From a virus, in IMG/VR virus record IMGVR_UViG_3300025411_000008, positions 62,001 through 126,000 of that record: a DNA stretch of 64,000 nucleotides. The stretch is one strand, 5' to 3'. This document shows, one piece after another, positions 1 to 64,000 of the stretch. Under the pieces are notes generated by a model. It saw only the letters and a list, made by a program, of their open reading frames with translations, made no database searches and was not told where the DNA came from. The position numbers and the translations under genes are program-made. Within the stretch, counting starts at the first letter, position 1, and each line of letters starts with the position of its first letter.

Positions 1-248
1 GAGGTTGTGGTATTAAACGTCGAGTTGCCACCATTGCTCGAGGAGCCCTTAGCACCGACGACGATTGTGTAGTCAGTTCCTAATTTAATTGTTGGTGTAA
101 TGGTCTGCATACCACCAGCACCACCGGCAAAGCGAGGCGTGGAGTAGGAGCCACCGCCACCGACGATGAGCACAGTTGCAGCAAAAAACGGTGAGAACAT
201 ACCGAGTGTTTGAATAGCATCGTCCGCAAATGTGGTTACAAGTGGCAT
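1..248 (-). CDS. Glycine-rich tail fibre/appendage protein, N-terminal part (runs off window)
   Basis: Open frame whose ATG (246-248) overlaps the stop of the upstream fibre gene as TAATG, so the two are translationally coupled. About 82 residues are visible. They include a VGGGGSY stretch and a GGAGG stretch typical of glycine-rich domains at the ends of phage tail fibres. The C-terminal part lies outside the window. A virion role is inferred from position and composition. Confidence 0.6.
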   Translation of the reverse strand, partial: MPLVTTFADDAIQTLGMFSPFFAATVLIVGGGGSYSTPRFAGGAGGMQTITPTIKLGTDYTIVVGAKGSSSNGGNSTFNTTT

Positions 249-3200
249 TAGAACTTAGTCAATCCTGCTAACAGTGTCCAAGTAGGCGTGTTTGACGTGC
301 AAATCACAGTAAACGTATAAGAATCAAGAGTGTTGGCATCGGCTGATGACCATGCTGTACCACCTTGGTAGTACGTAGTAATACCATTGTTTGTTGCGCC
401 CTGCAATGGGAGTGCTGAGCTACTTGCACCCGCCTGATTACCATTAATGGTAACGTTGCTGGGCAGATAAGCCGTAGAACCATTATTTACAAGCAAAGCA
501 AAAGTGGCACTTACACCAGATACGGTTGGTGCTCCGGTGATTGCTACTGTATATGAACCAGATGGTGCTGTATTATAGAAGTAGAAAGAGCTGTTTGCTG
601 CATTAAGCGTAGCTGGAGTAGCTGTTCCGCTAAGCACTGTTGATCCACTGTATGATACAACTTCATAAGCACCCTGAAGAATAGGGTTGATAATAGCACT
701 AGCTACAGTGAGTGTACCACTAAACGAAGCATTGCCAATTTGCGTTAAAGCACCAGATACGGTAAGACCAGAAGCAGCTACCAGGTTGCCACCAACAGTA
801 CCACCAGAGATAGCAAGGTTGTTAAACCCAGAGATAGCAGTGGTTGATCCTGTTCCACCCTGTGTAATTGGCAATCCTGCCCCAGCAGCCGTTTTAGAGA
901 GGAAGACAACTGAGTTGTTCGCTGCTGTATTGATTACTGTAATTGTATAAGTAGCCCATGTGCTGGGGTCTGCCGAAGCCCACTGAGTTCCACCTTGGTA
1001 ATAGGTAGTAAAAGAACGTACTGGCGTTGCCGTTCCTGTTCCGCTTGATACACCGACAGTAGTGTTTAGTACAGTAAAGTTGTTTGCAGTCGAAGCAAAG
1101 ACCTGAACGTTCGTTAAATTAAGCGATGAACCAGAAGCAATGCCAAGACCTGTGATGTTAACGGTGGCTCCTCCAATAAGAGAGTTAGCACAGGTATAGG
1201 TAACAGATGTGCCGTTACCCGATGCTGCCGTTACTGTATAGGAGGTGGGTGATGTTTGCCCATTTGTGGGAAGGCTGGCAGTAGAACCAGATGCAGCAAG
1301 CTGGTAGCCATCAATAGAAATTGATGAAGGCAGGTAAGCAGTTGCACCGTTATTCACCGCGAAGTTAGCAGTTGTGGCATAACCGTTTGCAGCACCACGG
1401 TAAGTCGCATAGTTAATCGGGTAAGGACCCGTAGGGTTTGAAGTGTATGCGAAGTATGGTCCATTTGTGTTAGTAACACTGATGGGCGTTCCCGAACTTG
1501 GAGCTACAGCAGAAGTAGACAGAGCTGTTGAGAATGCTCCAACAATTTGTGGTGCTGTCAGAACTGGCGCGGTGATCGCGGGATTAGTTGAGTAAACTAC
1601 TGTGCCGGTTCCCGTTTGACCAGCCCAAGGGCCGCTGGTCGGATACCAGACACCGTTGTAGTAGATGCACGAGAAACTGTTGTACCAAGTCGGAAGGGCA
1701 ACGCTTGAAACCTGGCTTGCATTTATTTGGATTTTGTCGGTTCCACTACCGGAAACAGTTACCGTGTATAGAGAACTATTTAATGAAATATTGTTGGTGG
1801 TTCCGTTTGCTGTTCCGCTCGGAAGAGTAAGTGTAAGAGTGCCAGTAAGGGTAGTGACTAATGATGTTTCTCCAGCCGTAATGGTGGGGTTGCTCGTGGA
1901 GGTGTGAGTGACGAAGTTGTTCGTCTGTGAGAGAAGCGTGGCCTGCGTCGAGCTGATGCTCTTGCCCTGAATAGCGCCGACCACCGAGGCAGTGGCGGTT
2001 CCGGTCACGTCACCCGTCAGAGGGAGTGCGCCGGTTGCGGAGCCGGTTCCACCGTTCGCTACTGGCAGAACGCCGATCATGTTGGTGATGTCGGTAGTCC
2101 ATGTGTTGTACCAGTAGGAAGTACCGTCATAGACCCAGCCGTACGCTTCGCCTGGATCTACCGTATACGTGGTGTACGTCGTTTTTTGCGCTGACATTGA
2201 TCCAGAAAGCGTGATGGTCGCAGACGAGTTGTTGATAATTGAGTACTGCGAGCCAGAGACGGGACTGGTCGGAAGAGTGATAGTAAATGGCGTTGAGCCA
2301 GTGCAAATCGAAACCTCGCCAAGCGCGGCGGTGGCGGCAGCCGAGCGCGTGGCAATGCTCTGGCTCTCCGTTGGCGACCAGTTGCCTGTAGTGACTGCCG
2401 AGCCGGTAGCGGTGACAGTGGTGGTCGAGGCAAGGTTTACCGCGAAGGTGTTGGTGCCGTTGGAGGAAGCGACCAGACCGCCCGTGGCGTTGTTCGCCCC
2501 CATACCCGTAATCGTGACGTAGGAGCCAGCCTTCGGAGCCGTACCGCCCGAGGTAGTGTAGGTGACGTAGGTGGTGTGACCGACTGAGTTAGTAACGGTG
2601 TAGGTGGCGCTTGCCGCGACACAAGACCAGATTGTCGAAGTGTGATCGATAACGTAGTCACCTACAAGGTAAGTCCCTTGCGTTGGTGGTCCTGAAGTCG
2701 TACCACCTACAAAGCGAGCGCCAGCAGTTGCATTGCCAATTCCAGTGGCATTAAAGTCCGAAGCAACATCTTCTCCAGTAAGCGTGATCGAGGTGCCTGT
2801 AATAGCACCCGTCATTGTTCCGCCTGATTTTTGAAGCGCACCAGCAACGGTCGTGTTTGCCGAGATGATGCTCTCGACGTTGGTGGTCGCAGCAAGAGTG
2901 GGGTTGGGGTAAGTACCTGAAAGGTCACCGCCAGCGGTATAACCACTGGTCATCACGTTATTGCCACCAATGGTTACAGTTCCACTAAATGTAGCGTTTC
3001 CAATGTGCGTTGAGGTACCAGTAACAGTAAGGTTGCCGCCAATTGTCATTGCGCCTGAATCAATTTCGCTAGCTACTGAAAGTGCCCCGCTGACTGTAAG
3101 CCCACTAGCAATTGCAAGATTACCGCTAATTGTTCCACCGGATCCTGGCAGGGCAGCATAAGCTACACCACTAACGGTGTTAAGGTTGCCTGAAATTAAC

Positions 3201-4480
3201 GCGATAGAGCTCGTTTGACCAGTAACAATGCCTGAAGTTGTGTTGTATTGTCCAGACAGTGTAACAAATTGTCCACTAAGAGTAGCAAGATTTGCAACTG
3301 TACCTGTTACTGTTGGATTAACGTTGATTATGGTATTGACTACACCACTAACAGCAGTGGTTCCTACAAGTGTTGCAGCTACTGCACCTGTACCAGTTGC
3401 CGTTACGTCCCCAGTAAGAGAAGTAATTCCTCCTCCACCGCCACTAACCGTTGCTGGCACCCATTGTGTGTTGTTCCATACAAGAGATTGTCCGCTAGTA
3501 GCAGTTACACCACCAATGATGGGGCTGGTGATGTTCAATGCACCACTGATCGTACCGCCAGAGCGTTGCAGAGCAGAGTAAGCAACTCCGCTTACAGTGT
3601 TGAGGCTACCCGAAGTAGTTGCGTAAGCTCCACTAAGAGTTACGAACTGACCACTTAATGTTGACAGGTTGCTATTTGTTGTGTTGAGGTTCCCTGAGGT
3701 TACAGCATAGGCGCCTGACAATGCAACAAATTGACCTGACAGGGTGTTAAGACTGCCACTAATGCTCGCAATCGATCCAGTGTGACCGGTTACAATTCCG
3801 CTGGTTGTTACATACTGGCCACTGAGGGTAGCCAAGCTGCCTGACAAACTGGCGATATTAGCTTCATCAGTGACTTGCTTACCTGAAATTGTAGCAATAT
3901 AACCAGATTGAGTAGTAACAACGCCAGACGTAGTGGCATATTGACCCGACAACGTTGCGAGTGAGCCACTCAAGGCAGCAACGTTTGCAGTAGTAGTGGT
4001 TACGATGCCGCTAGTTACCACATATTGACCTGAGAGAGTCGTAATCTCATTTGTAAGGGTGATTGCTGACGTATTGAACTGGAGGTCATCTACGGCTGTT
4101 CTAACGGGGAATACGTTGAACCCTGACGTAGTACCGATGGCATGGGCAACAGAAGATGTTCCATCCCAGCCACGTCCATTATTTGTACCGTCAGTCCATA
4201 CGGTGATTAATGCATTCGTGCCAATGCTGATGGCTCCTGAAGCACAAAGAATCTTTTCTTCTGTGCCAAGGCCATAGTCAACTACAAGGGTAAATACACC
4301 ACTAGTTCCAAGAGGGTTAGTAGTGGCAGTTCCGCTCGAGCTTACTTCATACCATCCTGCTGTATTTGCCAGTTGCAAAGTTTGACCAGCAGAGTACCCA
4401 CTTGCCAAAACTGCGGAAAGGTACGTAGGTGTGGCAGCACCTGCAAGAGATCTAGGAGTTGTGTAATTGGGGTAAGCCAT
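248..4480 (-). CDS. Long repetitive tail-fibre-like structural protein (1410 aa)
   Basis: Very long Ser/Thr/Gly/Ala-rich protein, poor in charged residues. Residues about 140-480 repeat short units such as TLSGQYVTTSGIV and SISGSLNTLSGQF, as expected of a fibrous trimeric shaft. Later parts carry short GNLTVSG/ISGNL blocks and two related segments ending in TTYYQGGTxW near residues 1150 and 1380, which suggests internal duplication. It ends the string of virion genes and overlaps the next fibre gene by TAATG. No catalytic motif is seen. Most likely a tail fibre or other appendage; the receptor-binding part cannot be located. Confidence 0.72.
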   Translation of the reverse strand: MAYPNYTTPRSLAGAATPTYLSAVLASGYSAGQTLQLANTAGWYEVSSSGTATTNPLGTSGVFTLVVDYGLGTEEKILCASGAISIGTNALITVWTDGTNNGRGWDGTSSVAHAIGTTSGFNVFPVRTAVDDLQFNTSAITLTNEITTLSGQYVVTSGIVTTTTANVAALSGSLATLSGQYATTSGVVTTQSGYIATISGKQVTDEANIASLSGSLATLSGQYVTTSGIVTGHTGSIASISGSLNTLSGQFVALSGAYAVTSGNLNTTNSNLSTLSGQFVTLSGAYATTSGSLNTVSGVAYSALQRSGGTISGALNITSPIIGGVTATSGQSLVWNNTQWVPATVSGGGGGITSLTGDVTATGTGAVAATLVGTTAVSGVVNTIINVNPTVTGTVANLATLSGQFVTLSGQYNTTSGIVTGQTSSIALISGNLNTVSGVAYAALPGSGGTISGNLAIASGLTVSGALSVASEIDSGAMTIGGNLTVTGTSTHIGNATFSGTVTIGGNNVMTSGYTAGGDLSGTYPNPTLAATTNVESIISANTTVAGALQKSGGTMTGAITGTSITLTGEDVASDFNATGIGNATAGARFVGGTTSGPPTQGTYLVGDYVIDHTSTIWSCVAASATYTVTNSVGHTTYVTYTTSGGTAPKAGSYVTITGMGANNATGGLVASSNGTNTFAVNLASTTTVTATGSAVTTGNWSPTESQSIATRSAAATAALGEVSICTGSTPFTITLPTSPVSGSQYSIINNSSATITLSGSMSAQKTTYTTYTVDPGEAYGWVYDGTSYWYNTWTTDITNMIGVLPVANGGTGSATGALPLTGDVTGTATASVVGAIQGKSISSTQATLLSQTNNFVTHTSTSNPTITAGETSLVTTLTGTLTLTLPSGTANGTTNNISLNSSLYTVTVSGSGTDKIQINASQVSSVALPTWYNSFSCIYYNGVWYPTSGPWAGQTGTGTVVYSTNPAITAPVLTAPQIVGAFSTALSTSAVAPSSGTPISVTNTNGPYFAYTSNPTGPYPINYATYRGAANGYATTANFAVNNGATAYLPSSISIDGYQLAASGSTASLPTNGQTSPTSYTVTAASGNGTSVTYTCANSLIGGATVNITGLGIASGSSLNLTNVQVFASTANNFTVLNTTVGVSSGTGTATPVRSFTTYYQGGTQWASADPSTWATYTITVINTAANNSVVFLSKTAAGAGLPITQGGTGSTTAISGFNNLAISGGTVGGNLVAASGLTVSGALTQIGNASFSGTLTVASAIINPILQGAYEVVSYSGSTVLSGTATPATLNAANSSFYFYNTAPSGSYTVAITGAPTVSGVSATFALLVNNGSTAYLPSNVTINGNQAGASSSALPLQGATNNGITTYYQGGTAWSSADANTLDSYTFTVICTSNTPTWTLLAGLTKF

Positions 4481-4490
4481 CAGTTAATTC

Positions 4491-5096
4491 CTAAGAAAAT
4501 TGTACGCTAACGTTGAGTTGCAGGCTATCCCCTGGGTTTAAGTTAATTGCTGAGAAACTACTCTTCAAGAACATATATCCAGCTGGTCCTACAACCGGAG
4601 TGAGCGAGGGAATAATACTCGTCACCTTACTAGAGCCATTTGTAGCTCTAATTACATTGAAGACATTGGTTCCATTGCCAGAAGTTACAGTCATCACTTC
4701 GGTAAGCACCTGTACATTGAACGGAAAGGTACCTGGAAAGCCGCTGTAGCCGCTCACAGTGATGGTGGTATCCGTAGGTCCAACCTGATTTGCAAGCGAC
4801 CCTACAGCTGAACTAGACTGACTGGTAAAAAGGCCTACCTCGGTGATCGAATCAATACCACTAGCAGTAAAAGTACCGTTACAAAGGTAAGTATCTCCTG
4901 ACGTAACAGTAGTTACAATGCTTACTGTTCCAGAGATAGGAGTTCCCAAAGGGTTACCAAGAGCAATGTCGGTAGGCAAGGCAGTACTAATACCAGTTCC
5001 AAGGTAGAGGTATTTTGGCTCACTCAAGGAATAACCGACCCCTGTAATGGCATTCACAAAGTTGCTTCTTGTGTTAGAGGTCAGTACCGTGTTCAT
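4491..5096 (-). CDS. Probable virion structural protein (201 aa)
   Basis: Ser/Thr/Gly-rich protein lying 10 bases before the long fibre gene and read in the same direction. It has a beta-rich pattern and an SITEVGLFTS segment of the kind found in phage tail-associated proteins. Start is the ATG at 5096, preceded by AAGGAAG. No enzyme motif is seen. Likely a fibre-connecting or tail accessory protein, inferred from composition and place. Confidence 0.5.
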   Translation of the reverse strand: MNTVLTSNTRSNFVNAITGVGYSLSEPKYLYLGTGISTALPTDIALGNPLGTPISGTVSIVTTVTSGDTYLCNGTFTASGIDSITEVGLFTSQSSSAVGSLANQVGPTDTTITVSGYSGFPGTFPFNVQVLTEVMTVTSGNGTNVFNVIRATNGSSKVTSIIPSLTPVVGPAGYMFLKSSFSAINLNPGDSLQLNVSVQFS

Positions 5097-5108
5097 TATC
5101 TTCCTTTA

Positions 5109-5171
5109 AAGCAGTAGAACCAATGGCGCCGAGATCTTCCCGGTCACCATTGGCTCTAATAATTACTGCTT
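5109..5171 (-). promoter_or_regulatory. Long intergenic stem-loop between structural genes
   Basis: Outer arms 5109-5116 (AAGCAGTA) and 5164-5171 (TACTGCTT) pair over 8 bp; inner arms 5120-5126 (CCAATGG) and 5147-5153 (CCATTGG) pair over 7 bp. It follows the stop of the 5202-5930 gene and precedes the next gene. No U-run follows on the minus strand, so it looks more like an mRNA processing or stability element than a standard terminator. Confidence 0.5.
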
Positions 5172-5201
5172 CTACCTTTAAACTAAAAGGTAAGTGTTCC
5201 A

Positions 5202-5930
5202 TTAGCTCTGCTGACGGTACGTTCTCTTCTGACCAGTCTGGTACAGGTTTCCGCTGTAGCTAGCAAAGTAACCAGCGTATTGTTGCGTCTCAGAAACGTT
5301 TGTCTGGATCTGACGAACCTGTTGTTGAAGGGCAGGTACACCGCTCGAGCTGGCATTCGTGGTACCAGCCTGAAGCTGCGTAGCGTTAGCAATATTACCG
5401 TTGAAACCAACGAATGGAGTGTGAACAGTAGCGTCATCAATCCAGTTAGGTGTAGCGTTAGGAGCGCCTACGTAGCTTGGGTAAGCCTGACCCTCAGTAC
5501 CGGAAGGTACAAAGGCAGTCAGCGTAGGAGCAGTACCAGTCAGATTAGATACGGTCAGGTTTACACCACTAGGAACGATGATGGTTGTAGTCGTGTCGTA
5601 CAGGTAGTTAGCGCCACCAGCATTGACATAGAACGTGTAACCAGCAAGAGGACCAGCAGCAAGAGCTGCAACCAGACCACTAACTTGCGTACCAGTCGAG
5701 GTACCAGTCAGAGTTGAGGTTACAACACCAGTACCGAAACCACTAATGGTGAATGTACCAGCAGCTGCAGGGACTGAAAGCTCCAGGATACCGCTAGCCG
5801 TGTAGGCAGCGTTAACCATAATGGCTGGGTCAACAGCCTCGAAGTAGGCATTAGCACCACCGCGTGTTACACCACGCAGTGCGGCCTTTGTAGCCTGCTC
5901 GTTTGGAACGTTAGGAATTGGCTGTGCCAT
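5202..5930 (-). CDS. Probable virion structural protein (242 aa)
   Basis: Ala/Gly/Thr-rich beta-type protein with a central TSTLTGTSTGTQVSGL stretch, matching the composition of its fibre neighbours. It starts at ATG 5930 one base after the stop of the preceding gene (5932). The last 40 residues contain a Gln-rich stretch that may form a short coiled coil. No known domain recognised. Assigned to the virion by neighbourhood only. Confidence 0.5.
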   Translation of the reverse strand: MAQPIPNVPNEQATKAALRGVTRGGANAYFEAVDPAIMVNAAYTASGILELSVPAAAGTFTISGFGTGVVTSTLTGTSTGTQVSGLVAALAAGPLAGYTFYVNAGGANYLYDTTTTIIVPSGVNLTVSNLTGTAPTLTAFVPSGTEGQAYPSYVGAPNATPNWIDDATVHTPFVGFNGNIANATQLQAGTTNASSSGVPALQQQVRQIQTNVSETQQYAGYFASYSGNLYQTGQKRTYRQQS

Positions 5931-5931
5931 A

Positions 5932-6201
5932 TTAGAATCCTCTCACGGTTGTGTTGTATTGGTCGTTCTGGAATACCAGGCCAGTGTTGTTTTGACCCTG
6001 CCAGCCGTTACCACTCAAGGTAGGCTGTGCATAGCCACCACTAACGGTACCGGAGAATGTCTGGGGTGCCCAGACGTTGAACCATGGCTCGTTGTAGATT
6101 GTTGTGCCGCTCAGAACCGTACCACTGGGGATAATTGCACCCAATGGCTCGGCAGCAGCCTCAACAACAGGCTTCACTGTGTTCTTGATCTCGTCGCTCA
6201 T
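5932..6201 (-). CDS. Small probable structural protein (89 aa)
   Basis: 89 residues: a short Lys/Glu N-terminus, then Gly/Ser/Thr and aromatic residues (EPWFNVW, NGWQGQNNTGLVFQND). Preceded by AAGGAGCTTAA, a strong ribosome binding site. The next gene follows directly. No family recognised; a head-tail or fibre accessory protein is plausible. Confidence 0.5.
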   Translation of the reverse strand: MSDEIKNTVKPVVEAAAEPLGAIIPSGTVLSGTTIYNEPWFNVWAPQTFSGTVSGGYAQPTLSGNGWQGQNNTGLVFQNDQYNTTVRGF

Positions 6202-6244
6202 TTAAGCTCCTTCTAGAAGGTGGAGCTTTGCAGTCCACCGGTTG

Positions 6245-6811
6245 TTATACGTTCTTTGGTTTTGCGGTGCTAGTGCTGTTGTTCCAGATCTGCTCCCATG
6301 ACTGCGAAGGACCCTTAGGCTCAGCTTCATCAGGAAGAGGAATCTTGTACAGACCTGTGTTTTCACTAGCTCCGGCAGCGAGGCTTTCACGGAGGTGATC
6401 CATGTGACTCTCGCTTGTACTGCTTTCGTCCTTAAGTTCAGCGATCTTTTCCATAGCCTCTTCAGAGGTAATGAACGCAATACGACCACGCTGTACAGCT
6501 CTCAGCAAGTAAGGATCCTTGCGGATTTCCTCTGCGATAGGCTGAATGCTATTGTGAAAGCCAGTTCCGGCTAGCTTAAAGCTACCCTTGTCACTGGCAA
6601 ACACGGTAGAACCAGACATAAGGTTCTCGATCCAGTCTGCAGTCTTAATGTCTTGCATATCCTTAAACGAAGCTGGTGCACGCTTTTGAAGTGCTGCTGC
6701 TCTGTCTGCGGGGTCTGCCTTGTGCTCTTCAAAGTGACCACCCAAGTCCACTACTGGGACTGGGGTACTCTCTGCTCCGACATCACTTGACTTTGATACA
6801 GTTCTTGCCAT
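6245..6811 (-). CDS. Unknown protein of the head gene cluster (188 aa)
   Basis: Charged, mostly helical 188-residue protein just downstream of the major capsid gene. Segment IRKDPYLLRAVQRGRIAF looks like a compact helical domain; the C-terminus is Pro/Trp/Asn-rich. Start ATG 6811 is preceded by AGGAGC. No catalytic motif seen. A head completion or capsid-associated role is only suggested by position. Confidence 0.5.
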   Translation of the reverse strand: MARTVSKSSDVGAESTPVPVVDLGGHFEEHKADPADRAAALQKRAPASFKDMQDIKTADWIENLMSGSTVFASDKGSFKLAGTGFHNSIQPIAEEIRKDPYLLRAVQRGRIAFITSEEAMEKIAELKDESSTSESHMDHLRESLAAGASENTGLYKIPLPDEAEPKGPSQSWEQIWNNSTSTAKPKNV

Positions 6812-6905
6812 TTTAATGCTCCTATTTTCAAGGGACTCTCGTCCTCAATAGATACGAAATTTTCATACCTAGTTGTTACTTCAAGGGTATTTCTTTGTAC
6901 GATGA

Positions 6906-6940
6906 CCGGGGAGCGATCTCGGAGGATCCGACCTCCCCGG
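6906..6940 (-). terminator. GC-rich stem-loop after the major capsid gene
   Basis: 6906-6913 (CCGGGGAG) pairs with 6933-6940 (CTCCCCGG); a second small stem CGGA/TCCG lies in the loop at 6920-6930. It begins about 20 bases past the capsid stop codon on the minus strand. No U-tract follows, so it may be a partial terminator or an RNA stabiliser that raises capsid mRNA relative to downstream genes. Confidence 0.5.
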
Positions 6941-6960
6941 CCGTAGTACGGTTGTTAAGA

Positions 6961-7971
6961 CTAAGCCTTAACGATCTTGCCCAGACCACGGGGGTTGAGA
7001 ACGATCTCGGAAACGAGCTCGTCCATGACCCAACCCTTGTGGAACTTCTCAGGCGTGTGGTTCTCTTCGACGTCGAGCGAGTACATGACGGGGAAGACAC
7101 CGAGGAACTCGGGGCTTGGGGTCATGTAGACAGTACCCTGAGGTACTTCGATCGAACGCTGAACTTGGAAACCACCGAATTGAACGATGCGCTCACCAGC
7201 AACAACACGGTCCTTGAAGGCCCAACCGGTCTGGTTGATGTCCCACTTGTAAAGGTCACGGTAGTCGAGTGGGTTGAACAACAGTCTCGAAGCTTCCAAC
7301 TGGTGGACTTCGATGAGTGCAACGAGGTCGTACAGCGAGTCAGGGGTGATGTAACCCGAGAGCTCGTTAACGATGTGGTTGGGCGAAACTACGTGGTTGG
7401 GGTCAACGGCGTAGTTGTTGATGGCAGCTTCGAGGACCGTGATCAAACGGGCGTCTTCCTGCATCATGATTGCCTGCTTGGACATGTCCTGGGCGTACTC
7501 CACGATGTTTACGCGGAGGTACCACAAGTCTTCCTTCTTGATCTGAGGGAAGGTAGCGATACGGAACAAACGGACTGGAACCTTCTTACCTTCGAAGGGT
7601 GTCACACGGACTTCACCTTCGTTACCGGAAAGAATGTAAGCCTGGCCGTACTCGTCGAGGACGTCGTACATGACAGGTACACCAGGGGTAAGCGGGTCTT
7701 CCAGGAGGACGTTACGGGTCATACCTTGGTAACGGAGCTTCAGCTGGATGGGACCGATCATACCCTGGCCCAAACGGACCATGTAGTTGTCCTTGTCGGC
7801 CAGAACACCGGCGAGGCGACGCTGCTTCTCTTCACGAGTAGCAGTTACGCGGCCAGTTGCAGTCTTAAGACGGTCCTGAGCCTCAATGATACCGGCGACG
7901 TAGTCGTCCGACTTCTTGGCTGTGCGGGGAGCGAGGTGCTCAGCGACAGCGCCATTGGGAGTGATTGACAT
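6961..7971 (-). CDS. Major capsid protein (336 aa)
   Basis: 336 residues with the layout of phage HK97-fold capsid proteins: a charged helical N-arm (residues 20-60), a central domain with the YDLVALIEVHQLEASRLLFNPLDYRDL helix region, and a C-terminal segment FGGFQVQRSIEVPQGTVYMTPSPEFLG typical of the P/A domain. It lies downstream of portal, protease and the candidate scaffold, the usual head order. Start ATG 7971 is preceded by AAAGGAAA. Capsid role is well supported by size, context and motif layout, though no search was made. Confidence 0.8.
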   Translation of the reverse strand: MSITPNGAVAEHLAPRTAKKSDDYVAGIIEAQDRLKTATGRVTATREEKQRRLAGVLADKDNYMVRLGQGMIGPIQLKLRYQGMTRNVLLEDPLTPGVPVMYDVLDEYGQAYILSGNEGEVRVTPFEGKKVPVRLFRIATFPQIKKEDLWYLRVNIVEYAQDMSKQAIMMQEDARLITVLEAAINNYAVDPNHVVSPNHIVNELSGYITPDSLYDLVALIEVHQLEASRLLFNPLDYRDLYKWDINQTGWAFKDRVVAGERIVQFGGFQVQRSIEVPQGTVYMTPSPEFLGVFPVMYSLDVEENHTPEKFHKGWVMDELVSEIVLNPRGLGKIVKA

Positions 7972-7995
7972 TTTCTATATTTCCTTTCAAATACC

Positions 7996-8523
7996 TTAGG
8001 CAGTTGCGCCGAATGGAACGAGACGGACAACAATTTGCGTGGGGCTGATGACATCGATCAACTCAGCGACAGGAATGGCGTTCAAGGCACCAACAGTGGC
8101 ACTTGTACCCGAAGACGAAGTCAGCTGACCAGTACCTGAAGCGGTGTACAGCAAGGTACGAGTACCGTTCGTAGGAACGTTGTAAGCTACCGTCGTGTCG
8201 AAAGCAGGGGCGGTGATGGTGAAGAAGGCGTTAGAGCCACCCAACCATACTGACCATGCGTTGACGCCAACCTGAGTTACGTCGTCAATGTTAGGGTTAC
8301 GGTCAAGAGCAGAAAGACCAAATGGCTTTGCACCTGAAGCAGTAGCCGTAGCAGCATTGGCAACGGTGTCGGGACCTGTACGGTACATGACCATACCTGA
8401 GTAGATGTTCGTGGTGTCCGTGGGATCCAGGAACGTGTTGTAAGGTGTAGCCTCGTACTTTTCGTACAGTGGGGTGCACGTACGGTGAACCCCAACGTTA
8501 GCTACGCTATTAAGTTGCAGCAT
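7996..8523 (-). CDS. Candidate capsid decoration/head protein (175 aa)
   Basis: 175-residue beta-rich protein (Thr/Ala/Gly/Val-rich, few charges) placed directly before the major capsid gene. Position and size fit capsid decoration or stabilisation proteins, but no defining motif is seen. Start ATG 8523, preceded by AGGAGAAAG. It could also be a minor head fibre. Confidence 0.5.
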   Translation of the reverse strand: MLQLNSVANVGVHRTCTPLYEKYEATPYNTFLDPTDTTNIYSGMVMYRTGPDTVANAATATASGAKPFGLSALDRNPNIDDVTQVGVNAWSVWLGGSNAFFTITAPAFDTTVAYNVPTNGTRTLLYTASGTGQLTSSSGTSATVGALNAIPVAELIDVISPTQIVVRLVPFGATA

Positions 8524-8555
8524 ATTTTCTTTCTCCTGTTAGTAGGGGATTTGGG

Positions 8556-10016
8556 TTAAAGTGTCATCAGCCAATCGTCAGACATAACGTCCTGACGAGT
8601 AACTGTTGAGGCCGTTGTCAACCGACCCATTTCTGGCAAACGATTACTTCCGCTTGCCACTTTCTGGCTCCGGGGTTGACGAGCCCCAGACTCTTCAAAC
8701 ATGTCGATGGAAGCTACAAAACCTGCCAGCTTAACATCAGACATTTGTTCAAACTTTGCGATGTGCTTAGCACGATCTTCGTGTTGGATCATGCTCATCT
8801 TTTCGAGACGATCTACAACTTGGATAGCAGCGAAGATCTTTTCACGGCTAGCCTGTACAGCGGCAACAGTGCCTGCGTAAGGAGCCAGGGCAGGGTTGGT
8901 GCCATCTTCGAAGTCGATTCTGCCGTGGCTAGGGCCGTGCAGTTGGTCATCAAGGATTCCTGTCTCGGTACCATCGTTGTAGAATGGTACGTAACCAGCG
9001 TCTTCACCGTTTACTTCCTCAGGAACGAGTGCGTTGGTCTGGTGGTCAGGCTGCATTACGCGCTGACGGTCCCAAACACCAGCCTGGTCATCAAGGTCAC
9101 GGACATCAACAACCTGGAGGCTCTCCTGGTTACCGTTAGAAGCCTCCTTAGGCTCCTTCTTGCCATCGCAGTTCTTGGTCTTGCAACCAGGGCCACTGCA
9201 CCACTCGGTGCGAGCAGACTTCTTCTTCTTCAAGAAAGCAGGCTTGTCGTCGTCGTCTTCGTCATCATCGTCTTCGCAGTCTTCGCAGCCCTTACCCTTG
9301 CAGTTCTTGCAGGATGACTTCTTGCTCTTAGACTTAGTCTTCTTCTTAGCGGCAGTCTTCTTGTCGTCTGCATCGTCATCATCGTCGGCACCGCCATCCG
9401 AGTCGCTGTCGTCGTCTGTGGCAGCAGTCTTGATCTCTTCCAAGAGGCCCTCAAGAGCCTTCAGGTCGACAGAAGCTTGACGGTAGTCACCGGTAACAAC
9501 AAGGTCGTTCTCGATGTCAGTTACGATGCTTGCAACGGTACCAACAACCTGGTTGAGGTCATCGTTAGTGCTAGCAAAGCGCAGAACGGTTGCAGCGTCA
9601 TTCGAAGCAGTGATAAGGTTATTGAAGTCGAAGTCAACTTCGTCACGGATAGCATCGCGTACTTCACGGCTAGCCTTGTAAACCTGGTACAGACTCTCGT
9701 CAATAGGGTTAATGCTTGCGTACATTGGGCCACCTTCAGAGTAAACGGCACTCGAGCCAGGACCACCGATGATTTCGCTTCCATCGTCAACGCCAGTGAA
9801 GTCACGGACATCAAGTTGACGTGTCATTGGCTGGTTAGCAATCCAGTCAGCTACTTCTTCAGTAGGAGCAGGAGCTTGCTCAGGCCAACCGCCTGAACCA
9901 AGACTGTCGACCTGGTCGTATGGTTGCACTCTTGGAGTGGTAGTCGTTCCCGACATGCCTCTTTGTTGGAAAGCATTTTCTGCTTGCTTAATCATCTCGT
10001 CATCAAAACGGCTCAT
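8556..10016 (-). CDS. Acidic Lys/Asp-rich protein with Cys cluster, candidate scaffold (486 aa)
   Basis: Helical N-terminal half (about residues 80-200), then a run of Asp and Lys, a Cys cluster (CKNCKGKGCEDC) resembling a small zinc knuckle, a second Asp-rich run, and a helical C-terminal part. It sits between the protease region and the capsid genes, where a scaffold is expected. The highly charged low-complexity centre fits a scaffold or internal head protein. The zinc-knuckle-like insert is unusual for a scaffold. Function is inferred from location. It overlaps the 10013-10726 gene by 4 bases (ATGA). Confidence 0.5.
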   Translation of the reverse strand: MSRFDDEMIKQAENAFQQRGMSGTTTTPRVQPYDQVDSLGSGGWPEQAPAPTEEVADWIANQPMTRQLDVRDFTGVDDGSEIIGGPGSSAVYSEGGPMYASINPIDESLYQVYKASREVRDAIRDEVDFDFNNLITASNDAATVLRFASTNDDLNQVVGTVASIVTDIENDLVVTGDYRQASVDLKALEGLLEEIKTAATDDDSDSDGGADDDDDADDKKTAAKKKTKSKSKKSSCKNCKGKGCEDCEDDDDEDDDDKPAFLKKKKSARTEWCSGPGCKTKNCDGKKEPKEASNGNQESLQVVDVRDLDDQAGVWDRQRVMQPDHQTNALVPEEVNGEDAGYVPFYNDGTETGILDDQLHGPSHGRIDFEDGTNPALAPYAGTVAAVQASREKIFAAIQVVDRLEKMSMIQHEDRAKHIAKFEQMSDVKLAGFVASIDMFEESGARQPRSQKVASGSNRLPEMGRLTTASTVTRQDVMSDDWLMTL

Positions 10017-10726
10017 GATTGCTCCTCGCTAGTTTCTTCGTTTTTATTTTGTGCATCAATCTCTGCGGTGCCCTTGAGCAGGTCCCACATTCTTGTGGTA
10101 CCATCCATGGCTGCATTCATTGAGTCATCTTGAAGAGCTCCAGGATTCATACCCTTTGCACTCTTCTTTTTAAGCTTCTTCTTATTCTTTTCGATCTTTT
10201 GTGATGCTGGACTTAGGAAATTACGCTTGATGTTTTTTCCTACCTCAGGATCTATACCCAGGAACTTGGGTCTTTTAAATCCTAAAGCTCCAGCAATTTC
10301 GTGTCCGCAGGCAGGATTTTCACAAGAACCTGACAAATCGCCCTTTTTCATCGAGTCATTAACGAATGTACGCTGCTTACAACGAGGACATTCAGCCTTA
10401 CCACTTGATGTACCGCTAAGGTCGAGACCTTCAAAGTCTGGTGAAACAATGTCTACAAAAGACAAGCTTCTGTAGGCAGCTTTAGCATTAGGGTTCTGCT
10501 CTGCAAGACTCTGCTGCTGCTTTACAACCTGTTGGATGCCCATCGCATCTTGCCATTCTTGAATAGCTTCTTGTACCCGAGGGTCAATATAGCTACAGTC
10601 TGGACAAATGCCATCTCTGTAACCATTACCTTGACACTGCGGGCAATCACCAAGAGGTGAAATGGATACCCTGATTACTTCCAGTGCATACTTCTTAATA
10701 TCGCTAGATACCTTGAGGACAGGCAT
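10013..10726 (-). CDS. Zinc-ribbon protein beside the prohead protease (237 aa)
   Basis: Contains CPQCQGNGYRDGICPDC near the N-terminus and a second zinc-ribbon pattern CPRCKQRTF ... CENPACG near the middle, followed by a basic Lys-rich stretch. I chose ATG 10726, two bases after the protease stop, over an upstream TTG at 10756 that would overlap the protease. Overlaps the next gene by ATGA. Zinc or nucleic-acid binding is suggested; role in head assembly unknown. Confidence 0.55.
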   Translation of the reverse strand: MPVLKVSSDIKKYALEVIRVSISPLGDCPQCQGNGYRDGICPDCSYIDPRVQEAIQEWQDAMGIQQVVKQQQSLAEQNPNAKAAYRSLSFVDIVSPDFEGLDLSGTSSGKAECPRCKQRTFVNDSMKKGDLSGSCENPACGHEIAGALGFKRPKFLGIDPEVGKNIKRNFLSPASQKIEKNKKKLKKKSAKGMNPGALQDDSMNAAMDGTTRMWDLLKGTAEIDAQNKNEETSEEQS

Positions 10727-10728
10727 TG

Positions 10729-11388
10729 TTAGTAACGCTTCTTTTGCAACAACCAAGCTGATTCGTCTGCTGGCTCAAATACAAAGCTCAGCTCGAAGAA
10801 GTTAGGTCTGATGCAACTTTCGAATACAAGGCTCTCAATACGCTTGCCAGCCTTGTAAACAGTAACGGTGCGTCCCTTAAGACGAGGAATGTGTGTGCAG
10901 TACTCAGCAGGCTTGCTGGCAACCTTGCCGCAGGCACTGCATTGTGTGCAATCGACGTCAGCACCCATGCTGACAGCGTTCAAGCTACCTTCCATAATGG
11001 AGTTGGCTAGCTTAGGAAAACTTTGTGCATCTACTTCCATCAGGCAGTAAACACTTCCGTCTGTTGCACCGGAGGCGAGCTTGCTCTCACGGTAAACAGC
11101 ATCGAGAATAACCCCACGAGCACGATCAGGATCTGAGTTGTTGTGCTCAACGTAGATAGGCCGACCAACAAAAGTCTTGTAGCTTTGCTTGATTTGGTCT
11201 ACAGGCCAACCATCATAATTAGCGTTTACTCTGGAGGAAATGGCTCTAGAAACAGCGTAAACATAACCAGGTTCTGGCTTAAAGTTAAAATCGTCAAAGG
11301 TTACATTGTGCAGCTCAATTGGCTGACCGACGCCAGCAAGAGTCTCTCTACCTTGTAGAGCAATTGAGGGAGCACCAAATTTTATCAT
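10729..11388 (-). CDS. Prohead (capsid maturation) protease (219 aa)
   Basis: Candidate His nucleophile partner at H82 (VGRPIYVEHNNSDPDRARG) and a serine segment SLNAVSMGAD (residues 135-143), the pattern seen in S78/U35-type head maturation proteases. These cleave scaffold and capsid during assembly. ATG 11388 was chosen over an upstream TTG (11436) because AAAGG lies just before it. Odd feature: a four-Cys insert CTQCSACGK...C (147-164) after the serine motif, a likely zinc site. The neighbouring 10013-10726 gene also carries zinc ribbons. Confidence 0.7.
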   Translation of the reverse strand: MIKFGAPSIALQGRETLAGVGQPIELHNVTFDDFNFKPEPGYVYAVSRAISSRVNANYDGWPVDQIKQSYKTFVGRPIYVEHNNSDPDRARGVILDAVYRESKLASGATDGSVYCLMEVDAQSFPKLANSIMEGSLNAVSMGADVDCTQCSACGKVASKPAEYCTHIPRLKGRTVTVYKAGKRIESLVFESCIRPNFFELSFVFEPADESAWLLQKKRY

Positions 11389-11451
11389 CTTCAGAACCTT
11401 TTCTGTATTAACATATATTTTACATCGTTGTAACAATTAAAACTATGTTAA

Positions 11452-11847
11452 TTAGTGATGTAAGTTAATTTCGTCTTCGAGAGCATCAACGAGATTGTGT
11501 ACTTCTTTGCTTTGTTCTTGCTCGAGTTCAAGGATCTCATTGATCTTTACAAGCAATTCTTGGATGGTTGTAAGGCTTTCACGCAATACTTTAGCATCTG
11601 CTCGAGTCTGCTCAAACATACTGATACCAACAACAGACTCAATGAACAGTGCCATGTAGGAAGCCCATACATTCCACCAGCCAATAACGTTGATGTCAAT
11701 TGTTCCCCAAGCAGCGCAGAACAAAGTAATAAACGTAATTGTCCCAATGAAATACCAATTACGAATAGAAAACTGAATCTTCCAAGAAATATGCTTGCCA
11801 AGACCGATGGGGTCGCCCGTAATAGGGTGTCTAAATCTCCTGGCCAT
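11452..11847 (-). CDS. Two-TM membrane protein (131 aa)
   Basis: Basic N-terminus, two hydrophobic segments (about residues 30-50 and 58-78), then a coiled-coil C-terminal tail rich in Glu/Leu. Overlaps the preceding gene by one base at 11847. Layout resembles small inner-membrane proteins of the DUF1003 type; a holin or superinfection function is possible but not shown. Confidence 0.55.
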   Translation of the reverse strand: MARRFRHPITGDPIGLGKHISWKIQFSIRNWYFIGTITFITLFCAAWGTIDINVIGWWNVWASYMALFIESVVGISMFEQTRADAKVLRESLTTIQELLVKINEILELEQEQSKEVHNLVDALEDEINLHH

Positions 11848-12221
11848 TATTCCTCGTTTTCGTGCGCTGCTCTGAGTCCTTCGTGGTAGCCAAGGTGTCT
11901 ATCAATAGACTGTGTAAGCTTGTCTACGTGCTGTTCGATACCCATCAAGTGGTCAACCTTTGTCTCTAGGCGATTCCACTGGTCTTTAGGGCTCGAGCCA
12001 CCGTTAGTCTTGAACTGGCTGAACAAGCGTTCAAACTTCTCGTCTTGATCAATCTTGCTTTCAATGATTGACTTCTCAAGCTCATCCATCTTTTTGTCGC
12101 TATGGCGCACAATAAGCTTGTAGATGAAACGTGCCACAGTTGCAAAACCAGCTGCAGCAAAGAAGAAGTTAGAGATATAGCTAAACCAGGTATTGCTTGA
12201 ATTAAAAAACGTGCCGAGCAT
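11847..12221 (-). CDS. Single-TM protein with coiled coil (124 aa)
   Basis: N-terminal hydrophobic segment (about residues 10-38, SYISNFFFAAAGFATVARFIYKL) followed by a long charged helical region likely to form a coiled coil. Starts on the last base of the previous gene. With the adjacent two-TM protein it forms a membrane pair inside the head gene cluster. A lysis-cassette or membrane-anchoring role is conceivable; no motif decides it. Confidence 0.55.
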   Translation of the reverse strand: MLGTFFNSSNTWFSYISNFFFAAAGFATVARFIYKLIVRHSDKKMDELEKSIIESKIDQDEKFERLFSQFKTNGGSSPKDQWNRLETKVDHLMGIEQHVDKLTQSIDRHLGYHEGLRAAHENEE

Positions 12222-12409
12222 TATGCATCAATTTTTTCATAGATGCTATTTGACAAATCAAGCTTGTGGGCATTTCGGCACTTAATGCCTTCTCCCTCTT
12301 TGATAATGTCAAGCTTAACTAGGGGGCTAACTACGTCAAGAAAGCTCTTCTTATTGAAGGCAGCTTTTGGTAGAAGACGAGGAGTCTCATTATTAAAAAG
12401 AGTGCTCAT
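12221..12409 (-). CDS. Small unknown protein (62 aa)
   Basis: 62 residues, basic and helical, containing SFLDVVSPLVKLDIIKEGEGIKCRNAHKL. It may be a small winged-helix-like or adaptor protein. Start ATG 12409 is preceded by AACGGAGACATCC. It is the first gene after the portal and precedes two membrane proteins. No family recognised. Confidence 0.5.
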   Translation of the reverse strand: MSTLFNNETPRLLPKAAFNKKSFLDVVSPLVKLDIIKEGEGIKCRNAHKLDLSNSIYEKIDA

Positions 12410-12428
12410 GGATGTCTCCGTTGATTAA

Positions 12429-12456
12429 ATATTACACGTTCTACTAATTAGTGCAA
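12429..12456 (-). promoter_or_regulatory. Candidate sigma70-type promoter after portal gene
   Basis: On the minus strand a TTGCAC -35 (12451-12456) and TAATAT -10 (12429-12434) are separated by 16 bases, in an AT-rich gap between the portal stop and the 12409 start. It could drive the membrane/protease/capsid genes. Sequence match only. Confidence 0.35.
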
Positions 12457-12467
12457 TATCTATTGTG

Positions 12468-14849
12468 TTATAAATCTTCCTTTGGAAGATCTGGGTGATA
12501 ATCTCCGCTAATAGCAGGTGCACTGATCGCACTATCTCCACCCATACTGTTGCCACCGGCCATATCAGCGATAGGGTTACCAGTATCTTCAGGGTTAGTA
12601 GGAGTAGGGATCATTGAGCTATCACCGTCAAGAGCATTAGCAAGATGTTGCTTAAATGCCTCTTCGTCAAACTTCTCATAGCTATTGTCAACAATAACCT
12701 TCATACCAGTAGCAAGCTTCATACGCTTACGCTTCTTCTGCTCAAATGGTACAGCGAACTTCATACGGTCACCGTATTCAACGCGACCACTAAAGTCATC
12801 GTAATCATCTTCGTCCCAACCAGATACGGATGCAGTCTTCTTCTTAGGTCCATTCTTAGGACCCTTCTTAGAAGGCTTAGGTTGGCTCTTACGCTGTTCG
12901 TAGCTTTCTTCTGGACGTTGACGTTGCTGAGCAGCTTCTTGGTTGATGCTTGGGTATACTTGTGCACCAGCAGCAGCGTCACTGTTGCCTGCGGCATTAC
13001 CAGTCATATTGGGTGCGCTAGGTGGAGCTACAAGACCAGCCATAGCACCTGGGGCAAGCTGTGCACCAAGCGATGGGTCTTCCATCATCGCTAGGTAGGC
13101 CTGGTATTCCTGTACATATTCTGGTGGTACTGGCAATTGCAGAACCATCAAACGGTTGAACAGTTCCTTCTTGAATTGCTGTTCAGCAACAACCGTCTTA
13201 ATCTTCTCTTCCTTACGTGCATCAATCTCGTCATCGAAGTCGATTGGGATATTGACAGCAAGTGTGCTGAGGGAGATGGGGAAGCCTGAGGCGCTGAGCT
13301 GCTGGAGGAACCCACGCTCAACTGTCTCATCTCTGAGGTTCATCGAACGGAATCTTACCTCTGGAATGGCCAGCTTGGGTCGTTCTTCAACATATTCAGC
13401 ACCAGTCTCTTCATCAACCATGAGAACAGTTTCCATAACAGGTACCATTTGGCCACCCACGTTACGCATCTCATAGTGACCTTGTCTTTCTGCTACTGGC
13501 TCCATACGGGAACGGATAAACTTCTCGATCTTGTGCTGGTAAGTACTAAGCATCTGAGTAATAAGCTCTCGGTTCAAAGCACCTGAAGCATAGGTACCAC
13601 CCTGGCCACCCTGAATAAGGTCAGCACCGATACCGAATACACCCATGAGGTTTGTCTGTACACGCATGAAATCTGTGTCAAGACGAGGCATGCTTTCACG
13701 TCCAAAGGCGTTCTGGATCTGCAAACCGTGGTGGTATGTCATCAGACGGAAGTCTGAGTTAATAGCCATGGCCAAGTCGTCACGCAAAGACTGGAGCTCC
13801 ATAGCATCTGGGATCCATGGACCGTCCTGGTCTACGTCAGGAAGTCCCAAGGTAGCAAGGATAAGGGGAGAATACAGACGGTCAGCAATAGCGTCTTGAG
13901 CGGAGTTGAGGGACTCCTCAAGCATAAGAGTGCGAAAGGCACGAAGAAGAATAGGAGTACCATGTTCGCTCCACGGGTTGGTAGAGAACTTGATCTGCTT
14001 CATGATTACATCAGAAACAGGGATTTCCTTATCTTGTCTAGCCCAAGCCACAACGTCTGGATAGAGCTGCATAAGCATTGCATACTCTTGTGGAGGATCA
14101 CGACGTTCGATAAGACGCTTGATCTCTTCAGGTACCTTAACGTGGAACTGGTATGTTCTAAGAGCACGGTTCTTAGCGACGATAACGTCGTTAGGGTTGA
14201 TGATCTCATCTTCTTCCCATGCACCAATACCATCGTGCCAAGAACCCATGGCGAACACTTCACCAACGGTCCAGTGCTCACGACCAAGGTCATAGAGGAA
14301 GTCTTGGTAATTAAGACCATCAAAGAACAACTCATTATAGAAGTCAGAGATGCGCTTGTCGGGGTGTACTAGCTCGATGTCCAGCAAGGGGAAACGAGTA
14401 TAGATGTCAATAAGACCAGGTACCAAGTGGTGAGTGGTGTAAAGAAGGCGAGCCCAGTCACGTATCTTACGAGTCTGCTCATCTGGGTCTTCCATGTTGA
14501 ACCACCACGTGCGCTCACGCCAGTATTCAAATGGGTCGTGTAGCTTAGGAAGTGCCCACTGGGCATCTGATCCTGTAGCAGCAGCAGTTCTGCGGTTAGA
14601 CGTTCTAGCCATGCCGTTCTCAGCAAGGAAGTCAGAACCTAACTTATTAAGACGTTGTCTACCCTCTGGAGGTCCACCCATTGCAGTAGCCATTGGACCA
14701 ATGTCATTAAGCATTGATCCTGGCGTAGAAGCCCTATTGAGCATGTCACGTGCAGCGACACGCCCAGCAATAGGGTTCTTAGGAAGGGTGATACCAGATG
14801 TCTTCATGCGGCTAAATTCCGCAGAAGCACTCCAGTCGTTGGTAGCCAT
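12468..14849 (-). CDS. Portal protein (793 aa)
   Basis: Large protein with the portal layout: WRERTWWFNMEDPDEQTRKIRDWARLLYTTHHLVPGLIDIY near residue 110, EHWTVGEVFAMGSWH near 185, then a long helical stem region (QMLSTYQHKIEKFIRSRMEPV) and a disordered Pro/Gln/Lys-rich C-terminus. Portals form the dodecameric DNA gate at one capsid vertex. It lies upstream of protease and capsid genes. ATG 14849 is used rather than the TTG three bases before it. The long low-complexity tail (about the last 200 residues) is longer than in many portals. Confidence 0.75.
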   Translation of the reverse strand: MATNDWSASAEFSRMKTSGITLPKNPIAGRVAARDMLNRASTPGSMLNDIGPMATAMGGPPEGRQRLNKLGSDFLAENGMARTSNRRTAAATGSDAQWALPKLHDPFEYWRERTWWFNMEDPDEQTRKIRDWARLLYTTHHLVPGLIDIYTRFPLLDIELVHPDKRISDFYNELFFDGLNYQDFLYDLGREHWTVGEVFAMGSWHDGIGAWEEDEIINPNDVIVAKNRALRTYQFHVKVPEEIKRLIERRDPPQEYAMLMQLYPDVVAWARQDKEIPVSDVIMKQIKFSTNPWSEHGTPILLRAFRTLMLEESLNSAQDAIADRLYSPLILATLGLPDVDQDGPWIPDAMELQSLRDDLAMAINSDFRLMTYHHGLQIQNAFGRESMPRLDTDFMRVQTNLMGVFGIGADLIQGGQGGTYASGALNRELITQMLSTYQHKIEKFIRSRMEPVAERQGHYEMRNVGGQMVPVMETVLMVDEETGAEYVEERPKLAIPEVRFRSMNLRDETVERGFLQQLSASGFPISLSTLAVNIPIDFDDEIDARKEEKIKTVVAEQQFKKELFNRLMVLQLPVPPEYVQEYQAYLAMMEDPSLGAQLAPGAMAGLVAPPSAPNMTGNAAGNSDAAAGAQVYPSINQEAAQQRQRPEESYEQRKSQPKPSKKGPKNGPKKKTASVSGWDEDDYDDFSGRVEYGDRMKFAVPFEQKKRKRMKLATGMKVIVDNSYEKFDEEAFKQHLANALDGDSSMIPTPTNPEDTGNPIADMAGGNSMGGDSAISAPAISGDYHPDLPKEDL

Positions 14850-14861
14850 CAATTAGTCTTT

Positions 14862-15044
14862 CTATAGCCCGCATCCGCAAGACTCAATGCCAGGGATTGC
14901 TTGGCAACCACATGCATAGTTGACGCTTCGGGTAGACTTAATGATACCACCAGATTTGTTCTGAATGATAGGGTTTCCGTTAAAATCAAAGTTGGCACCA
15001 ACGCGGCGGATAGATGCCTGTCTAATGTTTTGCTGTCTTTCCAT
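14862..15044 (-). CDS. Small Cys-containing protein before portal (60 aa)
   Basis: 60 residues with a basic N-terminus and a CGC...CGCG C-terminus (YACGCQAIPGIESCGCGL). It fills the only gap between the 15054 and 14849 gene ends in the correct direction, and is preceded by AAGGATAAC. Paired Cys suggests metal binding or disulfides. No family recognised. Confidence 0.5.
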   Translation of the reverse strand: MERQQNIRQASIRRVGANFDFNGNPIIQNKSGGIIKSTRSVNYACGCQAIPGIESCGCGL

Positions 15045-15053
15045 AAGTTATCC

Positions 15054-18000
15054 TTAAGCTTGAGGTTCGTTCCAAGAGATACGACCCAAAAGCTGCACAC
15101 CAACACCATTAAGGTTCTGGGCAACTAGAGTCAATGTATCTGGACCATCTGGGTAGATGTTCTTATCAGGTGTAGCGAGTGCTGCAACAGTAGAAGTACC
15201 ACCGTTGAGGACACTGTTACCAAGGTCGCGGACACCGGCAACGTTAACTTCCTGTGTGGTGTCTACAAAGAAACCACCGGTAACTTCACCAGCAGCCAAA
15301 CCACTAGCAACCGTAACACCATTGGGTACAGAAGAGTAGTCAGCAATCTGGCTAAGCGATGAGTTCGGGCTGTTTGTACCAGCGACGACGTTTGTCCACT
15401 GTGGCAATGTTCCACCATTGATAAGCTGTGGCACGCCATTCAAGTAAGCCTTGATAAGCACGTTACCGGCACCAACCCCCTGTGTACCAGTAACCGTAAC
15501 TGACACGTCAAGCGTCTGCAGCTGCAACTGAACTCGGTTAGCCAGTTCGTGTGATCCAAGGATAGAACTTGTTTGGCTGTTGTCAACGCTAGGGGCAATA
15601 CGAATCGACATCAGAGCCTTGGTCTGACCAGAAGCCAACGTAATTGGAGTAGTCTGACCATAGGTGAACAAAAGGTTGGCGTCAGGCGAGAAACCACCAT
15701 CCATTGTTACTGCAGTACCCCAGTGGCTAAAGTATGGGCTGTGCGTAGGCATTGCCAACTCAACCGTAGTGGGTGCGGTAGCAGAGTATGAGAATGCAGT
15801 TCCTGCAAGTCCCATAGCCTGCACTGGAACCGTTGCGCTGGCGTTAGTCGATACAGAAGCATTGCTAAACGTAATGAAGTTACCGCTGATGGAAGCAACG
15901 TATGTGTTGTCGGGGAACAACGTCGGTGCAGTAACCTTAGAACCAATTGCAACACCGGTAATAGTTCCGCTACCAATTGGGCTACCAGACGTTAAAGAAA
16001 GCGTCAGGGAAGCAGGGGTAGCAATACCACGTGTCAAACCACCGAAGCTGCTAGCAGTTACAGTTGTGTAATTAACGTATTCAACACCAGTCGTGGCGTT
16101 CTTGATCGCAAGAGTGCCTGATGCAGGGAATGCGCTATTGCCAGCTGGATTCAGCGTATTGTTAACATAGATTGTGGTGTCTGTTGCACCGATGCCAGAT
16201 GTGGTAGTGGTAATTGGTGGGATCGTAGATGTTTCGTAACGACCCGGCAAGTTACCAGAGCGCATGTAGGCAGTGGTGTTGATGTTGTTGTTAGCCAGCT
16301 TGTGGCAGAACATGATGTTACCATCAGTAGTTCTCAGGCCCCAACGCACGAAACCAGCTCCGTACCACGAGTAGTCAAGGTACCACATCTGCATCTTGGT
16401 AAGGTCAAGCTTGTAACCGCTAGGTCCAGTTCCATCAAGTTTGTCGATGTTCCATTGCGACTGTGGCACACGGTTGTCGACAGTGGCTGTAACAGTCACG
16501 TAGTTGGCAGTAATACCACGGTAAGCAGGGCTAATGGTGATCTGCGTATCGCTAGCGATATCAGTAACACGGTAAGAGCTACCACGGATAACAATGTACT
16601 GACCAGGGGTCAGCTGCTTGCTAAAGATGGTTGGGAAATTGCCATCGGTTGCAGTAACCGTTGTGCTACCGTTTGTTACAGTTGCACGACCAGCAACCTG
16701 CTTAATTGAGCTACGAAGAACAGCGTAAAGCTGCTGACCATCGTACTCGAAGAACATGCCATTTTCTTGGTTGAAAAGACCCATTCTCTGTACAGCACCG
16801 TACCAACCATTAACTGTGCAAATAAAGTTTGCAGGATAATCAGATGGTGAAGTATTGCCAAGAGTACCAGTAGCAGTAATAGTGAACTGAGTGGCATTAA
16901 GAATGTTGGCAATAGGGTATGTGCCGTTGTAACCACTAGTAATTACACCAGCGATATTTACACTTGTACCAGGGGTAAGGTTGTGCTGTTCACGAGTTGT
17001 TACGGTGATCGTCGAACCAGGAGTTGTGCCAGTGGCAGAAATACCATCAACAGTGAATGCAGTGTTAAGGATCGTACCGGTGGCCATTTCAAGACCCTTA
17101 CCAGACTGGTAGTGGAAGTTACGACGGGTTTGACGAATAGCAGATTGGTGGTTGCTCAAGCTTTGTGGTCCGAACAGCACACCACCGTCAAATGGACGCT
17201 GAGCGAACAAAGATTGGTTGCGAGGAGTGATTGAACCACCGGTAGGAGTACCACCAGGTGCGCTCAATGCATAGTAGGTAAGACCGCTAGCACTGGTAAT
17301 ACCAGTTACATAGAAGTTACCATTCGCAGCAGATTGGCTAGTACCGCTAACGCTAATTTCATTACCAATGCTCAGGCCATGAGGAACGGTTGTCGTTACA
17401 GTAATCAAGTTACTTGAGTTGGTAAACGTTGGTGTACCGCCGATAGCAGCACCGGTGTAGTACTGCTGCTGCCAGACCTGAGTCTTAAATGGGTCAAAGA
17501 AACCCGAAGTACCACTAGGAGTACCAAATGTGTTTACTGTCTTGGCAGAGTAAGTGAACGAGTTTGTGCCGCTTGTTTCTACGATGAAGTTACCGTTGGC
17601 TGGAGCGAAGAAAGCATCTTGCACAGAGAATGGTGTGCCTGTGGCAAGGCCGCCACCACTTGTAAGAACAGTCACTGTCTTGCTGTTGGCACTCATAGTC
17701 ATACCAGTTACGGTAAGACCATTAGTAGCCAGCGAAATTGGTGGGTACATGTTATAACCAGCAGGGTGCCAGTTAGTTGTGCCGAGAGCTTCCCACTTAG
17801 AAGTCTGGTTACCATACTCAAAGTCGGTGTCAATCATCGACTGAGGTGTAGAGACGCGTTGCTTACCCACTGGGTCGTAAAGCTCTTCCACAGGAACTGT
17901 GCGTTGAGCATATTCATCAACTGTGATAGTGATCTTGTCGGTGGCAAGCATGCCAGATGTACCGCCGTTGAACACAACAGTAGTTACACCCTTGCTAGAA

Positions 18001-18218
18001 GAAGTAGGAAGATTAGTAGTGCTAGAAACCTGGTTAGAAACTGTAGCAGTAAAACCAGCTAGAGTAAATACAGGGTCACCAATTTTAAACAATGTTACGC
18101 CACGTGTAGTGTTTACTACGGATACAAGACGTTCCTGTGGAATATACTGGTTGATTACGAGAGTTGAAGTACTCGGTGTAAATACGTAATTATCGTAGTA
18201 CGATGTTGTTTGTGCCAT
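15054..18218 (-). CDS. Large virion structural protein (1054 aa)
   Basis: 1054-residue Thr/Ser/Gly/Asn-rich beta-type protein. Includes a conserved-looking block FEYGNQTSKWEALGTTNWHPAGYNMYPP near residue 140, several repeats of the form GTxFTVxxxNHGL/TVTTTxPHGLSxGxxIxVSG, and WYLDYSWYGAGFVRWGLRT near 620. The ubiquitin-like or Ig-like repeats suggest a tail or baseplate surface protein. Start ATG 18218, preceded by AAGGAAAAC. Precedes the portal. Exact virion location unknown. Confidence 0.6.
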   Translation of the reverse strand: MAQTTSYYDNYVFTPSTSTLVINQYIPQERLVSVVNTTRGVTLFKIGDPVFTLAGFTATVSNQVSSTTNLPTSSSKGVTTVVFNGGTSGMLATDKITITVDEYAQRTVPVEELYDPVGKQRVSTPQSMIDTDFEYGNQTSKWEALGTTNWHPAGYNMYPPISLATNGLTVTGMTMSANSKTVTVLTSGGGLATGTPFSVQDAFFAPANGNFIVETSGTNSFTYSAKTVNTFGTPSGTSGFFDPFKTQVWQQQYYTGAAIGGTPTFTNSSNLITVTTTVPHGLSIGNEISVSGTSQSAANGNFYVTGITSASGLTYYALSAPGGTPTGGSITPRNQSLFAQRPFDGGVLFGPQSLSNHQSAIRQTRRNFHYQSGKGLEMATGTILNTAFTVDGISATGTTPGSTITVTTREQHNLTPGTSVNIAGVITSGYNGTYPIANILNATQFTITATGTLGNTSPSDYPANFICTVNGWYGAVQRMGLFNQENGMFFEYDGQQLYAVLRSSIKQVAGRATVTNGSTTVTATDGNFPTIFSKQLTPGQYIVIRGSSYRVTDIASDTQITISPAYRGITANYVTVTATVDNRVPQSQWNIDKLDGTGPSGYKLDLTKMQMWYLDYSWYGAGFVRWGLRTTDGNIMFCHKLANNNINTTAYMRSGNLPGRYETSTIPPITTTTSGIGATDTTIYVNNTLNPAGNSAFPASGTLAIKNATTGVEYVNYTTVTASSFGGLTRGIATPASLTLSLTSGSPIGSGTITGVAIGSKVTAPTLFPDNTYVASISGNFITFSNASVSTNASATVPVQAMGLAGTAFSYSATAPTTVELAMPTHSPYFSHWGTAVTMDGGFSPDANLLFTYGQTTPITLASGQTKALMSIRIAPSVDNSQTSSILGSHELANRVQLQLQTLDVSVTVTGTQGVGAGNVLIKAYLNGVPQLINGGTLPQWTNVVAGTNSPNSSLSQIADYSSVPNGVTVASGLAAGEVTGGFFVDTTQEVNVAGVRDLGNSVLNGGTSTVAALATPDKNIYPDGPDTLTLVAQNLNGVGVQLLGRISWNEPQA

Positions 18219-18226
18219 TGTTTTCC

Positions 18227-18982
18227 TTAGCCGAAGTAGTTATGGTTGTTGTCAACACTTGACAATGGTGTTGGGTTCTCGTTGTAGTTAGTAACAACAC
18301 CACCAGAGATAGTTAGTTGATCAGAGTCAGCAATATTAGGTTGACCAATACTACCATCAACCCATGTTGCTTCTTGGCCAATACTAACGGCGCTAAGGTC
18401 AACAAACAATCCAGGCAATGCCCAGTCAATAATACCTGTGCCACCTGATGCTGTCAATCTATAAGCAGTATAAAATAAACCATCTGCGATCGGAATAGAA
18501 ATCAGTGTTGGTGTAGAAGCAGCGGTAATGGTTGTTGTGGCTAAAGTTGCCCAGTTTGTTGAGCTGTATGAGCTAGCCGACGATGTGTAGTAAGCATTGG
18601 GCGTATAACGGTCATATGTGCCTTGCAATCTGATTGTTGCTGTACCAGTCCAACCAGCTTCTGCGCTAAGCACAGCAGTAATTGATTGCAAGTCTTGAAG
18701 TGTTACAGAAGCATCAGGTGCGCAAATGATACTAATATCAACTGCACCATTGCCATTAACATTAAGATTAAGACCAGGGTTAACTGAGCCAGGTTGCGCG
18801 TATGCGACATTACCACTCGTTGTCATGTAGCCAACTGCTCCATTGCTGAATTGAGCAGCGTAGGCCACTGCAGGAGGGTACACCGCACCAGGTGTCCCAT
18901 CATTACCATAATTGGTAACAAATTGACCCAATGGCCATGTCTTCTTTTGTTGCTTTGGGCCTTTACCTTCTGCGATGTTCAC
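18227..18982 (-). CDS. Probable virion structural protein (251 aa)
   Basis: Basic N-terminus (KGPKQQKKTW) then a beta-rich Ala/Gly/Ser/Thr body with TGTATIRLQGTYDRYTPNAYYTSS, reminiscent of a carbohydrate-binding or jelly-roll fold. It is 8 bases from the start of the 1054-residue structural gene and read with it. Start ATG 18982, preceded by AAGGAGAC. A companion tail or capsid surface protein is likely. Confidence 0.5.
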   Translation of the reverse strand: MNIAEGKGPKQQKKTWPLGQFVTNYGNDGTPGAVYPPAVAYAAQFSNGAVGYMTTSGNVAYAQPGSVNPGLNLNVNGNGAVDISIICAPDASVTLQDLQSITAVLSAEAGWTGTATIRLQGTYDRYTPNAYYTSSASSYSSTNWATLATTTITAASTPTLISIPIADGLFYTAYRLTASGGTGIIDWALPGLFVDLSAVSIGQEATWVDGSIGQPNIADSDQLTISGGVVTNYNENPTPLSSVDNNHNYFG

Positions 18983-18991
18983 AATGTCTCC

Positions 18992-19672
18992 TTAAAGACT
19001 CATATAATCTATGCCTAGATCCGGCGTATCTGATTGCTGGAGAAACTTCATAGCATTCATGCTAATGTCATCATCTGCAACGCTCATAGCCGGTGCATCA
19101 GCCATTGGTACTGACTGAACTGTCTGTGGCCTTGGAGCAGGAGCAGCTTGCACAGGAGTTTGTGCTGGTCTTGCCGTAATCGCCTTGTCTAACTTACCTT
19201 CAAGGTTCTTAAAGGAGTTAGCAACTGGGTTCAATGAGTTCTTTATTGCTGATTCAATTTTGCTTATTGCTTGTTCGATCTGTGGACCAATTGGCTCTTC
19301 AGCCTTAGTTGACTCCGGCTTGATAAAGTACTTGTGTAGGACATCATTGCAAAGGTCCCAAGTTAACTTATCAACTCTTTTGCCAACAAGACGCATGATC
19401 CTTTTTGCCTTGTCATCCCATTGGTATTCATATTGATTGCCATCGTAGTCAATCAACTTTCCCCAACGGAACTCATCCTCAACCTGATCAAGGGTTAAGA
19501 ACTCTATGTTAGCAATCTGATAAAGCTCGGGCTCTTCGTCTTCCCAGACTTCTTCCCAAGGGTCTTCATCTTCCCAATCCTGATCCCATGTGGGCTCAAA
19601 CATTGGCTCTACAACCTCAAGGACCTCTTCTACAGGAGTAGAAACGATCTTAGTTTTTCTAGATCTGAACAT
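18992..19672 (-). CDS. Acidic Trp-rich protein (226 aa)
   Basis: The N-terminal third is very acidic with repeated Trp-Glu-Asp pairs (DQDWEDEDPWEEVWEDEE). A middle helical domain follows, then a Pro/Ala/Gln linker and a short C-terminal tail. Starts 3 bases after the previous stop. The acidic region could mimic nucleic acid or bind a basic partner. No family recognised. Confidence 0.5.
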   Translation of the reverse strand: MFRSRKTKIVSTPVEEVLEVVEPMFEPTWDQDWEDEDPWEEVWEDEEPELYQIANIEFLTLDQVEDEFRWGKLIDYDGNQYEYQWDDKAKRIMRLVGKRVDKLTWDLCNDVLHKYFIKPESTKAEEPIGPQIEQAISKIESAIKNSLNPVANSFKNLEGKLDKAITARPAQTPVQAAPAPRPQTVQSVPMADAPAMSVADDDISMNAMKFLQQSDTPDLGIDYMSL

Positions 19673-19675
19673 GAG

Positions 19676-20239
19676 TTATTGGGCAATCACCAATTCGTAG
19701 TCGCCCTTGCGCTCTACAGAGGCAGTGCGGTCGTCCCAAACAACAGCGAACTCAGCATCACCAACGGCAATAACCGTACCGGCGATCTTCGTAGTGGGTG
19801 TCTCAGCAACGACTCGAGCATTGACCAAAGAACCAGTCTTAGCGTTAGCTACAAGACCAAGTGTGAAGTCAGGGTGAGCTTGGTTGGTACGGAAGCCACT
19901 GGCTTGGCTAGCAAGCTTGCTGGCAGCCTTAGCAGGGGCAAGTTGCAAGTCTTGTGTGCCAGCAACCTCGGGCTCCATAACCATGAGAGCACGGTCCTGA
20001 GCAGGGTTAGACAGGTCATTGCCCTGCATACCTTCATCAACATAACGCTGGATCTGGTCGCCCAGGCCCTGACGCTGCTGCATGTAGGCGTCCATGTTCT
20101 TCTCGAAGTGGTTGCTGTCCTGGTCGATGAAGTCACCAATCCATTGCTGGCTAGGGTCCATAAAGTTAACATCGGGGTTGGCATCGGCTGCTGTCTTGTC
20201 GAACAGTTCAGCTACTTTAATATTCAAACGGGGTTCCAT
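19676..20239 (-). CDS. Unknown virion-cluster protein (187 aa)
   Basis: Helical N-terminal half with KTAADANPDVNFMDPSQQWIGDFIDQD, and a C-terminal beta domain (LVNARVVAETPTTKIAGTVIAVGDAEFAVVWDDRTASVERKGDYELV) that looks like a small SH3/KOW-type barrel. Start ATG 20239 is preceded by AGGAGAAACC. No assignment beyond the fold impression. Confidence 0.45.
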   Translation of the reverse strand: MEPRLNIKVAELFDKTAADANPDVNFMDPSQQWIGDFIDQDSNHFEKNMDAYMQQRQGLGDQIQRYVDEGMQGNDLSNPAQDRALMVMEPEVAGTQDLQLAPAKAASKLASQASGFRTNQAHPDFTLGLVANAKTGSLVNARVVAETPTTKIAGTVIAVGDAEFAVVWDDRTASVERKGDYELVIAQ

Positions 20240-20298
20240 TGGTTTCTCCTGTGCGTGGATACATACACTACGGTATGTATTGTTGATAATTACATTGT

Positions 20299-20769
20299 CT
20301 ACTTGCTAGGCGGATTCGGCGCACCTGTGTTATCAGCGTCATATTCCTCTGATTTATTAACACGGCTTGCTTCTTCTACAGCAGGCGATTTCTTCATTTT
20401 TGTTAAGCCATTTGGCTCTGGGTGAGCAAAATAACGCATTTTCGATGCAAAAGCCCAAACATCATCATCTTCTTGAACGCTGGCAGTCATCACAGGCTGT
20501 TCAGTGTGTGCAGATAAATTATCTGAGTATGGACTACGAAGATCTTTGGTAAGCAAATTCTGCAATGAGAAGTCATAGTTATCTTGCTTAGCACCACCTG
20601 AGTTCATCAGGCAATATCCGTGTGAGTACAGTGGGCGCCTACCATCGACTGCAGTACCGTCCACAAGTACCTTACCCAAACCATCAGTGAATGATGGCAT
20701 ATCACAGAAACGGCAAGGTACTCCTGCAGGAGCGTCTTTTGGCTCTACGTAGCTTCTTTTACGGTTCAT
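20299..20769 (-). CDS. Unknown Cys-motif protein (156 aa)
   Basis: I start at ATG 20769, one base after the stop of the upstream gene, with GAGGGAT as ribosome binding site, rather than at 20787 inside it. The protein has one CRFCD motif near residue 22 and a disordered acidic C-terminus. It contains KMRYFAHPEP, related to short RYA motifs in genes at 43-47 kb. Confidence 0.5.
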   Translation of the reverse strand: MNRKRSYVEPKDAPAGVPCRFCDMPSFTDGLGKVLVDGTAVDGRRPLYSHGYCLMNSGGAKQDNYDFSLQNLLTKDLRSPYSDNLSAHTEQPVMTASVQEDDDVWAFASKMRYFAHPEPNGLTKMKKSPAVEEASRVNKSEEYDADNTGAPNPPSK

Positions 20770-20770
20770 G

Positions 20771-23176
20771 TTATCCCTCGTCTTCATCTTCTACATCAAA
20801 CCCAGCAGCTCTCATACCACCATTGATGTGACCTTCGTTGTGGATGCCATCCGCAACATTCTCTTGCTCTTCGTGGCTCATGTTACGGCCATTCTTCTTA
20901 AAGAATTGCTTGTTGACCGTGTCAACCATGCCATCAACGTCTCTATCTGAAATCTCTGGTGCTGCGCCACGGTTGAGTCGACCAGGCATTTGTGCAGACA
21001 TTGGTGCGTCAAAGCTAGGACTTTCAACAGACTTCTTGTAAGGAGCATCAGCAATGATAAATCTCTGCTTGTCCTTCTCGCTTACATTGCCTGATGGGAT
21101 ACTGCGTATTTCTGGTGGAATCAGGTTGTAAGGGTGGTGCTCTGGTACTCCATACGTGTCTTCAAACTCGTGACCAAGACTTCTAAGTCGTCGTCTAGCT
21201 TCATTGTTAGGCGTAGTGAGCATGTGGTGCTTGATACCCTCAGTGCTCAATCCTGTTGGCTTAACGTGCTTAACGATAACCTGGACCTTTGATTCTGGGT
21301 TGCTAACGTAATTGCGAGTACCATCTGGGTTTTTGCTGTCGCTTGTTAATAGATCTTTCTTTTGCATAGTTGTCTGGACATCGCCCACAACTTGAACGTG
21401 TTGTGAGTTAAGACGGTCCATTCTTGCAACCTGGCTAATGTGACAAGCGAAAGGAACTGCAGTTGTTCTTCTTGCGGTAGATCTTTCACCAACGATTGGT
21501 TGAATGCTATCAAGCGCATCAGAGATGTGGTTCTGCAAAGGTCCTCGGACAGCTTTGTCACGCTGACTACTGAATGTACTGTTTACAGTTGCGCCCTTTG
21601 AGAACATGGTCTTACGACGACCGCCGTATTGCCCCTTAAGCTGTTCTCTGAGGGCATCACGCTCATCTTTAGCAGTGGTTCCCCAGTGAACACCTTCGAC
21701 GTATTGCCCATCGTGGCTAACGTTTGTGACAACACCAAATACGTGCTTGCCTTGGAAACCACCACTGCTAGCAGACTCATCACGCTTGAGTCTTTGTCTG
21801 TTCGGGCTCTTTGTAAAGTTCTTTTGTTCACGGATATTATTAGCAGCTTCTACCTGGTTTGTCCAGTCTTCGTAGTCCTGCTTAAATTGCTCATCGTGAG
21901 CACCATTCTTGTACTTAGAATCACCAGGAGTAGGCATGCCTGGCACGTGCACGGTTGCACCCCATTGAGGTGCCTTATACATCGTGTTAGGGACAGCCTT
22001 CTCACCAGGTGCTGTCTCGTATGCAGAATCTTGAGGCTGCTCAGCATGTAATGCGGCATTTGGCTCATTCGTATCCCAACCAAGGTGCCAGATAGGAGTA
22101 CCACGTCTGATCTCTTGTCTAGGGTGACCACCCATAATCTCCAAGGCAGGAGCGATGTTATCCTTTTCACCAACCACTGCTCTATAGGCAGCAAAAGCCA
22201 TGGTATTTGGGCTTGACTTGCTACCCGCGAACGCTACGTGGCGTGGGATCTTAGGGTCTGTGCACTTTTCGCAACCATTAGTACAGTCGCAGTTATCACG
22301 AACAGAATCAACATACTTGCCACGTTCAATGTCAGCAGCACCCATTGGGCCGCCTTCACCGGTCTCAAAGTCACCTTGTCCTAAGTGGTGATCACAACCT
22401 GATTGACAATGCCAATCCTTGCCTTCATCGAATGTTTGTTCGTGTCTACAATTAAAGTCGGTGCATTCACTCTCAGGGTGGCAAGCCTTCTCTACGATGT
22501 TGCCATTCTTGTCTTTTTTATCTTTTTTGTGATTAAGAACTGCCTTATTAACAGGACAATTAGTATCGCACATTCCAGCCAAGCAGTGAGTGTTGTGCCA
22601 GTTAACAGCATCATTGTGGCGCCTAGTCTCTTCGTTGACATTTGTCATTCTATCGAAGGTGCCAGCATGTTCTCTTGGCTCATGATAACCTAAGTTGCCA
22701 CAAGTAATGCATTCAATCTGATCGTGAGATCTATCTGCTGGAGCCTCTGGGAAGCCGCCGTGCATCTTGCCCTTACAAGTAGGGCATGGGAATGCTGAGA
22801 TTGCTGTAAGCACAGGAATCTTCATAGCTGCTTTGATGTAATTACGGTTGCTCAAATGGTCGCTTGGTACAACTGCAGTCTCCTGCAACTTTCTTGACTC
22901 TGGTGAGTTCTCAACGAACTTAACCTTCTGGCCCTTTGGGACTCTGATGCTCTTTTTGTCCTCAACGGTTCCTGGAGTGTGATACGTAAGGTCGCCAAAC
23001 TCTTCTTGCTTCTTAGTCTTCTTCTTTTCCTTTTCCTTGCGCTGTCTAGCAACAGGCTCAGGCTCATAGGAAGAGAAGCCAGAATCACCGAGCTGTTCAG
23101 GGGTCAATGCACTGTATTCACCATACTCATCCTCGGGGAAAGAAGCAGTCTTTGAGTTGAAGATTGGTCTATTCAT
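20771..23176 (-). CDS. Very large Cys-rich protein (801 aa), paralogue-like neighbour of 23169-25625
   Basis: 801 residues: a charged N-terminus with Lys/Glu runs, then many Cys pairs (CPTCKGKM, CITCGNLG, CLAGMCDTNCP, CHPESECTDFNC, CQSGCDHH, CDCTNGCEKC) spaced like zinc-binding modules, and a basic Arg/Lys/His-rich C-terminal half. Overlaps the upstream gene by 8 bases (23169-23176). Several modules look like the DnaJ zinc-finger pattern. It was not recognised as a known family. Its size and charge suggest an abundant internal or nucleic-acid-binding protein. Confidence 0.5.
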   Translation of the reverse strand: MNRPIFNSKTASFPEDEYGEYSALTPEQLGDSGFSSYEPEPVARQRKEKEKKKTKKQEEFGDLTYHTPGTVEDKKSIRVPKGQKVKFVENSPESRKLQETAVVPSDHLSNRNYIKAAMKIPVLTAISAFPCPTCKGKMHGGFPEAPADRSHDQIECITCGNLGYHEPREHAGTFDRMTNVNEETRRHNDAVNWHNTHCLAGMCDTNCPVNKAVLNHKKDKKDKNGNIVEKACHPESECTDFNCRHEQTFDEGKDWHCQSGCDHHLGQGDFETGEGGPMGAADIERGKYVDSVRDNCDCTNGCEKCTDPKIPRHVAFAGSKSSPNTMAFAAYRAVVGEKDNIAPALEIMGGHPRQEIRRGTPIWHLGWDTNEPNAALHAEQPQDSAYETAPGEKAVPNTMYKAPQWGATVHVPGMPTPGDSKYKNGAHDEQFKQDYEDWTNQVEAANNIREQKNFTKSPNRQRLKRDESASSGGFQGKHVFGVVTNVSHDGQYVEGVHWGTTAKDERDALREQLKGQYGGRRKTMFSKGATVNSTFSSQRDKAVRGPLQNHISDALDSIQPIVGERSTARRTTAVPFACHISQVARMDRLNSQHVQVVGDVQTTMQKKDLLTSDSKNPDGTRNYVSNPESKVQVIVKHVKPTGLSTEGIKHHMLTTPNNEARRRLRSLGHEFEDTYGVPEHHPYNLIPPEIRSIPSGNVSEKDKQRFIIADAPYKKSVESPSFDAPMSAQMPGRLNRGAAPEISDRDVDGMVDTVNKQFFKKNGRNMSHEEQENVADGIHNEGHINGGMRAAGFDVEDEDEG

Positions 23177-25625
23177 TTGCTGGCTCTTCTACCTTCGCTG
23201 GGCTAATGGACCAGCTATCCGTTTGGTGTGTTGGGAACTTAGAAACAGATTGCTTAAAAGTTTCTTTTGCTGCGGGGCCACTGAAACGTTCAATCTGTTC
23301 AGCTAACTTATTTGATGCCTTTGTAGCTTCTTCCATGTTTCCATGAGAAATGTGCTTGTACAATTCATCCTTAGTTTGATTGTAACGTCCAGTTGATGCA
23401 TCTGGCAATGAGTTAACAGTCTTTTCTACAGAAGATACACCTTCACGCATGTGCTCCGGGAATGCTTCAGGGTCGTGCTGGAACGTGGGCTGAGCAGCTC
23501 TCATCTTACGCTCGACTTTGTTGCTCATGTATGGAGGCAGCAAGTCAGGGAATGTACCGAACTCTTTAGACACTTCCTTAACAAGAGCAAGGTCTTTTGA
23601 TGGTGCTGTGTAATGAGCATTCGGTGCTTTCCAGTGCTGCTCACTTTGACGAACAATCTGGTTCATACGCTCTTCAGGAATGTCAATACCATTCTTCATC
23701 ATTCCGCTAACAAGGCGCTGATCAAGTGGTGCATCGCTCTTCATGTCTTCTACACTTGAACCAAGCTTGCCCTTGTATGTTTCCATAGTGGTCTGGCCAG
23801 TTGATGGGTCAATGTAATTAGGGAAGTGATCAAAACTGTGAGGGTTATCTGCTGTTCCTAGGCCACCGTATTGATTAGCAAACACTGCTTGTACGTGTCT
23901 CTTAGGCAAGTAGAACCCTGGTTTGCCACCCTTTGTCCTAGCACCATGGATGATGCGAGTGCCTGGGGGCAATGTGTTTGGGTCTGCGGCGCTTCTGATG
24001 TGACATGGGCATGGCAAGTTAGTAGGTTTGCCATCCTTATCGAACATCTCCTGGTCGTCATGCTCGCAGTTCTTGCAATCATCACGTCTCAAGTGTGAAT
24101 AGTGGTCAACACCAGTATTACCAACACCAGTACCAGAAAGTGGCATGTTGATCTCTGCGTTGCCATAGAAATCATCTGCGTATCCGTGCGTAGGAGGCTT
24201 CTTCTTCTTAATTACCTTTGGACCATCTACTGTCTTATCGATCAGAGTACCATCGCAGTGTGGGCAAACGTTATCAGGTGTCAAGGCAATGCTTGAGTCA
24301 TCTGAGTGGCAGTTGTCGCAACTGATAGCGGAAGTATCATGTCCAGTAGCGTTGCAAGCAACACATGGGGTTGACTTTGCACCATCTTCGGTGAACTTAT
24401 CACCCTTGCAAATCTTGCAAAGAGGTGCATCTTCTGGATTAACGTACTTTTGCTTACCGCCACCAAGGCCAATAGTGTGAGGTACCAAGATGGGGTTACC
24501 AGCACTGTCCGTGCTTTCCTTCATGTTAACATTGCCCTTGAAACAGCAACGGCAACCTACGATGTTATCATTCTGGTTGGAATTGATTTTACCATCACCA
24601 CATGCGCACGAAGGGTGCTCCTCATGTGTAGTAGTTTCCCAGTCTCCAACAGTCTGCTGACCAGCTTTAAGCGTCTCATATCTGGTGTAACGCTTTACAT
24701 GATCTCCGCCAGGCGTAAAGTGGATCATAGGCATATAGGTGCCTTCTGGGCCACCTTCATCGAATGCATGAGCTAGCTCTACACTCTTTTGACCCTTGCC
24801 GTTATCTACTTCACGATATGCTTTAAGTAGCGGGTTCTGCAGGAGTCTTTCCTTGTAGCCGGGTGTTGTGCCATGAACCATCTGTGGCAGCTGCTCTGGT
24901 TCCTTGCCTTTAGGACCGTGTGGGACTTCACAACCGTTCTCTGAGTCTCCGCCACAAACACAAAGGCTTCCACCTCTTTTGTATGGACCGGTGCCGAGAG
25001 CCATTGACATAAGGTGGTCGATTGCATCACCCTTGTGTGTAGCAATCGTATTTGCTACCGAATCAGGGTCTAGACTTTCAGTTTCTGCTCCAACACCACG
25101 TGCTCTTTGCTTCCTACCTTGCGCATTGGCACGTAATAGCTTATCAGTAGCAGTGCTAATGTTTTCGCCTTTTGCTCTGCGTCTGAAACCAATCATGCCA
25201 TGCGGAGCAAGCTCGAGAAGCTTGTCAGCGTTTTCGTGTTGTGAGTACTGTGATCTAGGAATTCTAATCATCTTGTATTCACCACTGCGCATCAAGTCTT
25301 GCTTGAGCTCACGGGCGTAGTCACCACCACGTTCATTTTCACCTGAATACTTAGGCAAGTCTTTGTGGATGAATTCGTAACGCTTAGGTTCTGCAGTTGG
25401 GTTGTTAATGGGGTGGTAGTCGTTGTCACCAAATTGGATAGCAAAAGGGGCGTCATTGAATTCTTCAGCCTGGGTACGTCGCTTTTCGACAGACTTGCGC
25501 TTCTTTCTTGCTTCACTCTCAGCCTTTTGATATTCTCTCTGCTTCTTGTTTACAAAGATGCGATCATCGTTACTGGCGGAAGTCTTAACGTATTCTATGT
25601 TCTTATTAAAAACAAACTTATTCAT
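23169..25625 (-). CDS. Very large Cys-rich protein (818 aa)
   Basis: 818 residues with the same design as the next gene: charged N-terminal region (KKQREYQKAESEARKKRKS), then zinc-type Cys clusters (CVCGGDSENGC, CACGDGK, CRCCFKG, CKICKGDKF, CVACNATG, CDNCHSDD, CPHCDGT, CKNCEHDD) and a basic helical C-terminus. CxxCxGxG-like units recall DnaJ-type zinc fingers. Two such proteins side by side, about 1,600 residues, are unusual in a phage. Not recognised; function unknown. Confidence 0.5.
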   Translation of the reverse strand: MNKFVFNKNIEYVKTSASNDDRIFVNKKQREYQKAESEARKKRKSVEKRRTQAEEFNDAPFAIQFGDNDYHPINNPTAEPKRYEFIHKDLPKYSGENERGGDYARELKQDLMRSGEYKMIRIPRSQYSQHENADKLLELAPHGMIGFRRRAKGENISTATDKLLRANAQGRKQRARGVGAETESLDPDSVANTIATHKGDAIDHLMSMALGTGPYKRGGSLCVCGGDSENGCEVPHGPKGKEPEQLPQMVHGTTPGYKERLLQNPLLKAYREVDNGKGQKSVELAHAFDEGGPEGTYMPMIHFTPGGDHVKRYTRYETLKAGQQTVGDWETTTHEEHPSCACGDGKINSNQNDNIVGCRCCFKGNVNMKESTDSAGNPILVPHTIGLGGGKQKYVNPEDAPLCKICKGDKFTEDGAKSTPCVACNATGHDTSAISCDNCHSDDSSIALTPDNVCPHCDGTLIDKTVDGPKVIKKKKPPTHGYADDFYGNAEINMPLSGTGVGNTGVDHYSHLRRDDCKNCEHDDQEMFDKDGKPTNLPCPCHIRSAADPNTLPPGTRIIHGARTKGGKPGFYLPKRHVQAVFANQYGGLGTADNPHSFDHFPNYIDPSTGQTTMETYKGKLGSSVEDMKSDAPLDQRLVSGMMKNGIDIPEERMNQIVRQSEQHWKAPNAHYTAPSKDLALVKEVSKEFGTFPDLLPPYMSNKVERKMRAAQPTFQHDPEAFPEHMREGVSSVEKTVNSLPDASTGRYNQTKDELYKHISHGNMEEATKASNKLAEQIERFSGPAAKETFKQSVSKFPTHQTDSWSISPAKVEEPANE

Positions 25626-25627
25626 TA

Positions 25628-26410
25628 TTAACTTTCGTCTTCCTCGAGGTCATTAACATCGAACATTCTTTGTACCTTTGCCCCAGGTATATTAACTGTT
25701 GGTGTATTAGATGGTTGGTTACTTGGTGGCGTAGCTTCAGGAACTGTTTGAACCTTACGCTCTCTTCTCTTTGGCGTAGGTGTTTCATCGACTGGTGTCG
25801 TTGATTCCTCAGAGTTATAACCCTTAACCTTTGACTTCGGCATCTTAATATCATGCTTTGGTGCTTCATCATCGGCAGATAAATAAGTAACACCTGTAGT
25901 TACTGTCTGATATGGTGTTGGTGTTGTAACTGGAGCATCGCTGTCTTGTATACCACGAGTTCTAGAACGTTCTTTGTTCCTAACAACTCGTCTCTTCGTT
26001 TCGCTCTTCAAGCTACTTACAGCACGCTCAGTCTTGTTAATGTTCCTATTTTCAATGCGTTGATCTGTCTTACCAGATTCGCCTGGGTTCAGACCAGATG
26101 GACGCTGGTTAGCAACAGCATGTTCCATCTCAACGATTTCATTACCAACAAAAAGAGCATGGTTTGCGCATGTGTGAACCTGTGTCACTCCAGATGGAGT
26201 GTAAATGAATTCACCATCTTTGTTCTCTGCTACGCCACCACGCTCGTAGCTCTTAGCACCTTTTGCTCTAGCTTTCAAAGCTTTCCTAGAAGAACGCTGG
26301 ATGCTATCGCACGGGCCCAGAGAATCATATTTCTTCGCTTGTTCTGGAGCTAAGCTATCTCTAAGATCAGCTATGCAGCAACGCTTTCCCATATTAACAT
26401 GCGTATCCAT
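25628..26410 (-). CDS. Basic unknown protein (260 aa)
   Basis: Basic protein with CCIADLRD and CDSIQRSSRKALKARAKGAKSY near the N-terminus, and a Thr/Pro/Lys-rich, probably disordered C-terminal half. Starts in a TAATG overlap with the preceding gene (stop 26410), preceded by GGGAGATC. The next gene begins three bases after its stop. No family recognised. Confidence 0.5.
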   Translation of the reverse strand: MDTHVNMGKRCCIADLRDSLAPEQAKKYDSLGPCDSIQRSSRKALKARAKGAKSYERGGVAENKDGEFIYTPSGVTQVHTCANHALFVGNEIVEMEHAVANQRPSGLNPGESGKTDQRIENRNINKTERAVSSLKSETKRRVVRNKERSRTRGIQDSDAPVTTPTPYQTVTTGVTYLSADDEAPKHDIKMPKSKVKGYNSEESTTPVDETPTPKRRERKVQTVPEATPPSNQPSNTPTVNIPGAKVQRMFDVNDLEEDES

Positions 26411-27639
26411 TATTGATCTCCCTTGCAGCGGTAAGACTCAGCAATAAATTTGTCAACACGGTCAAATTTATTGCCAGGGTAGCTATCTGGAAATGGAGCG
26501 GTTTTGATTTTAGCGATGCCACTCTTGTAATCATCACTTTGCTTAATCTTGGAGATGTTTTCTGGTGTTTCAAAGCCTCTTCTTTTTTCACAACCACAAA
26601 AGACGTGTGACTCTTGCTTAGTAGGCGTTGAGGGTGTAGACGCAGGAAGCAATGCTTGCTCTTCTCTTTTTTGCCTTATTTGCTTTATTTCGTCGAAAGT
26701 GTCTTTGAAGGCACCTGCGTAACCAGTACCTTCTTGCTCTCCGCGTCTTACAAGCATCTTATTGATAGATTCAATGTTTTGACGACCCTTCATTGCAAGC
26801 ACTCGGTCTTGACCCTGCACACCGTGTTCGGGGATAGCAATGGTAGTCTTACGTGATGGTTTGCTAGCAGGCACTCTAGAAGTTCCAGAAGACGCGCTTG
26901 AGTCATCGTCTTCAAAGTCTTCTAACTCTGGTACGTGTTCTTCTGGGGTTTCATCAGTGGGAGCAGACTTTGTCTTATTGAACTTCTTATTGACAGGTGG
27001 CAATGCCTGGATAGGAATACCCTTATCTTCTTCCTGATCACCTTCATGTTCTTCTTCGTGAGAAACATTCTCTGGGATTTCTTCTTCAGCTTCTTCAGCT
27101 TCGTGAGGAGATTCTTCTTCTGGGTGTCCAGGAAGCGTTTCAGGATCGTAAGTGAACTTACCTACTTGTTCTTCTTCAGCTTTCTCTTCATCATTGGGTT
27201 CTGTATCAACTTGTTCTGGCTCTTTGTCTTCAGTTGCATCAGACCATTCTTCCTGCTTGCCTTCGTAGTCATCAGGATCGTAATCGTCGCTAGAAGCGTT
27301 GAAAAGCATTTTGAATGTGGCTGTCTTGCCCAAAGATGGCAATGCAATAATATTTGCTTTTTTCAAGAACTCAATAGATTCAGGAGAATATTTGATCGTG
27401 CCAGGCGTTTGGCCCTGCTTATTCAAAATGTCTTTAAGAGCGTCTTCTTCGCTGGTATAAAGCTTTTTAGGCGTTGAAACTGACGTAGGAGCAGTAGGGT
27501 GCTCTGTTCTCTTATATTTTCTAGGCCCTGGTTCTTTTTGCCCTGATTGTGTGTTATCTTTTCTCAAATACCACTCAGGGTCTCCATTACTAATGGCACC
27601 CGTACCCGAAGAGTACTTAGAATTAAATGTTTTAGCCAT
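26410..27639 (-). CDS. Acidic disordered protein (409 aa)
   Basis: Middle third is almost entirely Glu/Asp with Pro (DDYEGKQEEWSDATEDKEPE onward), flanked by Lys/Ser-rich arms; one C-terminal CGC motif. Such low complexity predicts disorder. It is coupled to the following gene by TAATG. It may partner the basic neighbours by charge. Function unknown. Confidence 0.5.
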   Translation of the reverse strand: MAKTFNSKYSSGTGAISNGDPEWYLRKDNTQSGQKEPGPRKYKRTEHPTAPTSVSTPKKLYTSEEDALKDILNKQGQTPGTIKYSPESIEFLKKANIIALPSLGKTATFKMLFNASSDDYDPDDYEGKQEEWSDATEDKEPEQVDTEPNDEEKAEEEQVGKFTYDPETLPGHPEEESPHEAEEAEEEIPENVSHEEEHEGDQEEDKGIPIQALPPVNKKFNKTKSAPTDETPEEHVPELEDFEDDDSSASSGTSRVPASKPSRKTTIAIPEHGVQGQDRVLAMKGRQNIESINKMLVRRGEQEGTGYAGAFKDTFDEIKQIRQKREEQALLPASTPSTPTKQESHVFCGCEKRRGFETPENISKIKQSDDYKSGIAKIKTAPFPDSYPGNKFDRVDKFIAESYRCKGDQ

Positions 27640-27669
27640 ATCAACCTAACGATTCAACAAAGGTTGATA

Positions 27670-28275
27670 TTACTTGTTGTATTGATCTGGGTAGTTCTTG
27701 TGAAAAGGATTGTGCTTCATAGGGCTCGTAAACTTGTCGTGCTCTTGAGTGGGCTCAGGGTTGTTAAACTTCTTCCTGGAGTCATCAATGCCCTTGTCAA
27801 CTCTGCTACCAATGCAATTGTGAAGGCCACTAGCACCACACTTCTTACAACGATCATCCTCACGTGGCTCATAGTGTTTGTGGTAATCGTTAGGGCCAGA
27901 CTTAGGATTGTACTGTGGAGGAGTCTTCTTATTAGCATTGTTGGGGTCATCACCATTACCACCAGCAAATGTGGTTTCAGCAGCAATCTTGCAGAATTGG
28001 CAAGATGCGTGACGGAGCTGCCACTCTTCGTGTACAGCGCGTACGAGTTTAGCCTTGGAGTCACTGACGTTGGCGAGTCTGCGGTGTGCAGTGCGCTCGA
28101 TGTCCTCTTCGACCATTTGCATGCGGAAAGCAAGCTCCTTATCGCTGTGAGCCATGAACAAGAAATCACCTGTGTTGGTAAGCAGCTCGTGCTTAGCAGT
28201 GACAAGCTTCTTACCAGCAAGCTTGGCATCAAATGCCATATTTACTGAGTCATCGTAATCGAACATCGAGGTCAT
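27670..28275 (-). CDS. Unknown protein with two Cys pairs (201 aa)
   Basis: Helical N-terminal domain (residues 1-95), then CQFCKIAAE and CKKCGASGLHNC clusters, and a His/Pro/Lys/Asn-rich tail. Start ATG 28275 follows AAGGAG. First gene after the tRNA cluster. Two zinc-binding clusters link it in style to the Cys-rich genes beside it. Confidence 0.5.
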   Translation of the reverse strand: MTSMFDYDDSVNMAFDAKLAGKKLVTAKHELLTNTGDFLFMAHSDKELAFRMQMVEEDIERTAHRRLANVSDSKAKLVRAVHEEWQLRHASCQFCKIAAETTFAGGNGDDPNNANKKTPPQYNPKSGPNDYHKHYEPREDDRCKKCGASGLHNCIGSRVDKGIDDSRKKFNNPEPTQEHDKFTSPMKHNPFHKNYPDQYNK

Positions 28276-28364
28276 CGTGTTACTCCTTATACTGTTCCCT
28301 TAGGAACGCTGGACAGTAGGCAATATATGCCTAATACCTGTTATAAGATAGAGCATGTTTTAAA

Positions 28365-28448
28365 TGGTCGATGGGGAGAGATTCGAACTCCCGTACCCGA
28401 AGGATCTGGTTTACAGCCAGACGCGATTGGCCACTCCGCCACCCATCG
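28365..28448 (-). tRNA. tRNA-Tyr (GTA), CCA encoded
   Basis: Acceptor arms CGATGGG and CCCATCG pair over 7 bp, with discriminator A and an encoded CCA at 28365-28367. Anticodon loop reads CTGTAAA, anticodon GTA, with a class II long variable arm (ATCCTTCGGGT) and T loop TTCGAAT. A full cloverleaf is visible. Confidence 0.9.
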
Positions 28449-28453
28449 ATTTG

Positions 28454-28524
28454 CTGAGGGAGAAGGACTCGAACCTTCAACAAAAGCTCCAAAGGCTCCC
28501 GTGTTGCCATTACACCATCCCTCA
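28454..28524 (-). tRNA. tRNA-Gln (TTG)
   Basis: Acceptor TGAGGGA/TCCCTCA; anticodon loop CTTTGGA gives TTG; T arm contains GGTTCGAGTCC. No CCA is encoded. Closing pairs of the anticodon stem include G-U wobbles. Five bases from tRNA-Tyr. Confidence 0.85.
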
Positions 28525-28546
28525 ATGTTTATTGCATGGCATGCAG

Positions 28547-28633
28547 CGGAATGAGTAGGATTCGAACCTACGGAGGCTTTGATACCTCGCCGGTTTAGCA
28601 AACCGGTGCTTTCGACCACTCAGCCATCATTCC
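28547..28633 (-). tRNA. tRNA-Ser (GCT)
   Basis: Acceptor GGAATGA/TCATTCC; anticodon stem CCGGT/ACCGG with loop TTGCTAA, anticodon GCT; long class II variable arm and T loop TTCGAAT. 87 nt, as expected for tRNA-Ser. No CCA encoded. Confidence 0.9.
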
Positions 28634-28638
28634 TTATG

Positions 28639-28710
28639 CTCCCAGGGTAGGGATCGAACCTACGACCGAGCGATTAACAGTCGCTTGCTCTGCCGCTGAG
28701 CTACCTGGGA
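28639..28710 (-). tRNA. tRNA-Asn (GTT)
   Basis: Acceptor TCCCAGG/CCTGGGA; D arm GCTC/GAGC; anticodon stem AGCGA/TCGCT with loop CTGTTAA, anticodon GTT; T arm with TTCGATC. Canonical cloverleaf, first of the four-tRNA cluster in transcription order. Confidence 0.9.
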
Positions 28711-28718
28711 TTGTAAAA

Positions 28719-29075
28719 CTAGTCTCCTTTGACCACTCTGATACTATCATAGTCGAAGTGTTGGGTAGAGAACTCAAATACGCGTGAATTCTCTAGACCA
28801 ATGATTCTGTGACGTAAACCGACAGGTACGTGGAAAAGGTCTCCCGCATTAAGCACCTTTTCCTGTGCGAGCTCGATATCGTCTGTCTCACCGTAAAGTA
28901 CGATGACCTTACCGTTCTCTACGTAGAAGGTTTCGTCCTTGATGTTGTGATAATGGTAAGAAAGCTTCTTACCCTTATTCATGTGCAAGATCTTGGCGCA
29001 GTACTTCTCAGAGTTACAAAGAATCTCTTCATAACCCCAGCCCTTTTCTACAAATTCCTTATTCAAAGAAGTCAT
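28719..29075 (-). CDS. Cupin-fold protein (mannose-6-phosphate isomerase C-domain type, 118 aa)
   Basis: Single cupin barrel with metal ligands H41, H43 and E48 (YHYHNIKDETF) and the second cupin motif GDLFHVPVGLRH (H82, H89). Such small cupins bind a sugar phosphate or act beside sugar-nucleotide enzymes. I use ATG 29075 (a GTG lies three bases upstream). The start overlaps the HAD gene by 17 bases. It is the last gene of the sugar cassette. Confidence 0.65.
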   Translation of the reverse strand: MTSLNKEFVEKGWGYEEILCNSEKYCAKILHMNKGKKLSYHYHNIKDETFYVENGKVIVLYGETDDIELAQEKVLNAGDLFHVPVGLRHRIIGLENSRVFEFSTQHFDYDSIRVVKGD

Positions 29076-29376
29076 CACTGTTTATTCCTTTGTCATCGAT
29101 GTAAAAATCAGCAGAAGGTTTACCCATGATTAGATGATGGTACTTACAACCCCATTGCTTAAGCTGACGCTCCGTAATGTCACGGAAAAGTATTTCTACA
29201 AGCTTTGGGTCATTATTTGTCCTATGCATACCTCGAGCCGTAAAATAAACGACTGTATGACCCTCTGAATAAAGCTTGTTTATCTGATCAATACGTTCTT
29301 GAACAGGCAGTGCATTTTCATACTTACCATCAGTAAGTGTGCAGATGGTGCCATCAATATCTACAACGTATCTCAT
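29059..29376 (-). CDS. Small HAD-family hydrolase (105 aa)
   Basis: HAD motifs in order: DIDGT (D6, D8), YFTARG (T46), then GKPSADFYIDDKG (K86, D94, D95). The protein is short and has no cap domain. It belongs with small HADs found in capsule and sugar gene clusters. In the cassette it could act as the phosphatase step of heptose synthesis (role of GmhB) but lacks decisive GmhB motifs. Overlaps both neighbours by 4 to 17 bases. Confidence 0.65.
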   Translation of the reverse strand: MRYVVDIDGTICTLTDGKYENALPVQERIDQINKLYSEGHTVVYFTARGMHRTNNDPKLVEILFRDITERQLKQWGCKYHHLIMGKPSADFYIDDKGINSDDFFE

Positions 29377-29762
29377 CGTTCTAAGATCCTAGTGGTTGAA
29401 TAAGGCTCAAGTCTAGTGAAATAATCAATCTTCTTTGCGTACTCTTTACCAGGGAAGTCCTTGCCGAACCAGTCAGCACCAGCAAACCAGATATCTGGGG
29501 ATAAAGCCTTGACGATATTGATCAGTTCTTCATCTGAGTCAAAGAGTAGCGTTTGATCAACATACTTAAAAGCATCAATAACAAATTGTCTATCATACTG
29601 ATTATGGAAAGGTCGATCAGAGCCTTTCTTCTCTTTTACACGCCTATCAGTGTCGATAGCAACAGTTAGGGTGTCACCATGCGATTTGGCATGTTTTAGA
29701 AGTGCTACATGGCCTTTATGAATGACATCAAACGTGCCAGTTAAAAAGATCTTCTTATCCAT
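29373..29762 (-). CDS. Nucleotidyltransferase, RfaE-C/glycerol-3-P cytidylyltransferase family (129 aa)
   Basis: Opens with GTFDVIHKGH (HKGH, residues 15-18) and ends with YSTTRILER, both hallmarks of the cytidylyltransferase superfamily, including the adenylyltransferase half of HldE that attaches AMP to D-beta-D-heptose 1-phosphate. In Enterobacteria this half is fused to the kinase; here the kinase is a separate gene one cistron away (30537-31265). Substrate is inferred from neighbours; glycerol 3-phosphate cannot be ruled out. Confidence 0.7.
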   Translation of the reverse strand: MDKKIFLTGTFDVIHKGHVALLKHAKSHGDTLTVAIDTDRRVKEKKGSDRPFHNQYDRQFVIDAFKYVDQTLLFDSDEELINIVKALSPDIWFAGADWFGKDFPGKEYAKKIDYFTRLEPYSTTRILER

Positions 29763-30540
29763 TTAGATACTCGTCTACAGTCTTGAATTTGTAGTCACCC
29801 CACTCTGGCTTAGCACAGGTATACGTCTGATACTTGCCAACCAGGTGTTCTGGGAACGGTACATATTCTATAGCACCGTTATAAAGGTATGCAACTGACT
29901 CAGCAACGTCTTTAAAGCTAATTGGGTTGCTTGTGCCAAGATCATAGATGCCAGAAGGCTTATCGTTGTTGAGAACGATTTCAACAAGGTCATCAACGCA
30001 GACAAAGTCTCTCTTGAAGTTCTCTGAGCCTTCAAACAGCTTTAGAGAGCCTGTCTCTTTAATTTGGGCTGAGAACTTGCTAACAGGGCTTGCCTGGTCA
30101 CCTTTACGGCCTTCATAATCACCATATACGTTGAAGTAACGAAAACCTTGGATAAGAGAGAACTTATCCATGTTATCTTGCACCCAGTAGTCAACTGTCA
30201 GCTTTGACATAGCATATTGGTTCTTAGGGTTAGGAATACCCTGCAAATCGCCATAAACGGAAGCAGAAGAAGCATACTTAACAGGGATACCAAAAGAGAT
30301 AGCAATCTCAAAGAGGTCTATCGTGTATTCAACGTTCCAGGCATACAGTTTCTTAACATCCTTTTCAGTAGTGCTGGAGATAGCACCCTGGTGCAAAATA
30401 AGATCAACTTTATCCCATTCTTTAAAGTTATAAAGGAAGTGATAAGCATCTTCTTTATCAATAGGCAATAAAGGCTTGTTAGAAAGAACCTTGCTAAAGT
30501 TTCTACCAATGAAACCTTCTGAACCAGTCAAAATGATCAT
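29755..30540 (-). CDS. hldD: NAD-dependent epimerase, ADP-heptose 6-epimerase (HldD) type (261 aa)
   Basis: Short-chain epimerase with the Rossmann glycine motif TGSEGFIG (5-12), active-site Ser region SSASVYG (91-97), Tyr109/Lys113 catalytic pair (YAMSK), and the HldD-like block GFRYFNVYGDYEGRKGDQASPVSKF (132-156) followed by NFKRDFVCVDDL. That block is characteristic of HldD, which turns ADP-D- into ADP-L-glycero-D-manno-heptose. Overlaps the kinase start by 4 bases (ATGA). Confidence 0.75.
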   Translation of the reverse strand: MIILTGSEGFIGRNFSKVLSNKPLLPIDKEDAYHFLYNFKEWDKVDLILHQGAISSTTEKDVKKLYAWNVEYTIDLFEIAISFGIPVKYASSASVYGDLQGIPNPKNQYAMSKLTVDYWVQDNMDKFSLIQGFRYFNVYGDYEGRKGDQASPVSKFSAQIKETGSLKLFEGSENFKRDFVCVDDLVEIVLNNDKPSGIYDLGTSNPISFKDVAESVAYLYNGAIEYVPFPEHLVGKYQTYTCAKPEWGDYKFKTVDEYLNG

Positions 30541-31265
30541 ATCGTTGTAACCCCTCTATGCTTTACCACTTCAGAAGCGCATTTATTAGCATACTCAATG
30601 CTTTTGATGATATTGCCGCAATTAGCATACTCAACGACAAGTGCTGCCATGAAAGCATCGCCTGCACCTGAGGAGTCCTTGACTTCTACCTTGTCAACGT
30701 GATAACGGTTACCGTTGTACTCGCAACCATCTCCACCCATCGTATGGATGATCTTCTTCTTGAAAGATTCTGTAACTTTGGGGTCAGAGTTCTTGTATTC
30801 GTAATCGTTGATCTTAATGATGAAAGCCTTTTTGGCCCACTTCCCTAGCTTCTTCTTAGTATCGAGGAATACACGTGGGTGTGACTTACAAATATCTTTG
30901 ATGTCGTCTTCTGTTAGATAACCTTTGTTATAGTCAGAAATAACTACAATGTCATATTCGCTGTAATCGATATCGTTTTTAAACCTACCATAGTTTGGCT
31001 CTGTATCGACTCTAATAAACATGTGGTTAGTTGCTTCATGAACGTATCTTGTCTTAGTAATAGACCGCCAATTATGGTTGGTTCTAATGTTGACGTCATC
31101 CGCAAACTTTTTGATGTTGTTTAACACGTTCAGTGCCATACCAGGATTCTTTACCTCATGCATGGCGTTTAGCACAGGTACTGGAATATCGGGTGCAAGA
31201 CGCATTGCATCACAATAAACAAATACGTCCATGCAACTTTCACCTATTACTAAAATTTTAGTCAT
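30537..31265 (-). CDS. PfkB-family kinase, HldE kinase-domain type (242 aa)
   Basis: Ribokinase-fold protein: VIGESCMDVFVY near the N-terminus, RLAPDIPVPVL (22-32) matching the HldE segment RxxPExPVPV, and the catalytic GAGD near residue 200 (DSSGAGDAFMAAL). It would phosphorylate D-glycero-D-manno-heptose 7-phosphate at O1. It is shorter than the usual HldE kinase domain (about 310 aa). Start overlaps the preceding transketolase stop by one base. Confidence 0.68.
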   Translation of the reverse strand: MTKILVIGESCMDVFVYCDAMRLAPDIPVPVLNAMHEVKNPGMALNVLNNIKKFADDVNIRTNHNWRSITKTRYVHEATNHMFIRVDTEPNYGRFKNDIDYSEYDIVVISDYNKGYLTEDDIKDICKSHPRVFLDTKKKLGKWAKKAFIIKINDYEYKNSDPKVTESFKKKIIHTMGGDGCEYNGNRYHVDKVEVKDSSGAGDAFMAALVVEYANCGNIIKSIEYANKCASEVVKHRGVTTI

Positions 31266-31747
31266 TAGAAAATAGGTAAGCCATCTTTTTTAAGATAGAT
31301 CATGGCAGGGGCCTTGATCAAATATGCATCAATCATAGCCTTTTCTGTAGCTTCACGGCTAGTAGGAAAGTAACTTTGTACATTTTTGAATACCGTAGCT
31401 AAGCGTTCAGGGTTGAGCGGACGGTGAGTAGGACCATGCGTTGGATAATCAGAATAACCAACCAACATAACAGGCAAGTTTTGTTCATCAATATCAATTT
31501 TGACTTGCTCATAAGGTCGTTCGATTACAAAAGGAGTAATTGAATAAACTACTGGACGAAACCCATCGATAGCAAGACCAGCAGCCAAGCTAGTAATTGA
31601 TTGCTCAGTGAGACCAAGGTTGAAGAACCGTTCAGGAAACTTTTCTTTGAACTCAGTCATCTCTTGCTCTACGTCGCCTGTAATCAATACGATGCGATCA
31701 TCTTTTTCAGCGAGCTTAACGATTGTCTTACCGAATGCTACTCTCAT
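31265..31747 (-). CDS. Transketolase C-terminal (pyrimidine-binding) subunit (160 aa)
   Basis: MRVAFGKTIVKLAEKDDRIVLITGDVEQ opens a transketolase PYR domain, with NLGLTEQSITSLAAGLAIDG (E of the TPP-activating motif). ATG 31747 is chosen because it makes an ATGA overlap with the partner gene; a longer frame to 31804 lies inside the partner. Split transketolase subunits occur in archaea and in sugar clusters. The usual C-terminal regulatory domain is absent. Confidence 0.75.
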   Translation of the reverse strand: MRVAFGKTIVKLAEKDDRIVLITGDVEQEMTEFKEKFPERFFNLGLTEQSITSLAAGLAIDGFRPVVYSITPFVIERPYEQVKIDIDEQNLPVMLVGYSDYPTHGPTHRPLNPERLATVFKNVQSYFPTSREATEKAMIDAYLIKAPAMIYLKKDGLPIF

Positions 31748-32469
31748 GCCAGTTCCTCCAATGCTTGCTTTTCTAGGTCTCCACCTAGCCAATTTGAGTG
31801 CCATTTAGGTTGGTTTTCCATAAAGCTTACACCCTTACCCTTGATTGTGTTTGCAACAATCAAAGTAGGAGATACTGCAGCTTCAAAATTGATGTTGATA
31901 AGATCATCGTTGTGACCATCAATTTCATGCACTTCCCAACCAGCAGCTTGTGCAGCAGCAATAAGAGCACGGTCTACGGGCATGATTTCGTCAACGTACC
32001 CAGAACCCTGGATCTTATTGTTATCTACGATAACAACCAAGTTATTGAGCTTTAGGCGTGCAGCAATAAGAATTGATTCCCAAGTAGTGCCTTCTTGGCA
32101 TTCGCCATCACCCATAAGAACAAACACTTTTTCATTTGAGTTGTTGAGCTTACGAGCAAGAGCCATCCCCATAGACACTGGGAAACCATGTCCCATGCTA
32201 CCTGCGGTGCAATAAATGCCATTCTCAGGCTCATAATGAGGGTGACCTTCAAGGGTGGGGTTATAACCTTGTTCACGCAAAAGCACATAGTATGACCAGC
32301 AGCTGTGCCCCTTGCTCAAAACAAAACGGTCATTCTTTCCCATGATTTTATCAAAAAGATTGATCAGAATTTCAGTACAACTAAAGCTACCGCCATAATG
32401 ATAACCACCATTAGCTTTGCTAATCTCAATAGCATCTCTGCGTACTTGCTTTGATCTTTCGTTTAACAT
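31744..32469 (-). CDS. Transketolase N-terminal (TPP-binding) subunit (241 aa)
   Basis: Contains the TPP motif GDGECQEG ... VVIVDNNKIQ, the DRFVLSKGHSCWSYY segment and GSMGHGFPVSMG, all signatures of the transketolase pyrophosphate domain. Start ATG 32469 sits in a TAATG overlap with the preceding gene. Together with its partner it could interconvert pentose and sedoheptulose 7-phosphate, the precursor of heptose. Or it may make a different ketose. Confidence 0.78.
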   Translation of the reverse strand: MLNERSKQVRRDAIEISKANGGYHYGGSFSCTEILINLFDKIMGKNDRFVLSKGHSCWSYYVLLREQGYNPTLEGHPHYEPENGIYCTAGSMGHGFPVSMGMALARKLNNSNEKVFVLMGDGECQEGTTWESILIAARLKLNNLVVIVDNNKIQGSGYVDEIMPVDRALIAAAQAAGWEVHEIDGHNDDLININFEAAVSPTLIVANTIKGKGVSFMENQPKWHSNWLGGDLEKQALEELA

Positions 32470-33035
32470 TAATTGGCCTTTCCAGATAGATTGCAAATTA
32501 GAATTTTTTTATCTTCATCGTAATCAAACTCACATGCGTTGTCATACTCTTTAATATAGTTAATTAATTTTTGCTTTGTAGTTTCTTCATCACCAAAATC
32601 AAGAGCCATACCACTAGAAGAATCACCAAGCAGATCAATATCATCAATCAGAATAGTGTGAGCTTTGCGAGGGCGAGCAAAGATTACGTTTAACTCATCC
32701 ATCAAAGGAACTGCTGGGTGTTCTACATTCGGGTCACCGCTTGCGCTGTGAGCATCGAGCCAGAAATCTAGCGGGACATCATAAGGCTCAATCATCTCTG
32801 ATAATTTTTCTTTTGAGTCGCCTAGAAATAACACTACTCTGTTGTCATTATCAAACTTGCTACAACAATTATCGTAGAAAGATTTATTGAACTCAACAGT
32901 TATAACCTTTTCATAACCAAGACCAAGTGCTATTTCTACTGTATAGCCATGTTGTGTACCAGTTTCTACAAAGATATTATTTCTCTTATATTTAGAGAAC
33001 ATCAATGTCATTGCTTCTGTGCTTCTATCTGCCAT
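32469..33035 (-). CDS. Class I methyltransferase-like protein (188 aa)
   Basis: Rossmann-type start VETGTQHGYTVEIALGLGYEKVITVEFNKSFYDNC resembles motif I and motif II of SAM-dependent methyltransferases; LDFWLDAHSASGDPN and ILIDDIDLLGD follow. The glycine pattern is looser than in classic GxGxG methyltransferases, so catalysis is uncertain. In the sugar operon it may methylate a sugar. Coupled to both neighbours by overlap. Confidence 0.5.
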   Translation of the reverse strand: MADRSTEAMTLMFSKYKRNNIFVETGTQHGYTVEIALGLGYEKVITVEFNKSFYDNCCSKFDNDNRVVLFLGDSKEKLSEMIEPYDVPLDFWLDAHSASGDPNVEHPAVPLMDELNVIFARPRKAHTILIDDIDLLGDSSSGMALDFGDEETTKQKLINYIKEYDNACEFDYDEDKKILICNLSGKAN

Positions 33036-34045
33036 TATTCCATCTCAATCATTATTCTACCGGCAATGCCGCTTCTAAGTGTATCAAATGCTTCATTTAC
33101 TTCGTCAAGTTTATATCTGTGAGTAATGAACTCATCAATATAAAGCTTCCCAGCCTTCTCGAGCTTAACATAACGCAAGATATCGTTAGAAGGATCTGTC
33201 TTGCCACCCTGGGTAGCCTTGATACTAAGACCATTACCATTAAAGAAGCTGAGTGCATTGACGATTTCAAGTGACGTTCCTGGCTTGGGTTGACCCACAA
33301 GAATCATTCGGCCATTGTTAGATAGATAGCCAAAGCTCTTCTTAATAACATCGACGTTTCCAGTCGTATCAATAACAACGTCTACTTTACCTTCAAACTC
33401 TGTTTCTGAAGTGTTGTAAAAGAAGTCAGCACCAGCCATGAATGAAAGGTCGCGCTTGCTTTCATTGTTGTCAATAGCAACAATTGGGCTAAGGCTACGC
33501 ATAGCTGCACCTTGGATGAGGTTAAGCCCTACACCACCCGTACCGACAACTGCAACGCTTTCACCAAACTTAAAATCGCACTCATTGTCGATAATACCTA
33601 GTGCGGTAGTCAAACTGCATCCAAGGAGCGCAGCGAGGTCATTAGGGGTCTCTGAAGGGACTGTAGTGAGTCGGTTCTCTGACACGATAGCCCACTGAGC
33701 AAGAGTATTTACCTTGCCACTACTAAAAGTCTTGTCACCAAGGGTGTACTGAGGAAACGCAGCATCGATACCAGTACCTGGTCGCCAGTGCATAACAACC
33801 TTGTCACCTACTTTAACAGTGGTTACTCCAGGGCCAATGTCTTCTACAATGCCACAACCCTCATGACCCATAAGGTGAGGAAGGAACTTGCCATTACCCT
33901 TGTTGCCATTGATCTCGTGTAGTTGTGAGCCACAGATACCGCTGACAAGGACACGAACCTGTACTTGACCCACTTGGAGCTCAGTAAGGCCAACATCTTC
34001 AATAGAAAGAGGAGCGTTGAGCTCTTTGAGAACGGCAGCCTTCAT
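33035..34045 (-). CDS. Zinc-type medium-chain dehydrogenase (336 aa)
   Basis: MDR family: catalytic-zinc ligands C38 (SGICGS), H61-E62 (GHE) and C143 (LGCSL); nucleotide-binding GTGGVG at 168-173. The structural-zinc four-Cys loop expected near residues 90-110 is missing. NAD(P)-dependent oxidation of a sugar or alcohol is inferred. It starts at the last base of the downstream-of-tRNA gene 34045. Some sugar-cassette dehydrogenases of this type act on nucleotide-sugar precursors. Confidence 0.7.
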   Translation of the reverse strand: MKAAVLKELNAPLSIEDVGLTELQVGQVQVRVLVSGICGSQLHEINGNKGNGKFLPHLMGHEGCGIVEDIGPGVTTVKVGDKVVMHWRPGTGIDAAFPQYTLGDKTFSSGKVNTLAQWAIVSENRLTTVPSETPNDLAALLGCSLTTALGIIDNECDFKFGESVAVVGTGGVGLNLIQGAAMRSLSPIVAIDNNESKRDLSFMAGADFFYNTSETEFEGKVDVVIDTTGNVDVIKKSFGYLSNNGRMILVGQPKPGTSLEIVNALSFFNGNGLSIKATQGGKTDPSNDILRYVKLEKAGKLYIDEFITHRYKLDEVNEAFDTLRSGIAGRIMIEME

Positions 34046-34893
34046 TAGATCAACTCGTACAATGACTTGACGGTGCTGAACTTCTTATTGATGTCAAATG
34101 TTCTAGCCATATCACGGTAAGGAACATTTGTATTAACTCGGTCAAGCAGAGAGATGAACTCACCAACCGTTTCCATGCTCCACTTGTTAACAGCAGCAAT
34201 GAAAGGTGCATTTGGTACGCCAACAACTGCCTTACAACGCTTAGCTAGCTTACCAATATCAACCAAAGTCAAATTGTGATCTTGAGTGCTGCGGTAGCCT
34301 TCCACCTTGACAGTAGTAATGACTTTCTTACCCTCATCGGTCAAGTATTGCAGCAATGCAGCAAAGTTCTTGTCTTGTTCTTCTCTAGACATAAGAAGGA
34401 CTGGGCTAACAGGGTATCCATTAATTACTAGGCAGTCAAACTCTTCGCCATCGAGTACATCCTCGGCAAAGCACTCTTCATCAAGTACAACATCATCAAT
34501 AGAGTTGAATGGCTTGTTTAGGTGAGGCAAGTTGTACTGGTGCAGGTAGTTACCCATTTCATATACCCACATTGAGTAGCTGCTAAGGGTGTTGTCCTGC
34601 TTCGAGTAGTGGATAGGATCATAAATGCTATCGCCAAGCAAAGCGTGGCACCACAAGTCAATTGAATAACGTGGGTGTGGTGCATCAATAAAGCTTACGT
34701 TTGTATCTTGGATCAGCTCAACAAGTTGAGAACGATACTGAGCAGGAATTAAGATGTTGCATTTAATTTGTTTGTTGTTTTCACACAACTTCTTCAAAAC
34801 ATGCAATGCAACAATGCAATCACCATGGCCTTTATCACAATGGAAGTAAAGGTCGTTAGTCATTAACATATCTAAGTTAATTGATTTATTCAT
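34045..34893 (-). CDS. Possible GT9-like (heptosyltransferase-type) glycosyltransferase (282 aa)
   Basis: N-terminal HCDKGHGDCIVALHVLKKLC resembles the G-D-x-I-x-x-L-P-x-L-x-x-L motif of GT9 enzymes, and GVPNAPFIAAVNKWSMETVGEF resembles their C-terminal acceptor-side motif. ATG 34893 is used because the upstream frame runs through tRNA-Asp. It precedes the heptose-type sugar genes, which fits a role of transferring the made sugar. Assignment is a motif-level guess. Confidence 0.4.
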   Translation of the reverse strand: MNKSINLDMLMTNDLYFHCDKGHGDCIVALHVLKKLCENNKQIKCNILIPAQYRSQLVELIQDTNVSFIDAPHPRYSIDLWCHALLGDSIYDPIHYSKQDNTLSSYSMWVYEMGNYLHQYNLPHLNKPFNSIDDVVLDEECFAEDVLDGEEFDCLVINGYPVSPVLLMSREEQDKNFAALLQYLTDEGKKVITTVKVEGYRSTQDHNLTLVDIGKLAKRCKAVVGVPNAPFIAAVNKWSMETVGEFISLLDRVNTNVPYRDMARTFDINKKFSTVKSLYELI

Positions 34894-34895
34894 AG

Positions 34896-34969
34896 CGACC
34901 TTGATGGGACTCGAACCCACGACCCCCACCGTGACAGGGTGGTGCTCTAACCAACTGAGCTACAAGGCC
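34896..34969 (-). tRNA. tRNA-Asp (GTC)
   Basis: Acceptor GGCCTTG/CAAGGTC (one G-U pair), D arm GCTC/GAGC, anticodon stem CCACC/GGTGG with loop CTGTCAC (anticodon GTC), T loop TTCGAGT. No CCA encoded. It lies two bases before the glycosyltransferase-like gene start. Confidence 0.9.
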
Positions 34970-34978
34970 TAAACTGCG

Positions 34979-35293
34979 TTACTTCTTAGGCGTAGCCTTC
35001 TTGACAGCAGGAGCCTTCTTAGCAACGGGTGCTGGCGTAGGTTCTACGACAACAGCAGCAGTCTTAGGCTGAGGAAGGGTACCAAGCAACCAACCAAGAT
35101 TGGGGTACTTCTTCTCCAAGGCAGTGATAGCCGTGTAGTACAGGCCAGAAGCGACAGGTGTCAACGCAGCGAACGTACCGGTGTTGAACTTACCCCACTT
35201 GGTTGCACCCCAAGCGATAAGAGCACCAACGATAGCAGCAACAAAGGCACGGCCTATAGCTCTAGTTGTTGTTGTGTTAATTGGATCTGACAT
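34979..35293 (-). CDS. Holin-like membrane protein (104 aa)
   Basis: N-terminal Ser/Thr/Arg region, a hydrophobic helix at about 13-30 (AIGRAFVAAIVGALIAWGAT), a second weak one near 40-60, and a C-terminal Lys/Ala/Pro-rich tail (APVAKKAPAVKKATPKK). That layout is common among actinophage holins. It is close to a papain-fold protein at 35.5 kb. Coupled by TAATG to the upstream gene. Holin role is inferred. Confidence 0.5.
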   Translation of the reverse strand: MSDPINTTTTRAIGRAFVAAIVGALIAWGATKWGKFNTGTFAALTPVASGLYYTAITALEKKYPNLGWLLGTLPQPKTAAVVVEPTPAPVAKKAPAVKKATPKK

Positions 35294-35463
35294 TATTTAT
35301 TCTCCTTGTTGTTTTGGAACTTCACCGACACCTGTACGCCATTAACTTGGGTTCGCAAGCTATTCAAAAGACCAGCCATTGTTTCACTGATTTCTTGGCT
35401 TGCAAGCTCATCGCTCTGAGCGTCACGAGGGTCATAACTGATTGTAATGACTGCTTTTTTCAT
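35293..35463 (-). CDS. Small unknown protein (56 aa)
   Basis: Frame from ATG 35463 to a TAATG overlap with the holin-like gene. It reads MKKAVITISYDPRDAQ, then a short helix-forming middle and a VQVSVKFQNN end. A small alpha-beta domain is likely. The ribosome binding site is weak. Kept because of the tight coupling and sensible residue composition. Confidence 0.5.
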   Translation of the reverse strand: MKKAVITISYDPRDAQSDELASQEISETMAGLLNSLRTQVNGVQVSVKFQNNKENK

Positions 35464-35505
35464 AACTTTATGATATATGCAATATTTGCATAAATCAAGC
35501 TATTA

Positions 35506-36054
35506 TCAATTATTTGGCAATTCTGTCAAAATATTGAAAGAAGCAGCAAGATCAGCTGGCATCATTTGGTAAGGGTTGCGGTCGAATACAATGCCGCCTG
35601 CCCACAAGGATTGTGCTACTACGGCACTACAAATCATGGTGTTGCTATTTGTGAACTGCATCTTAATACCAGTCAGCAACTCCAAGGCAATACTCAAGAT
35701 GGTTAGGAAACCATACTTATCCTTAATGAAGCTCTTGCAAGCAGAAACCGTTTGATCACGGCTTTGCTTGTTAAGCTTTGTTGTAACGTAGTAATACTCT
35801 ACGTCTTTGTATTCACTAATGTTGCTTACGATAACACCACGGCCAACAGCCTCAACGATGGTTCCACCTTCATCGATGATCATAGCTGCATGGTTCCAAT
35901 GAGCAAAAGGCTTCATCTTTCCGTGGTAACGGATGAATTGACCAAAACGAATGAACTTAGCTAGAATGCCCTTAGATGAAACCAGGATGAAGTCACCTGG
36001 TACATACTTTGTTGGGTCTTGTCCTGCGGCATATACCTTATATGTCGTAGTCAT
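35506..36054 (-). CDS. Permuted papain-fold (NlpC/P60-like, YiiX type) protein (182 aa)
   Basis: GDFILVSS near residue 20, then WNHAAMIIDEGG (H55), VEAVGRGV (E68), and a late Cys in MICSAVVAQSLWAGG (C142). His before Cys is the circularly permuted order of YiiX-type papain-fold enzymes. Some such proteins cleave peptidoglycan or amide bonds. No signal peptide is obvious. A lysis or virion-peptidoglycan role is possible. Overlaps the upstream gene by 17 bases. Confidence 0.6.
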   Translation of the reverse strand: MTTTYKVYAAGQDPTKYVPGDFILVSSKGILAKFIRFGQFIRYHGKMKPFAHWNHAAMIIDEGGTIVEAVGRGVIVSNISEYKDVEYYYVTTKLNKQSRDQTVSACKSFIKDKYGFLTILSIALELLTGIKMQFTNSNTMICSAVVAQSLWAGGIVFDRNPYQMMPADLAASFNILTELPNN

Positions 36055-37099
36055 CTACATCACCTTCATATCCATATGTTTCATTCAAACCAAAGTGATT
36101 ACTGGCGAACCAGCCCTCTACTGCACCACCATCTGGCACAGACTGACCACCACCACGTGCTTGTGGCAGGTCAACAGCACTTTCAACGTCTTCTTCGATT
36201 GGCTCATCTACAGTTCTGCTACCAACGGCAATGTTCCCGAATGGAGCAGCTGAAGCATCGCTTTTGACTCGCTCAGTACCCAAATCTGTACCTTGTTCGT
36301 TCCCAGGTTGCGTTACGTACCAGCTAGCACCACTAATTGGAGCTCCACCACCAATACCAGTAGCTGGAGTGGCTTCTTGGTGAAGCCCACCGTCTCGAGG
36401 AGCATCATTGACACTCTGGAACTCGTTTGGTCGGTTAAGAGTGAAAGCACCACCAGTATCGCTGTCAATAGCAACGATCTTGAAACCCATAAACAGTTTT
36501 GGGTGATTCTTAGCTGGTGCACCACCGTCTAGAGGGGTAGCTCCATCACTATCCATGTCAGTAATGTCACTTGGGGTGTCTTCGTCAACAGGTTGGCTTT
36601 CTTCAGCACCTGGACCATAGACAGTTGGCAAGATTTCACTGGTTGGGTCAGCGTAGTGTACGCTAGCATGCCAACCAAGCGATCCGTCTTCATTAGGACC
36701 GATCGTGTATTGTGGATCGTGGTCTAGTGGTACGTTAAGCTTCTCATCAACACCAGAATCACTGCCGTGTGGCCCCCAGGCGCCTACGGTGCCCTCATTC
36801 TCTTTGCCAGCCTTAGGTAAACGGATGATTTGTATCTTACGGATGGCATCAGCAGCAGTTACGCTCTCTACGAACTGGTTCCAGAGAATCTTGTCTCTTG
36901 CCATCGTAGCTGAAAGGTTATCACCAAGTTGAAGAGATAGGATAAACCCATCATCCATCAAAGTAACTTCAGGATCAGCAAAGTATCCTTCGAACTGCGA
37001 CATGATTGAACGAACGACTGCGTCCTTGTTATATTCTGAGACATAACGGTTAAAGACGCAGCGAAAGTTCTTGCGCTGAGGAGTATTTGCAGATGCCAT
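36038..37099 (-). CDS. Unknown protein (353 aa)
   Basis: N-terminal folded part (about 1-95) with helix and beta pattern; from residue 100 on mostly Gly/Pro/Asp-rich and disordered, containing repeated GGG and AxxPxGG segments. Start ATG 37099, preceded by ATGTAGTATATGGCAT. It overlaps the papain-fold gene. No recognised domain. Confidence 0.45.
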   Translation of the reverse strand: MASANTPQRKNFRCVFNRYVSEYNKDAVVRSIMSQFEGYFADPEVTLMDDGFILSLQLGDNLSATMARDKILWNQFVESVTAADAIRKIQIIRLPKAGKENEGTVGAWGPHGSDSGVDEKLNVPLDHDPQYTIGPNEDGSLGWHASVHYADPTSEILPTVYGPGAEESQPVDEDTPSDITDMDSDGATPLDGGAPAKNHPKLFMGFKIVAIDSDTGGAFTLNRPNEFQSVNDAPRDGGLHQEATPATGIGGGAPISGASWYVTQPGNEQGTDLGTERVKSDASAAPFGNIAVGSRTVDEPIEEDVESAVDLPQARGGGQSVPDGGAVEGWFASNHFGLNETYGYEGDVDDYDI

Positions 37100-37102
37100 A
37101 TA

Positions 37103-37969
37103 CTACATACGCGGATACTTGAGCTTTTTAAACCGTTCGAGGCTCATTCCCTCATATCTACGGCACAAAGAGTCAAGTGAAATCTGCTGGATGTCATAAC
37201 TACCGTTTTGGACACCATGCTTAACGACAATACCTCTAAAGTGAGCATTGCCTTGTGGTCCCTTGTAGTTTTCATCGTGCAGGTAACAAGCACCGGCTAC
37301 AAGGCCATGCTGTGAGAACGCATCATTCTCATCTCTTCCACCATTTACGTAACGCATGCCATAAAGGAACGTTTGTTGGTGACCCATAGTAAATGAGTGG
37401 CCGATATTCTTCAGACGAGCATCAATCGTACCACCATAGGGGTTTCCCGTCATAGGGTTATAAAAGAAGTGACTGTAAGCTACACCATCAAGCCAAAGAA
37501 TGTGCTTGAATGGGCTAACTCTCCAACCGCTACGGGCATAGTCAAGGTCATCTGTGCTAAATAGGCCATCAATCTGTGCATCCATCTCTGTTGCACGGTT
37601 GATACGATCTTCGTGGTTACCAAGAAGAATGTGACGCTCTGGGTTCCAGATAGCATGCTTAGACTTACGCTTGTTTTCGTTATAGTCATAAAGAGGCTGG
37701 TTTAGGATGTGCCAGTGTTCATTGGCAGCTTCAATGTCTGCTTTGACACGACGACCCTCCATGCTCTTCTTACCCTTATCGTACATTGAAAGGGCTGGCA
37801 TATCAGCGTGGTCACCAAGGTGAATGATCTTCACATCTTGGTTGTGGAACTCTTCTACAATATAGTTACCGATCCAAGTGAGGTGGTCGGTTGGGACCCC
37901 ATCTTTAGCTTGGGTGTCCGGGATAACGATGTGTGTTGCTGGGTCTTTCTCGACAGAGCTATTCGTCAC
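37103..37969 (-). CDS. Calcineurin-like metallophosphoesterase (288 aa)
   Basis: Metal-binding motifs in order: PDTQ (17-20), GDHAD (52-56), GNHEDR (117-122), SHFFY and GHQQTF (near residue 197). This is a standard metallophosphoesterase pattern for hydrolysing phosphomonoesters, diesters or nucleotides. It is predicted to be cytoplasmic. Three bases separate it from the next gene. Phage versions often act on nucleotides or nucleic acid ends. Confidence 0.75.
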   Translation of the reverse strand: MTNSSVEKDPATHIVIPDTQAKDGVPTDHLTWIGNYIVEEFHNQDVKIIHLGDHADMPALSMYDKGKKSMEGRRVKADIEAANEHWHILNQPLYDYNENKRKSKHAIWNPERHILLGNHEDRINRATEMDAQIDGLFSTDDLDYARSGWRVSPFKHILWLDGVAYSHFFYNPMTGNPYGGTIDARLKNIGHSFTMGHQQTFLYGMRYVNGGRDENDAFSQHGLVAGACYLHDENYKGPQGNAHFRGIVVKHGVQNGSYDIQQISLDSLCRRYEGMSLERFKKLKYPRM

Positions 37970-37977
37970 ACTATTCC

Positions 37978-38142
37978 TTAGTTCTGGTCCTCTGCATCAA
38001 GATCCTGCAAGTCTCTATAGTTCTCGCTAGGCTTATCTTCATCATTAAGACCAGCTACGTCCTTAGTTGTCTTAATTGTTGAAGTAGGGCTATCTGTGAT
38101 GACGCGGGCATTCTTATCTGGCTTGTTGCTGTATCTAATCAT
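37978..38142 (-). CDS. Small hydrophilic protein (54 aa)
   Basis: From ATG 38142 (in a short overlap with the upstream gene's stop) reads MIRYSNKPDKNARVITDSP and then Asp/Ser/Thr-rich sequence. Disordered. The opening MIRY resembles the MMRYA start at 41858 and the RYAA motifs at 43-47 kb. Function unknown. Confidence 0.45.
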   Translation of the reverse strand: MIRYSNKPDKNARVITDSPTSTIKTTKDVAGLNDEDKPSENYRDLQDLDAEDQN

Positions 38143-38431
38143 TGCTATGCCTTTCCTTGTGTTTATCAAGTTTTGCAATGAGAGTCTCGTTGATCATTTT
38201 TATGCATCTAACGCGATCCTTTGGCAAAACGTTCTTCCACAGGATAATTTCACTAGGTAACGTTTTTACGATACCTTCGTGCTTGTTATTAATTGTAACG
38301 AGTGAAGCTTGAAAATGCAAGTCACATACGTTACATTTTGTATCATTTACAACTTCGTTTACAAATTCTAGTTCTATTTCGTTAGAAATATTATCGTTGT
38401 ACGTAATACCTTCAGGTAATTCTAATGCCAT
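38135..38431 (-). CDS. Unknown protein (98 aa)
   Basis: 98 residues with acidic N-terminus, CNVCDLHFQ motif near residue 34 and a basic helical end. A possible small metal site. Start ATG 38431; the previous gene ends 2 bases before. Not recognised. Confidence 0.5.
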   Translation of the reverse strand: MALELPEGITYNDNISNEIELEFVNEVVNDTKCNVCDLHFQASLVTINNKHEGIVKTLPSEIILWKNVLPKDRVRCIKMINETLIAKLDKHKERHSND

Positions 38432-38433
38432 AT

Positions 38434-38664
38434 TTAGTTAGCTTTGTAAGCTACAAGTGCCAAGTTCTTTAGGCACTCTTCTGGGGTGATCCCATTTACG
38501 CTTGATAGTTTATTGATAAACACCATCATAACACCAGCAAGTGAGCTGAAGAGTTGGATGGGATCACTCTCGAGGACCATTTCATAAGCTAGTTCCTCTT
38601 GGCCGCTGATGATTGCTGTCATCAAAGCGACTACGTTGCCAATGTTCTCTGTTACAGAATCCAT
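38434..38664 (-). CDS. Small helical protein (76 aa)
   Basis: Starts in a TAATG overlap with the Dps-like gene's stop (38664). Mostly helical with a hydrophobic stretch LFSSLAGVMMVFINKLS that could be a membrane helix. The frame extends upstream but the coupled ATG is preferred. Function unknown. Confidence 0.5.
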   Translation of the reverse strand: MDSVTENIGNVVALMTAIISGQEELAYEMVLESDPIQLFSSLAGVMMVFINKLSSVNGITPEECLKNLALVAYKAN

Positions 38665-39185
38665 TATGCCTCGGTAGACGCCTTCAAGAACCAACTCCAC
38701 TTTTGGTGTTGATCAATGCGTTCAGCAATGAAGTTTGCAATACCTTGCTCGTTATCTTTGTCAGCAAGAACAAAGACCTTTTTAATGTGATCAATGTATT
38801 CGTTATTCATATCTAAGAATTGCTTAGCAAGATTACGTGCATCATCATCGTTAGAACCTACTTCTTTAATTCTACTAAGTCCAGACAATTGGCTCATTAC
38901 AAAAGGAGCTTTAGCATCAAGCTTTCTGATGTTTTCTGCAATTGGGTCAATGTTTTCGTAGATATCATCTACGATCTCATCAAAGAACTTGTGATATTGA
39001 TAGAAGTCATTACCAACAACATTCCAGTGGAAACCATGAATAGTGTGATAGAGAACGTATGCTTCAGCAAGCATTCTTTTCAGAGCAGTGACCAAATCAC
39101 TAACATCTTCTTCATATTCTGGGTTTCTAGTGTCGTCTTCTACTTCTGTTGCACTGACGACTCTAAAGCCATTCCAATTGTCCAT
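38664..39185 (-). CDS. dps: Dps-family ferritin-like protein (173 aa)
   Basis: HGFHWNVVGNDFYQYHKFFDEIVDDIYENIDPIAENIRKL (50-89) matches the Dps dinuclear iron site signature, with H50, H53 and H65 as likely ligands. Dps oxidises and stores iron and can bind DNA. The N-terminal 28 residues are acidic, unlike the basic DNA-binding tails of typical Dps. It is unusual in phages. Coupled to a small gene downstream by TAATG. Confidence 0.8.
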   Translation of the reverse strand: MDNWNGFRVVSATEVEDDTRNPEYEEDVSDLVTALKRMLAEAYVLYHTIHGFHWNVVGNDFYQYHKFFDEIVDDIYENIDPIAENIRKLDAKAPFVMSQLSGLSRIKEVGSNDDDARNLAKQFLDMNNEYIDHIKKVFVLADKDNEQGIANFIAERIDQHQKWSWFLKASTEA

Positions 39186-39187
39186 TG

Positions 39188-39898
39188 TTACAGCCAGTTA
39201 AGGCCATCTCCGAACGACTCATCAATTGATTGCTCAACAAGGCGAGCAGACAGCTTGTTTGCGCTAGCACTCTTGATGCTGCGGAAGCCTGCACCCTCGT
39301 TCTTAGCACGACGGCAAATCTCTACATTGTCAACAAAGTTTTCAATGATAGATGCACGCTTTACAGTGTCAAGGATAGGAAGCGTCTTACGCTCTACGTA
39401 GTAAACAGCAGCTTCACGTGTGTCAAGCTGGCTGCCCAGAAGGCGGTTGTGTTGGTCTTCGACCCAAACCTCAGCACCAGCGGTAACGAAGTTGATCCAG
39501 TCAGCTGACTCAAACTCGTTCTCAATGCCAGCAGCTGTACGGTACAAAAGGCTGCCATCGTCTTCGCCAAGGTCACTTGTGCCAGCACTGCTAACGCGAT
39601 ATTCCTTAGCAATTGTGCCACCAGGCAAGCTATTGAGGTAGTCCTCAGTGTCAAAGTCAACGTACTCTGAAGCCAGCTTCTCGAGCGATTCCTTCTCAGC
39701 ACCAAGCTCGGTGATGATGTTAGCATAGCGCTCGATCTCTCTTTGACCAACGTTAGGGTTGCTAGCAGCCATACGAGTCTTGTCCAGAATGTCCTGCAGC
39801 CTGTCAAGACGTGTCAAGATGCTCTCTGAGGTACCATTAAACCAGCGTGCATCAGCAGCTGCGGTCTTGGCTTCAATCTCAATATTTTCGTAGTTCAT
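39188..39898 (-). CDS. Unknown helical protein (236 aa)
   Basis: Start at ATG 39898 (frame extends upstream to 39922). Mostly helical: KTAAADARWFNGTSESILTRLDRLQDILDKTRM near the N-terminus, a Gly/Ser linker, then RRAKNEGAGFRSIKSASANKL at the C-terminus. A short distance (2 bases) separates it from the Dps gene. No recognised family. Confidence 0.5.
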   Translation of the reverse strand: MNYENIEIEAKTAAADARWFNGTSESILTRLDRLQDILDKTRMAASNPNVGQREIERYANIITELGAEKESLEKLASEYVDFDTEDYLNSLPGGTIAKEYRVSSAGTSDLGEDDGSLLYRTAAGIENEFESADWINFVTAGAEVWVEDQHNRLLGSQLDTREAAVYYVERKTLPILDTVKRASIIENFVDNVEICRRAKNEGAGFRSIKSASANKLSARLVEQSIDESFGDGLNWL

Positions 39899-39925
39899 AA
39901 TGGAATCTTTCTTTTTCCTCAAACA

Positions 39926-40576
39926 CTATTGCGCGTTACGGCTATGATTACATTCATCGTGTGTCATATGTTCTGTGCAAAAACTAGGGCCCAACTCTTC
40001 TGAAAGCAACTCGGCTAGCTTCTTGCTAGCAGTAGTACCACTATTCAATGGGTTAGCACCATTCAGCTCACCGGGTTGAAGGTCATTGGGAGCAGTAGCT
40101 TGGCCAATAGGACTTTGGTTAGTGGCAGAAAAATCTTGTGATTTTCCCGAAGGAGGAGCTGGGTTAGGACCGTTGTTGGCAAAGTTCTGTGAGCTTGCTG
40201 CCTGTGGGACAATCAGATCGGGAGCACCTTCAAAATAAGCAAGTGCGTTAACGATCTTTGATGCACCCTTGCGGTGTCTCCAAGAGTAAACTGAATCAGC
40301 TGCCTTATCAAGTGCATCTTCTTCACTTTCCTTTTGACCAGGCTCGTATGGGTGACACTTGGCTCTGTCTCCAGGACCCTTCCAGCCAGGCTTAGTGCCT
40401 TCTGCAGTTTCAATAGTGCATTCTCTCAGCTCGTTCTTAATATTGGCAGCAGTGATGCTAAAACCAAGATATGAGCTAAGAATTACGCGGCGGCAACCAT
40501 TGCAATAGATTTCTGGGCCAGCCTTGCTAGATGTTCTAACAAGCTCACCCTTTCTGCATATAAAACATTTTTCCAT
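39926..40576 (-). CDS. Zinc-binding unknown protein (216 aa)
   Basis: ATG 40576 begins a few bases after the previous stop (TAA at 40578). N-terminal CFICRKGEL...CNGCRR is a zinc-ribbon of the 4-Cys kind, followed by helix-forming and then Ser/Asn/Pro-rich sequence. C-terminal CTEHMTHDECNH may bind a second metal. Frame upstream is in the preceding gene and is ignored. Confidence 0.5.
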   Translation of the reverse strand: MEKCFICRKGELVRTSSKAGPEIYCNGCRRVILSSYLGFSITAANIKNELRECTIETAEGTKPGWKGPGDRAKCHPYEPGQKESEEDALDKAADSVYSWRHRKGASKIVNALAYFEGAPDLIVPQAASSQNFANNGPNPAPPSGKSQDFSATNQSPIGQATAPNDLQPGELNGANPLNSGTTASKKLAELLSEELGPSFCTEHMTHDECNHSRNAQ

Positions 40577-40577
40577 A

Positions 40578-41858
40578 TTAGAACCTAAAGAACTTTTCGA
40601 GAACATCAACGGGGAGACCGATAGATGAAGTTCTTGCAGCAGGTGGGTTCGTTGGGTCTTTTGCCCAAGCTGCTCTAGAAGCAACATCTGCATTGTTTTT
40701 AGCTTTGTTGTAGTTCATGCCAGTTCCAGGAGTCGCTATAGCTTTTCCATGTGCTTCTGCTGCATCCATGTGTGCGAAGTAAGCTTCTCTGTGATCAGGG
40801 TTGTTACCATGGAAAGTATCAGCACCATGAAACTCTGGAGAACCATCGGAGTTTGTTCTTCCTGTCCATGGAGTGTTACCCTGCAACTTGTTAGCAGCAT
40901 TGAGGTGATTATCACGCAAAGTTGCATGATAGTTATTGGTATCATCCTTTTGGGAGTCTTTACGATCCATGAACATGTGTGCAGCATCATACATACCGGC
41001 TTGCTTGGATGCAGTGGCGTGACCAAAACCATCAGTCAGCTCAAGAGGACCACGATCAGCTTCGCCAGGTGTCATATCGTGTGAACGAGGAATTAAGTTG
41101 CTATTTGGTTTAATGTCATACAAGCTTTGACCTTCGCTCTGCTGAGGGGTCTTGTTGTAGAACTTGTATTGTGTGTAACCGTTGTAGTAGTCCTTGCTCA
41201 AGAGGGCAAGATCCTCGTCCATTGGCTTACCGGCTTGTGCATCGCCGTAGCCTTGGTAGTAAAGCTCACTGTCGTTAGCTTCTTTGAACATAGCGTAGAA
41301 AGCACCAGCGGCACCCATCTTGGCTTCTTCCTTAACGATGTCACGCCCAGCATCAAGGTCGCCAGCAGTAGGGCCTTCTACTGTTGTAAGGCTCTCACCC
41401 GAGAAGTTATTTTCGCCAATGCCGTGGTCATTAGCAGGCTGGTTGCAACCACAATTTGTGCATGCAATGCGTGTTCCTGGGAAGTATGTCTTTTCGCAGT
41501 GATTACAGAATGGCTCACCATTCTCCATCACGTATGCAATTCTTGCATTCATGCTCATGTTTGCTCCAATAATTGTTGATAGCGATCCTGGAGATACGCT
41601 AGAAAGCCCTTCATTGCTTACAACTGGTGGTTGCCCCTCGAGATCAATTGTATCCTTAGGCTCATCGCCCAAAGCAGTCAATCTCGTAGAGTTTTCGTCT
41701 TCGTTACCAATGTCTGCAAATCTAAAGTGGCCAACAGTACCGACTTGGCTTTGTCCTGGAAGGCCAAACCCTGCATCGTCTTCTTCGGTAGCGTCTTCAA
41801 TGCCTCGTAGCGAAGCATCGTCTCCGTAATTACCGTTATCCTGCGTAGCGTATCTCAT
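40578..41858 (-). CDS. Unknown modular protein with zinc-type Cys (426 aa)
   Basis: Start ATG 41858 (MRYATQDNGNYGDD). Acidic disordered N-terminus; a 4-Cys site CNHCEKTYFPGTRIACTNCGC near 118; then GAAGAFYAMFKEANDSELYYQGYGDAQAGKPMDED followed by His-rich helices. The C-terminus has LGLPVDVLEKFFRF. Neighbours also carry Cys pairs. No enzyme motif recognised. Confidence 0.5.
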   Translation of the reverse strand: MRYATQDNGNYGDDASLRGIEDATEEDDAGFGLPGQSQVGTVGHFRFADIGNEDENSTRLTALGDEPKDTIDLEGQPPVVSNEGLSSVSPGSLSTIIGANMSMNARIAYVMENGEPFCNHCEKTYFPGTRIACTNCGCNQPANDHGIGENNFSGESLTTVEGPTAGDLDAGRDIVKEEAKMGAAGAFYAMFKEANDSELYYQGYGDAQAGKPMDEDLALLSKDYYNGYTQYKFYNKTPQQSEGQSLYDIKPNSNLIPRSHDMTPGEADRGPLELTDGFGHATASKQAGMYDAAHMFMDRKDSQKDDTNNYHATLRDNHLNAANKLQGNTPWTGRTNSDGSPEFHGADTFHGNNPDHREAYFAHMDAAEAHGKAIATPGTGMNYNKAKNNADVASRAAWAKDPTNPPAARTSSIGLPVDVLEKFFRF

Positions 41859-41893
41859 CAATGACTAGTGCGCCTTGGGGGCTATTTTAACTC

Positions 41894-42973
41894 TTATTCC
41901 CAGCTGGTTGGTTTGTCATTGTTAGTTGAATTGAAACGATCTTCATTCAACAAATCAATTAATCTATTGCTGCTACCAGTGATTGGTCGAGCTGGCGTTG
42001 GGAAGTTAGATATAGTTTGTGGGAAATTAAGCTCAAGGTTAATTCCTGCTCCAGGACCAGATGACCCTTTTTCTGGCGTTTGCTTTGTAGGCATTGGTTC
42101 TTGACCAGTTTCAAGCTTAGTTTTCTGTTGTGGTGGGTTACTAGTCTCTTGCTCACTCTTAGTAGAAGTTTCTTCTTCAAGAGAAGGTTCTGGCATAGCT
42201 TCTGTTTTATCACCAATTGTTTTAGGAGCTGGCTGCCAAGTTGTGGGAGATGGTTGTGGTGTGCTAGGAGGAGTCTTTGATGGCTTACCAGGAACAGTGA
42301 AAGGTGGAACTGTGATTGGCTTAGTAGGAGCCAATGGGTGAGTCTCGAGAGGCATGATGCTACCAACTACGGGGTTAGCAGGGCTTGCAAAGCTCTGTCC
42401 ACCACCAGAATCTGGCGTATTGTTGATATCATTGCTATTGTCGCCATTTTCATTACCGCTTGAGTTGCTACTAGGCAAGTTCTTCAATGCATCGCTAAGG
42501 CCACCACCTTCTGCACCTGCAGCGGCCTCTCCAGCGCCAGCGACTGCTTCTCCAGCACCAAGAAGCTCTGGGATAGCAAGAAGAGGACCAGCAGTCACAA
42601 TTGTGCTTGCTGTGACCATGCGAAGTTCCTTAGCAGCGAACCCCTTACCAGCTTCTGACTGGTAAACTTGGTTATCTGTCAATGCATAAGGAATAACGTT
42701 AACAGTTGCGTGCGCTTTGCGCAGCATTTCTGTTGCAATGCCTTGGTTTCGGTATTCTGGCTCGACGTAAACACCATCCATGATGTAGTTGCCACTAGCT
42801 TGCTTTTCAGCAGTGAAATAACCGATTCTTTCGTCTCCAACCATTGCTTCAACAAGAAGACCAGAGAACGTGCCACCAGTCTTGTATTGCATTGGGCCAA
42901 CGTTAGCAACAATTCGAACCTTGTCACCTTGTTCTTCAAGGATCTCATTAAGTCTTGGTGGGATAGTAGCCAT
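41894..42973 (-). CDS. GNAT-family acetyltransferase fused to Pro-rich tail (359 aa)
   Basis: Residues 1-120 form a GNAT domain: GVYVEPEYRNQGIATEML carries the (R/Q)xxG(I/A) acetyl-CoA loop. Residues from about 130 on are a long Pro/Ser/Thr/Gly-rich disordered tail. The fusion is odd for a GNAT enzyme. Overlaps the preceding gene's stop by one base. It may acetylate a protein, tRNA or antibiotic; the tail suggests association with the virion. Confidence 0.6.
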   Translation of the reverse strand: MATIPPRLNEILEEQGDKVRIVANVGPMQYKTGGTFSGLLVEAMVGDERIGYFTAEKQASGNYIMDGVYVEPEYRNQGIATEMLRKAHATVNVIPYALTDNQVYQSEAGKGFAAKELRMVTASTIVTAGPLLAIPELLGAGEAVAGAGEAAAGAEGGGLSDALKNLPSSNSSGNENGDNSNDINNTPDSGGGQSFASPANPVVGSIMPLETHPLAPTKPITVPPFTVPGKPSKTPPSTPQPSPTTWQPAPKTIGDKTEAMPEPSLEEETSTKSEQETSNPPQQKTKLETGQEPMPTKQTPEKGSSGPGAGINLELNFPQTISNFPTPARPITGSSNRLIDLLNEDRFNSTNNDKPTSWE

Positions 42974-43701
42974 TATAGTTTTCCTAGGTCAGTAGTGAGG
43001 TCTTCAAGGCGCATATCGCCATATTGACCCTTTTCAACAATCTCTGGAGTGATGAGAGCCCAGCTCTCTTCCATGTAGCTTTGCAGCCATCTCCACGTTA
43101 CCTTCTGCACTTTACCCCAGGTAATACATTCAGCGTAGTCCTTGTCGTAACCTACGAGGATGACACAGTGGCCACCTTCGATCTGATTGTCAGCAGGAGT
43201 GCCTGTAAGGTCCCATGGCTGGTTGTCAAGGAATTGCTGCTGGAAGGTGACTGGGAGCTTTACACCAATGTATACAAGCCCATATGAGGCAATTACGCTA
43301 CGGAGCTCATCAAGGTCAGCATGGTCAGTAGGGGCGAACGCAGCAAGCTTTGTGTTGAACAAGCCGTTGGTCTGCCAGTACTTTAGTAGGTCCGCCTCGA
43401 CCGCTCCAGCATCTTGTCCATTCGTATAATTGAGATAACTTTGCTCGACTTCGGTGTCAGAAGGGAATCCTTCTGTAAGTTGTAAGAAAGCAGCGTTAGC
43501 CATTCTGGCGTGAACAATACCAGCAAAAGTACAATCCCCATATTTATCATTTCCTAACATTCCCCAATTATCTACGTTTGGCACTGCTACGCTCTCTGGT
43601 GCAGCTGGCAACGGGTTGCCCTGATAGAAAGCAAGCATGTGCAACCCAGCAGGGCGCTTAGGATCTAGCTTACCTAATTTACCAACAATACGATCAGTCA
43701 T
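42973..43701 (-). CDS. Papain-like (C1-type) cysteine-protease-like protein (242 aa)
   Basis: YGDCTFAG (C57) and GGHCVILVGYD (near 187), with a late TWGKVQKVTWRWLQSYMEESWA block (Trp/Asn-type), fit the papain Cys-His layout. Start ATG 43701 follows the upstream stop closely. It could process virion proteins or be an inactive adhesin-like variant. The third catalytic Asn is not identified with certainty. Confidence 0.55.
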   Translation of the reverse strand: MTDRIVGKLGKLDPKRPAGLHMLAFYQGNPLPAAPESVAVPNVDNWGMLGNDKYGDCTFAGIVHARMANAAFLQLTEGFPSDTEVEQSYLNYTNGQDAGAVEADLLKYWQTNGLFNTKLAAFAPTDHADLDELRSVIASYGLVYIGVKLPVTFQQQFLDNQPWDLTGTPADNQIEGGHCVILVGYDKDYAECITWGKVQKVTWRWLQSYMEESWALITPEIVEKGQYGDMRLEDLTTDLGKL

Positions 43702-43703
43702 TA

Positions 43704-44072
43704 TTATCTCCCATAAACATCTTTCCATTGACTAAAAGTCAAACCAGTTTTGCCTGCAAGGAACGAGTGAGTGTTGCAATATGGCCTTGGCACTGAAGAA
43801 TCAGACCAATGCATGTATTTTGCTTCGTACTTCTTACCTTGGCAGTCGCCATGAGCACATGCAGCCATACCCTTGCGGTCTACGTAAGGTGCTTTCCTAG
43901 TTTTCTTAGGAGGCTCTGGCTGTGGGTTCTCTGCTAAGTACTTCTGCGTGTTCTCGCAATCGGTAGTGTCTTTGCACCTACCGCTGCTAACGATTGTGTG
44001 GGTGCCATCATCTGATGCACCACAGAGCTGACATTGGTCAGGACGAGCAGCGTAACGTTCTGACCAAGACAT
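43704..44072 (-). CDS. Small zinc-finger-like protein with N-terminal WSERYAA motif (122 aa)
   Basis: MSWSERYAARPDQCQLCGASDDG opens the protein; Cys pairs CQLC, CAHGDCQG and a later Cys suggest zinc binding. Overlaps the downstream neighbour by one base. The start motif recurs in the next two genes. Function unknown. Confidence 0.5.
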   Translation of the reverse strand: MSWSERYAARPDQCQLCGASDDGTHTIVSSGRCKDTTDCENTQKYLAENPQPEPPKKTRKAPYVDRKGMAACAHGDCQGKKYEAKYMHWSDSSVPRPYCNTHSFLAGKTGLTFSQWKDVYGR

Positions 44073-44527
44073 TAGAAGTATTTCTGTCGTTCTGACGGAG
44101 TCATCTTGCCTGATTTTGCTACAGCAGCATCGTGGCTCAGCGGTGTTGGGTTGGGGTTATGACGTCCATTGACTATTGTTTCTCCAACTGATCTAAGCAA
44201 GCTATAGTGATTGGGAATAACATTTTTGTTGAGAGCGTCAATCGCTTCATCATGTGTAGCTAGCAGTCTGGGCTCTAAAGCTTCTGGGCCACCAAGCCAT
44301 GGATCATTGCGTGCACGTGCACTAACATATAAACTGATATTGTGACCCTGGGTATAGGCATGCATCATTTCGTCTTCGGTAATACCGTGTCGCCTAGCAT
44401 CATCAACATGCTTCTTTTGAATAAGCTTGGGGTTGCCTGAGTTGGCGTGATCAATCAGCTTCTCAAAGTAGTGTGGATCACCATAACCAAAGGTATCTTC
44501 AGCTGCGTATCTTCTTTTCCAATTCAT
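44072..44527 (-). CDS. Small unknown protein with NWKRRYAA start (151 aa)
   Basis: From ATG 44527 (TAATG overlap with the upstream gene) reads MNWKRRYAAEDTFGYGDPHY. Helical with HGITEDEMMHAYTQGHNISLYVSARARND and LRSVGETIVNGRH. No recognised family. The N-terminal motif is shared with 43704 and 44527 genes. Confidence 0.5.
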   Translation of the reverse strand: MNWKRRYAAEDTFGYGDPHYFEKLIDHANSGNPKLIQKKHVDDARRHGITEDEMMHAYTQGHNISLYVSARARNDPWLGGPEALEPRLLATHDEAIDALNKNVIPNHYSLLRSVGETIVNGRHNPNPTPLSHDAAVAKSGKMTPSERQKYF

Positions 44528-44718
44528 TAATCTTCTCCAAGGATCCAATCGGCTACTTCTTTACTGCGTGAGTGTTCTTGTCCAATAGATGGCCCTTCTT
44601 GTCTACTCAGTTCAGAAATAATGTGTTTTTCTGCTTCAGTAGTGTTAGGGCATTGCAGTTTAGGCCAGCCATGGCATGAACAGCTTTCTGCTGCGTATCT
44701 TTTAGACCAATTACTCAT
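44527..44718 (-). CDS. Small protein with NWSKRYAA start (63 aa)
   Basis: MSNWSKRYAAESCSCHGWPKLQC has three Cys near the start (CSCHGWPKLQC), then helical sequence. Overlaps the HNH-like gene by 4 bases and is coupled downstream by TAATG. Unknown. Confidence 0.5.
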   Translation of the reverse strand: MSNWSKRYAAESCSCHGWPKLQCPNTTEAEKHIISELSRQEGPSIGQEHSRSKEVADWILGED

Positions 44719-45137
44719 TTGATGAGTCCTCTCACGTATTTTGCTGCCTCAAAGTCACTGTAAGCTGTGACGTGTTTGCCACCATGACCTCTGTGGTGGA
44801 AAAGGCATAGCCATTCCAGGTTTGTTGCGCTCTCTACCCATGCACCAACGGTGTCTGGGTCGCTAACGCCGGGGTAATCGACTTCGAGCCACTTAAGATC
44901 GACGCCATTCTGCAATGAGAACTCAATATGAGTGTGGTGAAGCTCCAAAGGGTGCTCAGAGTCGCACTCACTGAAGTCATTGCGGTGTTCACCGATAGCA
45001 CATTTAGCTGTTGCCTTCGTTTTCTCACGGAAATGGTGAAAATCGACGTAATGTGGGTCATCTTCACGCTCTGGGTGAGGTGGATAGTGAACGGTGTAAT
45101 GATGAGTGATGTTCTGGTCGTGTTCTTCGACGGTCAT
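44715..45137 (-). CDS. HNH-type endonuclease-like protein (140 aa)
   Basis: His-rich: LELHHTHIEF (about 63-72) and ATNLEWLCLFHHRGHGGKHV (about 103-122) match the beta-beta-alpha-metal HNH arrangement (H-H, N, H). A CAIGEH...C pair near residue 46 may be the usual structural zinc. Small phage HNH proteins cut DNA for homing or aid packaging. Next gene starts within its stop region. Confidence 0.6.
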   Translation of the reverse strand: MTVEEHDQNITHHYTVHYPPHPEREDDPHYVDFHHFREKTKATAKCAIGEHRNDFSECDSEHPLELHHTHIEFSLQNGVDLKWLEVDYPGVSDPDTVGAWVESATNLEWLCLFHHRGHGGKHVTAYSDFEAAKYVRGLIK

Positions 45138-45529
45138 TAGTCTTTTTCCCTTCTATCTTGCTGAAGGTAGTCAATAACTTCGTCTAAACTGCCAAAAACG
45201 CGTATATCATCTTCATATTCGTCGTTATCTAGGTCAAAATCGTCTTCATCTGACGAAAAAAGCTCTTCCATGATCATCTGGAAAGCAGAAAAGGTGATTT
45301 CTCTTGAATATTCTACAAAAACACCGTCATGCTGACAGTATTCACTTACGTTAATACGATAAGTGTGGTCTTCATCGTCATCTTTTGGCTTATCGATGGA
45401 GAAATCATCTGAAAGAGAGGAAATCTGGGCAATACTCTCCTTAAACCGGGAGACATATGCACTTTTCTCTGTAGTATCACTGTACTTTGCTATGTTCTTG
45501 CAAGTTTCACAGTCACAGTTGTTTGACAT
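45137..45529 (-). CDS. Acidic Cys-containing protein (130 aa)
   Basis: N-terminal CDCETCKN motif and long Asp/Glu stretches (DKPKDDDEDH, SSDEDDFDLDNDEYEDD). Start ATG 45529, directly downstream of a strong promoter match. Acidic DNA-mimic-type composition is possible. Not recognised. Confidence 0.5.
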   Translation of the reverse strand: MSNNCDCETCKNIAKYSDTTEKSAYVSRFKESIAQISSLSDDFSIDKPKDDDEDHTYRINVSEYCQHDGVFVEYSREITFSAFQMIMEELFSSDEDDFDLDNDEYEDDIRVFGSLDEVIDYLQQDRREKD

Positions 45530-45546
45530 GTTTTCCTTAGTTATAT

Positions 45547-45575
45547 ATATAAGAGGATTTTTTAAATTTTGTCAA
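45547..45575 (-). promoter_or_regulatory. Strong sigma70-like promoter
   Basis: Minus-strand TTGACA (45570-45575), a 17-base spacer and TTATAT (45547-45552) in a very AT-rich gap, upstream of the 45529 start. The -35 is a perfect consensus. It would drive the block that runs through the HNH, cysteine-protease-like and downstream genes. Confidence 0.6.
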
Positions 45576-45601
45576 TAGATTTTAAGATAAAACTTTAAAA
45601 T

Positions 45602-46717
45602 TTATTCGCCAGAGTAGCTATCATCAGCGTGAACAGCTCTATTTATAGCTGTTGAAGGACTGTAAAGGTGAGAAACACCCTCTCCACCTCTCGCACGATG
45701 ACGTACTCTTGGTGCAACTACAGCTGCATGGTTGTCTTCGTCCTGTCTAAAGTTGACATGGTGGTTGATAATGGTCTGTTCAGCCTTCGTACCATACAAA
45801 ACACGGTGGTGTGAACGTCTTCCGACCTTACCAAACTCTCCAGCTTCCTTAGAAACGGGGAAACCAGCGAAATAAGCGGCTCTAATCTTGGGATCTTGAG
45901 TTCTTTTGGCTGCTTCTTCGTGGTGTTGCATGTCCCAAAGCTGGTTTGTGGGGTGAGTACTGTCATTTACAACGCAGTATGGGCAGAAACACTTAACAAA
46001 ACGGGCAGTTTTACCCTGATCGATGACATTTTGCTCAACAGGATCGATAGCATCGTGCGTATTGCACATGTTATTGATGGTGTGGTTGAATGCGTGGTGC
46101 ACTGCAAGGTCACCATGGGTGTGATCACTGACAGTTTTCATGGCATCTCGGTAGAACTTAGGGTCCTTGATGCCATTACGCTTACCCTCGTTGAATGCCA
46201 TGATCGTTTCAATGTGCGATTGGCCCAAAGCTGAGAGTGGGTGGACCATCAAACGCTCACCAGTCTTTGCATTCACGTGTTCACCGGCACGGAAAGCACG
46301 ATCATCCAGGTGGCCCTCTTCGCTGGGAGCAATCATCATAGTAGGTTGATGGATACCCTGCTCGAGCTTGTAAGGCTTACCAGTGGTCTTGTTGCGAACA
46401 GCAACGGTCATGTAGTCACTTGCGGTTTTAACGTTGGCAAGCTGCGAGTGAGCGCGACTGTGATACCAGTCGCCCTTTTTGCTTTGCTTCAAGCCAAACA
46501 AACGCACTGCGTCAGGATTGGGCTCTTCGCCCTCACCAAGGCTACCTATGTAGTGATTAGCGGCTTTCTCAGCAGCATGAGGCACATGATAGTACTCAGG
46601 GTCTTCCTTGTGGGTGGCGTAGCCAGTACCCTCTTGGAAGATAAGCGTCATAGCGTTGGCAGGTCCGCCAGTCTTGAATTGCTTATCGTGTTTTGCAGCT
46701 TCTCTGCTGTTGAACAT
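45602..46717 (-). CDS. Unknown His-rich protein (371 aa)
   Basis: Helical, His-rich protein (PKFYRDAMKTVSDHTHGDLAVHHAFNHTINNMCNTHDAID, and CFCPYCVVND near residue 240). A cluster of His and Cys residues suggests a metal site. The N-terminal half includes MFNSREAAKHDKQFKTGGPANAMTL. Function not recognised. Start ATG 46717, weak ribosome site AGGAGTAC. Confidence 0.5.
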   Translation of the reverse strand: MFNSREAAKHDKQFKTGGPANAMTLIFQEGTGYATHKEDPEYYHVPHAAEKAANHYIGSLGEGEEPNPDAVRLFGLKQSKKGDWYHSRAHSQLANVKTASDYMTVAVRNKTTGKPYKLEQGIHQPTMMIAPSEEGHLDDRAFRAGEHVNAKTGERLMVHPLSALGQSHIETIMAFNEGKRNGIKDPKFYRDAMKTVSDHTHGDLAVHHAFNHTINNMCNTHDAIDPVEQNVIDQGKTARFVKCFCPYCVVNDSTHPTNQLWDMQHHEEAAKRTQDPKIRAAYFAGFPVSKEAGEFGKVGRRSHHRVLYGTKAEQTIINHHVNFRQDEDNHAAVVAPRVRHRARGGEGVSHLYSPSTAINRAVHADDSYSGE

Positions 46718-46792
46718 AAGTTGTACTCCTAGTTAAGTTAAAACAGGCACCGCGCGTCACCGGCCCTAGACCCGATTCCGAATTTTCTTTTA

Positions 46793-46809
46793 CCCTTATG
46801 TTATAAGGG
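46793..46809 (-). terminator. Small stem-loop between 46824 and 46717 genes
   Basis: CCCTTAT (46793-46799) pairs with ATAAGGG (46803-46809), 7 bp with a GTT loop, 14 bases past the stop of the 46824-47489 gene on the minus strand. No clear U-tract, so low confidence as a terminator. Confidence 0.35.
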
Positions 46810-46823
46810 GTTTAGACTCTTAG

Positions 46824-47489
46824 TTAGCAACCACCACGGCAAATCCATCCAGTACCGTATTCTTGACTTGGGTCCCAAACAATGTCTTGGGTGTTTCCAC
46901 AGTTGTAGCAGTAGCGAGAATTGCCTGGGATGTGCCCATCCATAGGCTTATTTTCCCCCATTGAGTTATCGTTGGCGTAACGCTCAGCGAAAGAAGCACT
47001 CTTAGGCTTAAGTGGTGGCACATCGCGAACGTGCTTGTAGACTTGTGGGTCGTACTTAGTGTCTGGGTCTTGCATCATTTTCACTCTTGAATTAAGAGGA
47101 ACGTTAGGATTTGTTACTTCTTTGCTAATGTTTGTCTGAGGAGCCTTGCTCTTTGTGCTTGTCTGCTCTGTGGGGAAATGCTTTTCCATAAGATCACTAT
47201 AGTGTTCCACAAGGCTCTTTTGGTTAACGCCTGGTTGTGTGCGCTTCAGTACTTCTTGGTGCATCTCATTAATTTTGCCAACGCCTTGCTGGAACTTCCC
47301 AATGCTGTCCATAACGTCATTGTGGTTATTACGGACTTCATCAACCATTCTTGCATTAGGGACGTTAGGCTTGTTCTTTTCGTATTCATCACGCGTTTGG
47401 TATCTATTCTCAGCGATTCTAATCGCCGCCATTTTTGCATTGCCAAGTGAGTTCTGGTAGCTCTTTGACCAGTCGTTGAATTGTGCCAT
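46824..47489 (-). CDS. Unknown helical protein with zinc-ribbon end (221 aa)
   Basis: First gene of the leftward block. Helical middle (QGVGKINEMHQEVLKRTQPGVNQ), then SASFAERYANDNSMGENK near residue 165, and a CYNCGNTQDIVWDPSQEYGTGWIC zinc-ribbon at the C-terminus. The RYA motif recalls the 43-45 kb proteins. Start ATG 47489. Confidence 0.5.
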   Translation of the reverse strand: MAQFNDWSKSYQNSLGNAKMAAIRIAENRYQTRDEYEKNKPNVPNARMVDEVRNNHNDVMDSIGKFQQGVGKINEMHQEVLKRTQPGVNQKSLVEHYSDLMEKHFPTEQTSTKSKAPQTNISKEVTNPNVPLNSRVKMMQDPDTKYDPQVYKHVRDVPPLKPKSASFAERYANDNSMGENKPMDGHIPGNSRYCYNCGNTQDIVWDPSQEYGTGWICRGGC

Positions 47490-48042
47490 GGTGTAGCCCT
47501 TTGTAGATAGTAGAACGATTGCTATCCCCTATACCAAGAACTATATGTATTTACATTATTCTCTCTTTTTTTCTATCTACTTTAGTGCACCTAGTATTTC
47601 ATACGTGGCCAAGGCCTCCGGCATTTTTAATTCTTACCAGTACGATCTCAACGCCTGCTCTATCGAATACCCCATAGGGCTGCCCGCCATTTTTTAAAGG
47701 CGTTTCTATACGCTCCCATTGGGACCCCTATTGGCGAGCCTTACAGAGCCTTTTAGGCCCCTCTCAAGGCACTCCTCTAAAACCCTTTAGTTCTGGAAAT
47801 GGCAAAACCTACCATCCTATTTCACGCCTTGGATTGCGTGTTAGTTACACGCTAGCAAAAGATTATGAACTTCTTTGCGTCCTTGGGCACAATGTCCAAG
47901 TGAGGCTGAGAACTCATGGTCCTAGCAATCACCTGTATGTTGCTGAACTACAGCACCGTACAGCTGTGTGCGCAAACGTACTACTCAGTAGTGCGCGAAC
48001 GTACGCAGCAACCCAACACCTATGCATTAGAAAGAGATTAAA
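47490..48042. other. Divergent intergenic region and structured early leader
   Basis: 553 bases between the leftward and rightward blocks with no convincing gene. The right half, which would be the leader of the first rightward gene, folds into several hairpins: GCGTGT/ACACGC near 47837, CTTGG/CCAAG near 47883, a CTGTA...TACAG stem with inner TGCTG/CAGCA near 47932-47963, and ACTAC/GTAGT near 47982. Promoters should lie here in both directions, but I could not single out a clear -35/-10 pair. Not an origin by any pattern I recognise. Confidence 0.5.
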
Positions 48043-48228
48043 ATGAAGCGTTTTCAGCTGATTTCCCTGCTCCTTGGTAGCTTTGCGTTCACGTTCGCAG
48101 TATCGTTCGTGAACACAATGATCTCGTGGTACACACCCATGGGGCAGGCACAGACCGTACTCACGGTCTCGTTGTCGTTCACCTTCGTGGTGTTCGTGGC
48201 TGCAGTCCTGTACACAGCCAAGAAGTAG
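48043..48228 (+). CDS. Small two-TM membrane protein (61 aa)
   Basis: First rightward gene. 61 residues, nearly all hydrophobic, with likely helices at about 4-24 and 38-58 and a KK end. AGAAAGAGAT precedes the ATG. Early small membrane proteins are often superinfection-exclusion or host-modifying factors; this is only a guess. Confidence 0.6.
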   Translation: MKRFQLISLLLGSFAFTFAVSFVNTMISWYTPMGQAQTVLTVSLSFTFVVFVAAVLYTAKK

Positions 48229-48236
48229 TACGCAAT

Positions 48237-48307
48237 GCCGAAATCATCACGTCGGGAGATGTTGTGGTCGTCGTAGGGTGATGCCTACGGCCTGATGATG
48301 GCAGTCA
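48237..48307 (+). ncRNA. Structured RNA family 1, copy A
   Basis: GCCG start, hairpin 48243-48268 (11-position stem, one mismatch, GGGA loop), hairpin CGTAGG/CCTACG (48272-48289) with loop GTGATG, then GCC-TGATGAT-GGC (48290-48302) and AGTCA. Copies B (49052) and C (50919) keep the loops but have different stem sequences, so the stems covary. Lies between two genes, upstream of a start codon. Confidence 0.7.
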
Positions 48308-48320
48308 GCTAACTAAACCA

Positions 48321-48334
48321 GTCCTGAGGAGGAC
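48321..48334 (+). promoter_or_regulatory. SD-sequestering hairpin before 48338 gene
   Basis: GTCCT-GAGG-AGGAC, a 5-bp stem with the ribosome-binding purines in and beside the loop, immediately before the ATG 48338. Repeated at 48769-48782, and as TCCCT-GAGG-AGGGA at 50729-50742. The stem changes while the loop is kept. Confidence 0.5.
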
Positions 48335-48337
48335 ACT

Positions 48338-48706
48338 ATGAAGGAAGTAACAACGATCGACGCTGCTAAGGCTTTGGTTGAGCACTACGCTGCTGCGGCT
48401 GAGCTCATGACTGCTGAGGCTAAGGCTGAGTACGAGGCTGCTTTGGCTGCGTACGAGGCTGTTGAGGCTAAGTACGAGGCTAAGCAGGACGCTGCTTGGG
48501 CTAAGCGTGACGCTGCTAAGGCTGAGTACTACGCTGCTCAGGCTGAGTTCAAGGCTGCCGAGGCTGAGTTCGACGATGCTTGGGCTGAGTACCACGCTGC
48601 TTTGGCTAAGTACGACGCTGCTTTGTCTAAGCCTGAGGTCAAGGCTGCTTGGGCTAAGTTCTACGCTGCTATGGCTGAGCTCAACGCTGCTCAGGCTGAG
48701 CAGTAA
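48338..48706 (+). CDS. Ala/Glu/aromatic heptad-repeat protein (122 aa)
   Basis: Almost pure seven-residue repeats (AEYEAAL, AAYEAVE, AKYEAKQ, DAAKAEY, YAAQAEF, KAAEAEF and so on), giving a long helical coiled coil with aromatic residues in the core. Starts MKEVTTI, identical to the next gene's start, and shares 48 bases of leader and start (48311-48358 with 48759-48806). It may be a scaffold, fibre or phase-forming protein. Codon use is high-GC and very repetitive. Confidence 0.6.
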   Translation: MKEVTTIDAAKALVEHYAAAAELMTAEAKAEYEAALAAYEAVEAKYEAKQDAAWAKRDAAKAEYYAAQAEFKAAEAEFDDAWAEYHAALAKYDAALSKPEVKAAWAKFYAAMAELNAAQAEQ

Positions 48707-48721
48707 CAGCTCGGTTCACAA

Positions 48722-48754
48722 GGGGTATGAGCTCCACCCCACCCAACGGGCTCA
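48722..48754 (+). ncRNA. H-type pseudoknot family, copy 1
   Basis: Stem 1 GGGGT (48722-48726) with ACCCC (48736-48740); stem 2 TGAGC (48728-48732) with GCTCA (48750-48754); loops of 1, 3 and 9 bases. Copy 2 at 54110-54142 has CTGGT/ACCAG and TGAGT/GCTCA with the same loops, i.e. compensatory changes in stem 1. Confidence 0.6.
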
Positions 48755-48768
48755 ACCCAACTAAACCA

Positions 48769-48782
48769 GTCCTGAGGAGGAC
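48769..48782 (+). promoter_or_regulatory. SD-sequestering hairpin before 48786 gene
   Basis: GTCCT-GAGG-AGGAC, part of the 48-base duplicated leader and start region (48759-48806). Confidence 0.5.
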
Positions 48783-48785
48783 ACT

Positions 48786-49046
48786 ATGAAGGAAGTAACA
48801 ACGATCAGCGGTTCCGTCTACCTCATCAATGAAGATGAGCAGATGTGGTGCCGGAAGTCAACTGCCCCTGTGCGCAAGTACGATAACGGGGAGTACGTCG
48901 ACACCGCTCTGGCACCAGAGAACGAGGACTGGCAGTCGTACATCGATGTTGTGTTCGGTCTCGGTCTCCACATCGAGTACATCACGGACAACAACCGCTT
49001 CGGCACGATCAACTCGACTCCAATCGACAAGATTGTGCAGTTGTAA
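48786..49046 (+). CDS. Small unknown protein with MKEVTTI start (86 aa)
   Basis: 86 residues after the duplicated leader: MKEVTTISGSVYLINEDEQMW, then a small alpha-beta pattern ending NRFGTINSTPIDKIVQL. No family recognised. It shares only its first seven residues with the heptad-repeat protein, so the leader and start were copied rather than the whole gene. Confidence 0.55.
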   Translation: MKEVTTISGSVYLINEDEQMWCRKSTAPVRKYDNGEYVDTALAPENEDWQSYIDVVFGLGLHIEYITDNNRFGTINSTPIDKIVQL

Positions 49047-49051
49047 CAAAC

Positions 49052-49110
49052 GCCGAATCCCCGAAAGGGGAAGTGCTGGGGTGATGCCCAGTGCCTGATG
49101 ATGGCAGTCA
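49052..49110 (+). ncRNA. Structured RNA family 1, copy B
   Basis: GCCG start (49052), CCCC-GAAA-GGGG hairpin (49059-49070), CTGGG/CCCAG hairpin (49076-49091) with GTGATG loop, GCC-TGATGAT-GGC (49093-49105) and AGTCA. Same architecture as copies at 48237 and 50919 with different stem bases. Confidence 0.7.
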
Positions 49111-49140
49111 CCACCACAACTAGTAAGGAAAAAGATAACA

Positions 49141-49437
49141 ATGAAGTATGTCTACATGGCTACTTGGCGCTATGAGTCGATCATCGGTGACATTACCGAC
49201 GAGAACTGGTACAACGTTGAGGACCGTCCGGATTACGACGGTGACTTCGTAGAGCCACGGGTTCGTGTCTTCGAGTACCTCGAGGATGCAATCAAGCTCT
49301 ACTCGGTCTTCGGGTTCGAGTTCACATCTGAGCGCTTTGGTTCCGTCAACGGATGGCGTCACCGGAAGTTGGCACCAAACTCTGGCGTGACGATTTCAAC
49401 TCAGATCGTCATCGAGCGTATCAGCATCACCAAGTAG
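49141..49437 (+). CDS. Unknown small protein (98 aa)
   Basis: 98 residues, preceded by AACTAGTAAGGAAAAAG, the region's standard leader box. Beta-rich with YMATWRYESIIGDITDENWYNV and RVRVFEYLEDAIKLYSVFGFEF. Related in overall style to the 48786 protein (both contain FGF/FGS/ERFGS-like C-terminal pieces). Not recognised. Confidence 0.55.
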   Translation: MKYVYMATWRYESIIGDITDENWYNVEDRPDYDGDFVEPRVRVFEYLEDAIKLYSVFGFEFTSERFGSVNGWRHRKLAPNSGVTISTQIVIERISITK

Positions 49438-49451
49438 TAAGCAGTTCAATC

Positions 49452-49521
49452 TCTGCTGTAGCTCAGTGGTAGAGCAGCGAACGTATGTTCGTAGTCGTGG
49501 GTTCGATTCCCACCAGCAGTA
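49452..49521 (+). ncRNA. tRNA-like element with shortened anticodon loop
   Basis: Acceptor CTGCTG/CAGCAG (6 bp), D arm GCTC/GAGC with AGTGGTA loop, T arm GTGGG-TTCGATT-CCCAC: a tRNA shape. The anticodon arm is GCGAA/TTCGT with only six loop bases (CGTATG), or a six-pair stem with four; no ordinary seven-base loop with U33 can be drawn. Likely not a normal decoding tRNA. Confidence 0.6.
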
Positions 49522-49695
49522 CGATGGTGTTTTACACACACCAGGCAACAAGAGGACGCGCTCGGTCCGTCCGGCACCTCGGTCATAGCGACCCAAAGGA
49601 CTTCGGTCCCTCTGCACAGGGGTTCTGCTCCTGTGCAATAACACGGCCACCGACCGTGTCAGCGGTACTGACACACAACTAGATGGAGAACCATC

Positions 49696-50592
49696 ATGGC
49701 AAAAAATGCCAACTCGGTGCCTAGCACCAACACCGTCCCATCCACCCTCGGCATGGACAAGGAGGTCGTGCAGCAGCACAAGCGCGACTTCAAGTCCAAG
49801 TCGACCGGACAGGACGGACACGACGACTTCATGTCGGCGGACGTCACGCAGTTCCTCGCACTCGGTCTCATCGCTTTCGATGAGGTCCAGGCTGCGGCGA
49901 ACCTGCTGATGAAGCAGACGTTGGACTTCGCCATCGGCAAGTCCTTCGACATCTTCACCGCTGCACGTGAGGGTCACCTGGACTACGTCGAGCACGTCAT
50001 CGCCGTGGCTGAGCAGCTTCAGCCTGACGACAACGTGACGCAGGACGACATCTTCTTCGGCTCGTACTACAAGGTACGCCAGCAGGTGAAGATCGTCTCA
50101 GGTCTCAAGAAGGAAGTGGAAGAGGACGGTTCTGTCTTCGGCTACTACTTCGAGATCGAGCGTCGCAACGTGCTCTCGTCCGGCAAGGCATTCCCTTGGA
50201 AGGGTGCCAAGCTGCTGGGTGCAGGCATTCACGAAGACTTCAAGCTCTACGCTAAGGTCGACGCGAACGAGCAGCCCACGGGTGAGTTCTACATGCTGGA
50301 CCGCTCTGACGACGAAGTCTACGTCGAGCTCGGTGACACCAGCGTGTGGACCTCGTGCATCGACGACATCACGGACCGCAACATCGTGAAGCGTTACAAC
50401 GCGCTTCTCGCATCTGTGGACCGTGACGTCAAGGTGCGCTGGTACAAGAAGGGCTTCGCCATGGGAGACGCGAACACTGCACAGCAGTTCGTCTTCTGGA
50501 ACGTCTTCAAGATGTTCAAGGCGGAGTCCGACTACCAGCTGGTGGACGACACCACGGTTGAGGTCGCATCAACCGAGCCTGCTAACGCTTAG
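49696..50592 (+). CDS. Unknown protein of the early block (298 aa)
   Basis: 298 residues, high-GC codons, well expressed in appearance. N-terminal low-complexity Asn/Ser/Thr, then helical core DFMSADVTQFLALGLIAFDEVQAAANLLMKQTLDFAIGKSF, a beta domain (YYFEIERRNVLSSGKAFPWKGAKLLGAGIHED) and a Trp/Phe-rich end. Start ATG 49696 after TGGAGAACC. No known fold recognised. Flanked by a tRNA-like element and a pseudoknot. Confidence 0.55.
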   Translation: MAKNANSVPSTNTVPSTLGMDKEVVQQHKRDFKSKSTGQDGHDDFMSADVTQFLALGLIAFDEVQAAANLLMKQTLDFAIGKSFDIFTAAREGHLDYVEHVIAVAEQLQPDDNVTQDDIFFGSYYKVRQQVKIVSGLKKEVEEDGSVFGYYFEIERRNVLSSGKAFPWKGAKLLGAGIHEDFKLYAKVDANEQPTGEFYMLDRSDDEVYVELGDTSVWTSCIDDITDRNIVKRYNALLASVDRDVKVRWYKKGFAMGDANTAQQFVFWNVFKMFKAESDYQLVDDTTVEVASTEPANA

Positions 50593-50598
50593 TTAGCT

Positions 50599-50685
50599 CC
50601 AGTCTTGAGTCAGGACTGGGTTACCTTAAACTGACTCACCCCCAGACATATGTCGATGTTCTTAGGCTTATAACCTAAGTGGGGG
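50599..50685 (+). ncRNA. Pseudoknot plus three-way stem downstream of 49696 gene
   Basis: Stem 1 CCAGTC (50599-50604)/GACTGG (50614-50619); its loop TGAGTCAG (50606-50613) is perfectly complementary to CTGACTCA (50631-50638), an 8-bp second stem. It is followed by CCCCC (50639-50643)/GGGGG (50681-50685), enclosing GACATATGTC and an anticodon-arm-like hairpin CTTAGG-CTTATAA-CCTAAG (50661-50679), whose loop looks like a tRNA-Ile anticodon loop (UAU) without the rest of the tRNA. Confidence 0.6.
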
Positions 50686-50728
50686 GCCCTGTAGTACAGG
50701 CTGTATGCAAACTATGTATACAGAACAA

Positions 50729-50742
50729 TCCCTGAGGAGGGA
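50729..50742 (+). promoter_or_regulatory. SD-sequestering hairpin before 50749 gene
   Basis: TCCCT-GAGG-AGGGA: same loop as the two hairpins near 48.3 and 48.8 kb but with a changed stem that still pairs. Confidence 0.5.
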
Positions 50743-50748
50743 AACACT

Positions 50749-50913
50749 ATGGCAAAGGCAAACTTTGTCCCCGCTGGCTTCACCATTGGTGAGAAGGCAC
50801 CCAAGGAATCCGCAAGGGTTCACTTCACTGTCATCCGCAACGAGGCGGAGCAGAGGAAGGTCACGCGGGACTTGGGACTCTTCATTGAGTTCAAGACACG
50901 CAAGAATCGGTAA
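50749..50913 (+). CDS. Small unknown protein (54 aa)
   Basis: 54-residue frame after the SD hairpin: MAKANFVPAGFTIGEKAPKESARVHF, ending in a basic helix. Compact and hydrophilic. It ends six bases before RNA family 1 copy C. Not recognised. Confidence 0.5.
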   Translation: MAKANFVPAGFTIGEKAPKESARVHFTVIRNEAEQRKVTRDLGLFIEFKTRKNR

Positions 50914-50918
50914 ACAAC

Positions 50919-50977
50919 GCCGAATCGCCGGGAGGCGACGTCCTAGAGTGATGTCTAGGGCCTGACGATGGCAGTCA
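50919..50977 (+). ncRNA. Structured RNA family 1, copy C
   Basis: GCCG start (50919), CGCC-GGGA-GGCG hairpin (50926-50937), CCTAGA/TCTAGG hairpin (50942-50959) with GTGATG loop, GCC-TGACGAT-GGC (50960-50972) and AGTCA. Stem bases differ from copies A and B, loops are kept. Confidence 0.7.
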
Positions 50978-51004
50978 GTTTACAACCTAACTAGGAGAAT
51001 CACT

Positions 51005-51148
51005 ATGTCAGTATTAGAATCAGGTCAAAAGATCTGTGTGGCCCCCGATTGTGATAAAGACCACGGCCCCGAGGTTGTGTCCTGTAAATCACAAATTGTT
51101 TCACGTGAGCTTTTGTGTCACGTGAAACAACTTCCCACGACGATGTAA
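51005..51148 (+). CDS. Small Cys-containing protein (47 aa)
   Basis: 47 residues after an AACTAGGAG leader box. Contains CVAPDCDKDHGPEVVSC, a small metal-type Cys spacing. The DNA for its last third encodes a perfect inverted repeat overlapping parS-like sequences. The protein may be secondary to that site. Not recognised. Confidence 0.45.
   Translation: MSVLESGQKICVAPDCDKDHGPEVVSCKSQIVSRELLCHVKQLPTTM
51097..51129 (+). promoter_or_regulatory. Inverted parS-like sites / long hairpin
   Basis: 51114-51129 reads TGTGTCACGTGAAACA, one mismatch from the bacterial ParB-binding consensus TGTTTCACGTGAAACA. 51097-51108 matches the other end of the same consensus over 12 bases. The two make a perfect inverted repeat (GTTTCACGTGA, nine-base loop, TCACGTGAAAC) that would also be an 11-bp hairpin in RNA. 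Confidence 0.55.
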
Positions 51149-51175
51149 TGTTTCGCGTCAGTTGTTATAGAGTGC

Positions 51176-51595
51176 ATGAAGAAAACATTCTATGACTATG
51201 TTGAGAAGACTGACAGCTGTTGGCTGTGGGTAGGCCCTTTGAATAAGGATGGGTATGGTTACTGGCGGGATAAGCTAGTCCACCGTATAACTTATCTAGA
51301 ATATCATGGGGCTTACCCACCCAACACAGTAACAGATCATCTGTGCAGAGTAAGACACTGTGTTAACCCCGAACACCTCGAGGCTGTATCTATTGCTGAG
51401 AATGTTCGTAGGGGGCGGGCAAGCGAAGCTACTAAGCTACGCCACGCTTCAGTTACTCATTGTCCAAATGGGCATGAATACACTGAGGATAATACGTATC
51501 GTTCAGTGGGGAAAGATGGCGCCCCTCGACGTCACTGTAAGGCTTGTGTCAAGACACGTCGTAAAGCCAGTTACTATTCTAATAGAGCGTTGTAA
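51176..51595 (+). CDS. HNH endonuclease with C-terminal zinc motif (139 aa)
   Basis: Has CWLWVGPLNKDGYGYW near residue 15, the HNH core VTDHLCRVRHCVNPEHLEAVS (D54-H55, N64, H67), and a C-terminal zinc pair (CPNGHEYTEDNTY ... HCKAC). This layout is common in actinophage homing endonucleases. A free-standing homing enzyme is likely. No obvious intron is seen around it. Confidence 0.78.
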   Translation: MKKTFYDYVEKTDSCWLWVGPLNKDGYGYWRDKLVHRITYLEYHGAYPPNTVTDHLCRVRHCVNPEHLEAVSIAENVRRGRASEATKLRHASVTHCPNGHEYTEDNTYRSVGKDGAPRRHCKACVKTRRKASYYSNRAL

Positions 51596-51993
51596 TGGCG
51601 TATCGAGTACGTTAAGTGTAGGCTGTTAACCTAATAAGTTAATAAGTTATTACGTCAAAGCCGTGTTGTTCATTACATTCAAAACACAAACGTGCCCCGC
51701 TTATACTAATAAGCTAAGCTGCCCTGTGTGGGAACCCTTTCACAGTTAAGGGGCATGTGCGTATTCGATGCGTCATTAGGATGCTCTATTAGAACATTGT
51801 ACCTAGTACCCTATGTTCTATGGGGGGCTGATAAAAAATTGTCTTGTGTTTAGACACAAGCTACTTCCCCACAGTACAAATATACTTGTACTTGTATAGT
51901 AGGTTGCAATAGCATCATCATCTAGTGAGTGGATGGTGGTGCTATTGGGACAAACTATAAGGGGCAAGTCCTACCCTAAGTAAGGAGTTACTA
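51596..51993 (+). other. Gene-free stretch with long hairpins
   Basis: About 400 bases with no convincing frame. Two strong hairpins: CTTGTGT-TTAG-ACACAAG (51843-51860) and a 15-bp stem AATAGCATCATCATC/GATGGTGGTGCTATT (51908-51946). A CTAAGTAAGGAG leader box follows at the end. Could hold a promoter, a small RNA or a leader region. Confidence 0.5.
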
Positions 51994-52083
51994 GTGAATA
52001 CATTCGCTGTGTGGGCTTGAGTACCACCTTTGATGGATGCATAGGTAGTTCGGGATTTTTTTCCTCCTACCCGGACTACCTAT
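51994..52083 (+). promoter_or_regulatory. Possible leader peptide and attenuator-like hairpin
   Basis: After TAAGGAG, a GTG start gives the 8-residue frame MNTFAVWA then TGA (51994-52020). A strong hairpin follows: ATAGGTAGT/ACTACCTAT (52041-52049, 52075-52083) with an inner CGGG/CCCG stem (52051-52054, 52070-52073) and a U-rich loop holding CCTCC, an anti-Shine-Dalgarno-like motif. The next gene starts at 52131. Confidence 0.4.
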
Positions 52084-52130
52084 GGGTCAATCAAGGGACT
52101 TACCCACCCACAACTAGTAAGGGAATTAAT

Positions 52131-52580
52131 ATGAGTGCATTAATCAGTTTCCAGCACGTGATTCATAGCTTGGAAGGCGGTGTTGTAGACCTCGCCTGCT
52201 TCAAGTACGAGTTCATGGAGCTCAACCACATCCACCTCGCCGTTGTAGACTCTTCGGACTACTACGACGTGATACAGATGTCCGCTGCCCAGACTGGTGG
52301 CACGTGGAAGGTTGACTACTCCATTCCTGTCTGGTACATTGACTGGCCCTTGTACAACATCAAGCCCGTGCAGAATGCCAAGGACGTTGCTATCGCAGAG
52401 TTCAAGGCGTTGAAGCGTGTCATTCGTGACCAGCAAACCCACCTGGACATTGTTCAGCGTGACGCATGTGGCACAGAGAGTGGTAAGATTGAGAAGTCTT
52501 TAGCTCACTTGATGTACAATCAGGGCGAGTCACTCTGGTCGCCCGAGCGCGGTGACGGCTGGGGTATCGTAGGTCAGTGA
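52131..52580 (+). CDS. Unknown protein (149 aa)
   Basis: ATG 52131 after AACTAGTAAGGGAATTAAT. Alternating beta and helix: MSALISFQHVIHSLEGGVVDL, WKVDYSIPVWYIDWPLYNIKPV, then a helical C-terminus with AHLMYNQGESLWSPERGDGWG. No recognised family. The frame upstream of ATG 52131 runs through the hairpin and is not used. Confidence 0.5.
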   Translation: MSALISFQHVIHSLEGGVVDLACFKYEFMELNHIHLAVVDSSDYYDVIQMSAAQTGGTWKVDYSIPVWYIDWPLYNIKPVQNAKDVAIAEFKALKRVIRDQQTHLDIVQRDACGTESGKIEKSLAHLMYNQGESLWSPERGDGWGIVGQ

Positions 52581-52598
52581 CCGGGGGTTGTACGTATT

Positions 52599-52673
52599 CT
52601 ACCGAGCAGCAGTTTGGTTCGGTAGTTTACTAGGACATCCGGTCCTCCACTAGAGATGGTGGCTAAACTATCC
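52599..52673 (+). ncRNA. Triple-hairpin RNA family 2, copy 1
   Basis: Hairpin CTACCGA/TCGGTAG (52599-52605, 52619-52625), hairpin AGGAC-ATCCG-GTCCT (52632-52646), then CCAC/GTGG (52647-52662) and the conserved CTAAACTATCC (52663-52673). Copy 2 at 53420-53498 has different but complementary stems and related loops, so all three hairpins are supported by covariation. Confidence 0.65.
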
Positions 52674-52692
52674 TAACTAGTAAGGAGAACGC

Positions 52693-53136
52693 ATGAGTAA
52701 ATTCATGGTACTTGGTAATCACAGAGGGACAACGTTTGACTTTGGTGTCTTCGACTCTCAGTCTGATGCTATCCTAGCAGTTGAGATAGCACGGTCTGGA
52801 GATCGAAGCCCTGAGTCCCCGCTCGAGTGGAGTCTTGTTTCAGACAGCAAAAACCGATTCGGGTTCTACCACTACGCTAGCGCGTACGATGGTACGTGCA
52901 CGACCGAGTTTAACATTGTTGAGTTGAACGAGCCACGAACCACTCTCGAAGAGATGATCGAACACTCGTTCGGTTTCACTCCCGGTGAAGAGGAAGCTGA
53001 CCCAGTTGATCCAGAGCCAGTCGACATCTCTTCTGCAAAGAAGAAGAAGCCACTCACGGTCCTGGACCCATACGTTGACCCCCTCAAGGTTGAAGCTCGT
53101 GAAGCTTGGGCTAAGATGGAGAGGGAGGAAGACTAA
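52693..53136 (+). CDS. Unknown protein (147 aa)
   Basis: Start ATG 52693 after AACTAGTAAGGAG. Ordered N-terminal half (MSKFMVLGNHRGTTFDFGVFDSQSDAILAVEIARSG), an acidic Pro-rich linker, and a Lys-rich helix at the end. Overlaps the next gene by one base (TAATG). No domain recognised. Confidence 0.5.
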   Translation: MSKFMVLGNHRGTTFDFGVFDSQSDAILAVEIARSGDRSPESPLEWSLVSDSKNRFGFYHYASAYDGTCTTEFNIVELNEPRTTLEEMIEHSFGFTPGEEEADPVDPEPVDISSAKKKKPLTVLDPYVDPLKVEAREAWAKMEREED

Positions 53137-53405
53137 TGCAGCTGGACACGAAGCGCCTTATCGATGCTGGGATCACCGATGCTGACATGGTAGTCATCTT
53201 CGGTGCATTCGACATGATGATGAGTGGTCTTGAAGACACCATCGAAGGCTCGAGAGAAGACCTCCCCTTTACTGACAACGACCTCGACCGTGTGAAGCAG
53301 CGCACTCAAGAGGTTGCTGCCAAGATCAAGGCTTGGGAAGATGCCAAGGTTGAACTACGTGGTGAGCAATTCATGACGTGGTTTCAATCAGGTAACCAAG
53401 ACTGA
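53136..53405 (+). CDS. Small helical protein (89 aa)
   Basis: Helical with QLDTKRLIDAGITDADMVVIFGAFDMMMSGLEDTIEG and a Lys/Glu-rich end. Translationally coupled to the preceding gene (TAATG). Possible DNA- or protein-binding adaptor. Unknown. Confidence 0.5.
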   Translation: MQLDTKRLIDAGITDADMVVIFGAFDMMMSGLEDTIEGSREDLPFTDNDLDRVKQRTQEVAAKIKAWEDAKVELRGEQFMTWFQSGNQD

Positions 53406-53419
53406 TTGGCGATTGCAGC

Positions 53420-53498
53420 CCACTCACGAGCCGGAACATTGGTTCGTGAGTGGTATGGGATAACCAATCCCCCACTACGGATGGTGGTTAAACTATCC
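53420..53498 (+). ncRNA. Triple-hairpin RNA family 2, copy 2
   Basis: Hairpin CCACTCACGA/TCGTGAGTGG (53420-53429, 53444-53453), hairpin GGGAT-AACCA-ATCCC (53457-53471), CCAC/GTGG (53472-53487) and TTAAACTATCC. The loop of the first hairpin holds ATTGGT, complementary to ACCAAT that overlaps the second hairpin, allowing a pseudoknot or switch. Confidence 0.65.
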
Positions 53499-53539
53499 AA
53501 GTGCAGTACAATGCAGTAACTAGTAGGAAGGCAAGGTAC

Positions 53540-54100
53540 ATGAGTACACTGCGTAAGTTGTGTATCTGTGGTGCCTTCGTTGCGACAGCATTTGTTGTCA
53601 CGCAACCAGGTGAGTTCACCTACGTGTCTGGGCAGCCCCAGTCATTAAGGGTGGCTCATGCTGCTGTCACTACGACGACGTATCCTGTTGAGGTTATCCC
53701 TCGCACGGTACTGACATCGTATGCTGACAGTCAGCCCCTGGTTCTGATAGCTCCGTTGCAGCGATGGAACACAGAGTCATACGACCCAACAGCCACATGG
53801 CCCGATGCTACTGACCCAATCAGTACTCTTACGATGGCAGCGCAAGTAAAGTTTGCTTGCATACGCTATCGCGAGAGCAGGAATCACGTGCGCTCTGTGG
53901 AAATTCACAGTGGTGCTGCTGGTTGGTATCAGTTCACCCCATACATCTGGGGTTATGCACGGGAGTATATACCTGGGCTACCAGCTACAGCTGCAACAGC
54001 ATCTGGAGACGAACAGTCGAAGGTTGCTGTGTGGTATTACAAGCGCAACAATGGTTTCTTCCCTGAATGGGAAGCTGACCAGGGCTTTTGTAATTTGTAG
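53540..54100 (+). CDS. Secreted Rpf/lysozyme-like muralytic protein (186 aa)
   Basis: N-terminal hydrophobic signal (MSTLRKLCICGAFVATAFVVT), a Thr/Pro/Val linker, then a lysozyme-like domain: CIRYRESRNHVRS with E112 as candidate catalytic Glu, GAAGWYQFTPYIWGYA and PATAATASGDEQSKVAVWYYKRNNGFFPEW, matching the Rpf/transglycosylase pattern. Rpf proteins cleave actinobacterial peptidoglycan outside the cell. Finding a secreted one in the early block is unusual. Confidence 0.7.
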   Translation: MSTLRKLCICGAFVATAFVVTQPGEFTYVSGQPQSLRVAHAAVTTTTYPVEVIPRTVLTSYADSQPLVLIAPLQRWNTESYDPTATWPDATDPISTLTMAAQVKFACIRYRESRNHVRSVEIHSGAAGWYQFTPYIWGYAREYIPGLPATAATASGDEQSKVAVWYYKRNNGFFPEWEADQGFCNL

Positions 54101-54109
54101 TATGCATTA

Positions 54110-54142
54110 CTGGTATGAGTTCCACCAGACCCAACGGGCTCA
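54110..54142 (+). ncRNA. H-type pseudoknot family, copy 2
   Basis: CTGGT (54110-54114)/ACCAG (54124-54128) and TGAGT (54116-54120)/GCTCA (54138-54142), loops A, TCC and ACCCAACGG. Same as copy 1 with compensatory stem 1 changes. Confidence 0.6.
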
Positions 54143-54164
54143 CCCAAATAGTAAGGAGACTACA

Positions 54165-54335
54165 ATGTGGATTTCATCAGACACACCAGAGCCAGAAATT
54201 GACCCTGAGTTTGCGGAAGTAATGAAGCAATTCCTTTTGGAAGGAGAGGCTTCAGGCAAGTTCAAGGTGCTTCGTGGTAAGGAGGCAGAGGAAGCTCTGC
54301 GTCATGCCCCTCGTCGTGGTTGCATCGGTTACTAG
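54165..54335 (+). CDS. Small unknown protein (56 aa)
   Basis: ATG 54165 after AATAGTAAGGAG. Acidic N-terminus (SSDTPEPEIDPEFAEVMKQF) and a basic end (RHAPRRGCIGY). No recognised family. It ends just before the start at 54340. Confidence 0.45.
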   Translation: MWISSDTPEPEIDPEFAEVMKQFLLEGEASGKFKVLRGKEAEEALRHAPRRGCIGY

Positions 54336-54339
54336 ACCG

Positions 54340-54618
54340 ATGAGCCAAGACGGGTACGTCAGAGACGGTAGTCGTAAGTGGGACAACCCTGCTTACAACT
54401 GGTACAACCATTGGGATTTGCGTCAAAAGCGTGGGACAGGTTTGCACCCTGACCCATTGAACACGGTTTCAGGTTGGTGGTGTTGTTCAAGATGTTCATT
54501 AAGCATGGGCAAAACGAGGCGCAAGCAAGCGAAGTCGTTTGCACATCGTTGGGAGCGTCGTACTTACAAGTACAAGATCCAATCCATCTTGCAGGAAGAA
54601 TTGCAAGAGACCTTCTAA
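54340..54618 (+). CDS. Basic Cys-containing protein (92 aa)
   Basis: Starts MSQDGYVRDGSRKWDNPAYNWYNHWDLRQKRG, has CCSRCSLSMG in the middle and a Lys/Arg-rich helix at the end. A nucleic-acid-binding protein is plausible. The ATG lies five bases after the previous gene's stop. No family recognised. Confidence 0.5.
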   Translation: MSQDGYVRDGSRKWDNPAYNWYNHWDLRQKRGTGLHPDPLNTVSGWWCCSRCSLSMGKTRRKQAKSFAHRWERRTYKYKIQSILQEELQETF

Positions 54619-54630
54619 GTATTAACGGGC

Positions 54631-54736
54631 ACCGAGTGGCAGTAACTATAAGTTATTGTCACTCGGTTGCTGCGAGAGATATCCAAGTCAGACGACGGGT
54701 TTGGGTATCTCTCGGAGTAATCTTATCCCGTTACTC
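54631..54736 (+). ncRNA. Three-hairpin structured RNA
   Basis: A 16-bp hairpin ACCGAGTGGCAGTAAC/GTTATTGTCACTCGGT (54631-54667, G-U pairs allowed), a 14-bp hairpin CGAGAGATATCCAA/TTGGGTATCTCTCG (54673-54714), and GAGTAA/TTACTC (54715-54736). The gap between genes is filled by stacked stems. No gene lies here. Confidence 0.6.
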
Positions 54737-54774
54737 TGTAGTAAATAGTAGGGACAACTAGTAGGAGAATCACA

Positions 54775-55281
54775 ATGGACCACGTCAAGATGAGTCAGAT
54801 CATCCGTTCAATCGCAGGCGTAAGCCTGGATGAATTGTTCCTCGACGCAACCGGAAGTCACCCGACTGTTCAACAGTTGGCTGACGTCTCCGAGTTCATC
54901 GAGAACAAGTACGGTGTGACGAACACGGTGGAAGCAGAGGCAGAGGTCGAAGAGACAACTGCACCTGTCGCTACCATCGTTAAGCCAAAGGTAACTCGCA
55001 GCTACACCAAGCGCAAGCAGACGCGTAGCAAGCCCACATTCGTTGTGGACTGGCAGGATCCTCAGGTTCAGATGTTCGTTGACCTGGCACTCGACGGTGA
55101 AGAGAACACGTTCACGTTCGCTGAGTTGAACAGCATCATGCCTTTCAACCGCGTGAGCTTCAACGTGTTCACTTCGTACCTTCGCAAGAAGGCCATCCGT
55201 CGTGGCTACAAAGGCCTGATCACCAAGCGTAACCTTGCCAGCCGCACGGTTACAGTTCAGGCCAAGCGCACCAACGCTTAA
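54775..55281 (+). CDS. Putative DNA-binding protein (168 aa)
   Basis: 168 residues: a helical N-terminal region (SQIIRSIAGVSLDELFLDATG), an acidic linker, a basic Thr/Lys/Arg stretch (KPKVTRSYTKRKQTRSKPTF), and a C-terminal winged-helix-like part (NTFTFAELNSIMPFNRVSFNVFTSYLRKKAIRRGYKGLITKR). Helix-turn-helix DNA binding is inferred. Followed within 8 bases by a tRNA-like element. Confidence 0.5.
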   Translation: MDHVKMSQIIRSIAGVSLDELFLDATGSHPTVQQLADVSEFIENKYGVTNTVEAEAEVEETTAPVATIVKPKVTRSYTKRKQTRSKPTFVVDWQDPQVQMFVDLALDGEENTFTFAELNSIMPFNRVSFNVFTSYLRKKAIRRGYKGLITKRNLASRTVTVQAKRTNA

Positions 55282-55287
55282 TTTGGT

Positions 55288-55357
55288 TCTGCAGTAGCTC
55301 AATGGCAGAGCACTACACCCATGGTGTAGGGGTGGAGGTTCGATCCCTCCCTGCAGT
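55288..55357 (+). ncRNA. tRNA-like element, Met-like anticodon CAT with C33
   Basis: Acceptor CTGCAG/CTGCAG, D arm GCTC/GAGC with AATGGCA loop, T arm GGAGG-TTCGATC-CCTCC. Anticodon stem CTACA/TGTAG with loop CCCATGG, anticodon CAT, but C instead of U at position 33; the loop can also pair further, leaving three bases. May be a modified tRNA-Met or a processing element. Confidence 0.55.
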
Positions 55358-55423
55358 ACGGTAACACACCACCCCGGTGTGTACCCGGTGTCACCAAGCA
55401 CCGTAACTAGAAGGAAACCTATT

Positions 55424-56170
55424 ATGAGCGAAGCTTTTTACGAAGGCATTCCCGTCCCCCAGTGCTTCATTGACCTGGAGGATGTCATCGCTGCAGGTGT
55501 GAAGAAGGTCATCTTGTACGGCCCCCCCGGGACCGGCAAGACCTACTCAGCTCTCACGCTCGGTGTCACTGACACTGGGTCTGAGCGCCTCATCTGCTCC
55601 GAGGACATGACGACTGGTGACATCGTGGGTGCTATGTTGCCCACGCCCACCGGCGGCTTTGGATACGTCGAAGGCGCTTTGGTTCGCGCATGGAAGTCCG
55701 GTGCTCGTGCAGTTATTGACGAGATCAACCGTGCTTCCGGTGACGTTGAGTCAACGCTGATGGCGTTCCTTGACAGTGCGGAGTCTGCGGTCTGGAAGAA
55801 CCCTTACACTGACGAAGTAATTCGTCCGTCTGAGAACTTCTCGGCCATCATGACCACCAACTTCGAGGACCCGAACATGATCGCTGCTCCACTGCGTGAC
55901 CGTTTCCCGGTTGCAATCAAGATCGACGCTGCCCACCCGGCTGCGTTGGTTGCTGCATTGCCACCAGAGTTGCGCATGCTTGCCGCTGCTATTGTAGCAG
56001 GTAAGCCTGGAGAGCGTGCGTCGCTGCGTGCTTGGAAGGAGTTCCAGACTCTTCGTCAGAGTCCGGCATTCACTACCGAGCGCGCTGCCAAGCTTATCTT
56101 CGGTAAGCTTGCTGACGAGATCATCAACGTGATCCAGCTCGGCTCGTTGAGCACGACGGCTTCACTGTAA
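55424..56170 (+). CDS. MoxR-type AAA+ ATPase (248 aa)
   Basis: Walker A GPPGTGKT (33-40), Walker B RAVIDEINRA (95-104), sensor 1 TTN (144-146) and arginine finger region LRDRF (157-161). Such ATPases work with a von Willebrand A partner to remodel or insert metal into targets. The partner is coupled by TAATG. Leader box AACTAGAAGGAAACC precedes ATG 55424. Confidence 0.8.
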   Translation: MSEAFYEGIPVPQCFIDLEDVIAAGVKKVILYGPPGTGKTYSALTLGVTDTGSERLICSEDMTTGDIVGAMLPTPTGGFGYVEGALVRAWKSGARAVIDEINRASGDVESTLMAFLDSAESAVWKNPYTDEVIRPSENFSAIMTTNFEDPNMIAAPLRDRFPVAIKIDAAHPAALVAALPPELRMLAAAIVAGKPGERASLRAWKEFQTLRQSPAFTTERAAKLIFGKLADEIINVIQLGSLSTTASL

Positions 56171-57660
56171 TGAGTGAAGACTTCGTTATCGACGGTGACC
56201 CGGTAAAGCCGCTAGTCGGTGCCATCACCTCATTCCGTGACGATGTCACGGACCCGATCGACTGGGATGTACAACAGACGGTCGGTGAGTATGGCGCAGG
56301 CGTAGACTTCGCTGCTGGTGTACTGGCTGTTCCCCTCTCGGGGGACAGCTGGTCCCAGCAGTTGAAGATGCGCACGCTTATCGAAGCTCGCATCTCTCCT
56401 CTTGACGACGGTGTGTACGAGGCTATGGCTAAGGCATACGCTCGGGACGGTATCACTGACGCCGTGCTGCGTGTGGCTGAGCAAGCCCGTGTCAATGCTG
56501 TCGCTAAGCCATTCTTGGAAGCTCGGGGCGTTGATGTTAACGACATCCAGGGCAACGAGAAGAAGCGTGGTGTCATGCTTGCTACCGGCAAGACCATGGC
56601 TCACTGGGACGAGGCAGTTGCTTTCACTGCTCAGCATCACGGTACCAAATCGTTTGACTCGTTTGCGAGCGGCGTTCGGTCTGTGAACCCTGAGTGGTCT
56701 GAGCGACTGCGCAAGCTCGCTAAGCGTCTCGACAAGACGTTCACTGGCACACCCGATCGACTCGGTGACACGAGGCCGTATCACTATACGGATGACGTCA
56801 CTGGTCCTTACGGGTTCAATCACACTGTCCGTGCTGCTCAGGAAATTGCTGAGTATGCATCGGGCGGTATGAAAGCGCCAGAGACAGTCAAGCGCGAGCG
56901 CGAGGCACGTGAGGACAAGCGTGCTGAAGAGTACGGGGACGAGAAGCCTGACGAGAAGGGTAGGTTGTCACCAGACGATTCTCCTCTCGAGGACGAGTTG
57001 CCTGACGACTTCGAGTTTCCCACAGATGAACGTGGGCAATTCGCTGCGTTGAGCATCGACGAGTCATTAGTTCTCTCCGTTGAGGTTGAGGGTTACATGA
57101 AGCGTCGACGCAAGCCAGCGCAGTTCGGTCGTAGCATTGGCAACATTGCTCGTCTGTACACTGACCCGGAGCGCCGTATCTTCACCCACAAGGTGAAGGT
57201 CAAGGGTGGCATCGTAGTCATTGACATCTCAGGTTCCATGAGCTTGAGTCAGTCTGACATCGAGTCCATCGTTGAGGCAGCACCTGCTGCTGTCATCATG
57301 GCGTACAGCCACAGCGTACACGAAGAGCACAATGCTTGGGTGTTTGCACGCCGTGGCTGGCGTGTAGCTGACATTCCACGTGTCGGTGGTGCTGGCAACG
57401 GTGTCGACGGTCCTGCTCTTACGTGGGCTATCCAGCAGCGTGCTCCAGGTGAGGACATCATCTGGGTATGTGACGGGTATGTCACCAGCAAGAACGACGG
57501 TCAGTCCGACGCTCTAACCCTTCAGTGCGCACAGCTTGTCAAGAAGCACCGGATCATCATGATCGAGAGTGTTGAAGACGCAGTCAAGCAGTTCAAATCA
57601 GGTAAGTTTATCAACAAGCCTGCTGGTCCTGTTCGTCAAGCGTTGCTTGGCAAGCTCTAG
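56170..57660 (+). CDS. VWA-domain protein, CobT-like partner of MoxR (496 aa)
   Basis: A large N-terminal helical region with a charged middle (about 230-300), then a von Willebrand A domain with MIDAS DISGSMSLS near residue 350, GVDGPALTWA near 410 and WVCDGYVTS near 435. The pair with the ATPase resembles CobS/CobT of cobalt chelatases and related phage pairs, where the VWA protein is the substrate-binding subunit. Role in phage growth is unknown. Confidence 0.75.
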   Translation: MSEDFVIDGDPVKPLVGAITSFRDDVTDPIDWDVQQTVGEYGAGVDFAAGVLAVPLSGDSWSQQLKMRTLIEARISPLDDGVYEAMAKAYARDGITDAVLRVAEQARVNAVAKPFLEARGVDVNDIQGNEKKRGVMLATGKTMAHWDEAVAFTAQHHGTKSFDSFASGVRSVNPEWSERLRKLAKRLDKTFTGTPDRLGDTRPYHYTDDVTGPYGFNHTVRAAQEIAEYASGGMKAPETVKREREAREDKRAEEYGDEKPDEKGRLSPDDSPLEDELPDDFEFPTDERGQFAALSIDESLVLSVEVEGYMKRRRKPAQFGRSIGNIARLYTDPERRIFTHKVKVKGGIVVIDISGSMSLSQSDIESIVEAAPAAVIMAYSHSVHEEHNAWVFARRGWRVADIPRVGGAGNGVDGPALTWAIQQRAPGEDIIWVCDGYVTSKNDGQSDALTLQCAQLVKKHRIIMIESVEDAVKQFKSGKFINKPAGPVRQALLGKL

Positions 57661-57664
57661 CCAC

Positions 57665-57776
57665 GAGTTCCTTGAGTAACTAATCACTCAAACAACTCGG
57701 GTGTATCCTTTCGGGTACACCTGAGTACCATGTTACATCACACAACGTGATGTACAGTGTGCCCACCGAGGCACTG
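57665..57776 (+). ncRNA. Four stacked hairpins between 57660 and 57800 genes
   Basis: GAGTT..AACTC with inner TTGAGT/ACTCAA (57665-57698); GGTGTATCC-TTTC-GGGTACACC (57700-57721); TACATCAC/GTGATGTA (57734-57754); CAGTG/CACTG (57755-57776). Fills the gap with no gene. The second, a perfect hairpin with a UUUC loop, could be a terminator or processing site; no U-run follows. Confidence 0.5.
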
Positions 57777-57799
57777 TCTAAGCAATAAGGAGTACCACT

Positions 57800-58159
57800 A
57801 TGGAAGAGTTCAATCTCGACTTGACCCTTGACGAGGCAGCGGAGGCACGTATTGCTCACGCTGAGTTCCTCACTGGCATCAAGGACTGGGCGTTGCGACT
57901 GGGTGAGCTGATTCAGCCTTACACCCACATCGCCAACATCCTGCTCCAGGACGAAGTCTCGGAGTCTGACGTTGAGAAGTTGTCGATCGTGTTCCCGCTG
58001 GGCCTTCGGCTCACCATTGAGCACATCAACAACTTCTATGATGTCATCCAGACTGAGGCCAAGAAAGTCTTGGGTTCACCATTTGCACTGCACGAGGAGC
58101 ACTCGCCGCACTGCGATGGCACCCGTGATGCTTGCGGCCACCAGGAACACTGGGCTTAA
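57800..58159 (+). CDS. Unknown helical protein with CxxxC-like end (119 aa)
   Basis: Acidic helical protein (EEFNLDLTLDEAAEARIAHAEFLTGIKDWALRLGEL), ending in CDGTRDACGHQEHWA with two Cys and three His, a likely metal site. ATAAGGAGTACC precedes ATG 57800. Ten bases from the next gene. No family recognised. Confidence 0.5.
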   Translation: MEEFNLDLTLDEAAEARIAHAEFLTGIKDWALRLGELIQPYTHIANILLQDEVSESDVEKLSIVFPLGLRLTIEHINNFYDVIQTEAKKVLGSPFALHEEHSPHCDGTRDACGHQEHWA

Positions 58160-58168
58160 GGAGAGAAG

Positions 58169-58474
58169 ATGATCAAGACTGAAGTTCAAGAGCATGCTGA
58201 AGGTCTGCGGTCCCGTATCAATGAGGCCACAGACCTTGACTCGCTCAAGGAATACAGCCTCAAGATCGTAGACCTTCTCACCAAGATTGACCAGTTGGTT
58301 GGTCTTGGTGAGGAGCGTTGGGTCTTGGCTGACTGTAAGTTAGAAGCTGTAACTACGGTCGCCAATGGTCTCATTGAGCTGCTTGAAGCCATTGAGGAAT
58401 CGTCTACGATTCTAAACAATGTCTCTTCTTACAGCGCAGCTATCGCAGCTGCTCGAGACATCATCGAGGCCTAG
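58169..58474 (+). CDS. Small coiled-coil protein (101 aa)
   Basis: Almost all-helical with leucine heptads (LRSRINEATDLDSLKEYSLKIVDLLTKIDQLVGL). Cytoplasmic. AAGGAGAGAAG precedes the ATG. It lies last before the large gene-free tract. Unknown. Confidence 0.5.
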   Translation: MIKTEVQEHAEGLRSRINEATDLDSLKEYSLKIVDLLTKIDQLVGLGEERWVLADCKLEAVTTVANGLIELLEAIEESSTILNNVSSYSAAIAAARDIIEA

Positions 58475-58709
58475 TTGTAACCTCCCTCGGCTAATTGGGG
58501 GAGCCTTAGCTCTTGCGAACTAACTCCACGCATTTACACACACAGTGTGTATTTGACGTGGGGTTGGTTGGCAGACGATGTGGAGGGTTATCGTTAAAAC
58601 CCTAGCCTGGGCTATGCCGTTGAGGAGGAGATGGCGGTTGCATACTATGGCTTGTCCTGGAAAAGATATGGAAGCTGGTAGATGGTTAAACTATCTATAA
58701 AGCCCTCAG

Positions 58710-58727
58710 CATAAGGGGAAGCTTATG
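58710..58727 (+). repeat. Array hairpin 1
   Basis: CATAAG-GGGAAG-CTTATG, 6 bp. Preceded by CTCAG, followed by TAGGA. Confidence 0.7.
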
Positions 58728-58957
58728 TAGGAAAATCAAGGCGCCTTAAAGGCCTATCGCAGAGGAGCGGAGAATCCATACTTGTTGGTAGATAGACATA
58801 GGAACCATCGTGCAAGCGAGCGCGTGTACAGGTGAAGACGCTCAAGCCTATGCATGCTTCGTTGTGTGCATAGGCCCTGTTGTGTTTACAGTGACCAGAG
58901 ATGCAGGCGTGCAGTTTTATACGCAACGCACAGGAGTCGAGTTAAACACAATCTCAG

Positions 58958-58975
58958 CATGAGGGGAAGCTCATG
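58958..58975 (+). repeat. Array hairpin 2
   Basis: CATGAG-GGGAAG-CTCATG. Same loop as copy 1; stem bases changed in pairs. Confidence 0.7.
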
Positions 58976-59146
58976 TAGGAGCGGAGGCTCTCCTTAAACC
59001 TGCACACTTAAATCCCGGCCACCGATGTAAAACGTGGTAGCTGCGCTAGCTTAACTGGCGATCCCGTACATGCTTCATTGTGTGTACGGGAGCAACTCAC
59101 GGCGAGTATACCAGACCCAGCTGGCAACCTGTAAAGGCCATCTCAC

Positions 59147-59164
59147 CATACGGGGAAGCGTATG
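59147..59164 (+). repeat. Array hairpin 3
   Basis: CATACG-GGGAAG-CGTATG. Compensatory change at two pairs relative to copy 2. Confidence 0.7.
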
Positions 59165-59274
59165 GAGGCAATCAGAAGCCTACTTAATAGACGGGAAGCT
59201 ACTGCCAGAGTGTAGCCGGTGCAATCCGTTAGCTTGCTAATACTTCCTAGTTGGTATGATACAAAGGAACTAGG

Positions 59275-59307
59275 GTGGTCCTGGGTATGACCACTGGAAA
59301 ACTGCCC
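59275..59307 (+). ncRNA. Pseudoknot family 4, copy 1
   Basis: GTGGTC/GACCAC around loop CTGGGTAT; loop GGGT can pair with GCCC (59304-59307) after a short AAAACT spacer. Same loop and tail at 59430 and 62119. Confidence 0.55.
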
Positions 59308-59372
59308 TCTTTCTCTTCAACCACGATGCACCGGCATATGAGCCTTATGAGATCGTTGGTTGATAGACTCGG

Positions 59373-59390
59373 CATGAGGAGCAACTCATG
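59373..59390 (+). repeat. Array hairpin 4
   Basis: CATGAG-GAGCAA-CTCATG, followed by GTAGG-TTGG-CCTAC, a perfect 5-bp second hairpin. Confidence 0.7.
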
Positions 59391-59429
59391 TAGGTTGGCC
59401 TACTACCTGTGTGTTACACGAGTGTATGG

Positions 59430-59456
59430 CGTCCTGGGTATGACGATAAACTGCCT
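59430..59456 (+). ncRNA. Pseudoknot family 4, copy 2
   Basis: CGTC/GACG around CTGGGTAT, then ATAAACTGCCT. Second pairing is GGGT with GCCT (two wobbles). Confidence 0.5.
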
Positions 59457-59513
59457 CCTTTCTTGTGTTCACATGGACAGCATATGCGCGATGAGATGCG
59501 AACACGGACTCAA

Positions 59514-59531
59514 CATAAGGAGCAGCTTATG
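59514..59531 (+). repeat. Array hairpin 5
   Basis: CATAAG-GAGCAG-CTTATG, followed by a GTAGG...CCTAC pairing and CTTAAA. Confidence 0.7.
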
Positions 59532-59682
59532 TAGGAAGTGGTAGATGCCTACTTAAAAAATACACGTTACCCAGAACGATACTTTGGTAGCTTCTTAGTT
59601 GGTAGTTGGAACTATGGTGCTAGTAAGCGCGAGTACTGGTGAAGACGCTTAACACCTGGGCATGTGTATAAAAGGCCTACTA

Positions 59683-59816
59683 GGGTGTGTAGTTTAAGCT
59701 GGAAAAACCCTTAGTAGCTGTGACATCCAACTATCTAAATATAGAAAATTGTTGGTTAGCACTCAGAACTTACGTCACGGTTAAAGGGAATGGTGGTTCG
59801 AACCCACCCACACCCA
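59683..59816 (+). ncRNA. tRNA-like RNA with greatly enlarged anticodon arm
   Basis: GGGTGTG (59683-59689) pairs with CACACCC (59809-59815) as a full 7-bp acceptor stem, followed by TA at positions 8-9, a D-arm-like GTTT/AAAC (59692-59708), and a T arm GGTGG-TTCGAAC-CCACC (59792-59808). Where the anticodon arm should be, CCCTT (59708-59712) pairs with AAGGG (59784-59788) around about 70 extra bases that pair further: GTGAC/GTCAC and CCAAC/GTTGG. It closes the repeat tract. Not an ordinary tRNA; too short for a tmRNA. Confidence 0.6.
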
Positions 59817-59848
59817 CGCAGTACCAAACCAACTAGTAAGGAGATATG

Positions 59849-60079
59849 ATGGAAATCAAGGTAGAACAGCAGGGACCTGAGCTTCGTATGCAAGTCATCT
59901 TTGATGAGCCTGCGCAGTCGGAAGTCTTTCGTGAAGAGTTCGAATCAATGATGGAGCGCATCGCCAAGCGTCTTGACGCAGTGGTACTCGGTGCAGAAAC
60001 CGATGGTTCAATCTCTAAGGAAGAGATCCGTAAGCAGTTTGCAGAGACTGTTAACAAGTTCGTTAGCAAGGAGGAGTAA
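59849..60079 (+). CDS. Small helical protein (76 aa)
   Basis: ATG 59849 gives the better spacing to AACTAGTAAGGAG than the ATG three bases upstream. Acidic, helical (RIAKRLDAVVLGAETDGSISKEEIRKQFAETVNKFVSKEE). Overlaps the next gene by one base (TAATG). Unknown. Confidence 0.5.
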   Translation: MEIKVEQQGPELRMQVIFDEPAQSEVFREEFESMMERIAKRLDAVVLGAETDGSISKEEIRKQFAETVNKFVSKEE

Positions 60080-60495
60080 TGATTGCACGTGAACTAAGGT
60101 GGTCTCGCAGGAATGACGATGATGATATCATCTGGACTGCGAAGACTTATCCTAATCACGGGTATTGGCATCACAACGTAGACCTGTCTTTTACTTTGGA
60201 GTCAGGTAGGCGTTATGCCATCACCAACCGCAATGCTGTCCTCACTGTGCGTAAGCGCGAAGAGGGCAAGAAGGTTGCCACAAAGGTTCTGTTACAGAAA
60301 GAGTTTGATAATTCTTATGTTGCTAAGAACCTGATTGACTCACTTCTGTATTCAGCTCGTATGTTGTACGAGAAGTTACCACACATGGCAGAACAGTGGT
60401 TCTTAGAGCAGCTGACTAACATGCCTGATGCTGATGAACCAGAGCAACCCGATGTTCATACTAAGGTTCATTACCCAAGAGGGTATCCCTGCTGA
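60079..60495 (+). CDS. Unknown protein (138 aa)
   Basis: Basic beta-type N-terminal half (RELRWSRRNDDDDIIWTAKTYPNHGYWHHNVDLSFTLESGRR) and a helical C-terminal half with an acidic end. Coupled to the previous gene by TAATG. No family recognised. Confidence 0.5.
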   Translation: MIARELRWSRRNDDDDIIWTAKTYPNHGYWHHNVDLSFTLESGRRYAITNRNAVLTVRKREEGKKVATKVLLQKEFDNSYVAKNLIDSLLYSARMLYEKLPHMAEQWFLEQLTNMPDADEPEQPDVHTKVHYPRGYPC

Positions 60496-60513
60496 TTAGG
60501 CATTCTAATCACA

Positions 60514-60543
60514 ATAGTTGTGTAACGTAAGTTACACAGCTAT
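60514..60543 (+). ncRNA. 13-bp GNRA-type hairpin
   Basis: ATAGTTGTGTAAC/GTTACACAGCTAT with GTAA loop, one G-U pair, between the 60495 stop and the 60611 gene. A second hairpin GCCAT/ATGGC follows near 60573. Could be a stable 3' end for the upstream mRNA. Confidence 0.55.
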
Positions 60544-60610
60544 ACTATGTGTAAGTAGCACAGAAGGCAGCCATGCCTACAAAATGGCAATCTAACAAGG
60601 AGTATATACT

Positions 60611-60973
60611 ATGACTGCAATGTCAGATGAAATTAAGCTTGCAATCCTTCAGGACCAGCTTAAGAACATTACAATGGGCGTGAAGATGATGATCACCATC
60701 CAAGCGACCTTTGAGGCACAGCGTCAGTACATGGCTGGTATCTTGCCAGATGAACTCAAGAATGTCCCAGAGACAGATGACTTCAAGAACATGTACATGG
60801 CTGCAAGTGAGGCATACAACGAAGTAGTCCGTAACATGACTATCTTTGTTGACAACATGACTCAGGTGTTTGATTACAGTTTTGCTGACACCCTGCCAAC
60901 AGACAAGGAAGGCTTCCAGAAGATGGCTGAAGAATTGTCTGAGCAGGTTGACAAGTACAACGAAATCAACTGA
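60611..60973 (+). CDS. Unknown helical protein (120 aa)
   Basis: Helical with a Met-rich surface (MTAMSDEIKLAILQDQLKNITMGVKMMIT...) and acidic C-terminus. AAGGAGTATATACT precedes ATG 60611. It ends one base before the next gene's ATG region. Not recognised. Confidence 0.5.
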   Translation: MTAMSDEIKLAILQDQLKNITMGVKMMITIQATFEAQRQYMAGILPDELKNVPETDDFKNMYMAASEAYNEVVRNMTIFVDNMTQVFDYSFADTLPTDKEGFQKMAEELSEQVDKYNEIN

Positions 60974-60974
60974 C

Positions 60975-61142
60975 ATGGATATCTTCAGTAAGGTAATAGC
61001 TTACGAGCAAGATGAGCTCAACGAAGAAGAAACCGTTGAGTTGTTCCAAGAGCTTATCGACAATGGTATGGCCTGGAGTCTTCAGGGCCACTACGGTCGT
61101 ACAGCCACGAACCTCATCGAGAATGGGTTGTGCCATGCCTGA
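60975..61142 (+). CDS. Small conserved phage protein, DUF7417-like (55 aa)
   Basis: MDIFSKVIAYEQDELNEEETVELFQELIDNGMAWSLQGHYGRTATNLIENG closely resembles a very common short phage protein with a Q-GHYGR-A core. Overlaps the next gene by 8 bases. Function not established; likely a small regulator. Confidence 0.65.
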   Translation: MDIFSKVIAYEQDELNEEETVELFQELIDNGMAWSLQGHYGRTATNLIENGLCHA

Positions 61143-61272
61143 TACAATTCCACGTCAGGAAGTAATCGAGATGTTAACTCATATCGAGATGCTTCTGCTT
61201 GCAATGCAAGACCAGGAAGCATGGTCGTATACTCACATTCTTTGTAAGGCAATCAAAGACGGTGAGTATTAA
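61135..61272 (+). CDS. Small unknown protein (45 aa)
   Basis: 45 residues starting MPDTIPRQEVIEMLTHIEMLLLAMQDQEAW. A helical mini-protein. Starts inside the end of the upstream gene. Followed by a tRNA-like minihelix. Confidence 0.5.
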   Translation: MPDTIPRQEVIEMLTHIEMLLLAMQDQEAWSYTHILCKAIKDGEY

Positions 61273-61283
61273 GTAGTAAGGTA

Positions 61284-61345
61284 GCTTCAGTTTGGTAACG
61301 AAGTTCAACAGTTCGATTCTGTTGTGGAGCACTCCCAAGTAGGGA
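61284..61345 (+). ncRNA. tRNA-like minihelix 1 plus CCC-GGG hairpin
   Basis: GCTTCA (61284-61289)/TGGAGC (61325-61330) and a T arm CAACAG-TTCGATT-CTGTTG (61306-61324), with a short linker in place of D and anticodon arms. Followed by TCCC-AAGTA-GGGA. Two relatives at 62587 and 63250 have changed but complementary stems. Confidence 0.65.
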
Positions 61346-61368
61346 AACAAATAGTAGGAAGGTATAGT

Positions 61369-62109
61369 ATGCCGACAGAAATCATCTGGGTACCAAAACC
61401 CGATGGTAAGACCTGGAATTCCAGTCGCACTCGTGACTTGGTTGACCTGGCTTTCACCATTGAGAGGAAGAGTGATGACCACACCATGATCATGATTCGT
61501 TGCTCTAAGAACAGCGATGAAAATGGTCGTGCGAGGACTGTCATTGGTCGCGTCTACACTAAGAGTGTGTTAGCTGCACGGGAACTTGTTAAGCAAGTTG
61601 TCAGTGAAGCTAACACGAAACCAAATCAGGAAGAAGCACGCAGTTGGCTCCTAAACCAAATGCTGGGATTCTCTCTTGATTTGTCTCCAGAGGGTCGACC
61701 ATTGAATCCAGAAATCATCAAGGATGGTGCATGGGTTACCAAGAATACTCTTGGTATGGTTGTGGCAAGCGAGACACCAGTCGCAGAGGAAGAGTTCGAC
61801 GTTGCAGCACACGTTGAGTCCCTGCCTCTTGAGATTGACCTTAGCAAGCCAGTCACTGAGACACCAAGTAGTGGTATCTACAAGGTGGATCCAACGACTG
61901 AGTCATGGATTTCATGGGGTGATATTGCAGATGACCTTAGCAAGTCAATTGCAGCGAAGCGTGCTGCAATCGCAATGAAGGAGACTGTCGAAGCAGTTAT
62001 GGAAACAGCTACACCTGTAGCTGAGCCAGTTGCTGAGGTAGTATCCACAGAAGCACCGCAGTTCATTACCATTAATGGTAAGCAAATCCCGATTGCCTAT
62101 CCCAAATAG
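61369..62109 (+). CDS. Unknown protein (246 aa)
   Basis: From ATG 61369 (AATAGTAGGAAGG before it). N-terminal beta-alpha domain (MPTEIIWVPKPDGKTWNSSRTRDLVDLAFTIE), then helical ARELVKQVVSEANTKPNQEEAR, a Pro/Ala/Val-rich tail and a small C-terminal VFITINGKQIP. Upstream frame runs through the minihelix RNA and is not used. Unknown. Confidence 0.5.
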   Translation: MPTEIIWVPKPDGKTWNSSRTRDLVDLAFTIERKSDDHTMIMIRCSKNSDENGRARTVIGRVYTKSVLAARELVKQVVSEANTKPNQEEARSWLLNQMLGFSLDLSPEGRPLNPEIIKDGAWVTKNTLGMVVASETPVAEEEFDVAAHVESLPLEIDLSKPVTETPSSGIYKVDPTTESWISWGDIADDLSKSIAAKRAAIAMKETVEAVMETATPVAEPVAEVVSTEAPQFITINGKQIPIAYPK

Positions 62110-62118
62110 CTAATCTGG

Positions 62119-62146
62119 TTGACCTGGGTAAGTCAATAAACTGCCC
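62119..62146 (+). ncRNA. Pseudoknot family 4, copy 3
   Basis: TTGAC/GTCAA around loop CTGGGTAA; loop GGGT pairs with GCCC (62143-62146) after ATAAACT. Lies between the 62109 stop and the 62178 gene. The stem differs from both array copies but still pairs. Confidence 0.6.
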
Positions 62147-62177
62147 ACCCAAACAACTAACAAGTAAGGAATAAGCT

Positions 62178-62579
62178 ATGAAGCAGTACGCTATTAAGGC
62201 AACCGCAAACAACGACCTTGATGTTGTTGAGTTTGATGTAACGGACTCTTACGACACCATCAAGGAAGCTACTGGCGGTGGTACTATCCAATGCATCTAC
62301 CTGAGTGAGCTCGACGTAGACATGTGGATTGATGACAATGGCAAGTTGGTTAACGAGCCAGAAATCAATGCGTTCGGTTCTGCCCTGTGGGTTCACTCAT
62401 ACGGCATGACCGACATCATCGTTGGTGATATCATCATTACCGGTGGTGTAGATGATGAAGGCAATACGCTTGGTCTCAATGAAGAACAGGTTGCTACTGT
62501 CCTCAAGGCTGCCAACGACACAATGCGTTTGGTAGCAGTAGATGCATTCAGCGAAGAGAACGTAACGATTGTAGTTTAG
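62178..62579 (+). CDS. DUF3846-type protein (133 aa)
   Basis: Sequence features of the DUF3846 family: YDTIKEATGGGTIQCIYLSELDVDMWIDDNGKLVNEPEINAFGSALW followed by DIIVGDIIITGGVDDEGNTLGLNEEQ. Small proteins of this family are common in actinophage and mobile elements; function unknown. AAGTAAGGAATAAGCT precedes the ATG. Confidence 0.65.
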   Translation: MKQYAIKATANNDLDVVEFDVTDSYDTIKEATGGGTIQCIYLSELDVDMWIDDNGKLVNEPEINAFGSALWVHSYGMTDIIVGDIIITGGVDDEGNTLGLNEEQVATVLKAANDTMRLVAVDAFSEENVTIVV

Positions 62580-62586
62580 TAAGGTG

Positions 62587-62648
62587 GCCCTAGTCTGGCG
62601 ATGAAGTATGGTGGTTCAATTCCATCTTAGGGCGCTCCCAGGTAGGGA
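62587..62648 (+). ncRNA. tRNA-like minihelix 2 plus CCC-GGG hairpin
   Basis: GCCCTAG (62587-62593)/TTAGGGC (62627-62633), T arm GGTGG-TTCAATT-CCATC (62610-62626), then TCCC-AGGTA-GGGA. 7-bp acceptor. Same plan as 61284 and 63250. Confidence 0.65.
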
Positions 62649-62677
62649 ACGTAGTAAGTTAATTAAGGAGTATAACT

Positions 62678-63235
62678 ATGGGTTTAGACCAGTATTCATG
62701 TAAGGTGCCACGTCATGCTGACAACAATGACTTTTCTTATGTAAACGGAAAAGGTGTTGAACAGTTAGCTTATTGGCGTAAGCACCCTAACCTCGAAGGT
62801 TGGATGGAGCAGACTTTCAATCGCAAGGCTGATGCACAGAGCTTCAAAGGCTACACTGATTTCGGTACGGAAATCATTGCTACTGCTATTGAGCCCGAGG
62901 GCGAGTCGTTGACGAAAGAAGCGATAGCAGAGTTGTCTAACAAGGCTATGAATGACAAATTATTGCAAGAATTAATCATGACTGAGTCTTTCGCTTCCAT
63001 GGCTGCTAACATCTCTAAGACTCGTGTGTTCAATGGGCAACCAATTAGGTTAACAATTGGCGACCTCGATCAACTTGAGATGCATGTTCGTCTTGAGACG
63101 TTACCTCCAACTACAGGTTTCTTCTTCGGTGACAATGCAGATAAAGAGTACTTTAAAGATGACTTGAAGTTCATCGAAGAAGCACGTAAGGCAATTGCAG
63201 ATGGCTTTGATGTGTATTACGAAAGCAGTTGGTAG
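62678..63235 (+). CDS. Conserved phage protein of unknown function (185 aa)
   Basis: MGLDQYSCKVPRHADNNDFSYVNGKGVEQLAYWRKHPNLEGWMEQ at the N-terminus and a TTGFFFGDNADKEYFKDDLKFIEEARKAIADGFDVYYESSW end match a widespread phage protein pattern (LAYWRKHPNLxGWM, with FFxG...SSW). No catalytic motif seen. Preceded by TTAAGGAGTATAACT. Confidence 0.55.
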   Translation: MGLDQYSCKVPRHADNNDFSYVNGKGVEQLAYWRKHPNLEGWMEQTFNRKADAQSFKGYTDFGTEIIATAIEPEGESLTKEAIAELSNKAMNDKLLQELIMTESFASMAANISKTRVFNGQPIRLTIGDLDQLEMHVRLETLPPTTGFFFGDNADKEYFKDDLKFIEEARKAIADGFDVYYESSW

Positions 63236-63249
63236 TTAAGTAATAGGTT

Positions 63250-63314
63250 ACCCTAGCCAGACGGTGGTGATGTATGCTAGTTCGATTCTAGCTTAGGGTG
63301 CTCCCAAGTTGGGA
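63250..63314 (+). ncRNA. tRNA-like minihelix 3 plus CCC-GGG hairpin
   Basis: ACCCTAG (63250-63256)/TTAGGGT (63293-63299), T arm GCTAG-TTCGATT-CTAGC (63276-63292), then TCCC-AAGTT-GGGA. Same plan as copies at 61284 and 62587. Confidence 0.65.
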
Positions 63315-63339
63315 AGTAAGTTAAATAAGGAGTAATACT

Positions 63340-63732
63340 ATGGGTGACCGTGGACAAGTAAAGATTACAGCTGAGGGCAATCCTGACCTGTACCTTTACA
63401 CACACTGGGGTGCTGAATCACTGCCTGAAGTCGTAGCGACTGCGTTAGCACGTGGCCGTGGTCGATGGACAGATGACGAGTACCTTAACCGCATTATCTT
63501 CTCAGAGATGATTCAAGACGATGTAATGTCAGAAACCGGTTACGGTATTGGTTTCGGTGAGCACGGTGACGTGTGGCGTGTCGTAGAGATTAACTACGAC
63601 AACAAGACCGTTGCTATTCGTGAAATCGATTACGAATCATGGGACCCAGAGAGTGGCATCGACAATATGCCATGGAAGTACACAACTGAGTCAATGGAAT
63701 ACGAACTGTTCATTACTGAACACACTAACTAG
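63340..63732 (+). CDS. Conserved phage protein (130 aa)
   Basis: MGDRGQVKITAEGNPDLYLYTHWGAESLPEVVATALARGRGRWTDDEYLNRIIFSEMI matches a common actinophage orphan (MGDRG-x-V, THWG, RW-D-YL-RIIF). Function unknown. AAATAAGGAGTAATACT precedes the ATG. The WhiB gene starts nine bases later. Confidence 0.6.
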   Translation: MGDRGQVKITAEGNPDLYLYTHWGAESLPEVVATALARGRGRWTDDEYLNRIIFSEMIQDDVMSETGYGIGFGEHGDVWRVVEINYDNKTVAIREIDYESWDPESGIDNMPWKYTTESMEYELFITEHTN

Positions 63733-63740
63733 GAGGAACG

Positions 63741-64000
63741 ATGGATTGGTTTGACGACGCTAAGTGTAAAGGCGTTAGTCAAGACGTTTTCTTTCTTGAG
63801 GGTCATGCAGGCCCAAAAGAATCAAGAGAGAGAGTAGTTGCTGCTAGGGTTTACTGCAATGCTTGCCCTGTAAAGCAGAAGTGTCTTGAGTATGCAATAA
63901 AGAACAAGGAGAAGCACGGCATTTACGGCGGTGCTACTCCAGTAGAACGCCATGCTATGCGTGGTTTTATAAAGAAAGAAAGTAAGTTAAGTGTTGTTAA
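63741..64000 (+). CDS. whiB: WhiB-family transcriptional regulator, 5' part (open at window end)
   Basis: Four iron-sulfur Cys (C9, C39, C42, C48) in the WhiB pattern, and GIYGG (60-64), the turn motif before the DNA-binding region. WhiB proteins are specific to actinobacteria and their phages and act as transcription factors with sigma factors. 86 residues are present and the frame is still open. AGGAGGAACG precedes the ATG, a strong ribosome site. Confidence 0.85.
   Translation, partial: MDWFDDAKCKGVSQDVFFLEGHAGPKESRERVVAARVYCNACPVKQKCLEYAIKNKEKHGIYGGATPVERHAMRGFIKKESKLSVV

Follow-up and report, generated by a model that had tools for sequence, protein, structure and literature searches.

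Location and gene content of the tract

The window, that is, the whole 64,000-nt stretch of DNA analysed here, belongs to a virus record of 131,916 bases (IMG/VR IMGVR_UViG_3300025411_000008). Within a run of plus-strand genes it contains a non-coding tract (58475-59845, plus strand) in which H-type pseudoknots and hairpins are predicted to form a modular array. The tract is flanked by two plus-strand genes, one encoding a 101-aa protein and ending at 58474, the other encoding a 77-aa protein and starting at 59846. This is the widest intergenic gap of the window (1358 nt; the runner-up spans 415 nt). An earlier note, made from the sequence without database searches, had described the tract as gene-free, and this holds: the longest ORF inside it does not exceed 89 aa, and no long ORF recurs across the tracts of related phages.

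Promoter and terminator signals in the tract do not rise above those of shuffled sequence. Minimum free energy (MFE) folding z-scores along the region are no better for the tract than for the flanking genes; the signal described below consists of covariation and pseudoknots. At the 5′ end of the tract, a 30-nt segment of the hairpin region (58517-58546) recurs as a 93% identical copy about 7 kb downstream in the same genome (G000:C1:127295-127324).

A gene upstream of the tract encodes a protein of 496 aa, which we label VWA-like on the basis of a DxSxS motif recognized by eye (Pfam gave no match). With its counterparts in Bixzunavirus mycobacteriophages, e.g. Tonenili, the portal protein shares 39-40% identity, and from this likeness an actinobacterial host is likely. 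Neither the tract, nor the region, nor the VWA-like protein has a match among 50,697 named phage records.

Element A, a recurrent H-type pseudoknot

The tract is composed of five copies of an element designated A, three of C, two of D, one of E and one of F, with hairpins between them. The earlier note had reported five hairpins of six base pairs at 58710, 58958, 59147, 59373 and 59514, and their stems, loops and start positions are exactly as claimed. The hairpins are thus real, but each is part of a pseudoknot, and the array exceeds that description in length and variety. All five units lie on the plus strand: copy 1 (58705-58749; loop contact CUC/GGG, stem CAUAAG/CUUAUG, second helix P2 AGG/CCU, then UUAA), copy 2 (58953-58998; CUC/GGG, CAUGAG/CUCAUG, P2 AGGAG/CUCCU, UUAAA), copy 3 (59142-59187; CUC/GGG, CAUACG/CGUAUG, P2 AGGC/GCCU, CUUAA), copy 4 (59368-59408; CUC/GAG, CAUGAG/CUCAUG, P2 AGGU/ACCU) and copy 5 (59509-59556; CUC/GAG, CAUAAG/CUUAUG, P2 UAGG/CCUA, CUUAA). 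They are spaced 141-248 nt apart and share 68-76% identity with the reference copy.

Further copies were sought with a key comprising the loop and an upstream CYCRN motif only, with the stem letters left out. Thirteen phage tracts yielded 32 distinct copies, in which all 192 stem positions pair, compared with a mean of 150 and a maximum of 166 when the arms were re-dealt. The copies contain 15 distinct stems with four G-U and no A-C pairs, and changes on both sides were seen at all six stem pairs. The covariation score is 0.577 against 0.246 for shuffled alignments, none of 500 shuffles being as high. The paired base changes from which the earlier note argued for selection on structure therefore extend to the related phages, whose stems covary rather than changing at random.

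The CUC immediately 5′ of the stem can pair with loop bases 1-3 in 28 of 28 copies examined (variants CUC/GGG, CUC/GAG, CCC/GGG and CUU/AGG). Together with the 6-bp stem, this helix makes element A a classical H-type pseudoknot with a first loop of 2 nt and a last loop of 3 nt. The CUC-loop helix varies little, and the sequences support it less strongly than the 6-bp stem. The loop consensus GRGMAR is conserved while the stems drift. P2, a second helix of at least 4 bp that starts no more than 3 nt on, follows 28 of the 32 copies (shuffled mean 6.3, maximum 13); it is usually AGGN/NCCU, and UUAA often comes after it. A GTAGG...CCTAC pairing had been ascribed to every unit: the second pairing stands for the majority, but its literal sequence is confined to window copies 4 and 5. 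The frequent CTTAA noted earlier is present 3′ of copies 1, 2, 3 and 5.

Over 383 kb, a covariance model of A detected 39 copies (several of them absent from the model's own alignment). All lie in tracts and on the plus strand, and a single 13-bit match fell outside. The window carries five of the 39, L136 six, L137 and L147 four each, L139, L140 and L146 three each, L141, L142, L144, L145 and L148 two each, and L150 one. In the diverged copies (L139 copies 1-2, L140 copies 1-2, L142 copy 1 and L146 copy 1) the loop pairing is intact by eye, save in L139 copy 1. No further copy was detected by the model elsewhere in the 132-kb genome, and in a further 726 kb from viruses and MAGs it gave one 17-bit match and nothing more.

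Other pseudoknots and hairpins of the tract

The earlier note had also mentioned other hairpins that recur with compensatory changes; beyond element A the tract carries the covarying pseudoknots C, D, E and F, all on the plus strand. Element C is a hairpin with the loop CUGGGUAU, in which GGGU pairs with a downstream GCCC. Its copies are located at 59274-59307 (GGUGGUC-cu-GGGUa-GACCACU-ggaaaac-UGCCC), 59430-59456 (CGUC-cu-GGGUa-GACG-auaaac-UGCCU) and 59652-59679 (ACAC-cu-GGGC-au-GUGU-auaaaa-GGCCU). Ten arm pairs of its second helix occur in the tract family, including GAGC/GCUC, GUAC/GUAC, GGAC/GUCC and GAAC/GUUC. The two copies of D (58810-58843, GUGCA-agc-GAGCG-cg-UGUAC-aggugaaga-CGCUC; 59616-59651, GGUGCU-ag-UAAGCG-cg-AGUACU-ggugaaga-CGCUUA) are 82% identical over 45 nt, and their changes are paired. 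For the second stem of E (59012-59038, AUC-ccg-GCCAC-c-GAU-guaaaac-GUGGU) five arm pairs were found among the relatives, including GCUAU/AUAGC. The first stem of F (58574-58603, GACGAU-gug-gAGGGUu-AUCGUu-aaa-ACCCU) appears in relatives as ACGAT/ATCGT, ATGAT/ATCAT and ATGAT/GTCAT, and its second stem is invariant. A further element, U2, was found in the relatives. The arms of C, D, E, F and U2 contain 26 G-U and no A-C pairs. These arms were chosen by eye and their complete pairing is partly by construction, so the evidence lies in the number of differing arm pairs and in the 26:0 ratio of G-U to A-C.

Pseudoknots were also counted by a fixed rule. A permissive scan gave too many chance matches, and a stricter one separated the tract from shuffles. 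Across 11 tracts it returned 99 strong candidates, where shuffled sequence gave 37.6 ± 5.1 (maximum 52), and at the strictest limit 49 against 8.8 ± 2.7 (maximum 16). The reverse strand gave 50 strong candidates and 17 at the strictest limit.

The hairpins between the pseudoknots include two copies of hairpin B, at 58846-58875 (GCCUAUGC...GCAUAGGC) and 59058-59091 (UCCCGUAC...GUACGGGA), both on the plus strand. At the 3′ end of the tract lies an isolated T-arm-like plus-strand hairpin (59792-59808, GGTGG-TTCGAAC-CCACC), of which no counterpart was found in the relatives' tracts. We considered whether a tRNA-like acceptor and T arm (CGTGGG at about 58557 with CCCACG at about 59813) close the tract as a whole, and rejected this as a general plan of the array, as it occurs in the window only and the relatives' tracts have no T arm.

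Conserved position and modular variation in related phages

A search of IMG/VR with the hairpin pattern identified 11 further phage contigs and one near-identical copy; near-duplicate records among the relatives are L016 (of the window), L143 (of L142) and L149 (of L148). Alignment of the VWA-like protein comprised 16 loci, and in all 15 that extend past the VWA-like gene the hairpin unit lies downstream, in an unchanged gene neighbourhood.

Within this conserved place the content of the tract is variable. The relatives carry one to six A units in shuffled order, and blocks of the window tract match them at 69-100% identity while differing in position and order; for example, segments 59365-59455 and 59429-59535 are swapped in order relative to L137. 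Copy 1 of hairpin B shares 31 identical nt with L147, where they stand elsewhere in the array and where identity of the VWA-like protein is only about 50%. The 3′ end of the tract in relatives is usually occupied by a C unit, immediately ahead of the ribosome site of the gene that follows.

Element C outside the tract

With a strict pattern, C was found in 73 viral stretches and in nine stretches among 84,980 cellular genomes. Its wide occurrence in viruses was noted in IMG/VR contigs L017-L134 and L160-L210. All C counts refer to this strict pattern, because a loose one must include chance matches. In each of the 70 distinct copies, two or more further pairs adjoin the required C-G, for which the chance expectation is about 14%. 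Since the strict pattern fixes GGGU and GCCC, covariation of that helix is demonstrated within the tract family only.

Where a stop codon lies nearby (73 cases), the median distance from it to C is 10 nt, with a gap between stop and stem of mostly 4-9 nt, and the median distance from C to the next start codon is 29 nt. What comes next on the 3′ side of C is a start codon, a TATAAT resembling a promoter, or a tRNA gene. The upstream genes belong to 35 unrelated protein clusters and the downstream genes to 48, and C-adjacent proteins include Hsp20, capsid, DUF932, ferritin-like and CHAP lysin proteins. In the window, a further C directly follows the stop codon at 62109. A role for C as a stop-codon readthrough pseudoknot was rejected, as the in-frame continuation is no longer than 24 codons in 63 of the 73 cases. 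Two C-bearing viral contigs carry Pistol ribozymes (L060, 1089-1151; L073, 7080-7126).

tRNA-like elements and additional pseudoknots near the tract

Three armless tRNA-like elements were distinguished in the window (61284-61330, 62588-62633 and 63251-63299), each after a stop codon. They consist of an acceptor-like stem, a 16-19 nt linker and a perfect T arm, with no D or anticodon arm and no CCA, and each has a small CTCCC/GGGA hairpin on its 3′ side. Similar elements occur in L136, L137, L141, L142, L144, L145 and L146. The one at 5403-5445 of L142 is the armless counterpart of the window tRNA gene at 55288-55359: in other phages a full tRNA gene precedes the ATPase and VWA-like genes, and in L142 an armless element takes this place. 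The CTGCAG acceptor stem common to both suggests that the armless elements derive from tRNAs. For another tRNA gene of the window (49452-49522) the anticodon was called as two bases (ta), and similar calls were obtained in L009 and L016.

Two further pseudoknots of the window (48722-48754 and 54110-54142) lie shortly 3′ of stop codons and share TGAGYTC...ACCCAACGGGCTCA, with first stems GGGGT/ACCCC and CTGGT/ACCAG, respectively. Another strong candidate (60565-60588, AGGC-a-GCCAT-GCCT-acaaa-ATGGC) is located just 5′ of the gene at 60611.

Possible function of the tract

Covariation across the relatives strongly supports the earlier proposal of a structured RNA, and the tract is almost certainly an RNA under selection for its structure. 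A train of small RNAs, a host RNA sponge and RNA packaging, which the earlier note also raised, are each no more than possible. That its inverted repeats act as DNA, in an origin, packaging or recombination site, is highly improbable. Such a site would account for the repeats, for the recombination of modules and for a tract in which no promoter was found, but not for 30 G-U against no A-C pairs, for a pseudoknot excess far stronger on the plus strand, or for an A loop contact preserved through changes. Riboswitch-like or translational control of the downstream 77-aa gene by a leader is very unlikely as well: the final C unit does adjoin the ribosome site in relatives, but the tract is far too long and too variable for this, and C is also found upstream of tRNAs and of genes in 48 unrelated clusters.

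We tentatively propose that the tract may be a transcribed, nuclease-resistant RNA that separates and protects the messages of the operon, a reading that we consider plausible and slightly less than probable; its transcription, stability and effect are what we infer. The tract would be co-transcribed with the neighbouring plus-strand genes, and its compact pseudoknots would resist nucleases, so that it could persist as a stable RNA once the flanking messages have been cut or have decayed. The surviving RNA would keep apart the messages on either side and shield their ends. It would thus be an enlarged version of the apparent role of single C pseudoknots after stop codons, here and in many other phages. 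We count in favour of message protection that C copies stand shortly after the stops of unrelated genes and before the next starts, that a C unit forms the 3′ end of the tract in relatives, and that C follows the stop at 62109. Against it we count the ordinary MFE z-scores and the length of 0.5-1.4 kb, which is costly for a mere spacer; the location of C beside stops could also mirror the sole free space in compact genomes.

In the sequence searched, element A turned up in the tract alone and nowhere as an isolated spacer; this points to a dedicated role over that of a generic spacer and keeps two other explanations alive. One, which we regard as rather doubtful, is that the tract acts in trans as a large ornate RNA comparable to GOLLD or ROOL, with a stable unit fold, perhaps self-assembling, and its own job in infection. 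The tract is big, pseudoknot-rich, phage-encoded and conserved in place, with A restricted to it, and GOLLD and ROOL, phage RNAs that form RNA-only cages, offer a precedent (PMC12286853). One to six units in shuffled order are nevertheless hard to square with one fixed fold, and neither family gave a match. The other, in which A units act as decoys that titrate a host or phage RNA-binding protein, nuclease or defence factor, is unlikely. One unit repeated one to six times, with the loop GRGMAR kept while the stems drift, would suit a decoy, and a phage that escapes the ToxIN system via RNA-based mimicry has been described (PMC3475682); however, the majority of the tract pseudoknots are not A, and two of the five window loops lack the GGA of a CsrA-type sponge, which makes this form improbable.

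A wider reading is possible, although doubtful: many kinds of phages would punctuate their messages with compact post-stop pseudoknots (and, in this phage group, with armless tRNA mimics), and this lineage would have strung such elements into a large modular RNA. Because related phages provide a natural series of one to six units, the role of unit number can be put to the test. The C unit leads beyond the tract to a widespread and apparently undescribed pseudoknot near viral stop codons, which may reveal how messages are protected or kept apart where phage operons are crowded.

Comparison with known RNAs

To our knowledge, very few large structured phage RNAs have been described. Rfam searches of the tract and its relatives, at gathering score and at E values up to 10, gave chance-level matches, with tRNAs outside the tract only; element C (CCUGGGUAUG...UAAACUGCCC) had no match in Rfam. 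Literature searches by sequence and by topic found no description of A or C. Neither ARAGORN nor Rfam detected a tRNA or tmRNA fold in the tract.

ToxI-type antitoxins and their phage mimics are likewise RNA pseudoknot arrays in a phage context. The tract differs in that its units are not tandem near-identical repeats (spacing 141-248 nt, 68-76% identity), and no Pfam match to a ToxN-like toxin was obtained in the neighbouring proteins. CsrB-type RNAs would have GGA in every loop, and copies 4 and 5 of A have GAGCAA and GAGCAG.

GOLLD (RF02032) resembles the tract as a large, elaborate RNA encoded by phages or prophages, and ROOL (RF03087) as a large phage RNA with multiple pseudoknots, both being large and pseudoknot-rich (PMC12286853). 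The GOLLD covariance model had no match up to E 10 in the tract or genome, and the tract does not lie in a GOLLD-type tRNA island, the nearest tRNA being the single gene at 55288, with none in the tract itself. The ROOL model had no match up to E 10 in the tract; it had none in the genome either, in a search whose control gave no signal and which by itself is weak. In contrast to GOLLD, the tract is a string of small repeated pseudoknots in variable number.

Consecutive H-type pseudoknots within one RNA are found in the upstream pseudoknot domains of tobamovirus 3′ regions and in tmRNA, where they are few and fixed. In the tract they number roughly twelve and fall into five or more kinds, and it belongs to a DNA phage whose relatives lack a tRNA-like closure. 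We know of no other large phage RNA in which H-type pseudoknots are strung together in variable copy number, and, judged by these sequence comparisons, the tract is a new, modular, pseudoknot-built phage RNA that stands outside the known RNA families.
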